Assembly (NCBI GenBank): GCA_028285145.1
Contig: JANQQC010000048.1
Span: forward strand, 1 to 64,000
Source of the DNA: Hyphomonadaceae bacterium
GTDB taxonomy: Bacteria; Pseudomonadota; Alphaproteobacteria; Caulobacterales; Hyphomonadaceae
Length of the DNA stretch: 64,000 nt
Reading direction: 5' to 3'
Positions 1 to 64,000 of this stretch are shown piece by piece. The notes under the pieces are model-generated. The model was not told the origin of the DNA, did no database searches, and saw only the letters and a list, made by a program, of their open reading frames with translations. The position numbers and the translations under genes are program-made. Every line of letters starts with the position of its first letter. Positions within the stretch are counted from its first letter, which is position 1.

Positions 1-131
1 AAACCGGTTTCCTTTCGGAGCTGGACGAGATCACAGCCTCCGGCGTAACGCCCGCCGAACGCCTGCTCGAACGCTATCATGGCGAATGGGGCGGCCGCGT
101 TCAGCCTGTCTTCGAAGCGCTGGCCTACTAA
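1..131 (+). CDS. gshA: Glutamate-cysteine ligase, C-terminal end (partial)
   Basis: Only the last 42 codons lie in the window; the reading frame starts at base 3 and stops at TAA 129-131. The visible tail contains TPAERLLERYHGEWGG followed by PVFEALAY. From memory this matches the C-terminus of the plant/alphaproteobacterial type of glutamate-cysteine ligase (typically YHG-W-GSVDPVF...YAY), the first enzyme of glutathione synthesis, which joins glutamate and cysteine using ATP. The catalytic part lies upstream of the window, so the call rests on the tail alone. Confidence 0.75.
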   Translation, partial: TGFLSELDEITASGVTPAERLLERYHGEWGGRVQPVFEALAY

Positions 132-256
132 GCAATAGTCTTGCGCGCTTCGCGTGGATTTCAGCACATCCTACCTTGAGCCCCCGTCGGGCGCGTGATC
201 AAAGAGTCGCCAAAGCGGCTTCAGACCGCAGCTCAGCCATTCGGGGAAACATATCC

Positions 257-2068
257 ATGGGCATGATCCTGTTCGCCGTCATTGCGGCGTTCCCGCCAGT
301 TTTGTTCACAATGTATCAGATGCGGAAGCATCCGAGGGGGCTTTACGTCCTCTTCTTCGCGGAGATGTGGGAGCGTGTTTCCTATTACGGCATGCGGGCA
401 TTGCTGATTTTCTACCTGACTTGGCACTTCCTTTTCGAAAGCAGTTTCTCGCTCACGCTCTACGGAGCCTATGTGGCGCTTGTGTATCTCGGGCCTCTCT
501 TGGGTGGATGGCTCGCCGACCGCTACATCGGTTTTCGCAAAGCAGTGACCTTCGGAGCGATCCTTCTGGTGGCTGGCCATGCGCTGATGGGGCTGCACGG
601 TCCTGCTGCCAAAGAGACGCTGGTCGTCGACGGAACGGTCTATGAGCTTGAGCGCCCCGAATACAGCGAGGCTCGCGAAAGGTTTATCGTCTACAATGGA
701 CAGCAGTTTGCCGTAGACGCATTCATCCAACCAAGCGAAGGCTCCTCCGAGCGGAGCGTTTCCTTTGTTTCTGGCGGCGAGACGATCACGCTGGATGGCG
801 AACTCGTCCAGGAGCGCGATCCTTTCTACGCCTCGATCCTCTTTGCAGCGCTGGCGCTCATTGTAGCCGGTGTCGGGTTTCTTAAACCGAACATCTCCAC
901 CTGTGTCGGTGCGCTCTATGATCAGGGTGATCGGCGAAGGGATGCCGGCTTCACCCTTTACTATATGGGCATCAACCTCGGCTCCTTTCTCTCAGGAATC
1001 CTTTGTGCGTTGGCCGCCGCCGCCTTTGGCTGGTGGGCGGGCTTCGGGCTTGCCGCTGTCGGTATGCTTGCTGGCCTGATCGTGTTCGTGCTGGGTCAGG
1101 GCTGGCTTGAGGGCCGGGCCGATCCGCCAGCCGATGTCGACTTGAAGACGCCGGTTTTCGCCGGGCTCAATCGCGAATGGCTCGTCTATCTGGCAGGACT
1201 TGGTTTTGCCGTGGCCGCCTTCTTCCTGCTGCAGATTGCAAGCGTGATGACGATCACGATGCATATCGTTTTCGCTGTCGTGAGCTTGGGCATCATCATC
1301 TACATGTTCACGCAGCTTGATTCCGATACCCGCAGTTCGATGATTGGCTTGCTGATCCTGACCGTGTCTTCAGTTCTGTTCTGGACGCTGTTCGATCAGG
1401 GGCCGACCTCGCTGAATCTGTTCGCTGCTGCGCATGTGGACAATCAGGTCATGGGGTCGCCATTCCCGGCTCCGGTGCTTCAGTCGGCTAACCCGCTCTA
1501 TATCATGTACTTTGCGCCGCTGGTCGCCGTGCTTTGGACCTGGCTTGGCAACCAGAACAAGGAGCCGAACAGCTTTGTGAAGTTCGGTCTGGCCATGGTT
1601 CAGATCGGTGCGGGCTTCTGGGTTCTCAATCTCGGCATTCAGACGGCTGTTCCGGACGCTAGCGGCGCGCTGCGCATCTCCGTGCTCTTCATCATGTTGA
1701 TGTACCTGCTGCATACCACCGGGGAGATCTTCCTGTCTCCTGTCGGCCTGTCAGCGGTCACCAAAATGTCAGCTAAGCAGATTGTCGGCTTCATGATGGG
1801 GTACTGGTTCCTGGCAGCATCTTACGCAAACATCATTGCGGCGCAGGTCGCGCAGGCCACGCAGGTGCCGGAAGGTGCTCCGCCTGAGGAAAGCCTCGCG
1901 GCTTACAATGTGGTCTACTTCCAACTGGGGGCGGCGGCCGTCGGGCTTGGTGTTCTGCTGCTGGTCCTCAGTCCATGGTTGAAGCGTCTCACTCGCAAAG
2001 CCGACGGGCACTCAGATCACATGGCTGTTGAGGCATCAGGGCCGGTGATTGAAGGTCAGTCGACCTGA
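257..2068 (+). CDS. POT/PTR2-family proton-dependent oligopeptide transporter
   Basis: Predicted 603-residue inner-membrane protein that imports di- and tripeptides with protons. The family ExxERxxYYG motif is at residues 36-45 (EMWERVSYYG). It is followed by the PTR2 signature GGWLADRYIG and later FTLYYMGINLGS, the second PTR2 signature. The transmembrane helices are obvious. A hydrophilic insertion of about 80 residues sits between the fourth and fifth hydrophobic segments, longer than in compact POT proteins. The ATG at 257 is preferred over the upstream in-frame start at 86 because the family N-terminus begins just before the ExxER motif and GGGGAA lies just ahead of it. Its last 13 bases overlap the convergent rhodanese-like gene. 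The substrate is not readable from sequence. Confidence 0.93.
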   Translation: MGMILFAVIAAFPPVLFTMYQMRKHPRGLYVLFFAEMWERVSYYGMRALLIFYLTWHFLFESSFSLTLYGAYVALVYLGPLLGGWLADRYIGFRKAVTFGAILLVAGHALMGLHGPAAKETLVVDGTVYELERPEYSEARERFIVYNGQQFAVDAFIQPSEGSSERSVSFVSGGETITLDGELVQERDPFYASILFAALALIVAGVGFLKPNISTCVGALYDQGDRRRDAGFTLYYMGINLGSFLSGILCALAAAAFGWWAGFGLAAVGMLAGLIVFVLGQGWLEGRADPPADVDLKTPVFAGLNREWLVYLAGLGFAVAAFFLLQIASVMTITMHIVFAVVSLGIIIYMFTQLDSDTRSSMIGLLILTVSSVLFWTLFDQGPTSLNLFAAAHVDNQVMGSPFPAPVLQSANPLYIMYFAPLVAVLWTWLGNQNKEPNSFVKFGLAMVQIGAGFWVLNLGIQTAVPDASGALRISVLFIMLMYLLHTTGEIFLSPVGLSAVTKMSAKQIVGFMMGYWFLAASYANIIAAQVAQATQVPEGAPPEESLAAYNVVYFQLGAAAVGLGVLLLVLSPWLKRLTRKADGHSDHMAVEASGPVIEGQST

Positions 2069-2481
2069 TAGGTGGTGACGGGCAGGTTCCGCGCCATCCA
2101 GCCGGGGCCTGCGCTTGGATGTCCGGCAACCCCCTCGGCGACATTCGAGATGTTTGTGAAACCGCTTTCGGCGAGATCCTGGGCCGCTTGCAGGGAGCGT
2201 TGGCCGGTCCGACCGATCAGAGCGACGGGCGCATCGAAATCACCGGCGACGGCACCTAGAACCTGATCGACAAAGTCCGGCTGTTGCATGTCAGCGCGGC
2301 GGGCACCTTCTGGCAGACCTGTCATCGCCCATTCCGATGCCGTGCGAACATCGATCAGAACGACTTGTCCCTTTTGCGCTGCGACATGAGCATCCGGAGC
2401 CGAGAGCGTTGTGATCTCAGCATGCGCGGTGCTCGCCAGACCAACGAACACACAAAGAGGAGCAAGTAGACGCTTAAGCAT
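2056..2481 (-). CDS. Exported rhodanese-like protein lacking the catalytic cysteine
   Basis: 141 residues with an N-terminal signal peptide (MLKRLLAPLCVFVGLASTAHA), so probably periplasmic. One rhodanese domain follows: VVLIDVRTASEW is the conserved D-R motif, and the active-site loop reads LIGRTGQRS. In active rhodaneses that loop is C-R-(T/S)-G-x-R. Here residue 90 is glycine (GGT, one base from TGT Cys), so classical thiosulfate sulfurtransferase chemistry is not expected. The start at 2481 is chosen because the signal peptide begins there; an in-frame extension to 2568 has no RBS and no signal character. It overlaps the transporter gene tail-to-tail. It could be a binding or regulatory rhodanese fold. 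Confidence 0.85.
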   Translation of the reverse strand: MLKRLLAPLCVFVGLASTAHAEITTLSAPDAHVAAQKGQVVLIDVRTASEWAMTGLPEGARRADMQQPDFVDQVLGAVAGDFDAPVALIGRTGQRSLQAAQDLAESGFTNISNVAEGVAGHPSAGPGWMARNLPVTTYQVD

Positions 2482-2724
2482 GAGCCACGTTTTAGCCCCA
2501 TTTACGCGAGTTGCGAGACGGAAATTCACCAAATCGGGCTCAAACCTGAACAGATGTGCCAGCGGCATTAACCAAGAGGCTCTTTTTAGCGGGTCTCGTT
2601 AACCATACGGCAAAAGCTTCCCGGCACTCTTCACATGTCGCCAACGAGGCGAAGTGATGGGCTCTGAACCTGAAAAGGCCGCCAAAAGGCCAGGGTGAGG
2701 AGCGGGTGAAAAAGGAAGACGATT
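2482..2724. promoter_or_regulatory. Divergent intergenic region with two TTAACC half-sites
   Basis: This 243-bp gap lies between the rhodanese-like gene (leftward) and the Sel1 gene (rightward), so it should hold both promoters. TTAACC at 2568-2573 and TTAACCAT at 2599-2606 resemble half-sites of the alphaproteobacterial cell-cycle regulator CtrA (full motif TTAA-N7-TTAA), but their spacing does not make a full site. No hairpin or small gene was seen. Confidence 0.25.
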
Positions 2725-2997
2725 ATGGCATACTCAGATGCTCCAGCGACGCTCCCATGCGAAGGCCTGACGGTCGACGCGCCGGCAGCCGATCTTTATC
2801 AGGCGGGGCTCGCTTACTCGACCGGCCTCGGTGTTGAGGTTGATCTCGTCGCGGCTCACAAATGGTTCAATCTTGCAGCCCTGCGCGGCAGCGAAGACGC
2901 GAAGCAGAGCCGGCAGGACATGGCTGACCAGATGACCTCTGAAGACCTGAAGCAGGCGCTCAAAGCGGCCCGGGAGTGGCTTCGCCTGATGAACTAG
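2725..2997 (+). CDS. Sel1-repeat small protein
   Basis: 90 residues. The core LYQAGLAYSTGLGVEVDL then AAHKWFNLAALRG is one Sel1-like repeat (pattern YxLGxxYxxGxGVxxDxxxAxxWFxxAA), a helical fold for protein-protein contacts. The C-terminal half is a charged helix (EDLKQALKAAREWL). There is no signal peptide, so it is likely cytosolic. AGGAAG lies 8 bases ahead of the ATG. Small stand-alone Sel1 proteins of this size are common in alphaproteobacteria and mostly uncharacterised. No partner is evident. Confidence 0.8.
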   Translation: MAYSDAPATLPCEGLTVDAPAADLYQAGLAYSTGLGVEVDLVAAHKWFNLAALRGSEDAKQSRQDMADQMTSEDLKQALKAAREWLRLMN

Positions 2998-3037
2998 ACG
3001 CCTTGCGCGACGGCTTGAAAGCGGCCCTAACGGGGCA

Positions 3038-3613
3038 ATGAGCGAGCCTTCGCAAAGCGTCTATCAATTCAACCGCTGGCAATTGCTGGCGTTGGCCCTT
3101 GGCGTGCTGATTGTCACATTGGGCGCGACCTCTGAAGGCACAGGCGAGCGATTGGTATTTACTGCGCTGTTTGGTGGCTTGTTGCTGCTGCTCAGTGTCA
3201 TAGATGCGCGCCACTTCATTCTGCCGGATGTGCTGAACGCTATTCTCGCAGTAATAGGCCTTGTCATGGTCTGGCGGCTGGTTCCCGGGGATTGGATGGC
3301 TCACCTGATCGGTGGTGTTGGCGGATTCAGCGCACTCTATCTCGTAGAAATCATATTCAAGCGCCTTCGCGGCATCGATGGTCTTGGCCGCGGCGATGCT
3401 AAGATGCTCGGCGCAATCGGCATCTGGACCGGCTGGATGGGCTTGCCCAGCGTTCTTCTGATCGCGTCATGGTTCGGGCTGGCTTTTGGCGGCGCGCTTA
3501 TGCTGCTGCGCCGCCTGCCTGATGGCGACCGTATTCCAATACCGTTTGGCCCCTTTCTCGCGATAGGTGCATGGATCGTCTGGTTTATGGGGCCGCTGCG
3601 TCTGCCCTTCTAA
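3038..3613 (+). CDS. Prepilin-type A24 aspartic peptidase (short form)
   Basis: 191 residues with about six hydrophobic segments. It has both catalytic aspartates of the A24 family: the first in VIDARHFILPD, the second in the GxGD motif (GLGRGDAKMLG). The tail IPFGPFLAIGAW is also typical of prepilin peptidases, which cleave leader peptides of type IV pilins and pseudopilins at the inner membrane. The N-terminal methyltransferase domain of PilD/GspO is absent, as in CpaA/TadV-type enzymes. No pilus genes lie nearby, so its substrate is not indicated by context. Its stop overlaps the stop of the next gene by 3 bases, tail to tail. Confidence 0.88.
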   Translation: MSEPSQSVYQFNRWQLLALALGVLIVTLGATSEGTGERLVFTALFGGLLLLLSVIDARHFILPDVLNAILAVIGLVMVWRLVPGDWMAHLIGGVGGFSALYLVEIIFKRLRGIDGLGRGDAKMLGAIGIWTGWMGLPSVLLIASWFGLAFGGALMLLRRLPDGDRIPIPFGPFLAIGAWIVWFMGPLRLPF

Positions 3614-4320
3614 AAGAGTTCGCCCAGGAAATCCTTGAGCGTTGCGAAACTGCGCCGGTCAGCGTTGGCATCGTAAACGGTTCCCATATCAGGGTCGTTC
3701 GCTTCGGGGTTCGTGAAGGCGTGCATGGTCCCGCCATATCCGTGGAGCTGCCAGTCCGCGCCGGCCGCTGTCATCTCTTTGGAGAAGGCAAGAACGTCGT
3801 CTGGCGTTGCCATCGGATCGTCCCAGCCATGCAGGGCGAGTACTTTCGTCTTGATCTCCGGTGATGGGATATTGTCAGCAGCGTTGAACAGACCATGGAA
3901 AGACGCGACGCCGGCGACTTTCATGCCCGCGCGCGCCATGTCGAGCACGCACAACCCACCGAAACAGAATCCAATCGCCGCCATTTTCGATGCGTCGGCT
4001 CCGTTTTGCCTAGATGCGGCCTCGAGCGAGCCCTTCAGGCGTGCCTGCAACTCTGCGCGATTACCAACCAGCGGGTTCATCAGCGCCTGATTTTCTTCGA
4101 CGGTCGTGCCGCGTTTTCCCTTGCCGTAAACGTCAATCGCAAAGCCGGCATAGCCTTGCTGGGCTAACCATTCGGCCTTGCTGCGCTCGAAGTCTCCCTG
4201 ACCAGCCCACGCATGCGCGACCAGTACGACGGGCACGGGGCCCCCCTCGGGTTTGGCGAGATAGCCCTCATAGGTTTGTCCGCCAACTTCGTAGTCGACA
4301 ACGCTCGTCTGAATACTCAT
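3610..4320 (-). CDS. Dienelactone hydrolase family protein
   Basis: 236-residue alpha/beta hydrolase. The nucleophile elbow is GFCFGG with Cys119, as in dienelactone hydrolases (Cys instead of Ser). Asp167 in HGWDDP and His200 in GYGGTMHAF complete the triad. Such enzymes hydrolyse dienelactones in aromatic degradation, but this broad family also includes general carboxyl esterases, and no aromatic-degradation genes are near. The start at 4320 (MSIQTSVVDY) is chosen because the open frame upstream runs into the phasin promoter and gene with no homologous character. There is no signal peptide, so it is cytosolic. Confidence 0.9.
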   Translation of the reverse strand: MSIQTSVVDYEVGGQTYEGYLAKPEGGPVPVVLVAHAWAGQGDFERSKAEWLAQQGYAGFAIDVYGKGKRGTTVEENQALMNPLVGNRAELQARLKGSLEAASRQNGADASKMAAIGFCFGGLCVLDMARAGMKVAGVASFHGLFNAADNIPSPEIKTKVLALHGWDDPMATPDDVLAFSKEMTAAGADWQLHGYGGTMHAFTNPEANDPDMGTVYDANADRRSFATLKDFLGELF

Positions 4321-4455
4321 TTTTAGGTCCCTGTCTGGCTGAAATACCAATAGAGACAGGCATAATGCGATTAGTATGCGCTTTCTAGACTTGGCCGATA
4401 TTCTCCGAAGCATGGAAGGAAGCGCGTGACGCGTTTCCCAGATAGGAGAAACACA

Positions 4456-5130
4456 ATGGCTAATGAGAAAGCCCGCAAAGCCACCCAGGAACTTGCTGCC
4501 CAATTTGAGCAGGGCCGCGACATCGCTCACAAAATCTGGCTCGCCGGCATCGGCGCATATGGACGCGCCTTCGACGAAGCAAAAGACGGTGTTGAAAACC
4601 TCACCGAAAACACTTCGGAAGTGTTTGAGGATCTCGTTAAACGCGGTTCGGCGATCGAAGCCGACATGAAATCCCGCATTGCCAGTAATGAGAGCCTGTC
4701 GACAGCTTCTGAGCGCGTGAGCAAAGCGGTCGAAACCGCAACGCACTTTCAGGAAAAGCAGATGGAACGCTTCGAAGCGCGCATGGAGCGCATGCGTGAC
4801 CTGCTCGGCCTGAACACCGGCACTGACAAGGCGTCAAAACTGCATGCCAAGATGGACAAGCTCGAAGATGAGATTGCTGAACTGCGGTCGAACGACTCCA
4901 GCCCTGCTGGAAACAAGGCGCTTAAAGACCGTCTCGCTCGCCTGACGTCTGAAATCGACGCCATTGCAAGCGCAAACGAGCCGAAGCCGGCTAAGGCGCG
5001 CGCGAAAACGGCGAAGAAAACGACAGCTAAGAAGACCGTTGCTAAGAAAGCTCCGGCCAGAAAAACTGCTGCCAAGAAAACCACGACGCGCAAAACGACC
5101 GCCCGCAAGGCGACGACTCGCAAGTCGTAA
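4456..5130 (+). CDS. phaF: Phasin, PHA granule-associated protein with lysine/alanine-rich tail (PhaF/PhaI type)
   Basis: 224 residues. Residues about 10-120 form the amphipathic phasin domain (IWLAGIGAYGRAFDEAKDG, the recognisable PHA-granule motif). A short coiled-coil segment (SKLHAKMDKLEDEIAELRS) follows, then a histone-H1-like tail of repeated KKT/AKK/RKT units from about residue 180. In Pseudomonas PhaF the same architecture coats polyhydroxyalkanoate granules and binds DNA non-specifically, helping share granules at division. AGGAGA precedes the ATG at 4456. PHA synthase is in the same window at about 20 kb but is not linked. A strong terminator follows. Confidence 0.88.
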   Translation: MANEKARKATQELAAQFEQGRDIAHKIWLAGIGAYGRAFDEAKDGVENLTENTSEVFEDLVKRGSAIEADMKSRIASNESLSTASERVSKAVETATHFQEKQMERFEARMERMRDLLGLNTGTDKASKLHAKMDKLEDEIAELRSNDSSPAGNKALKDRLARLTSEIDAIASANEPKPAKARAKTAKKTTAKKTVAKKAPARKTAAKKTTTRKTTARKATTRKS

Positions 5131-5154
5131 GCCGAAAACACGGCATATAGGAAG

Positions 5155-5182
5155 CGGGAGCCCCATCTGGGGCTCCCGTTTT
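5155..5182 (+). terminator. Rho-independent terminator of the phasin gene
   Basis: A perfect 10-bp stem (5155-5164 with 5169-5178, CGGGAGCCCC pairing GGGGCTCCCG) with a 4-nt ATCT loop, followed directly by TTTT. It lies 24 bases after the phasin stop. Confidence 0.9.
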
Positions 5183-5238
5183 CGCGTTCTGGGAGAGCGT
5201 TGACGCCCTCTTGAGACTTTTGGGCTAAATCGCGCGCC

Positions 5239-6684
5239 ATGCAGTTACGGCCAATCCTCCTTGCCGTCGGCCTGATGACAGCGCTTCTGGGCGCAGCCAT
5301 GGTGCCGTGCGCACTGCTCGACATCGCTGATGGCCGTCGCGAGTGGCCCGCATTCGGTATGTCGGCCTTCGGCTCCATCCTTATTGGCGGCTGCATTGCG
5401 ATCCTTGCTGGCGGCGACACACCGCGAACCGGGCCGAGGGAAGCTTTCCTGCTGACGGTGCTGATCTGGGTGGCGCTGCCCGCGATCGCGGCGATCCCGT
5501 TTCTGGCGTCTGGCATGTCATTCACGGACGCCTCTTTCGAGAGCATCTCCGGCCTTACCACGACGGGCGCGACAGTGCTCACCGGTCTCGACGACCTGCC
5601 ACGGGGCCTGCTTCTCTGGCGGGCCATCCTGCAATGGATTGGTGGGATTGGCATTATTGTTACCGCCATTGCCATCCTGCCGACCCTGCGAGTCGGCGGT
5701 ATGCAACTGTTCCAGATCGAGAGTACAGACGTGTCCGGAAAGTTCTTACCGCGCGTTACTGAGATCGCCACGCAGACAGGTCTCGTTTATTTGGTGCTCT
5801 CGGCACTATGCGCCATTCTGTACTTCGCAAACGGCATGACACCGTTTGATGCCGTCGCTCATGCGATGACCACGATGGCGGCGGGCGGTTTCTCGACGCA
5901 TGACGCCTCATTCGCCTATTTCGGCAACGGGGCCGTCAGTGTCGCGATCCTGTTCATGATTCTTGCGGGTCTGCCATTCGCATCTTTCGTTATGCTCGCG
6001 CGAGGCCGGCCGATGGCCTTGCTGCGTGACCCTCAACCTCGTCTGTTTCTGGGTATCATCGCTGTCGCATCAACAGCGCTACTGATCTACGGAGCCAACG
6101 GCGGTGCCGCCGAGTTTGATTCTGGCGAAGAGGCGTTCCGGACGACAGTGTTTAATGTTGTCTCTATTATCACCGGGACGGGCTATGCGAATGCCAACTA
6201 CACCGAATGGGGCCCGGCCGCGGTGATCATCTTTCTCGGTTTGATGTTCCTTGGTGGCTGCGCGGGATCTGCTGCCTGCGGCATCAAGATGTTCCGCATC
6301 GAAATCGCCGCGAAAACGATCGTCGCCTACAGCCAGCGGATGACCCAGCGCCATCGCCGTGCGCCGGTGCGGTATGCGGGGCGGGTCGTCAATGAGGACA
6401 CGCTGCAATCGGTTATGGTTTTCATGTTCCTCTATCTGGCGACCTTTGTAATCGCCGCCGCTCTTTTGGGCCTATTCGGGGAAGACGCTATCACCGCCAT
6501 TTCTGGAGCGGCGACATCCGTCTCCAATGTTGGTCCGGGGCTCGGCCCTGTCATTGGTCCGTCGGGCACGTTCCAGACGCTGGCACCGGAATCGAAATGG
6601 GTGTGTGCAATCGCCATGCTGTTGGGGCGGCTTGAATTCGTGGCTGTGTTCGTTGTTCTAACGAAGCGGTTCTGGCGGGATTAG
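5239..6684 (+). CDS. trkH: TrkH/KtrB-family potassium uptake channel subunit
   Basis: 481-residue polytopic membrane protein that forms the K+-conducting subunit of Trk-type uptake. The four pore-loop repeats are visible: TTTGATV near residue 110, MTTMAAGGFST near 215, ITGTGYAN near 315 and ATSVSNVGPG near 425. Each carries the glycine (G) that lines the selectivity filter. LQWIGGIGIIV after the first pore loop is also typical. The regulatory NAD-binding partner TrkA is not in the window. It stands alone after the phasin terminator. Confidence 0.93.
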   Translation: MQLRPILLAVGLMTALLGAAMVPCALLDIADGRREWPAFGMSAFGSILIGGCIAILAGGDTPRTGPREAFLLTVLIWVALPAIAAIPFLASGMSFTDASFESISGLTTTGATVLTGLDDLPRGLLLWRAILQWIGGIGIIVTAIAILPTLRVGGMQLFQIESTDVSGKFLPRVTEIATQTGLVYLVLSALCAILYFANGMTPFDAVAHAMTTMAAGGFSTHDASFAYFGNGAVSVAILFMILAGLPFASFVMLARGRPMALLRDPQPRLFLGIIAVASTALLIYGANGGAAEFDSGEEAFRTTVFNVVSIITGTGYANANYTEWGPAAVIIFLGLMFLGGCAGSAACGIKMFRIEIAAKTIVAYSQRMTQRHRRAPVRYAGRVVNEDTLQSVMVFMFLYLATFVIAAALLGLFGEDAITAISGAATSVSNVGPGLGPVIGPSGTFQTLAPESKWVCAIAMLLGRLEFVAVFVVLTKRFWRD

Positions 6685-6751
6685 GCGAAGCGTGTGGGTA
6701 GACACTGCGCTTAAGTCCATTGAACAATTGTCCCCGAAACGGAGAGACGAT

Positions 6752-7549
6752 ATGAGCGATACGCCAATCTACCCGAAACGCGGATTTGCGATGATCGCCG
6801 TCGCTTGTCTCCTCGGGTCAGTATGCGGCTGCGAAAGTGTCGCTCAAGATACCACTCCGCCGGCAGCGGAAATTGTTGAGGCTGCGCCCGAAGAGCCAGC
6901 TGTTGCTGAGCCTGTCCTGACGCGAGAAAGCCCTTTCGCTTCCGAAGTCTACACTTTCCTGATGCGCGACGAGATACTAACGCCGCAACCTTGCGTGACG
7001 CTTTTCACGGGCAGTTCCAGCATCCGCTTCTGGTTCACGCTGGAAGACGACTTCCCAGATCTCGATGTTGTTAATCGCGGCTTCGGTGGATCCGAGATGG
7101 AGCATGTCGTCGACTATTTCGATTTTCTCGTGACGCCGCACCAGCCAAAGGAAATCGTTCTCTATGCGGGTGAGAATGACATCAACGCCGGCGAGGCCCC
7201 GGAAGAAGTGTTTGCCGATGTGACGCGCTTCATGGAGATCAAAGACACGCGTCTTGGAAAGACGCCAGTTTACTATATCGCCGTAAAGCCATCGAAGGCG
7301 CGCTGGGACCAGTATGCGGAGCAGACTGCTGCGAATGCACTGATACAGGACCTTGCGGCCAGCCGGTCAGACCTCACCTATGTCGACGTTGTCCCGACAA
7401 TGCTGGAGGACGGCGTGCCGAAGGACATTTTCGTTCGCGACGATCTGCACATGAACGCTGAGGGATATCGGCTCTGGACGTTGCTTCTGAGGCCCATTCT
7501 ATCGGATGAGGCGCGGCCAATTTCAGCTGCCTGCTCGACAAAAGACTAG
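6752..7549 (+). CDS. SGNH/GDSL-type hydrolase, predicted lipoprotein
   Basis: 265 residues. The hydrophobic N-terminus ends in SVCGC with a probable lipidated Cys27, followed by a Pro/Glu-rich linker to about residue 60. The catalytic domain has block I as TGSSSIRFW (GSS in place of GDS, residues 87-89), block II NRGFGGSE, block III GEND (140-143) and block V DDLHMN, giving the Ser-Gly-Asn-His set. It is probably an envelope esterase or acyl hydrolase. The start at 6752 is chosen for the GGAGAG just upstream and because the lipoprotein signal begins there. It ends tail-to-tail with metG, with 4 bases shared. The substrate is unknown. Confidence 0.82.
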   Translation: MSDTPIYPKRGFAMIAVACLLGSVCGCESVAQDTTPPAAEIVEAAPEEPAVAEPVLTRESPFASEVYTFLMRDEILTPQPCVTLFTGSSSIRFWFTLEDDFPDLDVVNRGFGGSEMEHVVDYFDFLVTPHQPKEIVLYAGENDINAGEAPEEVFADVTRFMEIKDTRLGKTPVYYIAVKPSKARWDQYAEQTAANALIQDLAASRSDLTYVDVVPTMLEDGVPKDIFVRDDLHMNAEGYRLWTLLLRPILSDEARPISAACSTKD

Positions 7550-9276
7550 ACTTCTTCTCCCCCGAAGGTGTCGGTCCACTCGGTGACCTCATCATCCTCG
7601 ATTTTTTGGAAGAGGACATTTGGCGGGGTGATTTCGAGCCCGCGCGGCAGCGCATCCATGAGGCCTGTATCCTCAGCACCTGGCCATGTCCGATTCGTCT
7701 CCGGAATGTTCAGAGCGTCGAGTATCTTGGCCGCGGCACCCGGAATGATCGGCTGAGCGATAACGCCGAAAAGCGCGGCGAGGTTCAGTCCCGTTCTGAC
7801 ACCGCTGGCGGCGGCGTCTTTGTCGGTTTTGTACTTCACCCATGGTTCGGCTTTCGTGAGATACTCATTACCGGCGGCCCAGATGGCGCGCGTTTCGGCA
7901 GCCGCCTTGCGGAACTCCATCTTCTCATAGTGATCGGACAAGGCGGCGAGGCGGGTCTTCAGTTCCTGAGCCATCCAGGCCTCGGCCTCTCCCGGTTCGC
8001 CGCCATCAGGCACAACGCCGTCAAACTTTGAGGCGCAGTATTTCGTGATCCTGTTCACGAAGTTCCCGAGGACATTGGCGAGGTCCGAGTTCACGGCCGC
8101 CTGGAAGCCCTCCCACGTGAAGGCGGCATCAGAGCCTTCCGGAGCATTGGCGGTAAGATACCACCGCCAGTAGTCCGCTGGCAGGAGATCCAGCGCCTGA
8201 TTCATGAAGACGCCGCGCTTCTGGCTGGTGGAAAACTTGCCGCCATACCAGGTGATCCAGTTAAACGCTTTCAGCTTGTCAACGGTTTTCCATGGCTGAC
8301 CTGAACCTAGCAGAGTTGCCGGAAAGGAAACCGTGTGGAAGGCCACATTGTCCTTGCCCATGAACTGCACATACTCGGTTTCGTCCGCGCCTTCATCGGT
8401 CCGCCAGAACCCTTTCCACGCGTCGTCATTATCAATGCTTGCGGCCCACTCCTGCGTGGCCGCGATGTACTCGATCGGGGCGTCGAACCAGACGTAGAAG
8501 ACTTTGTCTTCGAAGCCGGGGCGTGGCGAGCCGTCTGGAGATGTCACCGGAACCCCCCAGGACAGATCCCGCGTTATGGCCCTGTCCCGCAGCCCCTCAT
8601 CCAGCCATTTCAGTGCGATGGACTTTGCCAGTTGTGGCCAGTCGTCCGAAGCTTCAACCCAATCCCGGATACGGTCCTGCATCTGGGATTGGAGGAGGAA
8701 CAGATGCCGCGTGTCACGCACTTCAACGGCCTTGGAACCTGATACGGCACTGTATGGGTCTTTCAGGTCTGTCGGGTCGAGCAGCCGGCCGCAATTGTCA
8801 CACTGATCACCTCGGGCTTTTTCGAAACCGCAGTGTGGGCAGGTGCCTTCGACATAACGGTCGGGCAGGAATCGGCCATCATCGATTGAGTAGACCTGCT
8901 GGGAGACGCGCTCTTCGATCAGGCCAGCGGCCTCAAGAGCATGTGCAAACTGCTGGGTCAGGGCATGGTTTGCCGGACGGGAGGAACGCCCGAACCAGTC
9001 ATAGGACAGGGCAAAGCCTTCGCCGGCGGCGCGCTGCACCTCGTATTGTTCATCGCAATACTCCTGAACGGACATCCCGGCTTCTTGAGCGGCTAGCTCG
9101 GCAGGCGTTCCGTGTTCATCGGTTGCGCAGATGTAGAGTGCTTCGTGACCCATCAGCCGCATCACGCGCGCGTAAACGTCCGCCGGCAGCATGGAGCCTG
9201 CCAGATTTCCCAGATGCTTGACGCCATTGATGTATGGCAGCGCCGACGTGATGAGGATTTTGCGGGAATCCGCCAT
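7546..9276 (-). CDS. metG: Methionyl-tRNA synthetase
   Basis: 576 residues. This class I aminoacyl-tRNA synthetase charges tRNA-Met with methionine. The HIGH motif appears as HLGN (residues 21-24, after PYINGVK), and the KMSKS loop as KFSTSQ, an FSTS-type variant seen in many MetRS. A zinc knuckle with four cysteines is present (TCPHCGFEKARGDQCDNCG). The C-terminal anticodon-binding helices follow; there is no C-terminal tRNA-binding EMAP domain. ATG at 9276. Confidence 0.95.
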   Translation of the reverse strand: MADSRKILITSALPYINGVKHLGNLAGSMLPADVYARVMRLMGHEALYICATDEHGTPAELAAQEAGMSVQEYCDEQYEVQRAAGEGFALSYDWFGRSSRPANHALTQQFAHALEAAGLIEERVSQQVYSIDDGRFLPDRYVEGTCPHCGFEKARGDQCDNCGRLLDPTDLKDPYSAVSGSKAVEVRDTRHLFLLQSQMQDRIRDWVEASDDWPQLAKSIALKWLDEGLRDRAITRDLSWGVPVTSPDGSPRPGFEDKVFYVWFDAPIEYIAATQEWAASIDNDDAWKGFWRTDEGADETEYVQFMGKDNVAFHTVSFPATLLGSGQPWKTVDKLKAFNWITWYGGKFSTSQKRGVFMNQALDLLPADYWRWYLTANAPEGSDAAFTWEGFQAAVNSDLANVLGNFVNRITKYCASKFDGVVPDGGEPGEAEAWMAQELKTRLAALSDHYEKMEFRKAAAETRAIWAAGNEYLTKAEPWVKYKTDKDAAASGVRTGLNLAALFGVIAQPIIPGAAAKILDALNIPETNRTWPGAEDTGLMDALPRGLEITPPNVLFQKIEDDEVTEWTDTFGGEEV

Positions 9277-9542
9277 GCGTGATTCTTCTTGTTTGCTTCA
9301 ACTGGGGCGACGACGTCTTACCCGACGCCGCCAAAAGAGCGACAGACATAACGCGGCGGCGTCGAAATGAAAGCGATCAGACGATTGTGTCAGGCGCAGC
9401 ATAGCGCGATTGTCGTTGATGAGCCCTCCGCTGTTCGGTTTGCCAGGGACTTGCAGCAAGAAAAGAACCCCGAAAAGCTTGCGCAGTCCGGGGCAGTTCG
9501 GCGGGTCATGCAGGGGCCGCCGATGGGAGGTTCTTCAAAGAG

Positions 9543-9977
9543 TTAGCTGGTCCAGGCGCGTTCCGTTTTCAGGCTGAGTTCGACACGACGCGCCATAATG
9601 GGGCTGGCTCCGTTGCTCGACACCCGACGGAGCACGATGTCCGTTGTGGTTTCGCCGGCCTCAACGCCTTTGTGGGACAGTGCCTCGATGACGTTCGCAG
9701 CGCGGGCCTCAGATAAGGAAATGGCGCTTGCGTCGGCGGATATCGCGGTGGCATTCATTTCCGTTACGGCGCAACCGGAAAGCTGCTCGCTCGCATCCGT
9801 CACAACCCGCCTGGCCGCGTCAGTCAGGTCGGCTGTTCCGGCTTGGAAGTAGATTGTCAAATCGATGATTTCGCATTCAGTTTTAGCCGCTGGGACGTAA
9901 CGCTCAGTCGGCGGCGCTTCGGCGAATGCTGAAGCGACAATCGAAGTGGCGGCAAGAGTTGCAAGTGCAATTTTCAT
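9543..9977 (-). CDS. Exported protein with a degenerate OmpA-like domain
   Basis: 144 residues with a clear signal peptide cleaved after about residue 19 (SAFA). The mature part reads TIYFQAGTADLTDAARRVV then LSEARAANVIEAL. This follows the OmpA C-terminal pattern (IYF..G...L...A...L......LS..RA..V...L) found in peptidoglycan-associated proteins. The peptidoglycan-binding Asp/Arg residues of strong OmpA members are not all evident, and the domain is short. Probably periplasmic or attached to the outer membrane; function unknown. Two cysteines (35 and 69) could pair. Confidence 0.6.
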   Translation of the reverse strand: MKIALATLAATSIVASAFAEAPPTERYVPAAKTECEIIDLTIYFQAGTADLTDAARRVVTDASEQLSGCAVTEMNATAISADASAISLSEARAANVIEALSHKGVEAGETTTDIVLRRVSSNGASPIMARRVELSLKTERAWTS

Positions 9978-10139
9978 CGGTCAGCCCTTCCTGTTGGATG
10001 AGCTGAAAGTGATGCTGAAACAGGGCGGAAGTGTGCAATCGGTACGGCGAATGAGGCGCTGACGCGATGATTTTTGGATACCCAACCGCGCTTCGCGCTT
10101 GCACTCTACGGACGAAAAAGGCACATCAGCGCTCGCGGA

Positions 10140-10212
10140 GCCGGCTTAGCTCAGCTGGTAGAGCACCTGATTTGTAATCAGGGGGTCGGGGGTTCGAGTC
10201 CCTCAGCCGGCA
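10140..10212 (+). tRNA. tRNA-Thr (anticodon UGU)
   Basis: 73-nt cloverleaf. The acceptor stem GCCGGCT pairs with AGCCGGC, the D-arm is GCTC...GAGC, and the anticodon stem CCTGA/TCAGG encloses loop TTTGTAA (anticodon TGT, reads ACA). The T-arm is GGGGG-TTCGAGT-CCCTC and the discriminator base is A. CCA is not encoded (ACCG follows). Confidence 0.97.
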
Positions 10213-10261
10213 CCGTGCTTCACCCGGCATCTTCTAGACTAAAAATGGTCGGGGGCGTTTT

Positions 10262-11614
10262 CTAGGCTACGCGACCGCGTTCCAGTTCCTCGCGCAAAGC
10301 GAGGCCGTACAAACCGGGATTCATAGCGACGCGGTTCAGCATTGGACGGGCGCGTGTTTCCATGTCGGTCTTGTCCGGCAGTTTGTAGGTGTCGCTCAGT
10401 AGCGCTGCGACGAACTTCGATTGTGCCTCGGCGATTGGCCAGAAAGATCCGGTTGGACGGCTCACACCAATGAAGAACAGATCTGGGCGGTCGGGCGGGA
10501 CGATGCCGCAGAAAAGCGTCAGATCATTATCGCGTGTGTCTGCGATGTCTCGGCTGAGATAGGGATAGCTGAGCTTGTAGCCTGTGGCACAGATGATCAC
10601 GTCAGCCGTAATCTCCGTTCCATCCTCAAATCGTACATCGCGGCCACGCAGTTCGGCTATGTTCGGCTTTCCCTGAACGCTACCATCTTCAAGGTGCTCC
10701 ATCAGATTTTGACAGATGGTGGGTCGCTTGATCAGTGGATGATCGGGTGCTGGCGGCAGGCCGAGTTCCGCAAAGCGCTTCATGGCTTCGCCATATGTTT
10801 CGCGGATCCGGACGCTTGCGACGTTTGTCAGGGCTTCTTCGCGAGCGAGTTCCGAAAGCGCTTTTAGCTCTTCCGGGACATCGTCGGTCGGATGTCCCAT
10901 CGGGACGCCTTCAGCGGCCGCGACACCATTGATGGTCTTCGGCATTATCCAAGTTCCGCTGCGGGCGGATAGATAGACAGCGTTTGCTGATGACAATGCG
11001 ATCTCGCACGCTAACTCACATCCGGTGTTGCCAATTCCAACAACAATGACGGTCTTGCCTTCAGTTTCGCACGGTGCCGATGGGTCGAGATAATCCTGCG
11101 CGTGGATCAATTGTCCGGAAAAGGTGCCTGGCCATTCCGGCATCTGGCAATCCCAGTAGCTGCCGCTGGCTGCCACGACAGCATCGTAGTGTTCGGCGCG
11201 CCGAGTGCTCTCGTGATCCAGTGTGACGTCCCAGCCGCCGTCATTATCAGGCACGGCTGAAACGAGTTCGGTGGCCGTGTGAATCCGTTCACGAAAACCG
11301 AACGCATCGACATACGATTCCAGCCAGTCCAGCACCCGCGAACAGTCCGGGAACTCAGGCCAGTCATCTGGCATGTCGAAATCACTGAACCGGCTCATCC
11401 GCTTGGTGGTGTTTGTGCGCAGCGATCGGTAGGCCGAAGACCGGCCGTTGGGATTCTCGATCACCCAGTGCCCACCAATGTGAGGTGACATCTCAAAACA
11501 GTCGACATCGAGCCCGGCCTCAGCGAGCGTCTTCGTGGCGGTTAGTCCGGATGGACCTGCCCCGACCACGCAGACCCGAGGGCTTCCTTTGATGACATGC
11601 GACGGCTGCGACAT
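10262..11614 (-). CDS. Flavin-containing monooxygenase (class B, NAD(P)H-dependent)
   Basis: 450 residues. The N-terminal FAD-binding Rossmann motif is VVGAGPSGL (residues about 17-25), and a second NADPH-binding motif GIGNTGCE lies in the middle. Between them FSGQLIHAQDY matches the FMO/Baeyer-Villiger fingerprint FxGxxxHxxx(Y/F). These enzymes oxygenate nucleophilic N or S atoms, or ketones, with O2 and NADPH in the cytosol. It lies 32 bp downstream of the alpha/beta hydrolase on the same strand, so the two are probably co-transcribed. A monooxygenase-hydrolase pair is a common arrangement for ketone-to-ester-to-alcohol degradation, but here that is only an inference. Confidence 0.9.
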   Translation of the reverse strand: MSQPSHVIKGSPRVCVVGAGPSGLTATKTLAEAGLDVDCFEMSPHIGGHWVIENPNGRSSAYRSLRTNTTKRMSRFSDFDMPDDWPEFPDCSRVLDWLESYVDAFGFRERIHTATELVSAVPDNDGGWDVTLDHESTRRAEHYDAVVAASGSYWDCQMPEWPGTFSGQLIHAQDYLDPSAPCETEGKTVIVVGIGNTGCELACEIALSSANAVYLSARSGTWIMPKTINGVAAAEGVPMGHPTDDVPEELKALSELAREEALTNVASVRIRETYGEAMKRFAELGLPPAPDHPLIKRPTICQNLMEHLEDGSVQGKPNIAELRGRDVRFEDGTEITADVIICATGYKLSYPYLSRDIADTRDNDLTLFCGIVPPDRPDLFFIGVSRPTGSFWPIAEAQSKFVAALLSDTYKLPDKTDMETRARPMLNRVAMNPGLYGLALREELERGRVA

Positions 11615-11646
11615 GCTTCAGCTGCTCCGGTGATCTGTCATGGCGC

Positions 11647-12513
11647 TCAGAGGAATGCCTTCACGTCACTGACAAACCGGTCGAACTGATCATGGTGAAG
11701 CCAATGACCGGCATTCTCATACTCTTTCACGTCGGCATTCTTGAAGTGGGCAATCCTGCCATCCTTCTCGGGATTTGAGGCCCAGCTGTCCGCGCCGTAG
11801 AGCAACAGGGTCGGGCAGGTGATGCGGCTCCACAGGTGTTCGACATCCTCATGCGGCAGATCAAAGGGCGGGAACACGCGAAATGCGTTATCGAACTTCC
11901 AGCTATAAGTGCCGTCTTCGTTCTGGCTGATGCCGTGGACCGTCAGGTGCCGCGATTGCTCATCCGTCAGATGATGGTTCTCTTCCTTCATCCGCTGATA
12001 GGCCTCATCGAGCGTCTTGTAGCGGCGTGGCTGCCGGCCAGAGACCGCCCTTCGGCTTTCGATCCAGTTCTGGAGGCGCTCCTCGACCGAGATACCCATA
12101 CGTTCGCGAATGATCTTCGGTGATGGGCCAAGACCCTCAATGGCAACGAGCTTCTGGACGTTCTCAGGATAAAGGCCGGTGTAACGAAGGGCGATATTGC
12201 CACCATAGGAGTGCGCGATGATCGTGACCGGGGCGAGCTGTTTCTGATGTATGAGCTGAGCGAAATCATAAACATTCGCCATTGGCGAGTAATCGCCCGT
12301 TGCAGCCCAGTCGCTGTCGCCATGGCCGCGCAGGTCGGGTGCCATAATGTGCCACTCGTCGCGAAGCGCCTCTGCGACCCAGTCCCAGCTTCGGCTATGG
12401 TCTCGGCCTCCATGTAGCAAGATTAGTGGCGGTGCGTCGGGATTGCCCCAATCGACATAGCGAAGGCGCAAGCCCTGCGAGCGAAAACTATGCGTTGTTG
12501 GTCCATGTATCAT
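11647..12513 (-). CDS. Alpha/beta hydrolase
   Basis: 288 residues. LLHGGRDHS gives the oxyanion region. Ser102 in the elbow AHSYGG, an Asp in LLYGADSW and a His in AGHWLH complete the catalytic triad, as in esterase/epoxide-hydrolase-like proteins. There is no signal peptide. It is the first gene of a two-gene unit with the flavin monooxygenase and is divergent from the molybdoenzyme/Sox operon. The substrate is unknown. Confidence 0.88.
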   Translation of the reverse strand: MIHGPTTHSFRSQGLRLRYVDWGNPDAPPLILLHGGRDHSRSWDWVAEALRDEWHIMAPDLRGHGDSDWAATGDYSPMANVYDFAQLIHQKQLAPVTIIAHSYGGNIALRYTGLYPENVQKLVAIEGLGPSPKIIRERMGISVEERLQNWIESRRAVSGRQPRRYKTLDEAYQRMKEENHHLTDEQSRHLTVHGISQNEDGTYSWKFDNAFRVFPPFDLPHEDVEHLWSRITCPTLLLYGADSWASNPEKDGRIAHFKNADVKEYENAGHWLHHDQFDRFVSDVKAFL

Positions 12514-12669
12514 TGGCCGGAACCTAAGGGCGCTTTTCTGGATTGGCCATGGCGTAGGTCTCGCTCTAACTCATTTCTTGGCTGCGCCGCTTGCAATGCG
12601 GCGCGCAAGCGTAGAGCATCATTTGGCTGGCTCAGTCGCTTTGCTGCCTGAGTTTGAGAATTGGGAGCG

Positions 12670-12682
12670 GGGTCGTTGACCC
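12670..12682. promoter_or_regulatory. Small inverted repeat ahead of the molybdoenzyme-Sox operon
   Basis: GGGTC-GTT-GACCC lies about 20 bases before the first ATG of the operon, just upstream of the GAGGAAAGG ribosome-binding site. It could be an operator arm or an RNA hairpin. The rest of the 191-bp divergent gap (12514-12704) shows no clear consensus promoter to me. Confidence 0.25.
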
Positions 12683-12704
12683 AAGACCGAGGAAAGGTGC
12701 GCAC

Positions 12705-13157
12705 ATGGCAAGTCTGAAGATCAACGGTGAAGAGCGAACTGTCGAGGTCGACGAAAGTACACCCCTTCTCTGGGTTATCCGTGAGCAGCTGGGGCTGACA
12801 GGTACAAAGTATGGCTGCGGTATTGCGCAGTGCGGCACCTGCACGGTCCATGTGGATGGCGTTCCTGTTCGCTCCTGCACTTATCCGGTTGGCGCTCTGG
12901 CGGGCGATGAAGAGATCACCACGATCGAGGGCTTGTCAGAGAACGGCGATCATCCGGTCCAGCAGGCGTGGGCCGAAATGGACATCCCACAGTGTGGATA
13001 TTGTCAGCCCGGCATGATCATGGCTGTTGCCGGCTTGCTCAATGACATCCCCGAGCCAACCGACGAGGATATCAGCGCCCAGATCACGAACATCTGTCGC
13101 TGCGGTACACTGGCCAGGGTGCGCAAGGGCATCCATCTGGCCGCGAAGAAAGTGTGA
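12705..13157 (+). CDS. iorA: [2Fe-2S] subunit of an isoquinoline 1-oxidoreductase-type molybdenum hydroxylase
   Basis: 150 residues carrying two [2Fe-2S] clusters. The plant-ferredoxin-type site is Cys38, 43, 46 and 58 (YGCGIAQCGTCT...SC); the second, helical site is Cys97, 100, 131 and 133 (CGYC...CRC). This is the usual small electron-transfer subunit of xanthine-oxidase-family enzymes of the two-subunit Ior type, which have no separate FAD subunit. GAGGAAAGG precedes the ATG at 12705. The large subunit starts 11 bases after the stop. It heads an eight-gene coupled operon that continues into sulfur-oxidation genes. The gene symbol marks the family; the substrate is unknown. Confidence 0.9.
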   Translation: MASLKINGEERTVEVDESTPLLWVIREQLGLTGTKYGCGIAQCGTCTVHVDGVPVRSCTYPVGALAGDEEITTIEGLSENGDHPVQQAWAEMDIPQCGYCQPGMIMAVAGLLNDIPEPTDEDISAQITNICRCGTLARVRKGIHLAAKKV

Positions 13158-13168
13158 GGATCAAACCA

Positions 13169-15364
13169 ATGGCAGACGGACTTACACTTTCGCGGCGTGG
13201 TTTCATTGTCAGCGCCTCTGCGACGGGCCTGGCGATCGGCGTTCTGGCGGCTTGCGGTGGTAATGGCGACGAGGCCGAGAACGCGGTTTCAAGCGAGCCG
13301 ATTCCCGAGGTGAACGCATGGGTGCATGTTGGCACCGATGACGTTGTCACGGTGCGCATCGCGCGATCTGAGATGGGTCAGGGCACGCTCACCGGGCTCG
13401 CTCAGCTCGTCGCGGAAGAACTCGAATGCGACTGGACAAAAGTCGTCACCGAGTATCCGACGCCGGGCGAGAATCTTGCCCGGGATCGTATCTGGGGCGA
13501 CTTCGCAACCGGCGGTAGCCGAGGCGTGCGCGACAGCCATCAATATGTCCGCGAAGGTGGGGCTGCTGCACGGATCATGCTGATTGAAGCAGCGGCCAAC
13601 GAATGGGGCGTTCCCGCCAGTGAATGCGTCGCTGAAAGCAGTGTCATCAAGCATATGGGCTCTGACCGTCAGACCAGTTATGGCAGCATTGCTGAAGCCG
13701 CATCTCAGCTCGCGCCGCCAATTGAGGTTACGCTCAAGGATCCGTCAGAGTGGAAGATTATCGGTCAGCCGAAACTCCGCCTCGATACGACGGACAAGCT
13801 CACCGGCAAGCAAGTCTACGGTGCGGACATCCAACTGGACGGGATGGTCAACGCCTCAATCAAGGCTGCGCCAATGATTGGTGGAACAGTGGCCAGTTTC
13901 GACGCGAGCGCCATTGAATCGATGCCGGGTGTCATCAAGGTCATGCAGGTGGGTGACAACGCAGTTGCCGTCGTCGCCGAGACATGGTGGCAGGCGAACA
14001 CGGCTCTTGAAGCGCTTCCGATTGAATGGGAACCGGGCGAAGGATCGGATTACTCAAGTGCGGCTTTTGAGGCTGAACTCGACGATGGTCTGACCGCAGA
14101 TGAGGCATTTGTCGGCAATGGCGGAGGCGACGTTCAGGCCGCTTTCGCCAATGCGGCGCAGGTGGTCGAGGCCACCTACAACATGCCACACCAGAACCAT
14201 GCCTGCATGGAGCCCATGAACGCCACGGCCGTCTGGACGGAAGACAAGTGTGAAGTGTGGTGCCCCACGCAGAACGGCGAAGCAGCTTTGGCCTCGACAG
14301 CTGACGCAGCCGGGCTGCCGCTGGAACAGTGTGAAGTCTATAAGGTGCACCTGGGTGGTGGCTTTGGCCGGCGAGGGGCCGGCGATTACATCGCTCAGGC
14401 GGTGACGATCGCCAAATCAATGCCCGGCACACCGGTGAAGCTTCTCTGGACGCGCGAAGAAGACATGGTGCACGGCTTCTTCCATCCGACTACGAAAGCG
14501 CGCATGCGTGGTGCGTTGGATGCGGACGGCAATCTTACAGGGCTCCACTTGCGAATTTCCGGCCAGTCAATTCTGGCTGCGTTGATGCCGCAAGCCCTTG
14601 CGGACGGCGTTGACTTTGCAACTTTCCAGGGCCTGCTGCCATCTGGCGTTGATCCGCGCGTGGAAGACCAGACACTCAAATACGAGCTGCCGGCTTTCCT
14701 CATTGATCATGCGATGCGCAATCCACCCGTCCGGCCCGGCTTCTGGCGGGGGGTGAACTCGAATCAGAATGCGATCTATCTGGAGTGTTTTCTGGATGAG
14801 ATGGCGTTTGCCGCTGGGCGCGACCCGCTCGAATTCCGCTTGTCGCTCATGCCCGACGATTCCAAGAATGCGGCGGTCCTGAAAGCCGTCGCGGAACGGT
14901 CCGGTTGGGGATCCGATGATGGAAAGTCCCGCGGGCTCTGCACCTTCTACTCCTTCGGCAGCTATACCGCTGCTTGTGCTGAAGTCACCGTCAGCGAAGA
15001 TGGTCGCTTGAAGATTGACCGGATCGTGGCCGCAACGGATCCCGGAACGGCGGTAAACCCACAGCAGATTGAGGCGCAGGTGGAAGGCTCATTCGTCTAC
15101 GGCCTGTCTGCACTCCTTTATGGAGAGATCACCTTTGAGAATGGCGAGGTGCAGCAGCGCAATTTCGATACGTTCGACTCGCTACGCATCGCTGATATGC
15201 CAGAAGTGGAGACGATCGTGATGCCGTCTGGCGGCTTCTGGGGCGGGGTTGGAGAGCCAACGATTGCCGTGGCCGCGCCCGCCGTTCTGAATGCAATCCA
15301 TGCGGCCACAGGCAAGCGTGTGCGTCAGTTGCCGATCAAGGACCAGAACCTGAGGGACGTGTGA
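13169..15364 (+). CDS. iorB: Molybdopterin-binding large subunit of an isoquinoline 1-oxidoreductase-type enzyme (Tat-exported)
   Basis: 731 residues. The N-terminus has a twin-arginine motif (SRRGFIV), a hydrophobic stretch and LAAC, a lipobox. It therefore looks Tat-exported as a folded cofactor-loaded enzyme and possibly lipid-anchored. The xanthine-dehydrogenase-family molybdopterin domain follows. FGRRGAGDYIAQAV and GGFWGGVGEP are typical, and the GVGE glutamate near the C-terminus is the family's catalytic base. ATG at 13169 is preferred (TGAGGA just upstream); a GTG at 13154 overlapping the iorA stop is possible. Without an FAD subunit, electrons probably pass to c-type cytochromes. 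The next gene, overlapping by 4 bases, encodes one. The substrate cannot be read from sequence. Confidence 0.9.
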   Translation: MADGLTLSRRGFIVSASATGLAIGVLAACGGNGDEAENAVSSEPIPEVNAWVHVGTDDVVTVRIARSEMGQGTLTGLAQLVAEELECDWTKVVTEYPTPGENLARDRIWGDFATGGSRGVRDSHQYVREGGAAARIMLIEAAANEWGVPASECVAESSVIKHMGSDRQTSYGSIAEAASQLAPPIEVTLKDPSEWKIIGQPKLRLDTTDKLTGKQVYGADIQLDGMVNASIKAAPMIGGTVASFDASAIESMPGVIKVMQVGDNAVAVVAETWWQANTALEALPIEWEPGEGSDYSSAAFEAELDDGLTADEAFVGNGGGDVQAAFANAAQVVEATYNMPHQNHACMEPMNATAVWTEDKCEVWCPTQNGEAALASTADAAGLPLEQCEVYKVHLGGGFGRRGAGDYIAQAVTIAKSMPGTPVKLLWTREEDMVHGFFHPTTKARMRGALDADGNLTGLHLRISGQSILAALMPQALADGVDFATFQGLLPSGVDPRVEDQTLKYELPAFLIDHAMRNPPVRPGFWRGVNSNQNAIYLECFLDEMAFAAGRDPLEFRLSLMPDDSKNAAVLKAVAERSGWGSDDGKSRGLCTFYSFGSYTAACAEVTVSEDGRLKIDRIVAATDPGTAVNPQQIEAQVEGSFVYGLSALLYGEITFENGEVQQRNFDTFDSLRIADMPEVETIVMPSGGFWGGVGEPTIAVAAPAVLNAIHAATGKRVRQLPIKDQNLRDV

Positions 15365-15696
15365 CGGCCAGATCTTTGCGAGGTTTTTTCGCGATCTTGT
15401 CGGCGGTCGGGCTTGCAGCCTGTGGTGCCAACTCTGCCAATGAGGCGATGCCGCCAGCAACCGATCTCGATCGCTCTGCTACTCTGGCGGCTACCTGTTC
15501 AGGCTGCCATGCCGGTCCAGAGACTGCGATGATCTCGCTTGATGGGCTGAGCAAGGAAGTACTGTCCGACGCCATGCATCGTTACAAATCCGAGTTAGAC
15601 GGGACAACTGTGATGCACCGTCTGGCGCGGGGATATACAGACGCCGATATCGATGCGGTCAGCACCTATCTCGCCGCAAGCGCGGAGGTGGAATAG
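15361..15696 (+). CDS. Monoheme cytochrome c lipoprotein, FccA-like
   Basis: 111 residues. The signal sequence ends in GLAAC (Cys21, lipobox), with one heme site CSGCH at residues 46-50. The GTG start overlaps the large-subunit stop (GTGA). It sits directly between the molybdoenzyme and the flavoprotein of sulfide dehydrogenase, with no base between it and the latter. The most natural reading is the heme subunit of flavocytochrome c sulfide dehydrogenase, but in principle it could also accept electrons from the molybdoenzyme. Typical FccA proteins from phototrophs are diheme; this one is short and monoheme. Confidence 0.8.
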   Translation: MTARSLRGFFAILSAVGLAACGANSANEAMPPATDLDRSATLAATCSGCHAGPETAMISLDGLSKEVLSDAMHRYKSELDGTTVMHRLARGYTDADIDAVSTYLAASAEVE

Positions 15697-16971
15697 TTGG
15701 GCGGCTGGATTGGCAGACGCGGTGTTCTTGCCGGGATGTCTGCGGCGGCCGTGAGCAGTCTGGCCGCGCCTGAAGCATTTGCGCAGATACGTACCAGACT
15801 TGTCGTCATAGGTGGCGGGTTTGGCGGTGCCACTGCTGCTCGTCGGCTTAAGGCGCTTCTGCCCGGAGCCGATGTCACGCTCATTGAACCGAACGCAACT
15901 TACATGGCGTGCCCGTTCAGCAATCTCGTTGTTACAGGCTTGCGTGATCTAGGTGCGCAGATATTCAGCTACGCGGAGCTTTCGAAGGAAGGTGTGACTG
16001 TTGCTCGCGACAGAGCGATAGATGTCGACGCGGTCGCGCGCACCGTTGTGCTGGAAGGCGGCGCTACTCTTTCATACGATAGACTTGTCTTGTCTCCGGG
16101 GGTCGATCTGCGCTGGGACGCTTTGGAAGGCTACGATGAGACAACCGCCAGAAGGCTGCCGCACGCCTGGAAAGCCGGGGCGCAGACGGCCCTATTGCGG
16201 GACCAGCTCGCATCGATGGAGAACGGCGGCCTCGTCGTAATGACTGTGCCGCCGGCACCCTATCGCTGTCCGCCAGGGCCATATGAGCGAGCCAGTCTGA
16301 TCGCGCACTATCTCAAGACGCAGAAGCCGCGTTCGAAGCTGCTCATTCTCGACGCTAAAGACAATTTCTCGAAGATGCCGCTCTTCATGGAAGCGTGGGC
16401 TGAACTCTATCCGGACCATCTGGAATGGCGCAGCGCATCAGAGGACGGACGAGTGTCGGCCGTTAGTGCCGCTGACAGAACCGTCTTTACGGACTTTGAA
16501 AGCGTGCAGGGTGCTGTGGTCAACATTATCCCGCCTCAAAGAGCTGGCGAGATTGCAGTTCGCGCCGGTGTGGCCGATGCCACGGGCTGGTGCCCGGTGA
16601 ACGCCATCTCGTTTGAATCGACGCTGCAGCCCAACATCCATGTAATCGGAGATGCTTCCATCGCTGCGCCGATGCCGAAGTCTGCTTTCGCAGCCAATTT
16701 ACAGGCCAAGATTTGCGCCATCGCCATCGTGCGAATGCTTTCCGGACAGACCCCGCAACCAACCGTTCTTGCCAATACCTGCTATTCTTACACGGGGCCC
16801 GACGCGGCGGTGTCGATTACTGGTGTTTACACGAATGAGGACGGTAGCTTGTCCAGTGTACCCAGTGCCGGCGGACTGAGCCCGCTGGCAGCCACGGATT
16901 CAGTGCGCGCTGCTGAAGCAGCACAGGCCGAGGGTTGGTTCAGTGCGGTAACGGCTGAGGCCTTTGGGTGA
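15697..16971 (+). CDS. fccB: Flavocytochrome c sulfide dehydrogenase flavoprotein (FccB/SoxF)
   Basis: 424 residues with a Tat signal (GRRGVLAGMSAAA...AFA). The FAD-binding motif VVIGGGFGGATAARRL is near residue 36. ACPFSN contains Cys72, aligned with the cysteine that binds FAD covalently in FccB. RCPPGPYERA and NTCYSY carry the two cysteines expected to form the redox disulfide where sulfide is oxidised. It oxidises sulfide to polysulfide or sulfur in the periplasm and passes electrons to cytochrome c. The start is TTG, placed immediately after the cytochrome stop, with GGAGG about 10 bases ahead. Confidence 0.9.
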   Translation: MGGWIGRRGVLAGMSAAAVSSLAAPEAFAQIRTRLVVIGGGFGGATAARRLKALLPGADVTLIEPNATYMACPFSNLVVTGLRDLGAQIFSYAELSKEGVTVARDRAIDVDAVARTVVLEGGATLSYDRLVLSPGVDLRWDALEGYDETTARRLPHAWKAGAQTALLRDQLASMENGGLVVMTVPPAPYRCPPGPYERASLIAHYLKTQKPRSKLLILDAKDNFSKMPLFMEAWAELYPDHLEWRSASEDGRVSAVSAADRTVFTDFESVQGAVVNIIPPQRAGEIAVRAGVADATGWCPVNAISFESTLQPNIHVIGDASIAAPMPKSAFAANLQAKICAIAIVRMLSGQTPQPTVLANTCYSYTGPDAAVSITGVYTNEDGSLSSVPSAGGLSPLAATDSVRAAEAAQAEGWFSAVTAEAFG

Positions 16972-17432
16972 TAAGGGCAACGCTCCTTGCGGTAGTCGCG
17001 CTGGGCTTCACTACCTCGTGCGATGCGCCGCCGGCCGATTTGATCTCAAAGCATATGATCATCTCTGACACCATTCCGAGCTCGCTTTCTTCCACGCCGG
17101 GCGATCCGGAGATTGGCCGGGAGGTATTTGTCTCAAGAGAGCGCGGCCACTGTGTACTCTGCCACATCATAGATGGGCTCGACGCACCGTTTCAGGGTGA
17201 CGTTGGCCCAGAACTGACTGGCATTGGAGCGCGTCTGACAGGTGCTCAGATTCGCCTGCGGATAGCAGATCCATCGCAAATCTGGCCGGATACGATCATG
17301 CCTTCGTATTACCGCGTTACGGGCCTGAATCAGGTCGATGGTGATTTTATGGGTGAGCCGGTCCTGACTGGACAAGACATTGAGCATCTCGTCGCCTATC
17401 TTGGAGAAGAGAAAGGATCAACAGCGGAATGA
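16968..17432 (+). CDS. soxX: SoxX, monoheme c subunit of the SoxAX complex
   Basis: 154 residues with an N-terminal signal (possible lipobox TTSC). One heme site CVLCH is at residues 62-66. The conserved SoxX segment reads GDVGPELTGIGARLTGAQIR and PDTIMPSYYR, where Met111 is the likely axial heme ligand. SoxAX attaches sulfide or thiosulfate oxidatively to the SoxY cysteine. GTG start overlapping the flavoprotein stop (GTGA). Confidence 0.92.
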   Translation: MIRATLLAVVALGFTTSCDAPPADLISKHMIISDTIPSSLSSTPGDPEIGREVFVSRERGHCVLCHIIDGLDAPFQGDVGPELTGIGARLTGAQIRLRIADPSQIWPDTIMPSYYRVTGLNQVDGDFMGEPVLTGQDIEHLVAYLGEEKGSTAE

Positions 17433-17899
17433 CCGCCATCATCAAGCCTGACAGCATTAACCGCCGCACGCTTCTAAGTGCTGGCGCTGGTGCCATACTG
17501 GTCTCGGCCATTCCGGGACGCGCCGCAGCGGCTTCGGAAGATATGCTGGCTGCTCAACGAGAACTGTTCGGTGACCGACAAATCCGCGAAGGCCGCGTCG
17601 CGCTGAAACTGCCGCCGATTGCGGAAAATGGGTTCTCAGTTCCGCTGACCGTCGACGTCGAAAGTCCAATGACCGACGCAGATCATGTCACACGCATCGC
17701 CGTCTTCTCGCCGCGTAATCCGCTTCCAGACGTGGCCCGTTTCACGCTTGGCCCGCGAGCGGGACGCGCCGGTGTCTCCACACGGATTCGCTTGGGCGGA
17801 ACGCAGGCAATTCTCGCAATTGCAGAGATGAATGACGGAACGCTCTGGTCAGGGTCTGCTGAAACGGTTGTCACGCTGGCCGCGTGCGTTGTGTTGTAG
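17429..17899 (+). CDS. soxY: SoxY sulfur carrier protein with a variant C-terminus
   Basis: 156 residues. The Tat signal is at residues 11-35 (NRRTLLSAGAG...AAAA), followed by the SoxY immunoglobulin-like domain (NGFSVPLTVDVESPM...ADHV). Canonical SoxY ends in a swinging arm GGCGG whose cysteine carries the sulfur substrate. Here the protein ends LAACVVL: the cysteine (Cys153) is kept, but the flexible glycines are replaced and one extra residue follows. The stop is clean TAG and I see no frameshift that restores GGCGG. Overlaps soxX by 4 bases (ATGA). Confidence 0.88.
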   Translation: MTAIIKPDSINRRTLLSAGAGAILVSAIPGRAAAASEDMLAAQRELFGDRQIREGRVALKLPPIAENGFSVPLTVDVESPMTDADHVTRIAVFSPRNPLPDVARFTLGPRAGRAGVSTRIRLGGTQAILAIAEMNDGTLWSGSAETVVTLAACVVL

Positions 17900-17910
17900 G
17901 GAGGCGCGAT

Positions 17911-18231
17911 ATGGCTCGCATTCGAATAGCTGCGCCGGACACAGCCGAGCCGGGGGAGATCATCGAGCTGAAGGCTCTGATCCAGCACCCCATGGAGAGC
18001 GGCTTTCGGCGGGGCTCTCGCGGCGAAGTGATTCCGCGCGATATCATCACAACGTTTGAATGCCTCTATGATGGAGAAGTTGTTTTCGAGGCTGAGTTCT
18101 TCCCGGCCGTTTCAGCGAACCCTTTCCTGACGTTCCATACCAAGGCCACACAGACCGGAACACTCGAGTTTCGCTGGACTCATCAGGATGGTGAGATCTG
18201 GTCGCAGACGCATGCATTGACCGTCGGATGA
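17911..18231 (+). CDS. soxZ: SoxZ, sulfur carrier partner of SoxY
   Basis: 106 residues without a signal peptide, as usual for SoxZ, which leaves the cell with SoxY. The family pattern is clear: IRIAAPDTAEPGEIIELKALI, HPMESGFRRG, NPFLTFHTKA, then FRWTHQDGEIW. GGGAGG precedes the ATG by 6 bases. It forms the SoxYZ heterodimer that holds sulfur intermediates in the periplasm. Confidence 0.95.
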   Translation: MARIRIAAPDTAEPGEIIELKALIQHPMESGFRRGSRGEVIPRDIITTFECLYDGEVVFEAEFFPAVSANPFLTFHTKATQTGTLEFRWTHQDGEIWSQTHALTVG

Positions 18232-19019
18232 TCCGGACAGTAGTCGTCGGCTGTTGGCTTGCCTTGACCGCTGCCTGCGGCGAGGCAGGCCCAGCGCGGG
18301 ACGTATCGTCGATGGCACCAAGTCCGCTTAAGTCCGGCTATGAATTCCTAACCCCGGAGACGCAGGCGCTTCAGACCGATGCGTTTGCCAATCCCGGGTT
18401 TCTCTGGGTCGATAGAGGCGCAGTGTTGTTTGCTGATGCGCGCGAAGGGTCGCCCGCCTGCGCATCCTGCCACGAAGCAAATGGTGAGGCGCTGCAAGGT
18501 GTTGCTGCTCACTATCCGGCTGTCGATGAGACGTCAGGCCGCCTGCTTAACCTTGAAGGCAGGATCAATACCTGTCGCGAACGTCACCAGAAGCGTGACC
18601 GGCTGGACTATGAAAGCGATGACCTTCTCGCCCTGACGGCCTACGTCGCCGGTCTGTCTCGGGGTGCGCCGATCGCCGCAAGCGTAGGCGGGCCTGCAGC
18701 CAAGTATGCCGAGCGCGGGCGCGACTACTTCTACACAAGGCGGGGTCAGTTCAATATCTCATGCAACCAGTGCCATAACGATTATTGGGGACAAAAGCTA
18801 CGGGGCGACACGATCAGTCAAGGGCATGGCAATGGCTTTCCAGCCTATCGCCTGGAATGGCAGTCGATTGGATCGCTCCATCGCCGGTTTCGAGATTGCG
18901 ACGCCGGCGTCCGTGCGGAACCGCTCGAATATGGTTCCGATACGTATGTAGCGCTCGAACTGTACCTCGCATCGCGGGCTGAAGGTCTGCTGATCGAAAC
19001 GCCCGCTGTCCGGCGATAA
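18228..19019 (+). CDS. soxA: SoxA, diheme c subunit of the SoxAX complex
   Basis: 263 residues with a signal ending in LTAAC (Cys17, possible lipidation). Two heme sites are present, CASCH (78-82) and CNQCH (179-183), as in the diheme SoxA class, plus Cys116 (INTCR). The active-site cysteine that carries the persulfide ligand is Cys224 in FRDCDAGVRAEP, the most conserved SoxA motif. ATG overlaps the soxZ stop (ATGA). It is the last gene of the operon and meets the TetR gene tail-to-tail with a 4-base gap. No soxB or soxCD follows. Confidence 0.93.
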   Translation: MIRTVVVGCWLALTAACGEAGPARDVSSMAPSPLKSGYEFLTPETQALQTDAFANPGFLWVDRGAVLFADAREGSPACASCHEANGEALQGVAAHYPAVDETSGRLLNLEGRINTCRERHQKRDRLDYESDDLLALTAYVAGLSRGAPIAASVGGPAAKYAERGRDYFYTRRGQFNISCNQCHNDYWGQKLRGDTISQGHGNGFPAYRLEWQSIGSLHRRFRDCDAGVRAEPLEYGSDTYVALELYLASRAEGLLIETPAVRR

Positions 19020-19023
19020 CGCA

Positions 19024-19668
19024 CTAAGTCTTTGCAGCTTCGTATCGATCGATCAGCGTGTTTAGCGTCTCAACGCTCGCATCGCCCATATAGGGCACAA
19101 CTAGCGCGATCGCTTCAAACACGGTCTTGTCGATCAGGCTTGAGCTTTCGAGTGAGTTTGCAGACACAGCATCCCGCGACAGCCAAAATGTCAGTGTCGA
19201 GATGATTTGATCAACAACGACCGGGCGCAGCCTTTTGTGGATGTCCAGCGCTTCGGCTTGCTCTAATCCGTCCAGGCTGTCGTCGATGGCGTCACGCATC
19301 TCGGCCAGCAGCGCCCGAAAACGAACGGCAAGGTCCGGATAACGGTCAAGGAGCGCGCTGAGGCCTCGATAGAAAAAGCGGAAGTCGTAGATCTCCTCAA
19401 GGATGATGTAGATGTAGACCCAGTTGTCCTCGATCGAAGTGATCCGCCCGCGCGAGCCGCGCAGGATCACGCGCATCTCCTCTTCAAACCCGTCGAAGAG
19501 CGCGCGGATGATCGCGTCTTTTCCCTTGAAGTGATAATAGAGGTTGCCCGGGCTCATGCCGAGCGCATTGGCCACGTCCACCGCAGATTGTTCGGGTTCG
19601 CCCTCTTCGTTGAACAGACGGAGGCTCTCGGACAGGATCCGTTCACGGGTGGATTGGCCTTTTGCCAT
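19024..19668 (-). CDS. TetR-family transcriptional regulator next to the PHA genes
   Basis: 214 residues. The N-terminal helix-turn-helix contains SAVDVANALGMSPGNLYYHFKGKDAII, a standard TetR recognition helix. The C-terminal ligand/dimer domain is helical and aromatic-rich (WVYIYIILEEIYDFRFFYRG). ATG at 19668 is preferred; a TTG at 19692 in the same frame is possible, but the GGGGAG lies between the two. It is divergent from the PHA synthase gene across a 184-bp gap, so it probably controls that promoter and its own. Confidence 0.85.
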   Translation of the reverse strand: MAKGQSTRERILSESLRLFNEEGEPEQSAVDVANALGMSPGNLYYHFKGKDAIIRALFDGFEEEMRVILRGSRGRITSIEDNWVYIYIILEEIYDFRFFYRGLSALLDRYPDLAVRFRALLAEMRDAIDDSLDGLEQAEALDIHKRLRPVVVDQIISTLTFWLSRDAVSANSLESSSLIDKTVFEAIALVVPYMGDASVETLNTLIDRYEAAKT

Positions 19669-19764
19669 CGTGTCGTTTTTCTCCCCAGACAAGAGTGCAG
19701 TTTGACACCAAACCGCCGCTATGGAACGAATTTTGATATATTTTTTGTCGGCACGTTAGCCATT

Positions 19765-19776
19765 CGCGTTTACGCG
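19765..19776. promoter_or_regulatory. Inverted repeat in the TetR/phaC divergent promoter region
   Basis: CGCGT-TT-ACGCG is a perfect 5-bp inverted repeat in the gap between the TetR gene and phaC (19669-19852). It is a possible operator for the adjacent TetR protein, but TetR operators are usually longer, so this is weak. An AT-rich run (TTTTGATATATTTTTT) at about 19731-19746 could hold a promoter. Confidence 0.3.
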
Positions 19777-19852
19777 GACGCTCGGTGCCGGTGAAGCAGA
19801 CGAGGCACCCGATCAAGAGGTGGCCCGTCAAGGTCACGGGAGAGAGAAACGC

Positions 19853-21541
19853 ATGGCGGACGCTTACAAGGGTCTGGACTCCAAACAGGCTGACAGCACG
19901 ACGGCTTTAAACCCGCTTCTGGGGGGTATCAATCGCGAGGAGCTTCTCGGGTCAGTCGCAATGATGTTGCGACGATCTGCGACCCAACCTGCCGCCACCG
20001 CGAAGCTTGCAGGCAAGATGACGAAAGAGAATGTCGAGATTCTCCTTGGTCGATCAGAACGTGTGCCCGATCCGAAGGATCGTCGCTTCAAGGACCCGGC
20101 CTGGGCGCACAACCCGTTCTACAAGCGCGGCCTGCAGATGTATCTCGCCATGCAGGATAATCTGAATGATTGGGTCGGCGACCTGAAGCTCGGCGAGCTG
20201 GAGTATGCACGCGCGAATTTTGTGATGAACATGATCACCGATGCAATCGCGCCGACGAACTCGCTCGCGGGCAATCCAGCGGCGCGCAAGCGCGCAATTG
20301 ATTCCGGCGGCATGTCGCTCGTGAAAGGCCTCAAGAACGCTTACGACGACCTGACCAAGAATGGCGGCATGCCGAGCCAGGTCGACAAGCGCCCGTTCGA
20401 AGTCGGTAAGAACCTCGCCACATCCAAAGGTTCTGTTGTCTGGAAGAACGAGATTCTGGAGCTCATTCAGTATGAGCCGCTCACAGAACAGGTATATGAA
20501 GTTCCCTTCCTGATCATCCCGCCGCAGATCAACAAGTTCTACGCGTCAGATTTGACGCCAATGGTCAGTGTCATCCAGTTCCTGCTGGCTTCGGAAATGC
20601 AGCCCTTCATCATCTCCTGGCGCAATCCGACAAAGGAACACGCCCATTGGCGGCTGCAGGATTATGTCGACAGCCTTGTTCAGGCCATGGAAGTGATCCG
20701 CAAGATTACCGGCCATGACAAGGTCAATGTGTCGGGCGCATGCTCGGGTGGCATTACTACGGCGACCCTCGCATCGACCCTTGCGGCCGCAGCCGATGAC
20801 CGCATCAACACGATGACTTTCCAAGTCTGTGTCCTGAACCCGCAGCCCGACGACAGCGATATCGGACAAATGGCTTCGGAGAACTCCCTTGAGATCGCGC
20901 GGAGCATGTCGAAGCGCCAAGGCATCCTGAAGGGAGACGATCTCGCTCGTATGTTTGCGTGGATGCGTCCGAACGACCTTGTCTGGAACTATGTCGTCAA
21001 CAACTATTTGATGGGTGAGGATCCGCCGCCTTACGACGTACTCTACTGGAACAACGATACGACGAACCTACCGGCTGGCCTGCACTCTGATTATCTGGAC
21101 TTCGCCCTATACCAGCCCTTCGATAATCCTGGCGAAGTTGAGATCGCCGGACACATGGCGGATCTCACCAAGGTCGACTGCGATCTGTTCATCACGGCCG
21201 GCCTGACAGATCACATCACCCCCTGGAAGGCCTGCTATCGCACCACTCAGCTGACAGGCTCGAAGGATGTCACCTTCATTCTTTCATCGAGCGGTCATTT
21301 GCAGTCCCTGATCAATCCGCCCGGAAACCCGAAAGCGAAGTTTTTCCAGAGCAAGACGATCGCCGATACGGCTGATGAGTGGCTGGCCGGTGCTGAGGAA
21401 ACAGCTGGCTCATGGTGGCCGACATGGGCAGAGTGGCTGAAAGTCCGGTCCGGGTCGTTGAAGAACGCACCAAAGTCGACCGGATCCAAGGCATTCCCTG
21501 CGCTCTATGACTCGCCGGGACGTTACGTGTTCGACGAGTAA
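19853..21541 (+). CDS. phaC: Class I poly(3-hydroxyalkanoate) synthase
   Basis: 562 residues, the usual length for class I PhaC. It polymerises (R)-3-hydroxyacyl-CoA into polyester granules. The lipase-like box is SGACSGG with nucleophile Cys297. The Asp lies in AGLTDHITPW and the His in SSGHLQSLINPPGNPK, completing the triad. The N-terminal PHA-synthase domain (DPAWAHNPFYKRGLQMYL) is intact. GGGAGAG lies 8 bases before the ATG at 19853. It is followed 41 bp later by a PHA depolymerase gene, probably co-transcribed. Confidence 0.96.
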   Translation: MADAYKGLDSKQADSTTALNPLLGGINREELLGSVAMMLRRSATQPAATAKLAGKMTKENVEILLGRSERVPDPKDRRFKDPAWAHNPFYKRGLQMYLAMQDNLNDWVGDLKLGELEYARANFVMNMITDAIAPTNSLAGNPAARKRAIDSGGMSLVKGLKNAYDDLTKNGGMPSQVDKRPFEVGKNLATSKGSVVWKNEILELIQYEPLTEQVYEVPFLIIPPQINKFYASDLTPMVSVIQFLLASEMQPFIISWRNPTKEHAHWRLQDYVDSLVQAMEVIRKITGHDKVNVSGACSGGITTATLASTLAAAADDRINTMTFQVCVLNPQPDDSDIGQMASENSLEIARSMSKRQGILKGDDLARMFAWMRPNDLVWNYVVNNYLMGEDPPPYDVLYWNNDTTNLPAGLHSDYLDFALYQPFDNPGEVEIAGHMADLTKVDCDLFITAGLTDHITPWKACYRTTQLTGSKDVTFILSSSGHLQSLINPPGNPKAKFFQSKTIADTADEWLAGAEETAGSWWPTWAEWLKVRSGSLKNAPKSTGSKAFPALYDSPGRYVFDE

Positions 21542-21582
21542 GGCTGGGGCCTTCCAAACGTTGAGAAGGACAGGAGGCTTGC

Positions 21583-22452
21583 ATGGCCAGAGCGAAACCG
21601 AACGACGCGGATCGCCCACAAATCACGATGGAAACGGTTGGCGGCCAGAGCTTCCGCACCGCTTTCTGGCCAGCTGAGAAGAACCTCGGCAAGCGTCCGC
21701 TGCTGTTTTTCAATGGCATCGGCGCAAACCTCGAACTGGCCTTCGGTCTCGGGGATCTCATCCGGGACCGGGACATCATCACCTTCGATGTCCCCGGCGT
21801 CGGCGAGTCGCCCCCAACGACGCTTCCCTATCGGCCGTGGATGCTCTGCCGTTGGGCACGCCAGCTGCTGGACCTTTACGGCTTGGACGATGTCGACGTG
21901 ATGGGCGTGTCCTGGGGCGGCGCGCTCGCCCAGCAATTCGCTTTTCAGTATCGCAATCGTGTTGGTAAACTGATCCTTGCGGCGACGACGGCTGGCATGA
22001 CCATGGTGCCGGGCAAGATCGCTTCAATTTCGAAGATGCGCGATCCTCGCCGCTACACAGACCCAAACTTCATGCGGGACAACTTCGCGACGCTCTACGG
22101 TGATGAAGTCACAGAAGGCGGCGGCGTTACGCATGTCTCATCTCTGCGCCCGCCACACCCGAAAGGATACGCTTATCAGCTGCTCGCCTTCCTTGGCTGG
22201 TCGAGCCTGCCATTCATTCGCTTTCTGCGGATGCCGACGCTCGTACTCGCCGGCGACAAAGACCAGATCGTACCGATCGCAAATGCGCATATCCTGAACT
22301 TCGCGCTTCCGAATTCGCGGATGCATGTGATCGAGGATGGGGGGCACCTGTTCCTTGTGACTAAAGCCGAAGACTGCATGCCGCAGATCATCGACTTCCT
22401 CGACCAGCCGGACGACGCCGATGTCGATATCACAGCAACGGAAGCGGCCTGA
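21583..22452 (+). CDS. phaZ: Intracellular poly(3-hydroxyalkanoate) depolymerase (PhaZ, medium-chain type)
   Basis: 289-residue alpha/beta hydrolase without a signal peptide. It closely follows the Pseudomonas medium-chain-length PHA depolymerase: GVSWGGALAQQFAF (Ser in the elbow), LAATTAGMTMVPGK, PRRYTDP, PTLVLAGDKDQIVP (Asp) and EDGGHLFLVT (His). It releases hydroxyalkanoate monomers from stored granules. AGGAGG is 7 bases ahead of the ATG. Pairing with phaC suggests a make-and-mobilise unit. Confidence 0.9.
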   Translation: MARAKPNDADRPQITMETVGGQSFRTAFWPAEKNLGKRPLLFFNGIGANLELAFGLGDLIRDRDIITFDVPGVGESPPTTLPYRPWMLCRWARQLLDLYGLDDVDVMGVSWGGALAQQFAFQYRNRVGKLILAATTAGMTMVPGKIASISKMRDPRRYTDPNFMRDNFATLYGDEVTEGGGVTHVSSLRPPHPKGYAYQLLAFLGWSSLPFIRFLRMPTLVLAGDKDQIVPIANAHILNFALPNSRMHVIEDGGHLFLVTKAEDCMPQIIDFLDQPDDADVDITATEAA

Positions 22453-22497
22453 TTGGGCGTAGGAGAGCTTACGCCGAACTTGCCGAATGTCCGGTAT

Positions 22498-22511
22498 TGA
22501 CAGCGCTGTCA
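22498..22511. promoter_or_regulatory. Perfect 14-bp palindrome over the zwf -35 region (probable LacI-family operator)
   Basis: TGACAGCGCTGTCA is a perfect palindrome with the central CG typical of LacI/GalR-family operators. Its left arm overlaps TTGACA (22497-22502), a consensus -35 box. A -10-like TATAGG/TAGGAA lies at 22517-22524, though the spacing is short (14-16). The Entner-Doudoroff operon starts 40 bases downstream and ends with a lacI-type gene, the likely repressor. Confidence 0.7.
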
Positions 22512-22550
22512 TTTGCTATAGGAAAAGGCTGGGGCTGACAGGATCGTGCT

Positions 22551-24020
22551 ATGGCGGAATTCATTCCCGTCGAATCGTTCGACATCGTCATTTTCGGTGG
22601 CACGGGTGACCTGTCTCGCCGCAAGCTGCTGCCGGCCTTGTTCCACCGATATTGCGACGCACAAATCCCCGACGATAGCCGCATCATCGGCTCCGCCCGG
22701 AGCGAAATGGACGCGAAATCATTTCGCAGGTTTGCTCGAGACGCTTGCCAGGCTGCTACCGGCGATTCGTTTGACACGAAGAACTGGACGGCCTTCGAAA
22801 AGCTGCTCGACTACCAAACTATGGATGCCACGGCACCGGATGCTGATTGGGACGGTCTGAAGTCCAAAATCTCCGACGGGCGCAGCCGTCCGCACATCTT
22901 TTATCTTGCGACTGCGCCTCGTCTCTACGTGCCAATCTGTGAAGCGCTCGGAAAAGCCGGTCTGGCGTCAGAGCCTGCTCGTGTTGTGCTCGAAAAGCCG
23001 ATCGGAACGGATCTTGAGTCTGCAAAGGCGATTAATGATGGCGTGTGCGCCGTATTCAATGAACCTCAAGTCTACAGGATTGATCATTATCTCGGCAAAG
23101 AGACCGTTCAGAACCTCATGGTGCTCCGGTTTGCCAACACTCTGTTCGAGCCTATCTGGTCGCGCGCCGCGGTCGATCATGTCCAGATCACGGTCTCCGA
23201 GCTGCTCGGTCTAGAGGGCCGCGCCGATTACTACGACAAATCAGGTGCATTACGGGACATGGTGCAGAACCATATCCTTCAACTGCTTTGTTTGACGGCC
23301 ATGGAGCCGCCCAACGCGCTCGACGGGGATGACATTCGCACCGAGAAGATAAAGGTGCTGCGCGCGCTCAAACCGATCTCAGCCAAGGATGCCGCGCGGC
23401 ACACGGTTCGCGCTCAGTACACAGCAGGTCTCGTCGATGGGGAGCCTGTTAAAGGCTATGCCGATGAGCTGAGCGGAGACGAGCCGAGCAAGACAGAGAC
23501 GTTTGTCGCCATTAAGGCGGAGGTTGAGAACTGGCGTTGGGCCGGCGTGCCGTTTTATCTCCGCACAGGTAAGCGCATGGACTCCAAGCGCTCGGAGATC
23601 GTTATCCAGTTCAAGCCCATCCCCCATCCGCTCTTTGGCGAAGCGGGTGGCGGTGCAAACCGGCTCGTCATTCGGCTGCAACCGGACGAGGCCGTTCGTC
23701 TCTTCGTTCAGATCAAGGAACCCGGTCCCGGCGGCCTGCGCATCAAGTCATTGCCACTCAATCTAGCCTATGCCGAGAATTTCGCGCTTCGCTATCCAGA
23801 CGCTTATGAGCGGCTGCTAATGGATGTGGTGCGAGGGAATCTTTCCCTTTTCATGCGGCGGGACGAGGTCGAGGCCGCTTGGGACTGGGTCGATCACCTG
23901 ATCGCGGCCTGGGCCGAAAGCGAAGTACCTCTGGAGAGCTATCAGGCCGGTTCAAACGGGCCTCTGTCTTCCGCCATGCTCATGGACCGCGACGACCGGG
24001 CCTGGGTCGAAGGGGGCTGA
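22551..24020 (+). CDS. zwf: Glucose-6-phosphate 1-dehydrogenase
   Basis: 489 residues. It oxidises glucose 6-phosphate to 6-phosphogluconolactone with NADP+/NAD+. The Rossmann motif is FGGTGDLSRRKLLPAL near residue 15, and the active-site segment RIDHYLGKETVQN has the catalytic His/Lys. First gene of the operon zwf-pgl-edd-glk-eda-lacI, in which all genes are on the plus strand and four junctions touch or overlap. Confidence 0.97.
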   Translation: MAEFIPVESFDIVIFGGTGDLSRRKLLPALFHRYCDAQIPDDSRIIGSARSEMDAKSFRRFARDACQAATGDSFDTKNWTAFEKLLDYQTMDATAPDADWDGLKSKISDGRSRPHIFYLATAPRLYVPICEALGKAGLASEPARVVLEKPIGTDLESAKAINDGVCAVFNEPQVYRIDHYLGKETVQNLMVLRFANTLFEPIWSRAAVDHVQITVSELLGLEGRADYYDKSGALRDMVQNHILQLLCLTAMEPPNALDGDDIRTEKIKVLRALKPISAKDAARHTVRAQYTAGLVDGEPVKGYADELSGDEPSKTETFVAIKAEVENWRWAGVPFYLRTGKRMDSKRSEIVIQFKPIPHPLFGEAGGGANRLVIRLQPDEAVRLFVQIKEPGPGGLRIKSLPLNLAYAENFALRYPDAYERLLMDVVRGNLSLFMRRDEVEAAWDWVDHLIAAWAESEVPLESYQAGSNGPLSSAMLMDRDDRAWVEGG

Positions 24021-24021
24021 G

Positions 24022-24741
24022 ATGGATCGCGCGTTTAGCTTTCTGGAGTTTGACGCGCGAGAGGCGGCCTCGCACGCTATGGTCGAAAAGCTTTCCGATA
24101 TGCTCACCGGCGCAATTGAGGCCAAGGGCAAGGCAAGCCTCATGGTCTCAGGGGGATCCACACCCGGTCTCGCGTATGAAGCGCTCTCCCGGCGGGAGTT
24201 AGACTGGGCGTCCATAATGGTTGGTCTGGTAGATGAGCGTTGGGTCGATCCTTCAGATCCAGCTTCGAACGAGCGGCTCATCCGTAAAACTCTGCTGCAA
24301 AACCAAGCCAGCGCTGCGACGTTTCTTCCGATGAAGACCGATGATCCGGTCCCTTCAATTGCTGTTGACGAAATCTCTGCGTCGTACACCGCGGCGCTGG
24401 ATTTCGATGCGATAACACTCGGCATGGGTCCGGACGGTCATACTGCCTCGTGGTTTCCCGGCGCAAAGGGACTTTCGGAGGCCATGTCGCCTGCTGGCCG
24501 GCAAATTGTTGCCGCGATCAACGCAGACGAGGCAGAGGTTGCAGGTGACCACCCGCTTCGGATGACGCTGACGGCAAACGCGATCAATACTGCAAGTGTC
24601 GCCTGCCTACTCCTGTTCGGTGAGGATAAGCGCCGCGTCTTCGAGGCTGCCGCCGAGGGATCTTTCGGCGAGACGGGCTTGCCAGTGTCTCAGGCCATCG
24701 CCGACCTGGAAAGCCGACTTCATGTATATTGGGGCCCATGA
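24022..24741 (+). CDS. pgl: 6-phosphogluconolactonase
   Basis: 239 residues of the SOL/DevB type. It hydrolyses 6-phosphogluconolactone. MVSGGSTPGLAYEAL is the N-terminal phosphate-binding loop, followed by GLVDERWVDP and ITLGMGPDGHTASWFPG, the characteristic GMGxDGHTASLFPG motif with Trp for Leu. One base separates it from the zwf stop. Confidence 0.95.
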   Translation: MDRAFSFLEFDAREAASHAMVEKLSDMLTGAIEAKGKASLMVSGGSTPGLAYEALSRRELDWASIMVGLVDERWVDPSDPASNERLIRKTLLQNQASAATFLPMKTDDPVPSIAVDEISASYTAALDFDAITLGMGPDGHTASWFPGAKGLSEAMSPAGRQIVAAINADEAEVAGDHPLRMTLTANAINTASVACLLLFGEDKRRVFEAAAEGSFGETGLPVSQAIADLESRLHVYWGP

Positions 24742-26579
24742 GCATGAGTGAAATGAATCCCGCCATCGCTGAAATCACCGCCCGGATCGAGGCACGTTCC
24801 CGAGAGAGCCGCGCCGAGTATCTCAAGATGGTCCGCTCCCGGCGACCGGATGGATATGCCCGCCGAAAGCTGACGGAGGGCAATCTTGCTCATGTCTCGG
24901 CTGGTTGTGCTGTCATCGATAAGGTCCAAATTCTCGGCGATGGTTGGCCAAATATCGGGATTGTCACAGCCTATAACGACATGCTGTCGGCACATGCGCC
25001 CTTTGAAAACTATCCCCAATTGATCCGCGAGGCCGCGCGGGAAGTGAATGCAACAGCACAGGTGGCCGGCGGCGTGCCAGCCATGTGTGATGGCGTCACA
25101 CAAGGCCAGGACGGGATGGAGTTGTCCCTATTCTCGAGGGATGTCATTGCAATGGCATCTGCCGTGGCCCTGAGCCACGACGCGTTCGATGCAGCTTTGC
25201 ACATGGGTGTGTGCGACAAGATCGTTCCCGGGCTCGTGATTGCGGCGTTGCGCTTTGGCTGGTTGCCATCTGTGTTCGTACCAGCGGGGCCGATGCCAAG
25301 CGGTTTGCCCAATCCCGAGAAGGTTCGCGTCCGTCAGGAGTTCGCGATGGGCAAGGTTGGTCGCGACGAGCTTCTGAAGGCCGAGGCGGAGAGTTATCAC
25401 AGCCCCGGGACTTGCACGTTTTACGGTACAGCCAATTCCAATCAGATGCTGATGGAGGTGATGGGGTTTCATCTGCCGGGCGCGGCGTTCGTCAATCCCG
25501 GGACCGATTTGCGAGCAGCGCTAACCAAGGCTGCTGCGCAGCGCGCAGTCGCGCTTTCCATAAACGGTATTTATACGCCGGCGGGCGAAATGATCGACGC
25601 AAGTTCGGTCGTCAACGCAATTGTTGGGCTTATGGCGACGGGCGGCTCAACAAATCACGCGCTTCATATACCAGCGATGGCGGCCGCTGCCGGATTTGAA
25701 GTGACGCTGGAAGACCTTGCCGATGTCAGTGCGGTGACACCGCTTCTGTGCCGGATTTACCCAAATGGCTCAGCAGACGTGAACCATTTCCACGCAGCTG
25801 GTGGCATGGGCTTCCTGATCCGCGAGCTCATCGCTGCAGGGCTGTTGGATGGCGCTGCGCAGGGTGTGGGTGGCCCGCTTAGGCTTTATTCGCAGGAACC
25901 CTGGCTGAACGATGGGCGGCTGGAATGGCGGGAAGCTCCTGATCGTAGTCGCGACATGGATATCCTTCGTCCAGTCTCTGATCCATTCCAGGCGGATGGC
26001 GGCCTGCGCATGATCGATGGTCCTCTGGGGCGAGGCGTAAGTAAGGTATCGGCGGTTAAGCCGGAACACCGCGTCGTTCAGGCACCGGCCCGGGTCTTTG
26101 ACAGTCAGGCCGCCTTCAAACAGGCCTTTGACAACGGTGAGTTGGAGCGTGATTTTATCACCGTGCTTCGCTTTCAGGGGCCTGCGGCGAACGGCATGCC
26201 GGAGCTCCACAGTGTCACCCCGCCGCTTGGCGCGCTTCAGGATCAGGGATTCAAAGTAGCTCTTGTCACCGACGGTCGCATGTCCGGCGCAAGCGGAAAG
26301 ATTCCTTCAGCGATCCACATCGGCCCGGAGGCGGCGCGCGGCGGTCCTATTGCGAGGGTACAGGATGGCGACATTCTTCGCCTCGATACCAATACCGGCG
26401 AGTTGGAAGTTCAAGTTAATGTTGCTGAGTTTGTTGCTCGCGAACCGGCACCGTTCCGTCCAAACGATAACCAGAGCGGGCTTGGACGAGAGCTTTTCGC
26501 GGCCTTCCGCAGCAATGCCAGCGGTTCGGATGCCGGCGGCAGCCTGTTTAATCTGCTTGGTAAGGCAGGCGTACAATGA
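24738..26579 (+). CDS. edd: 6-phosphogluconate dehydratase
   Basis: 613 residues of the IlvD/Edd family. It dehydrates 6-phosphogluconate to 2-keto-3-deoxy-6-phosphogluconate using an iron-sulfur cluster. The cluster cysteines sit in [21 protein letters not shown] and [11 protein letters not shown], with a third near [16 protein letters not shown]. The C-terminus has [20 protein letters not shown] at 24738 overlaps the pgl stop (ATGA). Confidence 0.96.
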
Positions 26580-27547
26580 CGGAGCTTGTCGTTGGAGACG
26601 TGGGCGGTACCAGCGCCCGGTTCGGCATCGCCCAATTGGTTGATGGCGTGCCCCATGTCGAGGCTTTCAGGAAGGTTCCCGGAGACAGTTTCGGGCGTTT
26701 CTCGGACGCACTGGATGCCTACCTCAGGGACACAGGTGCCGCGCCAAGGCATGGCCTGTTCGCGCTTGCCGGTCCGGTCATCGATGGTGGTGTGTCCCTC
26801 GTCAATCGACCGGAATGGCCAACGATTGAGAGCAACAGGATTGCAGATCAGTTCGGTCTGGAGTCGGTTTCCCTCGTCAATGATTTCGCGGCCATGGCGC
26901 GCAGCGTCCCGGCTCTGCCAGAGGACGCTTTTCTTCAAGTCTTGCCCGGAACGGCTCAACCCCGTCACCCGGTACTTGTTGCTGGTCCCGGCACAGGTTT
27001 CGGTGTTGCGACTATCCTGCCCAAAGTACAGGGTTGGCGCGTCGTGAGCGGAGAAGGCGGTCATAGTGCCTATGCCGCTCGAACAGAAACCGAATTCGCG
27101 ATCGTCGAAGCATTACACGGACTTGGCCACGACTACGTCTCCAACGAGTTGATCCTGTCTGGATCGTCCTTCGATGATGTTCATCGGGCTGTCTGCAATG
27201 TGCATGGTCGCTCTTACGAGCCCCTGTCGCCTCAAGCTGTGCTTGACGCTGCTAACGCAGGCGACCCTGTTGGCCTCGAAATCTGCCTGTTACGTGCAAG
27301 GGGAACGCTTGGCGCGGCCGGTGATTTCGCGCTTGCGAACGGTGCGCGGGGCGGTGTGGTGATTGCCGGCGGTGTTGCGCAGCGGCTGCGAAGCTACATC
27401 ACGTCGGATGAGGCGACGAGCCGCTTTCTCGATCGCGGCCCGCGCTCAGATTACATGGAGGACCTGCCCGTTCGCCTGCTCATTGATGAAGCGGCACCTC
27501 TCGTTGGCGCAGCGGCGCTTTTCTTCGAAAATGGGGCTGTGTCGTGA
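26576..27547 (+). CDS. glk: Glucokinase
   Basis: 323 residues of the E. coli Glk type. It phosphorylates glucose with ATP. The phosphate-binding motif is VGDVGGTSARFG at residues 6-17. VNDFAAMARSVP holds the catalytic Asp, and GPGTGFGVA and SGEGGHSAYA are family motifs. ATG overlaps the edd stop (ATGA). Confidence 0.95.
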   Translation: MTELVVGDVGGTSARFGIAQLVDGVPHVEAFRKVPGDSFGRFSDALDAYLRDTGAAPRHGLFALAGPVIDGGVSLVNRPEWPTIESNRIADQFGLESVSLVNDFAAMARSVPALPEDAFLQVLPGTAQPRHPVLVAGPGTGFGVATILPKVQGWRVVSGEGGHSAYAARTETEFAIVEALHGLGHDYVSNELILSGSSFDDVHRAVCNVHGRSYEPLSPQAVLDAANAGDPVGLEICLLRARGTLGAAGDFALANGARGGVVIAGGVAQRLRSYITSDEATSRFLDRGPRSDYMEDLPVRLLIDEAAPLVGAAALFFENGAVS

Positions 27548-28179
27548 AGACTATGTCTGACTTCCTCGCAGCGATAGCTCGGGCCCCAATTGTGCCTGTG
27601 CTAACAGTTGAAACGGTTGAGGAGGCGGCTCCGCTCGCGGATGCCCTGATGCGGGGTGGCCTGACCACACTCGAAGTTACATTGCGCACGCCTGCAGCTC
27701 TGGAGGCGCTCACTGAGATGAAGTCGGCCGCTCCGGGCATGCTGGTCGGTGCCGGGACGATCCTTTCAGAGGGCGATATCGACGCGGCCATGAAAGCTGG
27801 CGCAGATTTTCTTGTCACGCCCGGCCTTTCGCCTTCACTCGCCACCGCTGTCATCGAGCAGGATATTGTAACGCTCCCTGGCGTCTCGACTGCGAGCGAA
27901 GCGATGACGCGATTTGATGAGGGCTTTGCGTTCCTCAAATTCTTTCCCGCCGAGGCGGCTGGTGGTGTGCCGTTCCTGAAGTCTCTTGCCGGCCCGCTGT
28001 CCCATCTCGACTTTATGCCGACGGGCGGGATCACTGCCGCCTTGGCGAAGACTTATCTTTCTCTTCCGAACGTTCCTGCCATCGGTGGCTCATGGATGGC
28101 TCCGAAGGCAGATATCCAAGCAGGCACCTGGGACAAGATCGCTGAAAGCGCCAAGACTGCCCTTGCTGTACTGGACTGA
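27544..28179 (+). CDS. eda: KDPG aldolase (2-keto-3-deoxy-6-phosphogluconate aldolase)
   Basis: 211 residues, a TIM-barrel class I aldolase splitting KDPG into pyruvate and glyceraldehyde 3-phosphate. GGLTTLEVTLRTP carries the catalytic Glu, and FLKFFPAEAAGG the Schiff-base Lys. FMPTGGI and AIGGSWMAP are phosphate-binding parts. The GTG at 27544 overlaps the glk stop (GTGA); an ATG three codons later is also possible. It completes the Entner-Doudoroff pathway in one operon. Confidence 0.95.
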   Translation: MKTMSDFLAAIARAPIVPVLTVETVEEAAPLADALMRGGLTTLEVTLRTPAALEALTEMKSAAPGMLVGAGTILSEGDIDAAMKAGADFLVTPGLSPSLATAVIEQDIVTLPGVSTASEAMTRFDEGFAFLKFFPAEAAGGVPFLKSLAGPLSHLDFMPTGGITAALAKTYLSLPNVPAIGGSWMAPKADIQAGTWDKIAESAKTALAVLD

Positions 28180-28246
28180 AAGCCGAGTTGGTAAAGTTGA
28201 GCGCAGGGGTCTACAGTTCGCCGATGACGCGCATTCTGGAAGCTGT

Positions 28247-29272
28247 ATGAGGCCGGGCCGGCAAACGACGCTCGACGATGTGGCACGTCATGCCTGCGTG
28301 TCCCCGAAAACCGTATCCCGCGTCATGAATGGCGAACCCAATGTCCGTACCGCTACGCGCGAGCGGGTCGTCGCAGCCGCGCAAGAGCTTGGCTACAGAC
28401 CAAACCCGGCCGCACGGAGCCTCGCCGCATCGCGGTCTTTTCTGCTCGGTCACCTGCAGGACAATCCAAACAGGGAGTATCTGGGCCGCGCCAATGATGG
28501 GATTTACGCTGCCTGCAGGGATCGCGGTTACTATCTTTTGCCCGAGCCTTTAGACCAGAACGCCCCCGACTGCATGGACCGTGTGGAGGCCTTTCTGGAT
28601 ACATCAGGCGTTGACGGCGTGATCCTGACGCCACCGCTTTGTGATGATCCCCGCGTGCTTGCCGCTTTGCGTGAGCGGGAGATGCCCTTCGTGTTGATCT
28701 CGCCACTAGCAACCGATCCGACCGCCTCTCAGGTCAGGATGAATCAGAAGGAAGCAGGCCGTCAGATGACCCAGCATCTCATCGGCCACGGTCATCGGCG
28801 CATTGCCTTCATTGCCGGACCGCCATCTCACAAGGCTGCAACAGAGCGCCGGGTCGGATTCGAGGCAGCGCTGGAGGAGGCCGGGCTCGATCGCGCCTGC
28901 TGCCCGATCGTCACGGCGGATTTTTCCTACAGGGCCGGGCTACAGGCCGCCGAACCGCTCTTGTCCTCGGATCAAAGGCCGACCGCCATTTTTGCAGCGA
29001 GTGACCAGATCGCATCGGGCGTCATGACGTGCGCGATGACCAAGGGGCTTTCCATTCCAGACGACCTCTCGATTGCCGGTTTTGACGCAACAGAGATGGG
29101 CCGCGCACTCTGGCCACCACTCACAACTATTCGCCAACCGATTGAACGAATGACGGGCGCGGCTGCGCGCTACCTCATGACGAAAGACGAAGACCGTAAG
29201 GATCCGTTGCTGGAAGAGTTCGGCTTCGAGATCATCCTTGGCGGATCGACTGGACCAGCTCCGACCGGCTAG
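28247..29272 (+). CDS. LacI-family transcriptional regulator, likely repressor of the Entner-Doudoroff operon
   Basis: 341 residues. The N-terminal LacI helix-turn-helix and hinge read TTLDDVARHACVSPKTVSRVMNGE, then YRPNPAARSLA. The periplasmic-binding-protein-like effector domain follows (GHRRIAFIAGP, RPTAIFAASDQIASG, DLSIAGFD). The start at 28247 has TGGAAG just ahead; the open frame further upstream overlaps eda and is not homologous. It is the last gene after eda (67-bp gap). The palindrome at 22498-22511 is the obvious candidate target, with a sugar phosphate such as KDPG or 6-phosphogluconate as possible effector (inference). Confidence 0.92.
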   Translation: MRPGRQTTLDDVARHACVSPKTVSRVMNGEPNVRTATRERVVAAAQELGYRPNPAARSLAASRSFLLGHLQDNPNREYLGRANDGIYAACRDRGYYLLPEPLDQNAPDCMDRVEAFLDTSGVDGVILTPPLCDDPRVLAALREREMPFVLISPLATDPTASQVRMNQKEAGRQMTQHLIGHGHRRIAFIAGPPSHKAATERRVGFEAALEEAGLDRACCPIVTADFSYRAGLQAAEPLLSSDQRPTAIFAASDQIASGVMTCAMTKGLSIPDDLSIAGFDATEMGRALWPPLTTIRQPIERMTGAAARYLMTKDEDRKDPLLEEFGFEIILGGSTGPAPTG

Positions 29273-29288
29273 CTCGCCAACCTTTCAC

Positions 29289-30116
29289 TTATCCGAAATC
29301 GTAATCAGACAGCTTGTGGCCTGGGTCTGGCCAACTGAGATCCATGTCCTCAAGCGCGCCGCGTACGATCCGGGCGATCATCGCGTTGCGCCGTGTTCGG
29401 CTGTCTGCCGGGACGATATACCAGGGCGCATGCTTGGTCGAACAGCGCCGCACCATGGTCTCGTAGGCGTCCATGAAGTCTGGCCATAGCTTCCGATCCT
29501 CCAGATCGGCGGGGTTGAACTTCCATCTTTTGTGAGGCTCGGTGATGCGCTCGCGGAGGCGCTCGCCTTGCTCGTCATAGCCAACATTCAGCATGAATTT
29601 CAGGATTGTGATCCCGTTCTCAGACAGATGCTTTTCAAAGGAATTGATCTGCTCGTAACGTTGCTCGACCACGTCTGCTGGCGCGAACTCTCGGACCTTC
29701 ACAACAAGCACATCTTCATAGTGGGAGCGATCGAAAACGCCGATCCGTCCCTTCCGCGGGACCGCCTGATGAATGCGCCAGAGATAGTCATGGGCGAGTT
29801 CGGTCTTTGAAGGAGCCTTAAACGCCTCAACCTGCATCCCGAGCGGGGAAGTATCCGCGAACACATTACGGATCACGCCGCTCTTTCCCGACGTGTCCAT
29901 GCCTTGAAGCACAACAAGCAGGGCGCGCTTGCGCTCCGCATAGAGCTTGTCTTGCAGTTCATTGATCGTGGCCGCATCCTTTTTCAGGCAGATGCTCGCT
30001 TCCTTCTTGTCATCGAAGATCTCCCGGTTGCGGGACGGATGGTCATCGAGGGAGAAATCAGCGCCCGACTTGGCGATCAGTGCTTCGCGAACGGACTTTA
30101 TGGATGGGTGGGACAA
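29289..30116 (-). CDS. ppk2: Polyphosphate kinase 2 family protein
   Basis: 275 residues. It transfers phosphate between polyphosphate and nucleotides. Walker A is QGMDTSGKSG (near 71-80), Walker B is GVFDRSHYEDV, and the lid and C-terminal motifs EPHKRWKFNPADLEDRKLW and HAPWYIVPADSR are typical of single-domain PPK2 (class III-like by my reading). Walker A usually ends GKDG; here it is GKSG. The start is taken as TTG at 30116 because GGAGG sits 8 bases upstream. Earlier in-frame codons fall inside the rpsD terminator. Confidence 0.88.
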   Translation of the reverse strand: MSHPSIKSVREALIAKSGADFSLDDHPSRNREIFDDKKEASICLKKDAATINELQDKLYAERKRALLVVLQGMDTSGKSGVIRNVFADTSPLGMQVEAFKAPSKTELAHDYLWRIHQAVPRKGRIGVFDRSHYEDVLVVKVREFAPADVVEQRYEQINSFEKHLSENGITILKFMLNVGYDEQGERLRERITEPHKRWKFNPADLEDRKLWPDFMDAYETMVRRCSTKHAPWYIVPADSRTRRNAMIARIVRGALEDMDLSWPDPGHKLSDYDFG

Positions 30117-30130
30117 GGAGCATTCCTCCG

Positions 30131-30166
30131 AAAACAAACAAGCCGCGCAAGGCTTGCGCGGCTTGT
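30131..30166 (-). terminator. Rho-independent terminator of rpsD
   Basis: A nearly self-complementary hairpin: 30138-30151 (ACAAGCCGCGCAAG) pairs perfectly with 30153-30166. On the minus strand it is followed by TTGTTTT. It lies between the rpsD stop and the ppk2 start. Confidence 0.85.
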
Positions 30167-30191
30167 CGATAACTTCAAGAGAAGCGCTGTG

Positions 30192-30809
30192 TTAGGACGA
30201 GTAGTACTCGACCACCTGCGCAGGCTCCATCTTAACAGCGTAAGGCACGTCATTCAGTTCAGGAACGCGCACATAGGTCGCCGTCATCGCTTTTGGATCG
30301 ACCTCGATATACTCGGGCAAATCCCGTTCGGGAGAGCCAAGCGCCTCAAGCACAAGCGCCATGTTGCGTGACTTCTCGCGGATTTCCACGACATCACCGG
30401 GCTTCAGGCGATACGAGCCGATATTCGTTTTTACGCCATTCACTTTGACGTGGCCGTGATTCACGAACTGGCGCGCCGCGAAGACCGTTGGAACGAACTT
30501 GGCGCGGTAAACGAATGCCTCAAGGCGGCTTTCGAGCAGGCCGATCAGGTTCTCAGCGGTGTTGCCTTTCAGGCGAGCCGCTTCGTCATAGGTCCGGCGG
30601 AACTGCTTCTCAGTGATGTCGCCATAGTGAAACTTGAGTTTCTGCTTGGCCATCAGCTGCATGCCGTAGTCAGAAACCTTCTGACGACGGCCCTGACCAT
30701 GCTGGCCGGGCTTGGTTGGGCGCTTGTTAACCGGGGATTTGGGGCGGCCCCAAATGTTTTCACCGACACGGCGGTCAATCTTGTACTTCGTCGAGTGACG
30801 ACGTGACAT
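30192..30809 (-). CDS. rpsD: 30S ribosomal protein S4
   Basis: 205 residues. It is a primary 16S rRNA-binding protein of the small subunit. The N-terminal [23 protein letters not shown] and PGQHGQGRR are conserved, and the S4 RNA-binding domain spans about residues 95-155 ([30 protein letters not shown]). It stands alone outside the ribosomal operons, as is usual in alphaproteobacteria. A terminator follows. Confidence 0.98.
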
Positions 30810-30997
30810 GGGTAGTCCTCATTGTCGACGCGGGCCGGTGGGCGGCAGACATTCGCGCCCACGATCTCAACGGCGGCTCCGCACCATCCCGTCATGAACG
30901 CGCGCTTGAACAGGAAAAGACGCCTTCCGTCAAGGCAATCTGGCGCGAGAGCGCAGCCAGTGCTGTAACAAGTTTTATAGGTACTCAGGAGGAAAGC

Positions 30998-31804
30998 ATG
31001 GGTCGGCTAGACGGACGGACAGCGATTGTCACAGGAGCAGCCAGCGGAATCGGCCGCGCATCGGCCGAAGCCCTGCATCGCCACGGCGCTAAAGTGTTTG
31101 CAACGGACGTGGATGAGGCCGGTCTTGCGTCGCTTGCTGCCGCTCACGACGGCATCGAAACCGGGCTGCAGGACGTTGTCGATGAAGCGCGTTGGGACGC
31201 CGTCTTTGCCGAAGCGGCCGACAAGCTCGGAACCCCCAGCATCCTCGTCAATAATGCCGGCATCGCATTGGCTGGGCCAATCGAGGAGTACTCGCTCGAC
31301 GACTGGCAAAAGCAGATGGCGGTCAATGTGGACAGCGTTTTCCTCGGAACTCGCGCCGCGATGCGCGCCATGAAGGGCGAGGGCGGCTCCATCATTAATA
31401 TCTCCTCCATTGCAGGTCTTGGCGGCGCGGCAGGTGCGAGCGCCTACTGTGCCTCAAAAGGAGCGGTGCGTCTGTTCAGCAAGGCGGCGGCGCTGGAGTG
31501 TTCGCAACTGGGCTATGCGATCCGGGTGAACTCGGTCCATCCGGGTATCATCGACACACCCATCTGGACCAAGAACATCACGCGCATGGCAGAAGTGATG
31601 GATGAAGAGCAGGCGGCGACGCTGACATCCGACACAGGCGCGAATACCATGGATGTCGACGCGATTGCCGAAGGTACCGCTCCAATGGGTCGCGCGGGCC
31701 GTCCGGAAGAGATCGCCGATATGATCGTCTTCCTCTCCTCAGACGAGTCCAGCTACATCACCGGGCAGGAAATGGTCGTCGACGGCGGCATTCGCGCCCG
31801 CTGA
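30998..31804 (+). CDS. Short-chain dehydrogenase/reductase
   Basis: 268 residues, classical SDR. Cofactor motif TGAASGIG near residue 12, an Asp after beta-2 (FATDVDEAG, suggesting NAD over NADP), NNAG, the catalytic Ser in ISSIAG, and YCASK with Tyr and Lys. The C-terminus reads SSYITGQEMVVDGG. CAGGAGGAAA lies just ahead of the ATG at 30998. It is divergent from rpsD. The substrate is not readable; members of this shape act on steroids, acetoin-like or 3-hydroxyacyl substrates. Confidence 0.9.
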   Translation: MGRLDGRTAIVTGAASGIGRASAEALHRHGAKVFATDVDEAGLASLAAAHDGIETGLQDVVDEARWDAVFAEAADKLGTPSILVNNAGIALAGPIEEYSLDDWQKQMAVNVDSVFLGTRAAMRAMKGEGGSIINISSIAGLGGAAGASAYCASKGAVRLFSKAAALECSQLGYAIRVNSVHPGIIDTPIWTKNITRMAEVMDEEQAATLTSDTGANTMDVDAIAEGTAPMGRAGRPEEIADMIVFLSSDESSYITGQEMVVDGGIRAR

Positions 31805-31808
31805 CACC

Positions 31809-32528
31809 TTAGAGGCGATCATTCGTGTGGCCCGTCCGCGTCCAGCGCAGGAAGGGCGGGCCATCATCAGCCCCTTCGAGACGCGCGCCGATTTCACCGA
31901 GCATGAAGCGCGTGACGTTTGGCAGATCGAGCGCCATCGCGTCCTTTAGTGTCACCCACTGCAGATCGTGCAGTTCAGCCCCATCCACTGGCGGACGCTC
32001 ATCGATCAGAGCGTCCTCGGCCTCGGCCATGAAGAACCGTGCGTCGAAGCGCTTGGGTCGATAGGGCGGGGTGATGGCCCGGCCAATAAACGTCATGCCT
32101 TTCAGGCAGGGCGCGATGCCGAGGCCGTAATACTTGTCCCATCCAATCGGTGGCTTCCCTTCGAGTGGGCTGTCCCGGCCGACGATCAATCCGGTCTCTT
32201 CAAATGTTTCCCGAATAGCGGTGAGCGCAAAGGATCTTGGTTTGCGCCTTGCCTGAATCGTCAGCTTGGCTTCGACGTCGGCGCGAAGCTCAGAAACAGC
32301 TTGAGCGCGCCCATCATGCGGATCAACGCGTCCACCGGGAAAAACATACTTGTCCGGCATGAAATCATGGCCGCCCGAACGCTTTCCCATCAGCACGCGC
32401 GGCATCGCCTGGTCGCGCCGGACAAGGATCAGCGTTGCGGCGTCTTTCGGGCGAGGCGTTGGGTTTGTGGTGTCGACGATGTCGTCCGCATCTTCTTTGT
32501 CGAAGGCTGAAGGGAGAGGTTTCGTCAT
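31809..32528 (-). CDS. Nudix hydrolase with a split Nudix box
   Basis: 239 residues. The start of the Nudix region is FPGGRVDPHDGRA and the core is RETFEETGLIVG (pattern REUxEExGU). Roughly 20 extra residues lie between the two halves, as in some CoA/NUDT19-like Nudix proteins. It hydrolyses a nucleoside-diphosphate-linked substrate, unknown here. ATG overlaps the rnr stop by 4 bases, so it is probably translated from the rnr transcript. Confidence 0.88.
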   Translation of the reverse strand: MTKPLPSAFDKEDADDIVDTTNPTPRPKDAATLILVRRDQAMPRVLMGKRSGGHDFMPDKYVFPGGRVDPHDGRAQAVSELRADVEAKLTIQARRKPRSFALTAIRETFEETGLIVGRDSPLEGKPPIGWDKYYGLGIAPCLKGMTFIGRAITPPYRPKRFDARFFMAEAEDALIDERPPVDGAELHDLQWVTLKDAMALDLPNVTRFMLGEIGARLEGADDGPPFLRWTRTGHTNDRL

Positions 32529-34753
32529 TTTCGTTTTCCCTTCCGCCTATGCTTCGGCGTCGTCGTCTTCTTCCGACGAGCCTTATGTCGGTCGCCGTGT
32601 TCCTTCGCCGAAGCCCCCTTCTTCTTGGGTCGCGGCTTGGACAGCATCTCCAGCAGAAGCCCGCCTTGCAAGGGGGTGACCTCTTTCAATTCGACTGTGA
32701 CCGGCTGGCCAAGTTCGAACCTTTGACCGGACCCGCGTGCGACCAGCGACATCGCCTTGTCGTCGAAGACCCAGAATTCATTGGAAAGCGACCGGATCGG
32801 AATGAAGCCATCAGCAGCCGTGTCAGCAAGCCGGATAAAGAGACCTGCTCCGGTAACGCCGGTGATCCGGCCCTCGAACTCAGCACCGACGCGGTCTTCA
32901 AGGAAGAGCGCAAGATAGCGATCCGTGGCTTCACGTTCTGCCGCCATGGATCTGCGCTCCGTGGTCACCAGATGTTCGGCGGTTTCGGACAGCCGGACAG
33001 CTTCTTCTTTGCCGAGACCGTCAGGACCGAGCCCCAGACCTGAAATCAACGCCCGGTGAACAATCAGGTCCGCATAGCGCCGGATCGGTGACGTGAAGTG
33101 TGCGTACCTGGCAAGATTAAGCCCGAAATGCCCGAGATTTTCAGATGCATAGATGGCCTGAGACTGACTGCGCAGGACGGTCTCCATCACCATAGTCTCA
33201 TTGTCGCCATCGCGCGTATCCTCGATGAGGCGATTAAAGCGTGAGGTTTGCGGCCGTTCGCCTTTCGGCCATTTGATGCCAATGGTCTGAAGAAGATCGG
33301 CGAGGGACGCGATCTTTGCGTCTGAAGGCTGGTCGTGAACGCGGTAGAGCAGAGGAGATTTCGCTTTTTCAAGCGCTTCTGCAGCCGCGACGTTCGCCTG
33401 GATCATCATTTCTTCGATGAGCTTATGCGCATCAAATCGTTCTTTAACACGGATGCCTTGAATCGTTCCGTCATCGGCGAATTCGATCCGGCGCTCCGGC
33501 AGTTCTAGGCCGAGCGGTCCGCGCTTGTCTCTCGCCTTCGACAACGCTGCATAGGCTCCCCAAAGCGGTTTCAGCACACTATCGAGAAGTTCAAGCGCGC
33601 GGTCAGATGTGGGGTGATGATCTATGGCCGCCTGCGCCTCGGCGTAGGACAGCTTGCCTGCCGAGCGCATCATGCCTCGGATAAAGCGATGCCCGCGCTT
33701 GGTACCTGACTTGTCGAAGGTCATCTCGACAGCCAGGCAGCGGCGCAATTCGTTTTCGCGCAAAGAGCATTCATCTGCCGAGAGCTCGAAGGGCAGCATT
33801 GGGACAACCCGGTCAGGGAAGTAAGTCGAGTTTCCCCGCTTCATGGCTTCGCGATCGAGTGCTGAGCCTTCGGTGACATAGGCGGCGACATCTGCAATCG
33901 CGACGATTACGCGCCAGCCATCGCTTAACTTTTCAGCGAAAACAGCGTCGTCATGATCGCGGGCATCCGCCGGATCAATGGTAATCAAAGGGATCTGCGT
34001 GAGGTCCTCGCGCTCGGCGGCTGCCGGTTTGGCCTCGCGCGCTTGCTTCAGCGCGTCGTCTGGGAACTCGGTCGGGATGCCGTGGGCGTGGATTGAAAGC
34101 AGGCTGGCTGCTTTTGGGTCACCTGCTCGGCCGATTACTTCTTTGATGATGGCGCGTTTCGGTCCGTGTGGTTTTCCATGCTTTGGCTTGGCTTCGACAA
34201 GATCGCCATCTTTTGCGCCATTGATGTCGCTCTCTTCGACCAGCAATTCTCGTCGATCCTTGCGGTTGGCGGACACAATCCGTCCGCCATGGCGGCCACG
34301 GGTAAACAGGCCGACGAGGGTCCCATCCTCGTCTTTGTCGAACAGTTTGATGATGCGGGCGAGATAGGATTCGCCGCGTGGCTGGATCGCACAAAGTGCC
34401 CGATCGCCAATACCCGGAGCGCGGCCTTTGCGGTGCTTGCCGCGATATCCGGCATACTGGATGTCAGGTCCGAAAAGGCCGTCCCGGCCCGACACGCGGC
34501 CGATGAGATCGCCATGATCATCGATACGTTCAAACTGGACAACGCCAGTTGGCGGTGGAGAGTCGGCTTTGGCGAAGGCGCGTTTGCCCGTTCGTTCAAG
34601 TTGGCCATCGTCTTCGAGTTCGTTGAGAAAGCCGCGCAGCGCAGCGCGTTCAGCGCCTTTTACTTTAAGGCCGCGGGCAATGTCTCGTTTGGTGGAAATG
34701 TGTGGATTGGCCGTCAAGAATTCGAGGACGGCCTCTTTGGTTAGTTCAGTCAT
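32525..34753 (-). CDS. rnr: Ribonuclease R (3'-5' exoribonuclease)
   Basis: 742 residues. Order: N-terminal helix-turn-helix-like segment (STKRDIARGLKVKG), cold-shock domains, the RNB catalytic domain with TIDPADARDHDDAV (Mg-binding aspartates) and FTSPIRRYADLIVHR, an S1 domain (FEGRITGVTGAGLFIRL), and a lysine/arginine-rich tail. It degrades structured RNA. Followed by the overlapping Nudix gene. Confidence 0.97.
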   Translation of the reverse strand: MTELTKEAVLEFLTANPHISTKRDIARGLKVKGAERAALRGFLNELEDDGQLERTGKRAFAKADSPPPTGVVQFERIDDHGDLIGRVSGRDGLFGPDIQYAGYRGKHRKGRAPGIGDRALCAIQPRGESYLARIIKLFDKDEDGTLVGLFTRGRHGGRIVSANRKDRRELLVEESDINGAKDGDLVEAKPKHGKPHGPKRAIIKEVIGRAGDPKAASLLSIHAHGIPTEFPDDALKQAREAKPAAAEREDLTQIPLITIDPADARDHDDAVFAEKLSDGWRVIVAIADVAAYVTEGSALDREAMKRGNSTYFPDRVVPMLPFELSADECSLRENELRRCLAVEMTFDKSGTKRGHRFIRGMMRSAGKLSYAEAQAAIDHHPTSDRALELLDSVLKPLWGAYAALSKARDKRGPLGLELPERRIEFADDGTIQGIRVKERFDAHKLIEEMMIQANVAAAEALEKAKSPLLYRVHDQPSDAKIASLADLLQTIGIKWPKGERPQTSRFNRLIEDTRDGDNETMVMETVLRSQSQAIYASENLGHFGLNLARYAHFTSPIRRYADLIVHRALISGLGLGPDGLGKEEAVRLSETAEHLVTTERRSMAAEREATDRYLALFLEDRVGAEFEGRITGVTGAGLFIRLADTAADGFIPIRSLSNEFWVFDDKAMSLVARGSGQRFELGQPVTVELKEVTPLQGGLLLEMLSKPRPKKKGASAKEHGDRHKARRKKTTTPKHRRKGKRK

Positions 34754-34837
34754 TGGGGTCGTATATAGGGGAGTCGCGCGGAAAAAGCGCGGCTCTTGTG
34801 TAATTCGGCGGTATGAAAGCCCAGTCGGCTCGTTCGA

Positions 34838-35308
34838 CTACTCGTCGAGGTTCAGCCGCATCTCGACCAGATAGGACGAGAAACCGGCCTTCTCATATGC
34901 TCGGATCGCGGTGTCATTGCCGTCATAGACCGTGAGGTGGACTTCCGGCAGATCGTTGGCCGCCGCCCAGTTCAGCAGGTGATCGAGCAGGCGTTTGTTC
35001 AGGCCTTTGCCGCGATGCTCCGCGCGCACGAACATGAAACCGAGAAAGGCGTGATACTCGTGATCGACATAGTCGAGGGAGCGCCGTTTCTGGGCATAGC
35101 CGGACCCGACAAGCTCTCCATCGACTTCGATGACAGCGACTTCAGCGTCGGAGGAATCGATCAGCGCGCCGACATCGTAATAGCTGATCGGGTCAGGTTT
35201 CAGTGTGTGATCGTATGGCCGTTCGGCCTCGACGATGCCCTGCTCGAATTGCAGCAGAACCGGCAGGTCATCCCGCATCGCAGAACGGACAGAGATTTCG
35301 CCTGACAT
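34838..35308 (-). CDS. GNAT-family N-acetyltransferase
   Basis: 156 residues. The acetyl-CoA-binding motif is FMFVRAEHRGKGLNKRLLDHLL (Q/RxxGxG/A), followed by LTVYDGNDTAIRAYEKAGF, the usual motif B. The substrate is unknown. It lies 6 bp downstream of topA on the same strand. Confidence 0.88.
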   Translation of the reverse strand: MSGEISVRSAMRDDLPVLLQFEQGIVEAERPYDHTLKPDPISYYDVGALIDSSDAEVAVIEVDGELVGSGYAQKRRSLDYVDHEYHAFLGFMFVRAEHRGKGLNKRLLDHLLNWAAANDLPEVHLTVYDGNDTAIRAYEKAGFSSYLVEMRLNLDE

Positions 35309-35314
35309 CGCGAC

Positions 35315-37867
35315 CTACTTTTTGGCGGCGGCCTTTTTCTTCTTGGCCGGCGCTTTCTTCTTTTTCTTGCTGCCCTTCGCGGCGCGCTCAGCGACAAGCG
35401 TGACTGCTTGTTCCAATGTCACATCCGCTGGCTCAACATCCTTTGGCAGGGTCGCATTGATCTTGCCGTTCTTAACATAGGGGCCGTAGCGACCCTCCAG
35501 CACCTGGATAGGATCGCCATTCTCGGGATGAGAGCCCAGATCCTTCAGCACCTTCGCCGTGCCACCGCGGCCACGTGGATTGGCGCGCTTCTCGGCAATG
35601 AGTGTAACCGCCCGGTTGAGGCCAACCTCAAAGACTTCATCGACCGTAGGCAGGTTCGCATAAGTCTTGAGGTGTTGGACGTAGGGTCCGTACCGTCCAA
35701 TCGCCGCCAGAATGGGTTCATTGTCTTCCGGGTGTGCGCCGACAGTGCGGGGGAGGGACAGCAACATCAACGCCTTCTCGAGGTCCAACTCCTTGGCATC
35801 CCAGCCTTTCGGAATGCTCCCGCGTTTTGGCTTGTCTTCGCCTTCCACGGGAGTTTCGACATAAGGCCCGAACCGCCCCGTTTTCAGGAGCACTGGCTGA
35901 CCTGTCTCCGGATCGATGCCGAGTTCCTCGCCGTCTGGATTGATCGCGTTCTCGGACTCTGCATCGACTGAGAAGGCGCGCGTGTACTTGCAGTCCGGAT
36001 AGCGCGAGCATCCGACGAAAGCGCCGTGACGCCCAAGCTTCAGGCTGAGTTCACCTTCATTGCAGAGTGGGCAGAGGCGCGGTCGCTCTTTGGGCTCGCC
36101 ATTCTCGTCCACGGTCGGAAAGACATACGGCCCCAGCGTTTCGTTCAGTGCGTCGAGAACTTCGGAAACGCGAAGATCCTTGGTTTCGCCAATGGCCGCG
36201 TGGAACTGCGTCCAGAAGTCTCGCAGGAAGGTCTTCCAGTCGAGCTTTCCATCGGAAATGACATCGAGCTTTTCTTCGAGGTCTGCAGTGAAGTCGTATT
36301 CGACGTAACGCTGGAAGAAGTTTTCGAGGAAGGCCGTTACGAGCCGCCCCTTGTCCTCAGGGATCAACTGCTTCTTCTCAAGACGCACATAATCGCGGTC
36401 TTCCAGCGTGGAGAGCGTCGATGCGTAGGTCGATGGACGACCAATGCCGAGCTCTTCCAGACGCTTGACGAGCGAAGCTTCAGTGTAACGTGGCGGTGGT
36501 TGTGTGAAGTGCTGCGAGTTCGTCGCCTCTACGAGGTCAGCGTGCTCGCCTTCCGTCATTTTGGGCAGGCGGGCTTCGGCATCCTCGTCCTCGTCGGTGT
36601 CATCGCGGCCTTCAGTATACAGCTTGATGAAGCCGTCAAAGACCAGCACCTGACCGGTCGCGCGGAGCGTCGCGCGGCTATCCTTGGACACCAGATCAAT
36701 CGTTGTTCGCTCGAACTGCGCAGCCTCCATCTGAGAGGCAACCGCGCGGCGCCAGATCAACGCATATAGCTTCCAGAGGTCGCCATCAGACTGCTTGTAG
36801 TCGTCCGGCCGGATGGAGAAATCGGTCGGGCGCACGGCTTCGTGCGCTTCCTGCGCGTTCTTCGCCTTGGAGGAGTAGCGCCTTGTTTTCTCGGGAAGAT
36901 ACTGCGCGCCATAATCGGATTTGATCTTGTCGCGCGCGGCCGCATAGGCCTCTTCAGCCATGTTGACGCCGTCGGTCCGCATATAGGTGATGCGGCCTTC
37001 TTCGTAGAGCTTCTGGGCCGCCTGCATTGTACGCTTGGCGGTGAAGCCAAGCTTGCGAGAGGCTTCCTGCTGCAGCGTTGAGGTAATGAAGGGCGGCGGT
37101 GGATTGCGTTTGACCGGCTTGGCCTCCACCGACGACACCGAATAGCCGCCGGCCTTCACGGCCTCCAGCGCAGCATCGGCGCTGCCCTCATCACCGAGGG
37201 TGAATTTCTTCAGCGTGTCGCCGTCGAGCGCGTAGAGTCGCGCCTCGAAATCCGTTCCGTTCGGGGCGCGCAGCGTTGCCTGAACCTGCCAGTATTCCTG
37301 CGGCTTGAATGTTTCGATCTCCAGCTCCCGCTGGCAGATGATCCGCAATGCAACGGACTGAACCCGGCCCGCCGAGCGTGAGCCCGGCAGCTTGCGCCAG
37401 AGGACCGGTGAGAGATTAAACCCGACCAGATAATCCAGCGCACGGCGGGCGAGATAAGCGTCCACCAACTCGCTGTCGATCTCGCGCGGATTCTCCATCG
37501 CATTGGTAACGGCGGCCTTCGTGATCGCGTTGAAAACGACGCGTTCAACGTCCACATCCTTCAGCACGCGGCGCTTTTTCAGGGCTTCCATCAAGTGCCA
37601 GGAAATTGCTTCCCCTTCACGATCGGGGTCAGTTGCAAGGATCAGTGTGTCCGAGCCTTTCACGGCATCAGCAATCTCGCGAATGCGTGTCTGAGACTTG
37701 GAATCCGCCTGCCACACCATCTCAAAATCATTGTCCGGATCAACCGAGCCATCCTTGGACGGCAGGTCTCGGATATGACCGTACGAGGCCAGAACCTTGT
37801 AGTCTGACCCCAGGTATTTGTTGATGGTCTTGGCCTTTGCGGGGCTTTCGACAACGACGACTTTCAT
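35315..37867 (-). CDS. topA: DNA topoisomerase I
   Basis: 850 residues, a type IA enzyme that relaxes negative supercoils. It opens with a Toprim domain (VVVESPAKAKTINKYLG). The catalytic Tyr is in GRITYMRTDG. At least one four-Cys zinc ribbon (CPLCNEGEL...CSRYPDCKY) follows, then topoisomerase C-terminal repeats (GRYGPYV repeated) and a polylysine tail. ATG at 37867; the longer open frame to 38011 lacks homology and crosses the intergenic region. Confidence 0.97.
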   Translation of the reverse strand: MKVVVVESPAKAKTINKYLGSDYKVLASYGHIRDLPSKDGSVDPDNDFEMVWQADSKSQTRIREIADAVKGSDTLILATDPDREGEAISWHLMEALKKRRVLKDVDVERVVFNAITKAAVTNAMENPREIDSELVDAYLARRALDYLVGFNLSPVLWRKLPGSRSAGRVQSVALRIICQRELEIETFKPQEYWQVQATLRAPNGTDFEARLYALDGDTLKKFTLGDEGSADAALEAVKAGGYSVSSVEAKPVKRNPPPPFITSTLQQEASRKLGFTAKRTMQAAQKLYEEGRITYMRTDGVNMAEEAYAAARDKIKSDYGAQYLPEKTRRYSSKAKNAQEAHEAVRPTDFSIRPDDYKQSDGDLWKLYALIWRRAVASQMEAAQFERTTIDLVSKDSRATLRATGQVLVFDGFIKLYTEGRDDTDEDEDAEARLPKMTEGEHADLVEATNSQHFTQPPPRYTEASLVKRLEELGIGRPSTYASTLSTLEDRDYVRLEKKQLIPEDKGRLVTAFLENFFQRYVEYDFTADLEEKLDVISDGKLDWKTFLRDFWTQFHAAIGETKDLRVSEVLDALNETLGPYVFPTVDENGEPKERPRLCPLCNEGELSLKLGRHGAFVGCSRYPDCKYTRAFSVDAESENAINPDGEELGIDPETGQPVLLKTGRFGPYVETPVEGEDKPKRGSIPKGWDAKELDLEKALMLLSLPRTVGAHPEDNEPILAAIGRYGPYVQHLKTYANLPTVDEVFEVGLNRAVTLIAEKRANPRGRGGTAKVLKDLGSHPENGDPIQVLEGRYGPYVKNGKINATLPKDVEPADVTLEQAVTLVAERAAKGSKKKKKAPAKKKKAAAKK

Positions 37868-37944
37868 GCGCGCATCCCTTTGAGGCGGCGGAAAGTGGGT
37901 GAGCGGTCCTCGCCTGTCAAGCGAGGGATTTGTAACAGCCCGGC

Positions 37945-39069
37945 TTACCCATCCTCGCGATAGGCAAGAACAGTCAGACTGGTGAAGAGCGCAAACAGCG
38001 CCGGAGACCACGCCGCCAGGAAGGGCGTAACAGCACCTGCCGAACCAAGGCTGGATGAGAGCTGCGTAATGAAGAAAAGCCCAATCGCCGCGCCGCCGCC
38101 AAAGGCGATCAGACGAGAGGTGCCTCCCAGCCTCGACAGCCTGAGACAGACGATCGCGCCGATCAGTCCCATAGAGATGAAGAGGATGGGTGACGCCAGA
38201 AGCGAATGCCAGCGCATATTGTATCGGGAGGCATCAAGGCCCGCCGCGCGAGTTTGGCTAATAAAACCTGGCAGGTTCCAGAAACCAATCGTGTTGGGAG
38301 AGGCGAACTTGTCGAGCAGCTTGTCCGCATCGAGACTGGTGGGAATGGAGAGGAAGTCCCGGCGCACTGGCGGCTCGCCGCGCACGTTTTCGATAATGCC
38401 CTCAAGCTGCCAGAAACCGTTTAGGAGCCGTGCGCGCTCTGCATCAATCCGGCGAACGAACGTGAAGTTTTCGGTCGCGCGGCCGCCAGCGTAGATCCGC
38501 TGCTCTTCGAGGAGCTTCACATCGGCCAGAATCGCGCCGTTCTCTTCCAGCCGCTTTGCGTGGATCACGATCTGGCCGCCATCATCTCCCTGGCGCAGCC
38601 AGACGCCATTCTTCGCGACGGTCAGCGAGGCCCCGCCATCTTCCAGCAGTTTTGCCCGTTCGATCTCGAAGCGCGAGGTCAACGCGGCTCCAACCGGGTT
38701 TAGAATGGTGGTGGCAAATACGCCAAGCACGCCAGCCATCAGCATGATCGGTGTCAGGAACCGCCACGCTGAAACCCCTGACGCCCGGATGATGGAGAGC
38801 TCCGCGCGCTTGTTCAGCCGCGAATAGGCGATCATTGATGCAACGAGGATGGAGAAGGGCAGGGTCTGCTCGATGAGCATTGGTAGTTTCATCAGCGTGA
38901 GCTGTATTGCCTGGACCGGCGTCAGCTCCACATCCCCGCCGACCGTCCGCATCTGCTCCACGACGTCCACGAGCACGATTGCGAGGACAAAAATGCCGAC
39001 GACCAGTGCAAGGCCCGACAGGCATTCCTTTAGGATATAGCGCTGGATGCGGCTGAGACCGTCGATCAT
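37945..39069 (-). CDS. lptG: LPS export permease LptG
   Basis: 374 residues with six predicted transmembrane helices (three at each end) around a periplasmic beta-jellyroll. It pairs with LptF and the LptB ATPase to extract lipopolysaccharide from the inner membrane. N-terminal YILKECLSGLALVVGIF and LPFSILVASMIAYSRLNKRAELSIIRASG are typical LptF/G features. ATG overlaps the lptF stop (ATGA). Which of the pair is G and which F follows the usual order. Confidence 0.9.
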   Translation of the reverse strand: MIDGLSRIQRYILKECLSGLALVVGIFVLAIVLVDVVEQMRTVGGDVELTPVQAIQLTLMKLPMLIEQTLPFSILVASMIAYSRLNKRAELSIIRASGVSAWRFLTPIMLMAGVLGVFATTILNPVGAALTSRFEIERAKLLEDGGASLTVAKNGVWLRQGDDGGQIVIHAKRLEENGAILADVKLLEEQRIYAGGRATENFTFVRRIDAERARLLNGFWQLEGIIENVRGEPPVRRDFLSIPTSLDADKLLDKFASPNTIGFWNLPGFISQTRAAGLDASRYNMRWHSLLASPILFISMGLIGAIVCLRLSRLGGTSRLIAFGGGAAIGLFFITQLSSSLGSAGAVTPFLAAWSPALFALFTSLTVLAYREDG

Positions 39070-40208
39070 GCCGGCCTCTCTTCACTGCGAATGGACCAGG
39101 CCGCCGGGCCCTCTCTTTCCTGCGAGAACCGGCGGCCCCTCTGGAAGAAGAGCCAACTACCGCTTCCAACCACAAAGAGCGGCACGATCCACTGCGCCAC
39201 GTTCAACGAAGGGTTGTTTGCGCTGGCGGACTGCACAGCCAGTTGTACGATAACGAGTCCCAGTGCCCCGGCCGTCGCAATGGTGATCCTTCGGCCATAG
39301 CCGCGCCGGCTGAAATCTCCGCCGAGAACAGCAATCACCGCGAGGAGGGCCATGGCGATGTTGAGAAGCGGCGTTGTCAGCCGCGCATGGGCCTCGGAGA
39401 GGTATCGCTCCCGGTCGTTGATCTGCTGGTAGTTGGTTTCATCCACGAAAAAGAGTTCGTGCAGGTACTTGTCCGAGGCCTTCAGGACGAGATCGGAGTC
39501 CTCTTTCAGGAATGGCGTCAGGTCGAAAGTGTACTTCTCAAAATCCAGAATGGTCAGAGCATCGTTCTCATCCAACTCGTGGCGCTGGCCCCGATTCATC
39601 ACGATCGCGGTTGTTCCCTCGACCGTCACAATCGCTCCGGACTGCGCGAGATAGTCTACCGAGCTTTCCGGATTGCGGGCATCCGAGATCATGATGCCCC
39701 GTAGCTCTCCCGAATTCAGGTCGCGGGCATAGAAGGTCAGTTCGTCACTCGCAGACGTGAACTGCCCGGGCCGGATCAGGGCCGCCGCCAGATCGGCGCG
39801 TGCGTCGGAGATCGTTGCCCGCATCTCCCGCTGCGCTGTTGGCTGGACCCAGAGATTGATCGAAAGATGGACGACGGCGGCAAGCGCTGCCAGTCGCAGG
39901 ATGGGAGATGCGGTCTGCCAGCGCGTCATGCCGGCCGCCTGTGCAACGACGATTTCAGAGTCCCTATGGATGCGGTTGAGCGCCCAGACACCGGCGACGA
40001 AAAGAGCGAGCGGCGTCAGCAGTGCAATGATCTGTGGAGCACCGAGAAGCACGACATAAAAGTAAGTGAGCGCAGACTGTCGGCTTTCCACGATCAGGTC
40101 TGTCTGTGAAAGCCCTTGCGCGAGGATCGCCAAAATCGCCAGACCACCGACGATAATCACCACCGCGCGAAAGACCTCAAAGAAAAGATATCGCTGGACG
40201 CGGTTCAT
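39066..40208 (-). CDS. lptF: LPS export permease LptF
   Basis: 380 residues with the same fold as its neighbour: MNRVQRYLFFEVFRAVVII at the start, LTPLALFVAGVWALNRIHRDSEIVVAQAAG in the middle, three helices near the C-terminus. It is divergent from pepA across a 105-bp gap, an arrangement common in proteobacteria. Confidence 0.92.
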   Translation of the reverse strand: MNRVQRYLFFEVFRAVVIIVGGLAILAILAQGLSQTDLIVESRQSALTYFYVVLLGAPQIIALLTPLALFVAGVWALNRIHRDSEIVVAQAAGMTRWQTASPILRLAALAAVVHLSINLWVQPTAQREMRATISDARADLAAALIRPGQFTSASDELTFYARDLNSGELRGIMISDARNPESSVDYLAQSGAIVTVEGTTAIVMNRGQRHELDENDALTILDFEKYTFDLTPFLKEDSDLVLKASDKYLHELFFVDETNYQQINDRERYLSEAHARLTTPLLNIAMALLAVIAVLGGDFSRRGYGRRITIATAGALGLVIVQLAVQSASANNPSLNVAQWIVPLFVVGSGSWLFFQRGRRFSQEREGPAAWSIRSEERPA

Positions 40209-40313
40209 GCGTACAGCTCCTGAATCATGAGCGAATTCGACACAAGACCTTAGCTAGCGAGTTGCGCCCGGCGCGTCGATGCTTAGTTTCCGCTACAAAC
40301 GGAGTTGTTACAG

Positions 40314-41783
40314 ATGAAAATATCATTCGCGGCAGAAGCCAAAGCGGACATTGCTGCCTTTCTGGTCGATGAGGGTGGAAAGCTCTCCGGCGCGGCCATC
40401 GAAATGGACAAGGCAGCAGGTGGGCTTTTGAGCGAAGCGATCGCGGCCGATCGCTTCAGCGGAAAGACCGGTCAGCAGGCTTTTGTGGTTCTCCCGAAGG
40501 GACTTTCGGCAAAGCGCGCGGCGCTTGTCGGTGCCGGCAAAAAGAAGGGGCGGGGGGCACGCGAATACGAAACGATCGGTGGTGCCATCGTGAAGGCTCA
40601 CGCCAATAGCGGCTTCAAATCCATTGCCGTACATGTCGATGATGCGGAGGATGGCGCGCGCGTCGCTGCCGGGGCGAAGCTCGCTGCGTATCGGTTCGAT
40701 GAGTACTTCACAAAACTCAAACCCGATCAGAAGCCAAGCGTGACATCCTTCAGCGTCGTCACTGAGGATGAAAAGGCGGCCCGCGCGGCATGGAAGCCGC
40801 TCAATGCGGCAACGGACGGCACCTATCTCGCCCGCGATCTCGTGAACCTACCGCCAAATGACCTCTACCCCGGCAGCTTCGCTAAGCGGATCGAAGCGCT
40901 TGAGAAGCTCGGCATGGAAGTCGAGATCCTTGGCGAGAAGGAGATGACCAGGCTGAAGATGCACTCGCTGCTTGGCGTTGGTCAGGGCAGCCGTAAGGAA
41001 TCCAAGCTAGGCATTATGAAGTGGATGGGGGCCAAGGATAAAGACGCCGATCCGGTCATCCTCGTCGGCAAAGGCGTGACGTTCGATACGGGTGGTATTT
41101 CGCTGAAGCCCGGTGCCGGGATGGAAGACATGCGCGGCGATATGGGAGGTGCCGGTGCTGTGACAGGGACCATGCGCGCGCTCGCCGAACGCAAGGCGAA
41201 AGCGAATGTCATCGGCCTGGTCGGTCTTGTGGAGAACATGCCTGACGGAGATGCCCAACGCCCGGGCGATATCGTCAAGACGGCAGACGGTCAGACCATC
41301 GAGATTCAGAATACTGATGCCGAAGGCCGCCTCGTGCTCGCAGATGTCCTCTGGTACGCGCAAAAGCACTTCAAGCCAGCCGCCATGGTGGATCTCGCGA
41401 CGCTGACGGGGGCGATCGTTATCTCTCTTGGTCATCACCACGCTGGCATGTTCACAGACAGTGATGATCTCTCGGATGAGCTGTCCAAAGCAGGCATGAA
41501 CGAAGGTGAGCGCGTCTGGCGGCTTCCGCTCGGGCCTGAATATGATCGGCTGCTCAAATCGAAGTTCGCGGATATGCGGAACATTGGCGGACGTGCGGCG
41601 GGATCCATCACGGCTGCCCAGTTCCTCAAGCGCTTCGTCAATGACGGCGTGAAATGGGCACACCTCGATATTGCTGGCGTCGCCTGGGTCGAGGGTCACA
41701 AAGAAGCGACCGATCCAAGCTGGGCCTCAGGCTTTGGGCCGCGTCTGCTCGATCGTTGGATTGCGGACAATTACGAGGACTAG
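40314..41783 (+). CDS. pepA: Leucyl aminopeptidase (M17)
   Basis: 489 residues. This two-metal cytosolic aminopeptidase is also known as the DNA-binding XerA/CarP in enterics. Metal and active-site motifs are VGKGVTFDTGGISLKPGAGM and NTDAEGRLVLADVLWY (M17 signature). ATG at 40314 with GGAG 9 bases ahead; a TTG three codons earlier is possible. Followed 3 bases later by holC. Confidence 0.95.
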   Translation: MKISFAAEAKADIAAFLVDEGGKLSGAAIEMDKAAGGLLSEAIAADRFSGKTGQQAFVVLPKGLSAKRAALVGAGKKKGRGAREYETIGGAIVKAHANSGFKSIAVHVDDAEDGARVAAGAKLAAYRFDEYFTKLKPDQKPSVTSFSVVTEDEKAARAAWKPLNAATDGTYLARDLVNLPPNDLYPGSFAKRIEALEKLGMEVEILGEKEMTRLKMHSLLGVGQGSRKESKLGIMKWMGAKDKDADPVILVGKGVTFDTGGISLKPGAGMEDMRGDMGGAGAVTGTMRALAERKAKANVIGLVGLVENMPDGDAQRPGDIVKTADGQTIEIQNTDAEGRLVLADVLWYAQKHFKPAAMVDLATLTGAIVISLGHHHAGMFTDSDDLSDELSKAGMNEGERVWRLPLGPEYDRLLKSKFADMRNIGGRAAGSITAAQFLKRFVNDGVKWAHLDIAGVAWVEGHKEATDPSWASGFGPRLLDRWIADNYED

Positions 41784-41786
41784 ACC

Positions 41787-42257
41787 TTGGCGGACGGCGG
41801 CCCCGAATGGTGGTTTTACCATCTCGAGCGGACAACGCTCGAGCAGGCCGTTGGGCCGCTTCTGGAAAAATGCCTTGAGCGTGGCTGGCGAGTGCTGGCC
41901 GTCAGTCCGAGCCCGGAGCGCCGGGCCGCGCTCGATCAGGCGCTCTGGACATATGACGACCAGAGTTTCCTTCCGCATGGCGAGGCTGCCGCACCGGGAC
42001 TACCGGTTGAACGTCAACCGATCCTGATCGCGAGCGAGACCGACAACGCCAACGGCGCGGCTGCGCTCTTGCTGATGGACGGTGTCGATGCCTCACCCGA
42101 TGCGCCCTTTGAGCGCTGTATGGTGATGTTCGATGGCGGCGACAGCGAAACCCGCAGCAAGGCGCGTGCGCAGTTCAAGGCAGCCAAGGATGCCGGCCTC
42201 GTCACCCGCTACTTTCAGCAGACCGGACGCGGCGGATGGTCAGAAGCTGGAGTTTGA
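41787..42257 (+). CDS. holC: DNA polymerase III chi subunit
   Basis: 156 residues. The HolC pattern is seen in WWFYHLERTTLEQAVGPLLEKCLERGWRVLA, LWTYDDQSFLPHG and RYFQQTGRGGW. It links the clamp loader to single-strand-binding protein. TTG start 3 bases after the pepA stop, the usual pepA-holC linkage. Confidence 0.92.
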   Translation: MADGGPEWWFYHLERTTLEQAVGPLLEKCLERGWRVLAVSPSPERRAALDQALWTYDDQSFLPHGEAAAPGLPVERQPILIASETDNANGAAALLLMDGVDASPDAPFERCMVMFDGGDSETRSKARAQFKAAKDAGLVTRYFQQTGRGGWSEAGV

Positions 42258-42261
42258 CCTG

Positions 42262-43155
42262 CTACAATCCACCCGCGTCGGCACGCTCTGACACGCTTTC
42301 GTAGAGGTCGTCGCCCCAGCCGGCGACCTTGCCATTGAACAGAAACTCCGGAGGGACGACTTCCGGATTCTCGCCGGGCCCGGTTGGTGGGGTGAAGTAG
42401 CCGAGCGCGTAGCTGCCCATGGAGTAGCCCAGCAGGGCCTGAAGCTCAGGATCGAATTCCCTCGCGATCTGAGGCGGGCAGGAGAGATACTGGTTCTCCT
42501 CCTGCCGCAGCCATCCAAGGGCGTAAGTGATGTTCAATCCCATACGGTCCGCGTCAGACGTGTTCGCGCCGCCGCCATGAATGACGGAACCCGAATACAC
42601 GAGAACAGAACCAGCCGGCATTTCGGCATACTGGACTTCACTGTCGTCCGGTTTGCGCTCGGGGTCCCAATTGTTCGACCCGGGGACCACTTGCGTGGCT
42701 CCGTTCTCCTTCGTGAAATCGGTGACGGCCCAGATCGTATTGAATTGAGGCTCCAGATTCTTCGGAAGGAAGCCACCCCAGGCGAGCCGATCCCGGTGGA
42801 GGGCTTGCTTGGCCTGGCCCGGCATGATGCGGATCAGTTGTGTTAGGTGTAGCTGAACCTTCTCGCAATAAGGCTTTAGGAAGCCCTCCGCCGCCTTCAG
42901 GATCGCTTTGTTCATCACGATGTCCCGGCAGGCCTCCGAGCGTGCGACCAGCGCCCCGGTCCGTGTCGTCTTGCGCCCAGTGAAATCATCTCGCCCGGCA
43001 TCGGTTGCTTCGACGTAGGGCATGATCTCCGACTTCAGTTTCGCAAGTGCTTCTGAATTCAGTACGCCTTCGACGATGACGGCTCCATCTCGCTCGACGA
43101 TGTCTCTGATTTCGTTCGGCGAGGCTTTGGCGGACAGGTGGACAAGGTCGGGCAT
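42262..43155 (-). CDS. Phytanoyl-CoA dioxygenase family protein
   Basis: 297 residues. It is an Fe(II)/2-oxoglutarate oxygenase by motif. HxD is at His120-Asp122 (LHRDRLAWGG), the distal His is His193 (VIHGGGANTS), and Arg204 (DRMGLNITYALGW) probably holds 2-oxoglutarate. There is no signal peptide. It is the second gene of a two-gene unit with a TetR regulator (11-bp gap), so the regulator may sense its substrate. The substrate is unknown; relatives include ectoine, phytanoyl-CoA and natural-product hydroxylases. Confidence 0.87.
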   Translation of the reverse strand: MPDLVHLSAKASPNEIRDIVERDGAVIVEGVLNSEALAKLKSEIMPYVEATDAGRDDFTGRKTTRTGALVARSEACRDIVMNKAILKAAEGFLKPYCEKVQLHLTQLIRIMPGQAKQALHRDRLAWGGFLPKNLEPQFNTIWAVTDFTKENGATQVVPGSNNWDPERKPDDSEVQYAEMPAGSVLVYSGSVIHGGGANTSDADRMGLNITYALGWLRQEENQYLSCPPQIAREFDPELQALLGYSMGSYALGYFTPPTGPGENPEVVPPEFLFNGKVAGWGDDLYESVSERADAGGL

Positions 43156-43166
43156 GGCGGTCTCCT

Positions 43167-43739
43167 TCAGACGGTCTGGGGTTGGATTGAGGTGAGCAGG
43201 GGGCCGATCATGGTCTCCAGCAACGCGCGTTGGCGCTCTGGTGGCCATAACTCTGGTTCGAGTGTCACGCGGACACCAATTCCATCCACCGCTGCGATGA
43301 TGGCTGCCGCAGCGCGGCGTGGCTCAGGATGTCGTCCAGCGATCGTCTTAGCGGTGCCCTCTTCGATTTCGTCGTAATACTGCTGATGTATCTGGCGCAG
43401 AGCAGGAACGTTTGGCGCGCGGCCCCAATAGGCGAGCCACACGCGCCACTCGGCACGCCTCTCCGGCGTGACGGGCAGGACTTCAGTTATGCTGTCGAGG
43501 GTTAGCTCATGGTCTGGTGCGTCGATGCCGCTGAAGAGGCGTGTACACACTTCGTCCAATGCCGCCGCGAGTACCGCGTCCTTGTCAGAGAAGTAATGCG
43601 CAACCGCGCCCGTCGTGACGCCTGCCGCCTTGGCGATGTCTGTCAGCTTCACGGCATCCAGGCCCTGGTCGGCAATTGCGTCGACGGCCGCGCTGGCAAT
43701 GGAGCGGCGGCGTTCTTCGTGGTCAACTAGTTTTGGCAT
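43167..43739 (-). CDS. TetR-family transcriptional regulator (BetI-like)
   Basis: 190 residues. The helix-turn-helix is KLTDIAKAAGVTTGAVAHYFSDKDAVL, and the C-terminal half resembles BetI-type ligand domains (RRAEWRVWLAYWGRA). ATG at 43739 begins MPKLVDHEERR; a longer frame to 43838 lacks homology. It sits ahead of the dioxygenase and is divergent from recQ. An AT-rich imperfect repeat (AAACATATCTTGTGTGTTT at 43753-43771) in the gap could be its operator. Confidence 0.87.
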   Translation of the reverse strand: MPKLVDHEERRRSIASAAVDAIADQGLDAVKLTDIAKAAGVTTGAVAHYFSDKDAVLAAALDEVCTRLFSGIDAPDHELTLDSITEVLPVTPERRAEWRVWLAYWGRAPNVPALRQIHQQYYDEIEEGTAKTIAGRHPEPRRAAAAIIAAVDGIGVRVTLEPELWPPERQRALLETMIGPLLTSIQPQTV

Positions 43740-43823
43740 AATGATGATAATAAAACATATCTTGTGTGTTTCAGCAACGTCTTTGTCTGGAATTTCTTGC
43801 CCCGCGGTGGCGACTCCCGCGAA

Positions 43824-45668
43824 ATGCACGTCATGCAAAATCTCAGCACGCTAGATGACGCTCGCGCACTCCTGCAGCGCGTTTATGGCTACGAGGCCTT
43901 CCGTGGATTGCAGGAAGATGTCATCGCTGATGGTCTCGCTGGCAAAGACGTGCTGGCCGTGCTGCCGACGGGCGGGGGCAAGTCGCTCTGCTACCAGATC
44001 CCGGCGCAGCTCCGGCCGGGCTGTGGGATCGTGGTCTCGCCGCTGATTGCACTGATGGCCGATCAGGTCGACGCGCTGAAGGTCGTCGGCGTTCGGGCGG
44101 AGCGGTTGGACAGCTCAATGGACTTCGAGGCGCGGGACCGGGCGATCGCGGCGGCGCAGGCGGGCGAGATGGACCTGCTCTATGTGTCGCCGGAGGCGCT
44201 GGCGAGCGGGCTCGGGCGGCGGCTGGCGGGGATGGACGTCTCGCTCATCGCGGTGGACGAGGCGCACTGCGTCAGCCAGTGGGGCCATGACTTCCGGCCA
44301 GACTATCGCGCGCTGCATAATCTCAAGGGGCTTTTCCCCGGCGTGCCGCGCATGGCGGTGACGGCGACGGCGGATACCCGGACGCGCGACGACATCCTCG
44401 CCCAGCTCCAGCTCGACAGTCCGTCGGTTCACGTGGCGAGCTTCGACCGGCCAAACCTGACCCTCGCCGCTGAGCCCAAGCAGGGCGGGCGGACGGACCG
44501 GGTGGTCTCGCTGGTGCGCCAACGCAAGGGCCAGTCGGGCATTGTGTACGCCGCCACGAGAGACGCGACGGAGAAGCTGGCCGATGCGCTGGAGCGGGCG
44601 GGCATTCCGGCGCTGGCCTATCATGCCGGGCTGGAGGCGGAGCTTCGCTCGGATAGACAACGCCGCTTCCTGCTGGAGGAGGGGCTGGTCATGTGCGCCA
44701 CGGTCGCCTTCGGCATGGGCGTGGACAAACCCGATGTGCGCTTTGTCATTCATGCCGATCCGCCAAAGACCATCGAGGCTTACTGGCAGGAGGTCGGCCG
44801 GGCCGGGCGCGACGGGGAGCCGGCCGACGGGGTGGCGCTGTTCGGGCCGGCGGATATGCGGCGCTCGCTGAGCTGGACCTATGACAGCGACGCTGCGCCG
44901 GAGGTGAAGCAGGTGCAGGTCAACAAGACCCGCCAGCTCTATGCCTTCTTCAATGGCGACCAGTGTCGGCGGGCCGCGGTGCGATCCTATTTCGGCGAGG
45001 CCGACCCAGAGCCTTGCGGAGTGTGCGATGCCTGCCTTTCGGAAGGCGGGGAGACATTCGATGCGACGCGCTGGGCGCAGATGGCCGTGTCAGCCGTCCT
45101 CAGATGCGGCCAGCGGATCGGGCGCGGGCGGCTCGTCACCCATCTTCGCGGCGAGGCGAAGGATGACTTCGACCAGGACCTCTCCACGCTCTCGACTTAT
45201 GGCATCGGCGAAGACCTCGCCAAGCCCGGCTGGAATGCGGTGTTCGACGCCCTCTTGTTCTCTGGCCTGCTGGCCGAAGGCGGGGAGGCGATGCGGCCGG
45301 TGATCGTCGTGCCCGATGCCGACGCGGCCAAGGCCCTGTTCAAGGGCGAGCGTACCCTGATGCTGCGCGAGGACCCGGCGGCCCGGCGCACGCGCAAAAA
45401 GGGCGGCTCAGCGGCCTCCAAAGCCATGGTCGACGACCTCTCCTCCCGCGACCGCGCACTGTTCGACGCCCTGCGGGACTGGCGGCTGGAAACGGCCAAG
45501 GCCGGCGGCGTGCCGCCCTATGTGATCTTCCACGACAAGACGCTCGCCGCGATCGCCCATGACCGTCCGTCGACGACCGAAGCGCTGCGCGCGATCAGCG
45601 GCGTGGGAGAGAAAAAGGCCGAGCGCTATGCGAGCGAGGTCGCCCGCATCGTTCAGGAGGCGGCCTGA
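43824..45668 (+). CDS. recQ: ATP-dependent DNA helicase RecQ
   Basis: 614 residues, a 3'-5' helicase in recombination and repair. Walker A is LPTGGGKSLCYQIPA, the aromatic-rich loop with DEAH box is DEAHCVSQWGHDFRPDY. Zinc-binding cysteines are in the RQC domain (CRRAAV...EPCGVCDAC), and a C-terminal HRDC domain covers about the last 80 residues (FHDKTLAAIAHDRP, SGVGEKKAERYA). Start 43824 or 43833; both are ATG without a strong RBS. GC content rises sharply inside it. The 3' end overlaps the next gene tail-to-tail by 16 bases. Confidence 0.95.
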   Translation: MHVMQNLSTLDDARALLQRVYGYEAFRGLQEDVIADGLAGKDVLAVLPTGGGKSLCYQIPAQLRPGCGIVVSPLIALMADQVDALKVVGVRAERLDSSMDFEARDRAIAAAQAGEMDLLYVSPEALASGLGRRLAGMDVSLIAVDEAHCVSQWGHDFRPDYRALHNLKGLFPGVPRMAVTATADTRTRDDILAQLQLDSPSVHVASFDRPNLTLAAEPKQGGRTDRVVSLVRQRKGQSGIVYAATRDATEKLADALERAGIPALAYHAGLEAELRSDRQRRFLLEEGLVMCATVAFGMGVDKPDVRFVIHADPPKTIEAYWQEVGRAGRDGEPADGVALFGPADMRRSLSWTYDSDAAPEVKQVQVNKTRQLYAFFNGDQCRRAAVRSYFGEADPEPCGVCDACLSEGGETFDATRWAQMAVSAVLRCGQRIGRGRLVTHLRGEAKDDFDQDLSTLSTYGIGEDLAKPGWNAVFDALLFSGLLAEGGEAMRPVIVVPDADAAKALFKGERTLMLREDPAARRTRKKGGSAASKAMVDDLSSRDRALFDALRDWRLETAKAGGVPPYVIFHDKTLAAIAHDRPSTTEALRAISGVGEKKAERYASEVARIVQEAA

Positions 45669-46435
45669 GCAGCCGCAGACACCGGCGGCCCGCGCTCCAG
45701 CGCCAGACGGGCAAGCCGGGTCAGCTCTGCCAGCGCCCCTGAGATGAGCGGGTCTCCGCCGCGCCGGCGATAGCCCGGCGGCCAGCCGGGGCGCAGCGGC
45801 GTCACACGGACCGGCCGGCGATGCGCAGGCGGCAAGGCTCCCATCGCCGCAGACCGGGCGAGCCGGCGCGCCATGCGCCGCGCGGCGGGAGCCGGGTCCT
45901 CCAGCAGGCTTTGCAGGGCGGAGAGGCGCGCAAAGGTGCGCGCGGCCTCGACCGCGCGATCCGCATCCCGCGTGCCCTGAACCGGCGGTGTCCACGTCGC
46001 ACCAGCCTCCATCCGGCGGATGCGGGGGACTTCGGCGTCCGGCACGCGGCGCTGGTCGTTATGCGGCCGAGGAAAGCCGGGCAGCGTGTCTGTCAGGGGG
46101 AGCAGCGCTTGCCGCTCATCCCGGCGAAGGCCGGGATCTCCGGAAACAGGGCCCGGACGGGCTGAAAAAGATCCCGGATCAAGTCCGGGATCAGCGGAGA
46201 TTTTGACCTCCGGCAGGCCGTCCATCATCGCGGCCAGAAGCACCAGCCGGCGGGCCATGGCCTCGGCCGGGCGGATAAGGCGGAGCGCGGCGAGGCGCAC
46301 ACAGGCCGGCAGCTGCGCCGGAGCCGGCCCGGACGCCCAGCCGACCAGAGCACAAACCTGCGCCACCAGCGCCCGCAGCCGGGGCCAGTTCATCCGCGCG
46401 CAATACGCGGCCTCGGAAGCGAGCGCCTGATCCAT
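45653..46435 (-). CDS. Hypothetical protein with an in-frame palindromic repeat insertion
   Basis: 260 residues, very rich in Ala, Arg and Pro, with no signal peptide or motif I recognise. The N-terminus starts MDQALASEAAYCARMNWPRLR. Codons copied from 46116-46194 give ADPGLDPGSF...GDPGLRRDERQ, which is the translation of an alphaproteobacterial-style palindromic repeat, in frame and without a stop. The C-terminal part (GGDPLISGALAELTRLARLALE) is helical. Its first 48 codons and upstream region are duplicated at 47236-47420. The gene is likely real because the 5' end was maintained in two copies, but function is unknown. Confidence 0.6.
   Translation of the reverse strand: MDQALASEAAYCARMNWPRLRALVAQVCALVGWASGPAPAQLPACVRLAALRLIRPAEAMARRLVLLAAMMDGLPEVKISADPGLDPGSFSARPGPVSGDPGLRRDERQALLPLTDTLPGFPRPHNDQRRVPDAEVPRIRRMEAGATWTPPVQGTRDADRAVEAARTFARLSALQSLLEDPAPAARRMARRLARSAAMGALPPAHRRPVRVTPLRPGWPPGYRRRGGDPLISGALAELTRLARLALERGPPVSAAAQAAS
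46116..46194. repeat. Paired palindromic repeat element (ATCCCGG/CCGGGAT type)
   Basis: Two hairpins. The first is ATCCCGGC-GAAG-GCCGGGAT (46118-46137), the second GATCCCGGA-TCAAG-TCCGGGATC (46170-46192), 32 bases apart. Repeats of this wording are scattered through many alphaproteobacterial genomes. Here the element lies inside a coding sequence and is read through in frame. Confidence 0.8.
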
Positions 46436-46487
46436 CGGCAGGGATCATAGCTGTGCCGACAAGGCGGGGGATAAGTTTGCTGGATGG
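46293..46487. repeat. Direct repeat, left copy (5' end of the 45653-46435 gene)
   Basis: 195 bp comprising the first 143 coding bases and about 52 upstream bases of the minus-strand hypothetical gene. It matches 47236-47420 with about 19 mismatches and one 9-bp gap by hand alignment, near 90% identity. The stretch between the copies is foreign to both. Confidence 0.9.
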
Positions 46488-46717
46488 GTAATGGGGATGG
46501 GCGAAAGGGTGGGGATAGAGCCACTTAATACCAATAGGGACGTCGGAAATTATGTTTGCAATGTCTACTTTGGGTAAGGGTTGGAAATCCAATTCTAATC
46601 CTCGTGAGCGGCTAGCGAGAGTAATATTAGCAAACAAGGAAAAGTGATTTTGATTATCAAATCACACAGTTTTATCAATGAGATTGCATTTTAAGGTAGA
46701 ATCTCCATATTGCAGAA
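46488..46717. other. AT-rich spacer ahead of the cysteine-cluster gene
   Basis: Clearly AT-richer than the flanks (for example AATCACACAGTTTTATCAA). It holds an imperfect hairpin GTGATTT-TGATTATC-AAATCAC at 46645-46666. No gene is supported here. It probably carries the promoter of the following gene; I see no good consensus. Confidence 0.4.
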
Positions 46718-47230
46718 ATGGCTGTTTGCAACTTTGCCCAAGCTTGGCCCCGCAATCCACAAGTGCCTTCTGTGTGGCACGACTCCTCGCGCGATCTATG
46801 GGTGAAGACGCCTTTTGCGAATGACAACCGCGAAACGCTCACAAACGGCAAGACTAAAGGCGTGAAGCTTAACTGGAACAAAGCCGACAAGCACTGGGAG
46901 CTTGCCAAAGGGCGCTACGAGGAGATCGTAGCAGTGCTATTGCATAAATGGGGTAGGTGTTGGGTTATTCAAAATCAGAACCTTCAAGAGACATGTGCGT
47001 ATAGCTGTCGCACCGCGAAAGGTCCCGACTGCACATGCTCTTGCGGCGGTGTCTATCACGGGAGCGAGAGTCACGAGCGCTGGTACGATATTGGCGAAAC
47101 GTTTTCGACCCGGCACACGGGCACCGAGCTATCGTGCCGAATACTCACACCGAACGACCTCACCGCTGGTGCAGTCGCCAAGATCAAGAAAGAGCCGAGA
47201 GTGTACGCGCCAAACGACCCTTGGCCGTAA
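46718..47230 (+). CDS. Hypothetical protein with a Cys/His cluster
   Basis: 170 residues. The notable part is C-x3-C-x7-C-x-C-x-C-x4-H (Cys93, 97, 105, 107, 109 and His114, in ETCAYSCRTAKGPDCTCSC), a likely zinc or other metal site. The N-terminal half is charged with many Trp and Lys. I recall similar CxxxC...DCxCSCxGxxHG proteins in accessory regions, without a known function. No RBS is obvious before the ATG, so the start is uncertain. It sits alone between the two direct-repeat copies and was presumably brought in with them. Confidence 0.6.
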   Translation: MAVCNFAQAWPRNPQVPSVWHDSSRDLWVKTPFANDNRETLTNGKTKGVKLNWNKADKHWELAKGRYEEIVAVLLHKWGRCWVIQNQNLQETCAYSCRTAKGPDCTCSCGGVYHGSESHERWYDIGETFSTRHTGTELSCRILTPNDLTAGAVAKIKKEPRVYAPNDPWP

Positions 47231-47235
47231 TCAAC

Positions 47236-47369
47236 AGGCGCACACAGGCGGGCAGCTGCGCCGGAGCCGGGCCAGACGTCCAGCTGACAAGTGTGCAGAC
47301 CTGCGCCCGCAAACGGGGCCAGTTCATCCGCGCGCAATATGCCGCCTCAGAAGCGAGCGCCTGATCCAT
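47236..47369 (-). pseudogene. Truncated copy of the 45653-46435 gene
   Basis: Begins MDQALASEAAYCARMNWPRLRAQ and keeps the ancestral frame for about 45 codons, with a 3-codon deletion, until the repeat ends at 47236; then it runs into unrelated sequence. It is a remnant of the duplication, not a functional gene. Confidence 0.85.
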
Positions 47370-47420
47370 CGGGAGGGATCATAGCTTTGCGGACAAGGAG
47401 GGGGATAAGTTTGCTGGATG
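47236..47420. repeat. Direct repeat, right copy
   Basis: 185-bp second copy of 46293-46487, containing the truncated gene start and its upstream sequence. Identity stops abruptly at 47236 on the left and after GGATG at 47420 on the right. Confidence 0.9.
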
Positions 47421-47524
47421 TGTATCAACGACTAGCGGAAGGGCGGGGACAAACCATCGACTATCAAGTTCGCGAAGCAAAACCAGCGACCAAGCTCTAG
47501 CAGCGTGTGATCGAAGTCCGATAG

Positions 47525-48070
47525 TTAGGTGATTTCAAAGGAGCGAGCTCCGACTGTTAGGTCCAAGATCTTGTTTTGCAGAAGACGAACGAGGTCTTCC
47601 GTCGCTGCAAGCTCATCAATCTCAGCTCTGGTCACAACAAGAAGCCGTCTTTGATCGCGCTGGAACGCAGTGCGAATAGTGTCATGAGCAGCCCTTAGGT
47701 CCTTCGCTGTGCCTGTAATGCCTTGGGCCGCTACAAATACGCCATGATCGAGATGCATTTCATTCATCTTAGCAAGGAAATTCCTAATCTCCGCAGCACC
47801 AACTGGGCCGGCCACGTTCTTACATTCCGCTACCAGTATGGTTGGCAGAAAGTCGAAGCCGGTTGGAACTCGCGAGTTCCAAAAGCAAACATCAATCTCA
47901 GCACTCCCCGCAGCGTTCAATAGATTGTTTCCGTGATGCCTGATGCCGTCACACTCGGAGAATAGGTATGCGACTAACCTTTCCAACGCTCTACCTCTTG
48001 CAGTCGCGTCTCCTGCTCCGTTCATCTGTATTAGTTCGTTGTCGATTGTACCCTTGTCGTAAGTGCCCAT
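47525..48070 (-). CDS. Mrr-like restriction endonuclease domain protein (PD-(D/E)xK)
   Basis: 181 residues. The nuclease core is readable: GRALERLVAYLF (Glu30), SAEIDVCFW (Asp60), TILVAECKN (Glu82-x-Lys84), followed by GAAEIRNFLAKM. This is the E...D...(E/Q)xK layout of type IV Mrr-type and related restriction nucleases. The C-terminal part LLVVTRAEIDELAATEDLVRLL resembles the end of the same fold. No other domain is present. The ATG at 48070 is 1 base after the stop of the upstream gene, so the two are translated together. Codon use and base composition differ from recQ nearby, fitting acquisition. Confidence 0.75.
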   Translation of the reverse strand: MGTYDKGTIDNELIQMNGAGDATARGRALERLVAYLFSECDGIRHHGNNLLNAAGSAEIDVCFWNSRVPTGFDFLPTILVAECKNVAGPVGAAEIRNFLAKMNEMHLDHGVFVAAQGITGTAKDLRAAHDTIRTAFQRDQRRLLVVTRAEIDELAATEDLVRLLQNKILDLTVGARSFEIT

Positions 48071-48071
48071 G

Positions 48072-49007
48072 TCACTGCACCAAGTGGGCCAGACGATTGC
48101 GGGCTGAGCGCATAGCTGACGCCAACTCGGAGTGTGCCAGGAGTTCCTCAATTTCTGTTAGTCCGACGACGCAAATAAGTGGCGACAAGCTGGTTGCTCG
48201 AAGAGAAGACTCGGAACCTCCATCAACTACCACTAGTCCTGCAGCAGCACCGAGTTTCTCCGTGTACCGGCGAACTTGGTTGATTGCTCCTCGAGTATTG
48301 CGGACTCGTTGTCCTGCCTTGAGTTCAACAACGAGCGGGCCACGAAAGAAGCGATGCTTCGGCGAAAACCATGCCGCAAAGTCAGGTAGAAATTTCTTCT
48401 GGTCACTCATTTCCTGTGGTTCGACTGCGAAAGAATCAATCTCGGACGAGAACTTGAATGCGTTAAAGAGTCGATGCTGTGCGGAGTTCTCAAAATTTAG
48501 GTTTTTCAGGTTAGACCGACGCTCTTTGGAGCTCTGAAAATGCAAGCTCTCTACATCCCGATTTGATGTAAGCATATCGAAGTCGACTGGCTGTTCCTGA
48601 AGTGGGCTTCTAAGTAGATCGACGTGCTCAAGAAACGCGCCTAGCTGAAACTTAAGTGACGCCTCGTTATCCATTGGCACGGATAGAACTGCTGCCGATT
48701 GAAGTACCGACGGAATTGGTCCCTTGCCTATTATAAGCAGTGGGCGTCCCAGTGCTGTTGCCAACCCAAGTTCAAAAGATACGTTCGAATTTATCCGCTC
48801 TTCTATCACTGCGATTACGAAATCGGCCTTACCTATTAACTCAGTTGTTGAATTGAGCAGTGATTTGTCGCGTGTGCTGAGGTCGTCGAGGCTCAGTATC
48901 TCCACGCCGTAGAGCGCGAGTGTCGAATTGAGTAACGACAAGTTGGTGTCGAAAGGTGCTGAGACGAAAGCTCTGTATGCTTTTTGGGTACCTGCTGGTT
49001 CAGCCAT
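48072..49007 (-). CDS. TIR/deoxyribosyltransferase-like domain fused to a PD-(D/E)xK nuclease (candidate defence effector)
   Basis: 311 residues in two domains. Residues about 10-130: FVSAPFDTNLSLLNSTL, ADFVIAVIEE and NVSFELGLATALGRPLLII. This pattern fits TIR or nucleoside 2-deoxyribosyltransferase folds, with Glu79 as the candidate catalytic or sensing glutamate. Residues about 165-265: LPDF (Asp209), LVVELK (Glu228-x-Lys230) and AINQVRRY (Gln244), a PD-(D/E)xK nuclease reminiscent of the Shedu/DUF4263 core. AGGAA is 6 bases ahead of the ATG at 49007. First gene of a two-gene unit with the Mrr-like protein. Neither the exact family of the N-domain nor the trigger can be decided by eye. It is AT-richer than the chromosome around it. 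Confidence 0.7.
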   Translation of the reverse strand: MAEPAGTQKAYRAFVSAPFDTNLSLLNSTLALYGVEILSLDDLSTRDKSLLNSTTELIGKADFVIAVIEERINSNVSFELGLATALGRPLLIIGKGPIPSVLQSAAVLSVPMDNEASLKFQLGAFLEHVDLLRSPLQEQPVDFDMLTSNRDVESLHFQSSKERRSNLKNLNFENSAQHRLFNAFKFSSEIDSFAVEPQEMSDQKKFLPDFAAWFSPKHRFFRGPLVVELKAGQRVRNTRGAINQVRRYTEKLGAAAGLVVVDGGSESSLRATSLSPLICVVGLTEIEELLAHSELASAMRSARNRLAHLVQ

Positions 49008-49407
49008 GCGCTGTTCCTTACTGACGGTCTCAGAAGCGATACTAACCCTGTACGCTTGGTAGCATTCAAGCGAAAATCTGCAACCTAGGATGGCGAAGGT
49101 GGCGCTTGGCTTTGCGGCAGCTCTCCCTGAGCTGCTCACAACACATCCATTTCATTTTACGATCTCTCAGGCTGACGTTAGATGCGTATTTAGGTCGGTT
49201 GTGTTTTCGTAGCTGGGTCTCGGCAATGCGTTGAGACCAGACCTTGCCGCCAATGCACGATGGGATTCGTGCATCGCTGACAAACGAATAGGGCCATGGC
49301 TAGGGCTTCCAGTGTGAAGCTCCTGCTCCATGAGTCGGAGGACAAGGATAGGGATCAGATCAACCAGAAACGGCAGAGCATCAAAGCCTAGCCAAGATGG
49401 TCTTCGA
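49008..49407. other. 400-bp non-coding stretch upstream of the nuclease operon
   Basis: It should hold the operon promoter. Two hairpins are visible: GGTCTC...GAGACC at about 49217-49239 and ATGCACGA-TGGGAT-TCGTGCAT at 49253-49274. An 87-codon open frame on the minus strand (49167-49430) has no RBS or recognisable content, and I do not call it a gene. An undetected small RNA is possible but unsupported. Confidence 0.35.
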
Positions 49408-49923
49408 TCAGCGGATTCTTCGACTTTCAAGCGTCCCGGTGTTTATGAATTGCGGTGTCTCGTTTTGATCTAGAGGATCCTGTTCGGCGCTATAGTTGCG
49501 AACTTCGAAGGTGCCGCTGGACCGACGTCCATTGTTGGAAAGCCGAAAACGCGAAGTCGTGACGTCGTAACCAGATACGCGGCTATTCTCGTCATAATAA
49601 ATGGTCACTGCCCGCGTTCTGTAACGCTGCTCAGCTGCGGCCGGCCGCCAAGTGCCAACAGCGTCGCTGCGCGCCAGTCTCGAAGCATTATTGTCCTGCG
49701 TGAGAACCGTCCCGTCCGATGTGAGCAGGGATGTCTGGCTAGACTCGCATGTGTCGACGAAACCGCCCTGGACAAGGTCTTCACACGGAGTCCCGTCAAT
49801 AACCTCGACCACATAATTCGTCAGAAAGGCTCCCACCACGGGATCGGGCTCTTCCTGCGTATTGGCTGTTCCACTTATCAAGACGACGGCACCGCACGCG
49901 GCGATCACTTGTTTGGACTTCAT
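49408..49923 (-). CDS. Exported hypothetical protein
   Basis: 171 residues. A signal peptide (MKSKQVIAACGAVVLISGTANT) suggests export. The mature part has a pair of cysteines (GTPCEDLVQGGFVDTCESS) that could form a disulfide and a beta-rich C-terminal half (RAVTIYYDENSRVSGYDVTTSRF). I do not recognise the family. ATG at 49923 is chosen for the signal peptide. It lies between the nuclease operon and a degraded duplicate, so it may be part of the acquired segment. Confidence 0.55.
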   Translation of the reverse strand: MKSKQVIAACGAVVLISGTANTQEEPDPVVGAFLTNYVVEVIDGTPCEDLVQGGFVDTCESSQTSLLTSDGTVLTQDNNASRLARSDAVGTWRPAAAEQRYRTRAVTIYYDENSRVSGYDVTTSRFRLSNNGRRSSGTFEVRNYSAEQDPLDQNETPQFINTGTLESRRIR

Positions 49924-50052
49924 TTTATCCCCCTGTTGATTCCCAACGCTTGTATACCAAAGGTTGTGCTGCGTGACCAATGAGGCTGAGGGTTCGTCTT
50001 CACGCAGACAGCCAATGTGCGTGTCGCCGACAAAGCAGGACTGCTTTACAAT

Positions 50053-50129
50053 GACGCCGACATCCAGCAGGGCGTCTGACCGTCCGCAGGGGCAGGGAGT
50101 TCCATGACGGCCCAGACGCGATAGGTCTC
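50053..50129 (-). pseudogene. Broken copy of an internal part of the 50682-50954 gene
   Basis: 77 bp nearly identical to 50784-50861 (about 8 mismatches and a 1-base deletion by eye). The deletion shifts the frame in the middle of what corresponds to VMEFACPCG, and both ends of the gene are missing. Confidence 0.85.
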
Positions 50130-50167
50130 ACTGGGGATCAGCGCTAAAGCCTGGCGAAGGCGGTTTT

Positions 50168-50557
50168 TTACGCCAGCTCCTGCAAGAGCTGGATAAGGTT
50201 GCCGCACGTGTCGTTGAAGATGGCGATCTTGACGGTTCCGGCATCGGTCGGCGGCTGGGTGAACTCGACCCCCTTGGCCCGGAGCCGCGCATATTCGGCG
50301 TCGATATCGTCAACGCTGAAGGCGGTGAATGGAATGCCGTCCTGCATCAAGGCGGCCTGATAGGTGCGTGTGGCGGGATGCTGGTTGGGCTCCAGCGCCA
50401 GTTCGACTCCGTCGGGTTCGTCTTTGGACACAAGGGTCAGCCAGCGGAATTCGCCGAGCGGAATATCGTGCTTCACAACGAAGCCGAGCGTTTCCGTGTA
50501 AAAGGCGAGGGCTTTCGCCTGATCGTCGACGCACACGCTTTTAATGTACATTTTCAT
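50168..50557 (-). CDS. VOC (glyoxalase/bleomycin resistance) superfamily protein
   Basis: 129 residues, two beta-alpha-beta-beta-beta units: IKSVCVDDQAKALAFYTETLGF and IPFTAFSVDDIDAEYARLRAKGVEF, ending NDTCGNLIQLLQ. Typical metal-binding VOC enzymes end DPxGNxIEL; here the Glu position is Gln and the N-terminal His position is Cys. A metal may therefore be bound differently or not at all. GAGGAGG is 8 bases ahead of the ATG. Confidence 0.88.
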   Translation of the reverse strand: MKMYIKSVCVDDQAKALAFYTETLGFVVKHDIPLGEFRWLTLVSKDEPDGVELALEPNQHPATRTYQAALMQDGIPFTAFSVDDIDAEYARLRAKGVEFTQPPTDAGTVKIAIFNDTCGNLIQLLQELA

Positions 50558-50681
50558 GGCTGGGCCTCCTCGCCGATCTCCCGCTGCACAGGATTTGTCG
50601 CAGACAAACCGGCGGAGTTCCAGAACGAGCATTTGCTTTTCCAGAGGGATGGCGCCGAGGGGCCGTACGGGCAGTCCTACC

Positions 50682-50954
50682 TCACACCGTCTCCACCTCT
50701 TTCGGGGCTTCGGTACGGCGCGTCTTTTCCTTGGCCTTGGGCTTGGGCAGGAGGCGGAAGCGGGTCTGGCACCAGGCGAAGCCGACGCCGACATCCAGCA
50801 GGGCGTCGGAGCGTCCACAGGGGCAGGCGAACTCCATGACCGCCCAGACGCGGTAAGTCTCGCCGGCGACGAGCGGCACGGGCTCGCCCGTGACATGGTT
50901 CGGGGCCGCGTTCACGCACAGCACCAGATCGCCGGACCCAACATCGTAACTCAT
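50682..50954 (-). CDS. Hypothetical protein with CPCGRS motif
   Basis: 90 residues: a beta-rich core (GDLVLCVNAAP, GETYRVWAVMEFACPCGRSDALLDVGV) and a basic Lys-rich tail. The Cys pair could bind metal together with Cys13. I do not know the family. A fragment of it is duplicated at 50053-50129, which suggests that this copy is the resident gene. Confidence 0.6.
   Translation of the reverse strand: MSYDVGSGDLVLCVNAAPNHVTGEPVPLVAGETYRVWAVMEFACPCGRSDALLDVGVGFAWCQTRFRLLPKPKAKEKTRRTEAPKEVETV
50784..50861. repeat. Duplicated segment, intact copy
   Basis: Inside the 90-residue gene; matches 50053-50129. Together the two copies flank the VOC gene and mark one edge of the rearranged region. Confidence 0.85.
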
Positions 50955-51060
50955 CGCGTTACTTTATCATGAGGCGGGCGATCGGCCCACATGGGGATTG
51001 GGCAGTTTTCAAGGGGAGGTTGGCTGGCATTGGAATGGGTGAGTGTTCCGTTCTGTGCCT

Positions 51061-51591
51061 TCAGGGGCGGTTGATCGGCCGTTTCATCATGATATCGCGC
51101 TGCAGGTCCCGCCCCATGTAGAAGTCGTGCTGATCGAATTCGGTGAAGCCTGATGATCTGTAGAACGCGATTGCCTTTTCGTTCTGGTCCCACACGCCGA
51201 GCCACAGCCAATCCACGTTCGCCGCGATGGCCCGCTCAATTGCATGTTGCATGAGGGCTTTTCCGAGGCCTGTCCCCTGATGACCGCGCCTGACGTAGAT
51301 TCGCTCGATTTCCAATGCGTTTGGAAGGGTCTGCTCTGTCTGGGCCGCGCCTGTGTTGAGCTTCAGATACCCTGCCAGGTCTGCACCCGTCTCGATGAAG
51401 AAAAACTGGGAATCTGTGTTGGTGAGTTCGGATGCGACCCTGTCGATGCTGAACGCTGCCGCGACATAGGTCGCGATGTTCTCGGGCGCGTTCTGGGCTG
51501 CGAATGTGTCCAGGAACGTCTCTTCAGCGATGTCTCTGAGTGTTTCCAGATCGCGGACGTCGAGGCGGCGCAGTTTGAACGCGGTTGTCAT
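51061..51591 (-). CDS. GNAT-family N-acetyltransferase
   Basis: 176 residues. IERIYVRRGHQGTGLGKALMQHAI is the acetyl-CoA loop, followed by WLGVWDQNEKAIAFYRSSGF. This resembles spermidine/ribosomal-type GNATs (TFLDTFAAQNAPENIATYV at the N-terminus). ATG at 51591. The substrate is unknown. Confidence 0.88.
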   Translation of the reverse strand: MTTAFKLRRLDVRDLETLRDIAEETFLDTFAAQNAPENIATYVAAAFSIDRVASELTNTDSQFFFIETGADLAGYLKLNTGAAQTEQTLPNALEIERIYVRRGHQGTGLGKALMQHAIERAIAANVDWLWLGVWDQNEKAIAFYRSSGFTEFDQHDFYMGRDLQRDIMMKRPINRP

Positions 51592-51722
51592 CCCGGATCG
51601 CCTACTCAATTAGGGCGCACATCTCAATGAACCGATCGCCCGACATACCTGGTTTTGCGGGCCAGACTTGACCGGGGCGGTCTCCGGCGCAGCTTCCTGA
51701 AGGAGACTTGAGGGAAATCGCC

Positions 51723-52505
51723 ATGTCCAACGATCTTCGCCCGCCCTCGCGGCTGAACCTGCTTCGCGAACTGGCGGTTGGCGCGGACATGATCGGGGCT
51801 CCGGCGGCGCTGATGCGCGCACGGATGCGGCGCAAGGTGCCCAATTCCGGGCGGGCGGTGATCGTGCTGCCGGGTTTTGGCGCGAATGACGCCTCGACCG
51901 CGCCGATGCGCTACTTCCTGAGCCAGCAAGGCCATCAGGTCGAGGGCTGGGGGCTGGGCCTGAACACGGGCGGACGCGGGCTCGTCACCGATGTGAACGA
52001 CCTGCCGGAGCGGTGGGAGTTTGACCGCGAGGTGGCGACGCCCGGCGAGGCGGAAGTGCCGGCGCTGTGCGAGAAGATGGTTGGGCGCACGCAGGCGCGC
52101 GTCGCGGCGCTGGGGCGGCCCGTGACGCTGATCGGCTGGAGCCTTGGCGGCTATATTGCGCGCGAAGTGGCGCGGGAGCTGCCCGGGGAAGTTGAGGCGG
52201 TGATCACGATGGGATCGCCGGTCGTGGGCGGGCCGAAGTATACCGCGACCGCGCCGCTGTTCCGGCGTCGCGGGCTTGATCTTGACCGAATGGAGGGGGA
52301 GATCGGCAAGCGCGCGAAGATCCCGCTGACGCAGCCTGTGACGGCGATCTATAGCAAGTCGGACGGCATTGTCGGCTGGCAGGCGGCGATAGACCGGGAC
52401 AGCGAGAATATCCGCCATATTGAGGTGAACGTGTCGCATATGGGCCTTGGCGTGAACGCGAAGGTCTGGGGCATTGTGCAGGCGGCGCTGGAGGCGCAGG
52501 GCTAG
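51723..52505 (+). CDS. Alpha/beta hydrolase, esterase/lipase-like
   Basis: 260 residues. VIVLPGFGANDAS is the oxyanion region, IGWSLGG the Ser elbow, YSKSDGIV the Asp and NVSHMGLG the His. The fold is close to PGAP1/lipase-like esterases that act on acyl chains. There is no signal peptide. The ATG at 51723 lies 8 bases after the GAGGG of ACTTGAGGG. Divergent from the GNAT gene. Confidence 0.85.
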   Translation: MSNDLRPPSRLNLLRELAVGADMIGAPAALMRARMRRKVPNSGRAVIVLPGFGANDASTAPMRYFLSQQGHQVEGWGLGLNTGGRGLVTDVNDLPERWEFDREVATPGEAEVPALCEKMVGRTQARVAALGRPVTLIGWSLGGYIAREVARELPGEVEAVITMGSPVVGGPKYTATAPLFRRRGLDLDRMEGEIGKRAKIPLTQPVTAIYSKSDGIVGWQAAIDRDSENIRHIEVNVSHMGLGVNAKVWGIVQAALEAQG

Positions 52506-52513
52506 CGCTCGGC

Positions 52514-54178
52514 CTAGTGGCTGCCGCCGAAAATACCGGTGCGCACATCGTAGTCGACCGCGATGCCATAGTCTGGATCGTCATCCATATCGACCATGAG
52601 CTGGCCGGCGCGCTTGAGCAGCTTGTGACAGTCGCGGCTGAGATGGCGCAGGCGCAGAGTCTTGCCGAGGGCCTCGTATTTCACGGAGAGGTCTTCGATG
52701 GCCTGCAGCGCGGACTGATCGACGACGCGTGATCGCATGAAGTCGACGATGACGACATCCGGGTCCTGCTCGGGCGTGAAGATCTCCGCGAAGCCATCGG
52801 TTGAGCCGAAGAAGAGCGGGCCTTCGATCTCGTAGACCTTGGCACCTTCCTCGGTGACGCTGTCGCGCGTAATGGCGTGGATGCGGCGGGCATTGTTCCA
52901 GGCGAAGGCGAGAGCGGAGACGATGACGCCAACGATGACGGCGATAGCAAGGTCCTGCCAGACGGTGACGGCGGTGACGAGGATGATGACGAAGACATCG
53001 GTGCGGGGCACCTTGCTCATCAGGCGGAAACTGTTCCACGCGAAGGTGCCAATCACGACCATGAACATGACGCCGACAAGGGCGGCGAGCGGAATCTGCT
53101 CGATCAGGCTGGAGCCGACAAGGATGAAGGCCAGCAGGAAGAGGGCCGCGGAAATGCCGGAGAGGCGCGTGCGGCCGCCGGATTTCACGTTGATCATGGA
53201 CTGGCCGATCATGGCGCAGCCGCCCATTCCGCCGAAGAAACCGGTGACGACATTCGATGCGCCCTGCGCGACGCATTCCTGAGAGGCCCCGCCGCGCTTG
53301 CCGGTCATATCGCCGACGAGATTGAGCGTCAGCAGGCTCTCGATTAGGCCGATGGCGGCGAGGATCAGTGCGTAGGGGAAGATGATCTCCAGCGTTTCGA
53401 AATTGAGCGGGACGGCTGGGATGTGGAAAGGCGGAAGGCCGCCCTCGACGCTGGCGAGGTCTCCGACGCGCGGGGTCGGCAGACCGAATGCTATAACGAG
53501 GCCGGCGACGATCGCGATGCCGGCGAGCGGGGCGGGGACGACTTTCGTAAACTTCGGCAGGCCCCAGATGATCGCCATGGTCAGCGCCGTCAGGCCGAGC
53601 ATCAGCAGCAGTGGCAGGCCGGTGAGCCAGTCGCCATTTGGCAGGAAGCTGTGCCCGTCGGGCGTCGCGGTGCCGGGCACCTGAAACTGGCTGAGCTGGG
53701 CGAGGAAGATAACGATGGCGAGCCCATTGACGAAGCCGAGCATGACCGGGTGCGGTACAAGGCGGATGAACTTGCCGAGCTTGAAGATGCCCGCGCCGAG
53801 TTGGAGGATGCCCATCAGCACTACGGTGGCGAAAAGATACTCGACGCCATGCTGGGCGACGAGCGCGACCATGACGACGGCGAGCGCGCCCGTTGCGCCG
53901 GAGATCATGCCGGGGCGTCCCCCGAACAGAGCCGTGATGAGCCCGACGATAAAGGCTGCATACAGTCCGACCAAAGGCTCGACACCGGCCACGAAGGCGA
54001 AGGCGACGGCCTCGGGGACGAGAGCAAGGGCGACGGTGAGGCCGGCGAGCAGTTCCGTGCGCATCTGGCCGAGCGTCATGGCGCGCAGGCCGTCGCCACC
54101 CCACTGTTCCTGAGGAAGGCGGCCAGCCCAGTCTGAGAGATTGGTGCGGGCGGTGCTGGCGTGCGTGTCAGGTGTCAT
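52514..54178 (-). CDS. SulP-family inorganic anion transporter with STAS domain
   Basis: 554 residues. It has 10-14 transmembrane segments with LVPEAVAFAFVAGVEPLVGLYAAFI and GGRPGMISGATGALAVVM, both SulP family motifs. A cytosolic STAS domain makes up the last 110 residues (EGPLFFGSTDGFAEIF, VIVDFMRSRVVDQSALQAI). It moves sulfate, bicarbonate or other anions; the segment order resembles BicA-like bicarbonate transporters, but the substrate cannot be assigned. The start at 54178 (MTPDTHAST) is chosen; a longer frame to 54301 is unlikely. Confidence 0.92.
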   Translation of the reverse strand: MTPDTHASTARTNLSDWAGRLPQEQWGGDGLRAMTLGQMRTELLAGLTVALALVPEAVAFAFVAGVEPLVGLYAAFIVGLITALFGGRPGMISGATGALAVVMVALVAQHGVEYLFATVVLMGILQLGAGIFKLGKFIRLVPHPVMLGFVNGLAIVIFLAQLSQFQVPGTATPDGHSFLPNGDWLTGLPLLLMLGLTALTMAIIWGLPKFTKVVPAPLAGIAIVAGLVIAFGLPTPRVGDLASVEGGLPPFHIPAVPLNFETLEIIFPYALILAAIGLIESLLTLNLVGDMTGKRGGASQECVAQGASNVVTGFFGGMGGCAMIGQSMINVKSGGRTRLSGISAALFLLAFILVGSSLIEQIPLAALVGVMFMVVIGTFAWNSFRLMSKVPRTDVFVIILVTAVTVWQDLAIAVIVGVIVSALAFAWNNARRIHAITRDSVTEEGAKVYEIEGPLFFGSTDGFAEIFTPEQDPDVVIVDFMRSRVVDQSALQAIEDLSVKYEALGKTLRLRHLSRDCHKLLKRAGQLMVDMDDDPDYGIAVDYDVRTGIFGGSH

Positions 54179-54512
54179 GACAGGCGCAGTAGCGTGTTCA
54201 AAATGCTTTGCAACATCGCAGCTGAAGAAGATGCTGCATTCGCGTAAGTGTCGGATGGTGTTCGCAGCTTGTTCATTGACCTTTAAGGCGTTTCCCTGCA
54301 TGGGGGCCGTGTCGCAGCGCAGCAGATGTGCATGGGGCTGGCAGCGTGAGTCGCGTCGATCGGACGTCTGATCGGATAGAGCCTCCCCCTTCAGACACCA
54401 AAGTTTCCAACGTCCCTGTTCACGCGGGCCGTTCCTTTAGCCTCCGGCAGATGCCGGCCCCGGGCCGCAGGAGCGTTTCTTCGCGCGCGCCCAAACGTAT
54501 GAAAGATTCAAA
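54179..54512. other. Divergent intergenic region and leader of the DEAD-box helicase gene
   Basis: 334 bp with no supported full-length gene. Near its end is a five-codon open frame, ATG AAA GAT TCA AAT TGA (54499-54516), whose stop overlaps the TTG start of the helicase. CCGGCAGATGCCGG at 54446-54459 is a small inverted repeat. Long leaders ahead of DEAD-box helicase genes are often regulatory, but nothing specific is proved here. Confidence 0.4.
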
Positions 54513-55841
54513 TTGACCACATTCACTGAGTTGGGCCTGCATAAACAGGTTCTGAAGGCCGTGACCGCTGAAGGCTACGACACGCCGACGCCGATTCAGG
54601 CGCAAGCCATTCCACATCTTCTGGAAGGCCGCGACCTTCTGGGGATCGCGCAGACCGGCACCGGCAAGACAGCAGCCTTCGCGCTGCCAACGCTGGACTA
54701 CCTGCTGGACGATGCCCAGCCTCGCAAGGGCAAGAGCACGCGCGTGCTCGTGCTGGCCCCGACACGTGAACTGGCCGGGCAGATTGCCGAGAGCTTCCGT
54801 ACTTATTCGAAGTATATGGATTGCGTGACGCAGACTGTGTTTGGCGGTGTGAAGATCGGCCGTCAGATTCGCTCGCTGGAGAAGGGCGCGCATGTGCTGG
54901 TGGCCACGCCGGGACGCCTGCTCGACCTGATGAACCAAGGCGCGGTGCGCCTCGATGATGTCGAAGTGCTGATCCTCGACGAGGCCGACCAAATGCTGGA
55001 CATGGGCTTTATCCATGACCTGAAGAAGATCATGGCCAAGGTGCCCGATGAGCGCCAGACGCTGCTCTTTTCCGCGACCATGCCGAAACAGATCTCGGAT
55101 CTTGCTCAGCAATACCTCGATGATCCGGTCCGGGTCTCGGTCGCGCCGGAATCGACCACGGCAGAACGCGTCAATCAGGGCGTGGTTCACGTCGCCAATG
55201 GCGATAAGCTGCAATTGCTGGAAGCGGTGCTTCGCGATCCCGATCTCGAGCGCGCGCTGGTGTTTACCCGGACCAAGCACGGGGCCGACAAGGTCGTCCG
55301 TAAGATGATGGCCAAGGGCATCGCCGCGCAGGCGATCCACGGCAACAAGTCCCAGCCCCAGCGCATGAAGGCGCTGGAAGCCTTCCGGGACGGTCGCTGC
55401 AAGGTTCTGATCGCGACGGATATCGCGGCGCGCGGCATCGACATTGATGGCATCAGCCATGTGATCAATTTCGAGATGCCAAACGTGGCTGAGCAGTATG
55501 TTCACCGGATCGGACGCACGGCGCGCGCCGGGCGCGAAGGCGTGGCGGTCTCTTTCGTGGCCGAGGACGAGCTGTACTATCTGCGCGAGGTCGAGAAGAT
55601 CACGCGGATCGAAGTCGACACGCTGCCTGCGCCTGAAGGGTGCGAGCATCTCGTGCTGCCAACGCCATCCAGAGACGTGCGTGTGCGCAAGCCGAAAGGC
55701 CCGAGCCGCGGAGGTGGCGGCGGTCGCTCACGCGGTGGTCAGGGACATGGCGGCGGCAAAGGCGGTCAGAAACGCGGTCGTAGCGCCAAACGTCCCGGCA
55801 AGAATCAGCGTCGCCGCGACCGCGAGAAGGCGTCCGCCTGA
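54513..55841 (+). CDS. rhlE: DEAD-box ATP-dependent RNA helicase (RhlE-like)
   Basis: 442 residues. The motifs are in order: Q motif (TPTPIQAQAIP), AQTGTGKTAAF, PTRELAGQ, TPGRLLD, DEAD, SATMP, RGIDIDGI and HRIGRTARAGR. The tail after residue 390 is rich in Gly, Arg and Lys (RNA-binding). It acts in RNA remodelling and ribosome assembly. TTG start with GAAAG 7 bases ahead. Confidence 0.94.
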   Translation: MTTFTELGLHKQVLKAVTAEGYDTPTPIQAQAIPHLLEGRDLLGIAQTGTGKTAAFALPTLDYLLDDAQPRKGKSTRVLVLAPTRELAGQIAESFRTYSKYMDCVTQTVFGGVKIGRQIRSLEKGAHVLVATPGRLLDLMNQGAVRLDDVEVLILDEADQMLDMGFIHDLKKIMAKVPDERQTLLFSATMPKQISDLAQQYLDDPVRVSVAPESTTAERVNQGVVHVANGDKLQLLEAVLRDPDLERALVFTRTKHGADKVVRKMMAKGIAAQAIHGNKSQPQRMKALEAFRDGRCKVLIATDIAARGIDIDGISHVINFEMPNVAEQYVHRIGRTARAGREGVAVSFVAEDELYYLREVEKITRIEVDTLPAPEGCEHLVLPTPSRDVRVRKPKGPSRGGGGGRSRGGQGHGGGKGGQKRGRSAKRPGKNQRRRDREKASA

Positions 55842-55847
55842 ATCAGA

Positions 55848-57242
55848 TCAACCTGGCCCGCGCCGCCACGGAAAGCGGCGTTCGGGCCGGTTGGTTTCCT
55901 TTTCGGCCTCTTCTTCGATGGCGGCCGGGGTAACGTCCTCCGGTGCCGTTCTGTCGAGGCGGGCCTTGGGAGCGGGTGGCTGCCAGGCGCGCAGGCGCTG
56001 GCCGATGGCGACGTAGAAGTCCGGGATGAGCTGCTCCAGATCATCCACAAAATTGCGGACCTGAATGAAGCGGCCCTGCGGCATGCGTACCATGCAGATT
56101 TCGAGTGTCTTCGGGGCAAGGTCGGGATGCCGGCTGGCAGCGATGTTTACGTCCTCGCGTAGCTCTTTCAGCGTGTGCTGCGAGAAGCCGCGGCGCGGCC
56201 AGTGCACGCGGACATAAATGTCATCAGCATCGACGTCTTTCAGTTGACGGAGCTGCCAGTTGATGCGCGCGGCCGTGCTCTGGCGATCTGTCGGGGCGTC
56301 CAGCGTCATGCTGGCCATCATGCTCCGGGCACGGACGTCCACGCAGATGTCTATATCGGCTGCGGCTCCCGGGACGATCAGCGATGAGACGAGGTGCTGA
56401 GAGCTGGCGAAGCGCTCTGAGTCTTCCCTGATGCGCCGTTGATGATCGCTAGCCTGTGCGCGGGTTAGCCGGGCACGAACCGTTGCGCCGGTCTGCCGCG
56501 AAAGGCTGAGACAGAGATCGTGGGTTTCCTGATGCCAGGCTGAGATGACGGCTCGAACATCCGCAGACATCGCGCCCGGCTGCCGTCCTGCGGAGATATC
56601 TCGAACAAGGTCAGGCCATTCGGGCGGCATTCGAGAGAAGCCGCGAACCCCGGTGCTTTCATGCGCGAGGAACCTGCGCAACTCATTCAGGATAAAGCGC
56701 TGGTCCGTGTCCTGAACATCATCGTTCGTGATCAGGAGGTCGGCCTCGGTCAGCAGCCGCATCCATGACCAATGGTATAGCGAAACTTTTGGCGAACCGC
56801 GTGTGGAGAGTTCAACGGGATGATGAGACGGGGTGGCTGCATATTCATTCGAAATGGTAATGACAGCGTCGATATCGTTGGTTTTGGCGAGGCGCAGATA
56901 GCTGCTGATCTGGTCGCTGCGCAGATCTGTGTTGCCGATCTTGGCCTCGATGAGCGCGGTCCATCTTGAGCTTCCCGTCCGCACGGAGATCAGACCGTCG
57001 GGTCGTCCGGTTATCTGGTCTTCGCCTTTCTGGAAGACGACCTCTGTGAAGGTTTCCACCCGCGAATTCGGTCCGACGGGCCGTCCCACGCTCGACAGCA
57101 GTGAATTGGCGTATTCGTCCACATTGGTCAGACAGGCGAGAAAGATAGAGGTAGCCCGTCCTTCCTTCGATGTTTCAGCCAGCACGGGAAACAGCCGTGC
57201 GCGTTCGCCAGATCTCAAGAAATCAGGTTTGTTCGTGTACAA
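55848..57242 (-). CDS. Large PD-(D/E)xK nuclease-like protein of unknown function
   Basis: 464 residues. GRPDGLISV (Asp82), WTALIEAKIG (Glu99-x-Lys101) and DQISSYLRLA (Gln111) give a PD-(D/E)xK nuclease core in the first 130 residues. FTEVVFQ lies just before it. The long C-terminal part has no motif I know (DVRARSMMASMTLDAP, DIYVRVHWPRRG) and ends in a charged tail. TTG start at 57242 with GGGAG 6 bases ahead. It could be a defence or DNA-repair nuclease; no partner gene is near. It ends tail-to-tail with the helicase. Confidence 0.7.
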   Translation of the reverse strand: MYTNKPDFLRSGERARLFPVLAETSKEGRATSIFLACLTNVDEYANSLLSSVGRPVGPNSRVETFTEVVFQKGEDQITGRPDGLISVRTGSSRWTALIEAKIGNTDLRSDQISSYLRLAKTNDIDAVITISNEYAATPSHHPVELSTRGSPKVSLYHWSWMRLLTEADLLITNDDVQDTDQRFILNELRRFLAHESTGVRGFSRMPPEWPDLVRDISAGRQPGAMSADVRAVISAWHQETHDLCLSLSRQTGATVRARLTRAQASDHQRRIREDSERFASSQHLVSSLIVPGAAADIDICVDVRARSMMASMTLDAPTDRQSTAARINWQLRQLKDVDADDIYVRVHWPRRGFSQHTLKELREDVNIAASRHPDLAPKTLEICMVRMPQGRFIQVRNFVDDLEQLIPDFYVAIGQRLRAWQPPAPKARLDRTAPEDVTPAAIEEEAEKETNRPERRFPWRRGPG

Positions 57243-57320
57243 TGAAGGCTCCCAGCCGAGCGTCGCTTATTGTGCGTCCCAGTAGTGAGCGTATATTTAT
57301 TTTTGATGTTTTTTCCAAGA

Positions 57321-57360
57321 GAAAATCGATGCGCCTGCGAGCAAATTTCGCAGGCGCATC
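57321..57360 (-). terminator. Terminator after the pirin gene
   Basis: A 13-bp perfect stem (57328-57340 with 57348-57360, GATGCGCCTGCGA pairing TCGCAGGCGCATC), loop GCAAATT. It is followed on the minus strand by GATTTTCTCTT (the first T-rich run). Confidence 0.8.
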
Positions 57361-57366
57361 CGCTCT

Positions 57367-58062
57367 CTAAATCGTGTCAACGAGCACGATTTCGGCGTCT
57401 TTGATGCCTTCGAGGGTGAGGTTTGTCTCACCCGTAATTGCGGCCCCATCGCGCGTTTTGAGCGTTTCTCCGTTCAGGCGCACCGATCCGGCAGCCAAAA
57501 CGAGGTACCCTTTGCGGCCCGCTCCGATCTGATAGGTGAGCGATTGGCCCGCCTTCAGGGTCGCACCGAGAACTTTTGCGTCCTGCCGGATGGTCAGGGC
57601 GTCATCCTCGTCGGCACCGGAGGCAAGCACTGCCCACTGGCCGGCGCGATCGCCTTTTGGGAAGGCCTTGGCACCCCAGCCGGGTGTTCCGCCCTGCTCT
57701 CGTGGTTCGATCCACAGCTGGAAGATTTGCGTGGCTTCCTCTTCGGCGTTCCACTCGGAATGCTGGACGCCAGAGCCGGCGCTCATCACCTGAACATCAC
57801 CCGCTTCGGTGCGGCCCTTGTTTCCCATGGAGTCTTCATGGGTGATCGCGCCATTGCGGACATAGGTGATGATTTCCATCGACTCGTGGCCGTGCGGCGG
57901 AAAGCCGGTCCCGGCCCGGATCGTATCGTCATTCCAGACCCGCAGCTTCCCGTGGCCCATCCTGTCGGGGTTGAAGTAATGGGAAAAGGAGAAGTGGTAA
58001 CGGGCGTTCAGCCAGTCATTGTCGAACCGGCCGAGATCTTCAAAGCGTCTGATGTCAATCAT
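57367..58062 (-). CDS. Pirin family protein
   Basis: 231 residues, a double cupin. The metal ligands of active pirin/YhhW are present: His-x-His in FPPHGHES and His-x-Glu in GVQHSEWN. In YhhW these support quercetin 2,3-dioxygenase activity; the physiological substrate of bacterial pirins is generally unknown. A strong terminator follows. Confidence 0.92.
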   Translation of the reverse strand: MIDIRRFEDLGRFDNDWLNARYHFSFSHYFNPDRMGHGKLRVWNDDTIRAGTGFPPHGHESMEIITYVRNGAITHEDSMGNKGRTEAGDVQVMSAGSGVQHSEWNAEEEATQIFQLWIEPREQGGTPGWGAKAFPKGDRAGQWAVLASGADEDDALTIRQDAKVLGATLKAGQSLTYQIGAGRKGYLVLAAGSVRLNGETLKTRDGAAITGETNLTLEGIKDAEIVLVDTI

Positions 58063-58160
58063 ATCGCGCTCCTCTGCTTAGTGTTGCGTTGAAGCGGATA
58101 TGGCCCGGTCACGCGCCCGTGATTAGGCGCAGGACCGGCATAAGTGTTGTGCGTGTCTGC

Positions 58161-59078
58161 TTAGACCGGCGGATATGGAAACACAGACGTCGTTGCGCCA
58201 AGATCGGTGTAGTCGTTCTCCATGGCGGGGATGGCCTGCTCGATGATGGAAGACGGGTCCCAGCCTTCGAGACGGGCGAGGGACTTCACCGGACGAGGCT
58301 GGTCGAACAGGACGAGCTCGTTTCCGCGCACACCGAAGATCTGGCCGGACGTGGATTTCGCATCGTCCGCACACAGCGCAATGGCGAGCTGGGCGACCTG
58401 ATCGGCGCGCATGGCGTTTTTCATGCGCTCCACGCGCTGAGCGGACGCCTCGTCGGTTACCGGGATCGAGGCGATCATGCGCGTCCATGCGAAAGGCGCG
58501 ATGATGTTGGAGCGGACATTCTTCCGCTCGCCTTCCATGGCGATGATGCGGGAGAGGCCCATAATGCCGAGCTTGGCGGCCGCATAGTTCGCCTGGCCGA
58601 TATTGCCGATCAGGCCGGAGGTGGAGGTGAAGAGAACGAACGCGCCGTCTTCCTGTTCGCGGAAGTGTCCGATGCCGGCGCGGGTCACGTTGTAGGAGCC
58701 GTGCAGGTGGACATCGATCACCGCTTTCCAGTCGGCTTCGGACATCTTGTGAAACATGCCATCACGCAGGATGCCGGCCGGGTTGATGATAGCGTGTAGA
58801 CCGCCGAATTCGTCCTTTGCCTGCTCGACCATGGCTTCAACCGCGCCGAAGTCGGTGACGCTGTCTGAGTTGGAGACCGCTTCGCCACCAGCCGCGCGAA
58901 TTTCGCTGGCGACGGTTTCGGCAGGTCCGGCATCGCCTTCATCACCGCCGGAGAGTCCACCGCCGAGATCGTTGACGACGACTTTCGCGCCTTCGCGCGC
59001 GGCGAGCAGGGCGCATTCACGGCCAATTCCGTTCCCGCCACCTGTGATGAGAACTGTTTTCCCGTCGAGTACGCCCAT
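58161..59078 (-). CDS. Short-chain dehydrogenase, multifunctional-enzyme-2-like
   Basis: 305 residues. TGGGNGIG is the cofactor motif, VVVNDLGGG follows beta-2, and STSGLIG...YAAAKLG gives Ser, Tyr and Lys. The typical NNAG reads NPAG here. The long C-terminal extension (EQAIPAMENDYTDLG) resembles the 3-hydroxyacyl-CoA dehydrogenase domain of peroxisomal multifunctional enzyme 2, so lipid beta-oxidation is likely but unproved. Confidence 0.88.
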   Translation of the reverse strand: MGVLDGKTVLITGGGNGIGRECALLAAREGAKVVVNDLGGGLSGGDEGDAGPAETVASEIRAAGGEAVSNSDSVTDFGAVEAMVEQAKDEFGGLHAIINPAGILRDGMFHKMSEADWKAVIDVHLHGSYNVTRAGIGHFREQEDGAFVLFTSTSGLIGNIGQANYAAAKLGIMGLSRIIAMEGERKNVRSNIIAPFAWTRMIASIPVTDEASAQRVERMKNAMRADQVAQLAIALCADDAKSTSGQIFGVRGNELVLFDQPRPVKSLARLEGWDPSSIIEQAIPAMENDYTDLGATTSVFPYPPV

Positions 59079-59144
59079 GATGAATCTCCCAATCTGTATG
59101 TGGCGCGGACGATAAGGCCGACAGCGCAGATTGGAAGAGTGGTT

Positions 59145-59738
59145 CTAGCGGGCTGTGTCCTGAAAGCGCGGCGGGACGGTCGAGTCGAAGCGGGGACGGA
59201 TGCCGGTGGAGAGGAAGACTACGCGTTCGATGGCGGGGAAGAAGCGGATGGAGTCGAGCACCGGATTCACCCAGTTTGTCATCGTGCAGTAGTGGGTGTT
59301 CTTCGCGCGGCGATGATGGGCCGCGTGATGGAGCGGGTTCTGGATCAACCCGGTGCGTTGCAGGGCGCGGATGAAGGGGCCGTTTTCACGGCCTGTTCTG
59401 TGAGATGCGCCGTGGACCTCATTCGCGAATAGGCCGAAGAATACGAAAGAACCACTGAGAGTTGTAAAGCTATCCAAAAAGAGGAGCAGCAATGCTGTTG
59501 CTGCGCAGACCATCCAGACTTCGCGATTCCGCTTCCATACTGTGCCGGTCAGGAAGAAGCGGGGCCGCTTGTGATGTTCCTGATTCATGTAGATGGCGTG
59601 GCCGATCACAGGCCAGGACGGGTCACCGTATCGGTCCTGAAACCAGTGAATGACGCCCGTTGCGAAATCCGCCAGCAAAAGGCCAGCGAGAACCTGACCT
59701 GCGACCCAAAGCGCAGGCATTATCCAGCAAGTATCCAT
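59145..59738 (-). CDS. carF: CarF/Kua-type plasmanylethanolamine desaturase
   Basis: 197-residue membrane protein. The histidine motifs of the Kua/TMEM189/CarF lipid desaturase domain are complete: DFATGVIHWFQDRYGD, NQEHHKRP, EVHGASH and NPLHHAAHH. In myxobacteria and animals this enzyme makes plasmalogens by introducing the vinyl-ether bond of ether lipids. It is preceded upstream by a 129-bp gap. If the call is right, this aerobic alphaproteobacterium may make plasmalogens or a related lipid. No ether-lipid synthesis gene is in the window. Confidence 0.88.
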   Translation of the reverse strand: MDTCWIMPALWVAGQVLAGLLLADFATGVIHWFQDRYGDPSWPVIGHAIYMNQEHHKRPRFFLTGTVWKRNREVWMVCAATALLLLFLDSFTTLSGSFVFFGLFANEVHGASHRTGRENGPFIRALQRTGLIQNPLHHAAHHRRAKNTHYCTMTNWVNPVLDSIRFFPAIERVVFLSTGIRPRFDSTVPPRFQDTAR

Positions 59739-59867
59739 GAAGCCCTCTCATATTTCGACTGAGGGTTGCAAAACAGGAAAATAAAACCAGAGTTGTATTT
59801 GGGATGTTTTCGCCTAGAACGGGAAGTTGCGCTTGCGTTTGGCGGCCCCTGTCTTTAGTCCGCCGCG

Positions 59868-60371
59868 ATGCTTGAAATTGTTCCGGAAAATCCAGCGCAG
59901 CACGCCGACGCCATCGAAGCGCTCTATGACCGGACGTTCGGGCCCGGGCACTTTGCGAAAACGGCCGAACGCCTGCGCGAATGGAATGTCTCACTGCCGG
60001 ATATTAGCCGGGTCGCACTGATCGACGGGGCCGTGGTCGGGGCCTGCCGTGTCTGGCCGATCACCGTCAGCGATACGCCGGCGTTATTCTATGGACCGGT
60101 CGCGGTGCGGCCATCCCAGCAGGGCGCACGATTGGGTCTGTCGATCACCGGAGAGGCGATAGAGGCGGGCACTGCAGCAGGTTGGGGCGCGGCGGTGCTC
60201 ATCGGCGCGCCGCGCTACTTCGGGGAGATTGGTTTCCGCGTTGTCCCATCCGGAACACTTGCAATGCCGGGACCGCAGGATCAGGGGCGCATCATGGTGC
60301 GCGATCTGGCAGGGGATGCAGACGCGCTTAGCGGCGTTGTCACCGCCCCTCGCGTTGCCAGGCGAGGATAA
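59868..60371 (+). CDS. GNAT-family N-acetyltransferase (YhbS-like)
   Basis: 167 residues. GACRVWPITV, GPVAVRPSQQGARLGLSITGEAI (acetyl-CoA loop) and VLIGAPRYFGEIGFRV, the last typical of the YhbS/predicted acetyltransferase group. Its 3' end overlaps the following minus-strand gene by 32 bases. Confidence 0.87.
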   Translation: MLEIVPENPAQHADAIEALYDRTFGPGHFAKTAERLREWNVSLPDISRVALIDGAVVGACRVWPITVSDTPALFYGPVAVRPSQQGARLGLSITGEAIEAGTAAGWGAAVLIGAPRYFGEIGFRVVPSGTLAMPGPQDQGRIMVRDLAGDADALSGVVTAPRVARRG

Positions 60372-62379
60372 GCAAGACGGCGATCAGGAGCGCAGCGAGC
60401 AGGCCGGGTAGCAGAGGCTGGCTGGTTGAGGAGCGCACCGCATAGGCCCCGCGTTCGCGCAGGCCAATCCAGTTGCCGCCGGCAGCATCACCGCGCTGTC
60501 CGACCCTGCGCACATCTGGCAGTCCGCCGCCGGACTCGTTTGCCCGGAAAACACCGCCGCGCGTTTCCGACGCCAGCGGCTGAAGAATGTCCGTGATAGA
60601 CCGCAGGTCCGCATATTCGCGCGGATTGGCCGGGCCGTTAAGCGCGACAGCTTCGAGGCCGCCGGATTCGGCGCGATAAAGCCCGAGTTGATCAATCGGA
60701 GCCTCAGCGGAGAATTGCCCCGGACCATCCTCGCGCCAGTCAGGCGTCATGCGGCGACCTTCGGGTGTCTCGATTACGAGGGGCGGTGCGATGTCGGAGA
60801 CGGTGCGCAGGCGCACGCGGGCTGTGTCGCCCTCGGCGACGAGTTCGAGGCGGCGTTCCTCCAGCTCCGGTTCCTTCATCATCCAGTGCACGAGGCGGCG
60901 GATGAGCTCTGCGAAGGGTCCCCCGCCTTCATGGCCACGGGCCCACAGCCAGATCTGATCGGACATCAACTGGCCAACCCGGCCGTCACCAACGCGGTCG
61001 ACGATGAGCAGAGGGGCACCGTCGGGACCTGACAAGAGGACATCGCCCGCCTTTGCATCGGCCCCGATATAGCGGAGCCAGCCGCCCCAGTTTTGTCCTG
61101 ACAGGGGCGCTGTGACCGAGTGGCGTTGACCTGCCTCGGTGATCTCCGGGACGAAGTGGCCGGTGCCGATGCGTCCGGTCGCGGTTGCCGGAAGCACCGA
61201 GGCGAGGGAGGTGCGCGCGAGGCTGGCCGGGCCGGCAAACGGCTCACCGGCGACGATGAGCAGGGCCCCGCCTTCGTCGACATAGCGCGCCATGTTGGAG
61301 AGGTACTCCATTGTGACGACGCCGCGGCGCTCATACTGGTCGAAGATGATCAGGTCGAAATCTGAGAGCTTCTGTTCGAACAGTTCTTCGGTGGGGAAGG
61401 CGATCAGCGCCAGTTCCTCAATCGGGGTGATGTCCTGCTTGAAGGGTGGGCGCAGGATGGTGAAGTGCACGAGATCGACGGACGGGTCCGACTTCAAGAG
61501 ATCGCGCCAGACCCGGCCAGCTGAGTTTGGGCGACCCGTGACGAGCAGGACGCGCAGGCGGTCACGCACGCCGGAGAGATTTGCGGCGGTGCGGTTATTA
61601 GCGAGGGTGAGTTCCTCATCTCCCGGCGGAGCTTCGATGACGACGACATTCCCGCCGCGCCGTTCGATCTCTATGGGTAGCGGTGTGTCTTCGCCCGTCG
61701 GCACCGAGACAAGGGCGGGGGTCCCGCCATTGAGAGAGACCGACAGCAGCACTGAAGCCGCGCGGGGATCCTCGACACGGATAACATATTCTGCCGTCTC
61801 CCCGACGATGCCGAAGTTCGGACCATCGACGATTTCGACTCGGCGGTCGCCGCGGTCCGGGTCGCCGACGACAACACCATGAATGGGGCCGAGGTCGCTC
61901 AGACGGCTTGTGTCTTCGGGGATGTCATGAACCTGCCCGTCCGTCACGAAGATGGCCCCGGCGATGCGATCTCGCGGAACATCCGCCATCGCGCCTTCAA
62001 GCGCTGCGACGAGGTTGGTGCCGTCTGATTGCGTGTCGCTTTCGACGATGCGGAGTTCAAATGCGCCGTCCGCCTCAATCGACTCCTCAAGGCTGTCGAA
62101 CGCGGCCTGCGCGGCGGCGGTGCGGGTCTCGAAATCCATGCTCTCTGAGCGATCCAGCACCAACGCCGCGACGGACGGCAGGGGCTCGCGCTCTTCCTGA
62201 ATGATGGCCGGATTTGAGATTGCGGCAGCGAGCAGCGTCAGCGCGAGGCCCCGTGTCAGCCACGCCCGGCCGCGCAGGATAAGATAGGCGAGCCATGCGA
62301 GACCGGCGACAGCGATCAAGGCGTAGAGCCATGGCCAGCCGATGAGCGGATCGAAACCGATGCGGGTGACGTCAATCAT
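60340..62379 (-). CDS. Membrane protein with VWA-like and glutamine-amidotransferase-like domains
   Basis: 679 residues. Two transmembrane segments lie at about 15-34 and 41-60, then a von Willebrand A-like domain with an intact metal site DxSxS (LDRSES, Asp76/Ser78/Ser80). A later class I glutamine-amidotransferase-like region follows (LLVTGRPNSAG, LIIFDQYERRGV, GGALLIVAGEPFAG). A final transmembrane segment is near the end. Such proteins occur beside MoxR ATPase and Bat-type genes of the alphaproteobacterial envelope-stress clusters. ATG overlaps the next gene's stop by 4 bases, so the two form one operon. Confidence 0.75.
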   Translation of the reverse strand: MIDVTRIGFDPLIGWPWLYALIAVAGLAWLAYLILRGRAWLTRGLALTLLAAAISNPAIIQEEREPLPSVAALVLDRSESMDFETRTAAAQAAFDSLEESIEADGAFELRIVESDTQSDGTNLVAALEGAMADVPRDRIAGAIFVTDGQVHDIPEDTSRLSDLGPIHGVVVGDPDRGDRRVEIVDGPNFGIVGETAEYVIRVEDPRAASVLLSVSLNGGTPALVSVPTGEDTPLPIEIERRGGNVVVIEAPPGDEELTLANNRTAANLSGVRDRLRVLLVTGRPNSAGRVWRDLLKSDPSVDLVHFTILRPPFKQDITPIEELALIAFPTEELFEQKLSDFDLIIFDQYERRGVVTMEYLSNMARYVDEGGALLIVAGEPFAGPASLARTSLASVLPATATGRIGTGHFVPEITEAGQRHSVTAPLSGQNWGGWLRYIGADAKAGDVLLSGPDGAPLLIVDRVGDGRVGQLMSDQIWLWARGHEGGGPFAELIRRLVHWMMKEPELEERRLELVAEGDTARVRLRTVSDIAPPLVIETPEGRRMTPDWREDGPGQFSAEAPIDQLGLYRAESGGLEAVALNGPANPREYADLRSITDILQPLASETRGGVFRANESGGGLPDVRRVGQRGDAAGGNWIGLRERGAYAVRSSTSQPLLPGLLAALLIAVLLILAWQREGR

Positions 62380-64000
62380 TGCGGGCCGCCATCCATGATG
62401 GAGCCGGGAAGGTCATCGAGGTCGAAGTCCTCCTCGGTGTCCTCCTCGCTCAAACGCTCAAGCAGGGCGGGCAGGTGGACCTGATCTTCCTTATAGCTGC
62501 CGGTGAGGACGTACATGACGAGATTGACGCCGAACCGGTTTGCCATTTCGCGCTGGGTCTGGCCGCCATCGACCGAGTAGAGCGGGCGACCTCGTTCATC
62601 GACAGCCCAAGCCGAGGCCCAGTCAGCATCGCCGATAAACAGGCGCGAGACACCATCGCCGCGCGCGGGTTGTCCGGCGCTTGGCGGGGCTTCGATCCAC
62701 AGGCGGCGGTCGTCATAGCGGCCGGGGAAGCCGTCGATCAGGTAGAAGCTCTTGGTAAGGACGTGGTCATTTGGGACAGGAGCAACAGGCGGCGCATCGA
62801 GACCAGCGAGAAGGCCTTCAAGGCTCGCGACATTGGAGTCCGATCCGACGTCGCCGCCTTTACGCGTGTCGATCACCAGAGCGCCGCCTCCGCGGAGATA
62901 GGCGTTTAAGCGATCGATTGCGGTTTCCGACAACGGGTCCGCAGCGTCCGGGACAGCGTAATAGATCAGCGGATAGAGATCGAGCGCGTCGGTTTCCAGA
63001 TCGAGACTGTGAGTCTCCGCCGGCTCGACCGATGAACGCAGGAACAGAACGCGGGCGAGGCCTTCCAGCCCTGCTCGCGTCGCCCGGTCGAGGGGTTTGT
63101 CGCCGGTCTCGACATAGGCGAGCCGGAAATCGAGGGCGGCTTCGACGTCCTTGGTGAACTCTCCGGAGTCCTGTGCTTCGGAGATGGTTGGGACCAGCAT
63201 GGCTGCGCCGATGACCACTGCAGCCGCCGACGCGGATTTCCGGGAGAAGCGGATGCGCCCAGCGACGATCAGCGCGATCAGGAGGTCGAGGGCGAGCAGT
63301 AGAGCGGCGGCGGTCAGGAAGGGGCCGCCGAGACGGAGGCTGGTCGCTTCGGCATCACCAAGCAGCGTGGCGGAGGCCGGCCAGTCGGAAATAGGCGTCG
63401 GGCGAACGTCGCGTCCGGCATTGATGGCCCGCGTGCCGGACGGGCCACGGTAGAGACCGGGCGGGTTAGTTTCCGACGGGACAGCGTTCACGAAATCGCC
63501 GGCCTGTAGCGGGGCAGCTGTGTCGGCTGGCGGGACAAGCCGGCCATAGGCGTCCAGCACAAGGCGGGGCACGTAGGCTCCGTCTTCATCAGTCGTAGCT
63601 TCTCCGCGCCCGGCGGCGATCGAGCGGCGCAGCATGTCCACGAACAGGCCGTGATATGGCAGGTCCGACCATGCCGGACCTGCTGTCACGTGAAAGAGGA
63701 TCACCGAGCCGGCTCCCCGCCGTTCAGCAGTGACAAGCGGGGAGCCATCCGCGAGACGCGCCCAGGTCTTTGTCTGCAGGTCCGGTGCGGGCTGGGCGAG
63801 GACTTGCTGGCGCACGCGAGCATCTGCAGGCGGGCTCAGTCCAGCAAAAGGTGAGGTTTCGGGGAACGAGCCGATAGCCTGCGGTTCGTCCCATGCAAGC
63901 GCGCCGCCGAGAGCACGGGAGGATCGCCGGAGCGGGGTGGGGACGAGGGCGTCACCCTGCGCGGCGAGACGCGGCCCGGCGAAGCGGATAAGCGCCCCTC
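62376..64000 (-). CDS. DUF4159-type membrane protein (N-terminus beyond the window)
   Basis: The frame is open to the end of the window (about 540 residues visible); the true start lies outside, so an apparent start at 63815 is internal. Visible parts: a glutamine-amidotransferase-like half (SVILFHVTAGPAWSDLPYH), transmembrane segments (LLLALDLLIALIVAG), and a C-terminal DUF4159 domain (FRLAYVETGDKPLDRATRAGLEGLARVL...GGALVIDTRKGGD, ADWASAWAVDERGRPLY). Related proteins have an N-terminal BatA domain, presumably off the window. It partners with the VWA protein. Confidence 0.82.
   Translation of the reverse strand, partial: GALIRFAGPRLAAQGDALVPTPLRRSSRALGGALAWDEPQAIGSFPETSPFAGLSPPADARVRQQVLAQPAPDLQTKTWARLADGSPLVTAERRGAGSVILFHVTAGPAWSDLPYHGLFVDMLRRSIAAGRGEATTDEDGAYVPRLVLDAYGRLVPPADTAAPLQAGDFVNAVPSETNPPGLYRGPSGTRAINAGRDVRPTPISDWPASATLLGDAEATSLRLGGPFLTAAALLLALDLLIALIVAGRIRFSRKSASAAAVVIGAAMLVPTISEAQDSGEFTKDVEAALDFRLAYVETGDKPLDRATRAGLEGLARVLFLRSSVEPAETHSLDLETDALDLYPLIYYAVPDAADPLSETAIDRLNAYLRGGGALVIDTRKGGDVGSDSNVASLEGLLAGLDAPPVAPVPNDHVLTKSFYLIDGFPGRYDDRRLWIEAPPSAGQPARGDGVSRLFIGDADWASAWAVDERGRPLYSVDGGQTQREMANRFGVNLVMYVLTGSYKEDQVHLPALLERLSEEDTEEDFDLDDLPGSIMDGGPQ

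Follow-up and report, generated by a model that had tools for sequence, protein, structure and literature searches.

A gene of a mobile, defence-associated family between an intact and a truncated copy of a resident gene start in a Hyphomonadaceae bacterium

How does a foreign-looking gene come to lie between an intact resident gene and a second, cut-off copy of the start of that same gene? The question is raised by a locus of a Hyphomonadaceae bacterium in which gene X is flanked on one side by gene A and on the other by A', a fragment repeating the beginning of A. We analysed the locus within a window of 64,000 nucleotides (assembly GCA_028285145.1, contig JANQQC010000048.1, positions 1 to 64,000), to which all positions refer unless another locus is named; the features are collected in Table 1.

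Table 1. Positions of the features of the locus in the window
Feature	Position	Strand	Pfam match
Gene A, intact, 260 aa, uncharacterised multicopy family	45653..46435	-	
Left repeat copy: initial 47 codons of gene A and promoter module	46293..46515	-	
Promoter-like module core of A (CTTATCCCC-N16-CTATGAT)	46444..46475	-	
Gene X, putatively captured gene, 170 aa, Cys/His-rich family	46718..47230	+	
Right repeat copy A': truncated start of A, 44 codons, and promoter module	47236..47449	-	
Promoter-like module core of A'	47378..47409	-	
Mrr-type restriction endonuclease-like ORF, low-GC neighbour	47525..48151	-	PF04471, E 9e-7
ORF with weak nucleoside 2-deoxyribosyltransferase match, low-GC neighbour	48072..49139	-	PF05014, E 1e-4, under curated cut-off
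B': frameshifted internal fragment of gene B	50053..50143	-	
VOC/glyoxalase-family gene, between B' and B	50168..50557	-	PF00903
Gene B, intact, 90 aa, conserved in the bacterial family	50682..50954	-	

The duplicated start of gene A and the gene beside it

A preliminary description of this DNA had reported direct copies around a gene, with about 19 mismatches and one 9-bp gap. The self-comparison of the entire window by BLASTN gave nearly the same figures: positions 46293-46490 and 47236-47424 were identical at 169 of 198 positions (85%, 20 mismatches, E 2e-60), the 9 gap columns all belonged to one gap, and ungapped extension went on to 46515/47449. The left copy, as described, belongs to an intact ORF of 260 codons, whereas the right one holds only first codons and the upstream region: A' comprises 44 of the first 47 codons of A, in frame, and then ends, breaking off 5 bp from the stop codon of X (in the order X stop, 5 bp, A'). 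The identical run at the gene A junction is of 14 bp only. At its right edge the repeat ends together with a promoter module that is conserved at many sites, and thus this edge need not be a junction.

The two copies diverged under purifying selection. In the 44 common codons we counted 15 substitutions, distributed 4/0/11 over the three codon positions, with the gap in-frame, a dN of 0.031 and a dS of 0.47. Random substitutions in this sequence would change an amino acid in 73% of cases; the probability of at most three such changes is 3e-5 under neutrality of the whole set of 15 substitutions, and 0.04 for 8 neutral ones. Since the differences are nearly all silent, A' is not an old dead duplicate, and this absence of neutral decay speaks against the earlier suggestion of a duplicated insertion target, if taken as a copy that arose in place and decayed afterwards. 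Rather, A' either diverged while functional and was truncated later or recently, or came in already diverged. Pairs of this type are rare in the genome: in 400 kb (twenty 20-kb stretches), no other two sequences lying within 5 kb of each other matched over 90 bp or more with an identity of 80% or higher.

Gene A is convergent with RecQ and overlaps its end, an arrangement not found in the RecQ loci of 11 relatives. It has no named family in Pfam, PHROGs, NCBIfam or PADLOC, and no close relative among the named genomes, where the best segments reached 38-50%; the comparison set consisted of 100 relatives from genera other than that of the host. Several dispersed copies per genome are present in this bacterial family, in a Henriciella MAG and in Neomegalonema MAGs. 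The Henriciella copies are 97-100% alike at the DNA level and stand at separate loci (L060, L061, L062), with a common block that begins within the gene and first codons that differ, as if gene bodies had been converted between paralogues. The structure predicted for one A relative consists largely of helices, its middle being disordered, and was too uncertain for further searches (mean pLDDT 59); matches of A relatives to the Pfam family SKA2 reached E 0.002 at best and were regarded as noise caused by helical sequence. Inside gene A, an in-frame palindromic repeat (CCGGGATCTCC...GATCCCGGATC, window 46123-46200) resembles those between promoter boxes at other loci, and appears to encode residues of A.

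The gene between the copies had been described as AT-rich with a cysteine cluster. The stretch holding X has a GC content of 46-55%, compared to a background of 60 ± 3%, and the cluster reads C-x3-C ... C-x-C-S-C. The 11 members aligned have five invariant Cys, one invariant His and several Trp in common, and the invariant Cys/His residues suggest that the family may bind metal. Homologues with roughly 27-40% identity were found in three relatives, in 22 plasmid records, the plasmids being from many genera, and in seven Streptomyces phages; none was found in viral contigs. We read 12 of their neighbourhoods. On the plasmids of Mesorhizobium and Bosea, X is convergent with an annotated CBASS phospholipase, behind which a nucleotidyltransferase is located; in Bradyrhizobium a patatin takes the position of the phospholipase beside X; and in Roseivivax a nucleotidyltransferase and a SAVED-domain gene lie near X. 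Several other neighbourhoods contain toxin-antitoxin or Abi genes. The occurrence of X relatives on plasmids and phages, near CBASS, toxin-antitoxin and Abi genes, identifies X as a mobile, defence-associated gene. Considering the alphaproteobacterial plasmids on which the X family adjoins CBASS-type genes, which are four (L235, L236, L237, L241), X is convergent with the phospholipase or patatin gene in three.

CBASS genes were seen solely beside X homologues on plasmids: among the ORFs of the locus, searches with Pfam and PADLOC gave no CD-NTase or other core gene of CBASS or of a known defence system. In agreement with the preliminary description, Pfam scans of the main ORFs from 38 to 62 kb revealed no transposase or integrase.

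A promoter-like module and a structured repeat

The duplicated stretch includes a block that recurs in the genome at many other sites, most of them close to the ends of contigs. The pattern CTTATCCCC-N{12,20}-CTATRMT had 25 matches in the genome, all of the same 32-nt length, and 0 for the reversed control; upstream of the module lies a box, CTATCCCC. Four of the 25 modules stand before members of the A family, namely A, A' and two paralogues (L002 and L038), 19 precede a repeat of about 350 nt, one precedes another ORF and one is at a contig end. Neither this 25-fold module nor the scar at gene B, described below, was seen in the earlier reading.

The 350-nt repeat is present in about twenty copies in one genome (L083:1533-1890, L084, L077, L082, L102 and contig ends) and falls into several subtypes. 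Its folding was more stable than that of shuffles (z -2.2 and -3.05), and compensatory changes were observed at three pairs, none of which was broken, in a set of only six fairly similar sequences. No match was obtained in Rfam at the gathering threshold, the 100 relatives gave only three marginal matches, all from one genome, and a literature search for a repeat of this kind in the bacterial family offered nothing relevant. Two of the copies (92% alike) lie in facing orientation, separated by about 10 kb (G000:C29:30858-42336).

GC upstream of the modules is under the background (median 0.579 vs. mean 0.598, P 3e-4), a mild sign of foreign DNA there. A rather doubtful extension is that the start of A belongs to an unrecognised regulon or mobile family, in which the rigid CTTATCCCC-N16-CTATGAT module with its upstream CTATCCCC box would drive A-family genes and about twenty structured RNAs outside Rfam, and foreign genes would settle beside the modules. 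An integron-like element or a transposon end was also considered for the 80-bp dispersed element and was not favoured: the element is a block that resembles a promoter and keeps a fixed spacing, and inspection by eye revealed neither terminal inverted repeats nor target duplications. The module, set before an uncharacterised protein family and a structured-RNA-like repeat, may be a by-product of larger value than the scar itself.

A second scar and the origin of the locus

The window self-comparison that confirmed the A/A' pair added one more pair of the kind, the sole other one in the window, at 3 kb from the first scar: positions 50053-50143 and 50784-50875, with the VOC gene between them. 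B and B' have a dN of 0.065 and a dS of 0.57, a divergence similar to that of A and A', and B' carries a frameshift. Gene B is single-copy in most relatives. A genome of another genus, G019, has a B/B' scar of its own (L186:9168-9283 and 10353-10474) with a single unrelated gene, different from the one found here, between the two pieces; in that case the fragment is the end of B and lies downstream of the intact gene. In both genomes bearing a B', this was closest to the B of its own genome among the orthologues compared, and therefore the copies separated after the genera did. In our window B' is without the end of B, so that at least one further rearrangement is needed at B. A conserved A...B synteny was also considered and was rejected, since no A homologue was seen in 18 of the 19 intact-B neighbourhoods, and in the remaining one, that of G019, the paralogue near B is a different one.

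Our preferred explanation, to which we assign a probability of about 0.5, is that X was captured through one-sided homologous recombination. The incoming DNA would have carried X next to a diverged copy of the gene A start, and this copy alone would have paired it with the resident gene A. Such DNA may have circularised and integrated by a single crossover or, alternatively, may have used homology at one end while its other end was joined without homology inside A. Both routes would produce the order A (whole), X, and a second A start that is cut off and retains its promoter, the two copies having the same direction. The insert is indeed flanked by the same resident gene on both sides, whole on one and partial on the other and in one orientation, as expected for one-sided capture, and one-sided integration is a plausible and partly supported account of the layout at A by a single event. 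The preliminary description had likewise proposed that cargo entered through homologous recombination, a partial copy of a gene serving as its flank: this proposal agrees with the layout, with the 15% divergence, with substitutions that are mostly silent and with a foreign-looking X, none of which amounts to proof. The recombination route, its direction and the choice of the newcomer copy are inferred. Several points count against capture: no empty site was seen among the relatives, all of other genera, X was not found adjoining an A-family gene elsewhere, the fragment at B calls for a further rearrangement, and a crossover within about 200 bp at 85% identity would be inefficient.

The main rival, possible at odds clearly short of even, is that A and A' were once complete tandem paralogues, both working under the same kind of promoter, and that X was inserted later, replacing the last 200 codons or so of A'. 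This would explain both the purifying selection on the two copies and the whole promoter module at each, and finds a parallel in the multicopy A family of several genomes, near-identical in one. It is at odds, however, with the about 30 other A-family loci examined, each of which had one copy and no second one in the stretch fetched, and with gene B, mostly single-copy in relatives and yet leaving the same type of fragment here and in G019. The order of the locus (A-X-A'-cargo-B'-VOC-B), the common strand of its four A and B pieces and the about equal divergence of A/A' and B/B' would also fit a nested arrangement, in which a diverged A', the Mrr-like and deoxyribosyltransferase-like ORFs and B' entered inside a resident A...B, the middle block being the newcomer and X and the VOC gene older residents. 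We consider this unlikely, as joins at two non-homologous points would be required and A and B are not neighbours in relatives.

Island integrases replace gene ends at insertion, and a site-specific element might similarly have entered the start of gene A, bringing a replacement start. In its favour, the gene is kept whole with the displaced fragment on the far side, and the piece displaced in G019 corresponds to the end of B. Nevertheless, the lack of an integrase among the ORFs scanned, the shortness of the identical run at the A junction and the duplicated part of A or B, which differs case by case, make this origin quite improbable. Finally, the genome is a draft of 67 contigs with many repeats at contig ends, which might suggest an assembly artefact or a chance similarity; the copies differ by 15%, in a coding-type pattern, the E value is far too low for chance and the pair is internal to a contig of 84 kb, and an artefact is thus very unlikely.

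Relation to known systems

The capture proposed at A is an event of a known kind. Homology-facilitated illegitimate recombination and single-crossover capture of linear DNA occur in Acinetobacter, Streptococcus and Pseudomonas. The neighbourhood recalls defence islands, in that relatives of X lie beside CBASS and toxin-antitoxin genes and an Mrr-type nuclease is next door here, but between A and B we recognised no known defence system in complete form.

In the Vibrio T6SS arrays, a displacement akin to homology-facilitated illegitimate recombination, leaving remnants, has been proposed (PMC5361080). As in the effector-immunity arrays of V. cholerae, our locus has a one-sided homologous anchor, a newly inserted gene and a remnant of the old gene pushed aside; it differs in having a single unrelated gene beside housekeeping genes and no effector-immunity logic. 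Another likeness is to single-crossover capture in E. coli conjugation, in which 56 of 60 such integrants had a partial duplication of the homologous locus and 14 sequenced clones had duplications of 109-950 bp, attributed to the single crossover of a circularised fragment (PMC3240628). There, as in homology-facilitated illegitimate recombination, foreign DNA is held by homology at one end and a gene is partly duplicated beside the insert; here, unlike in those systems, the event is read from a finished scar whose copies differ by 15%, without a donor or a set of junctions. With a second scar 3 kb off and a parallel in another genus, the scar at A would be a legible record of the integrase-free entry of a single defence-associated gene into a chromosome.
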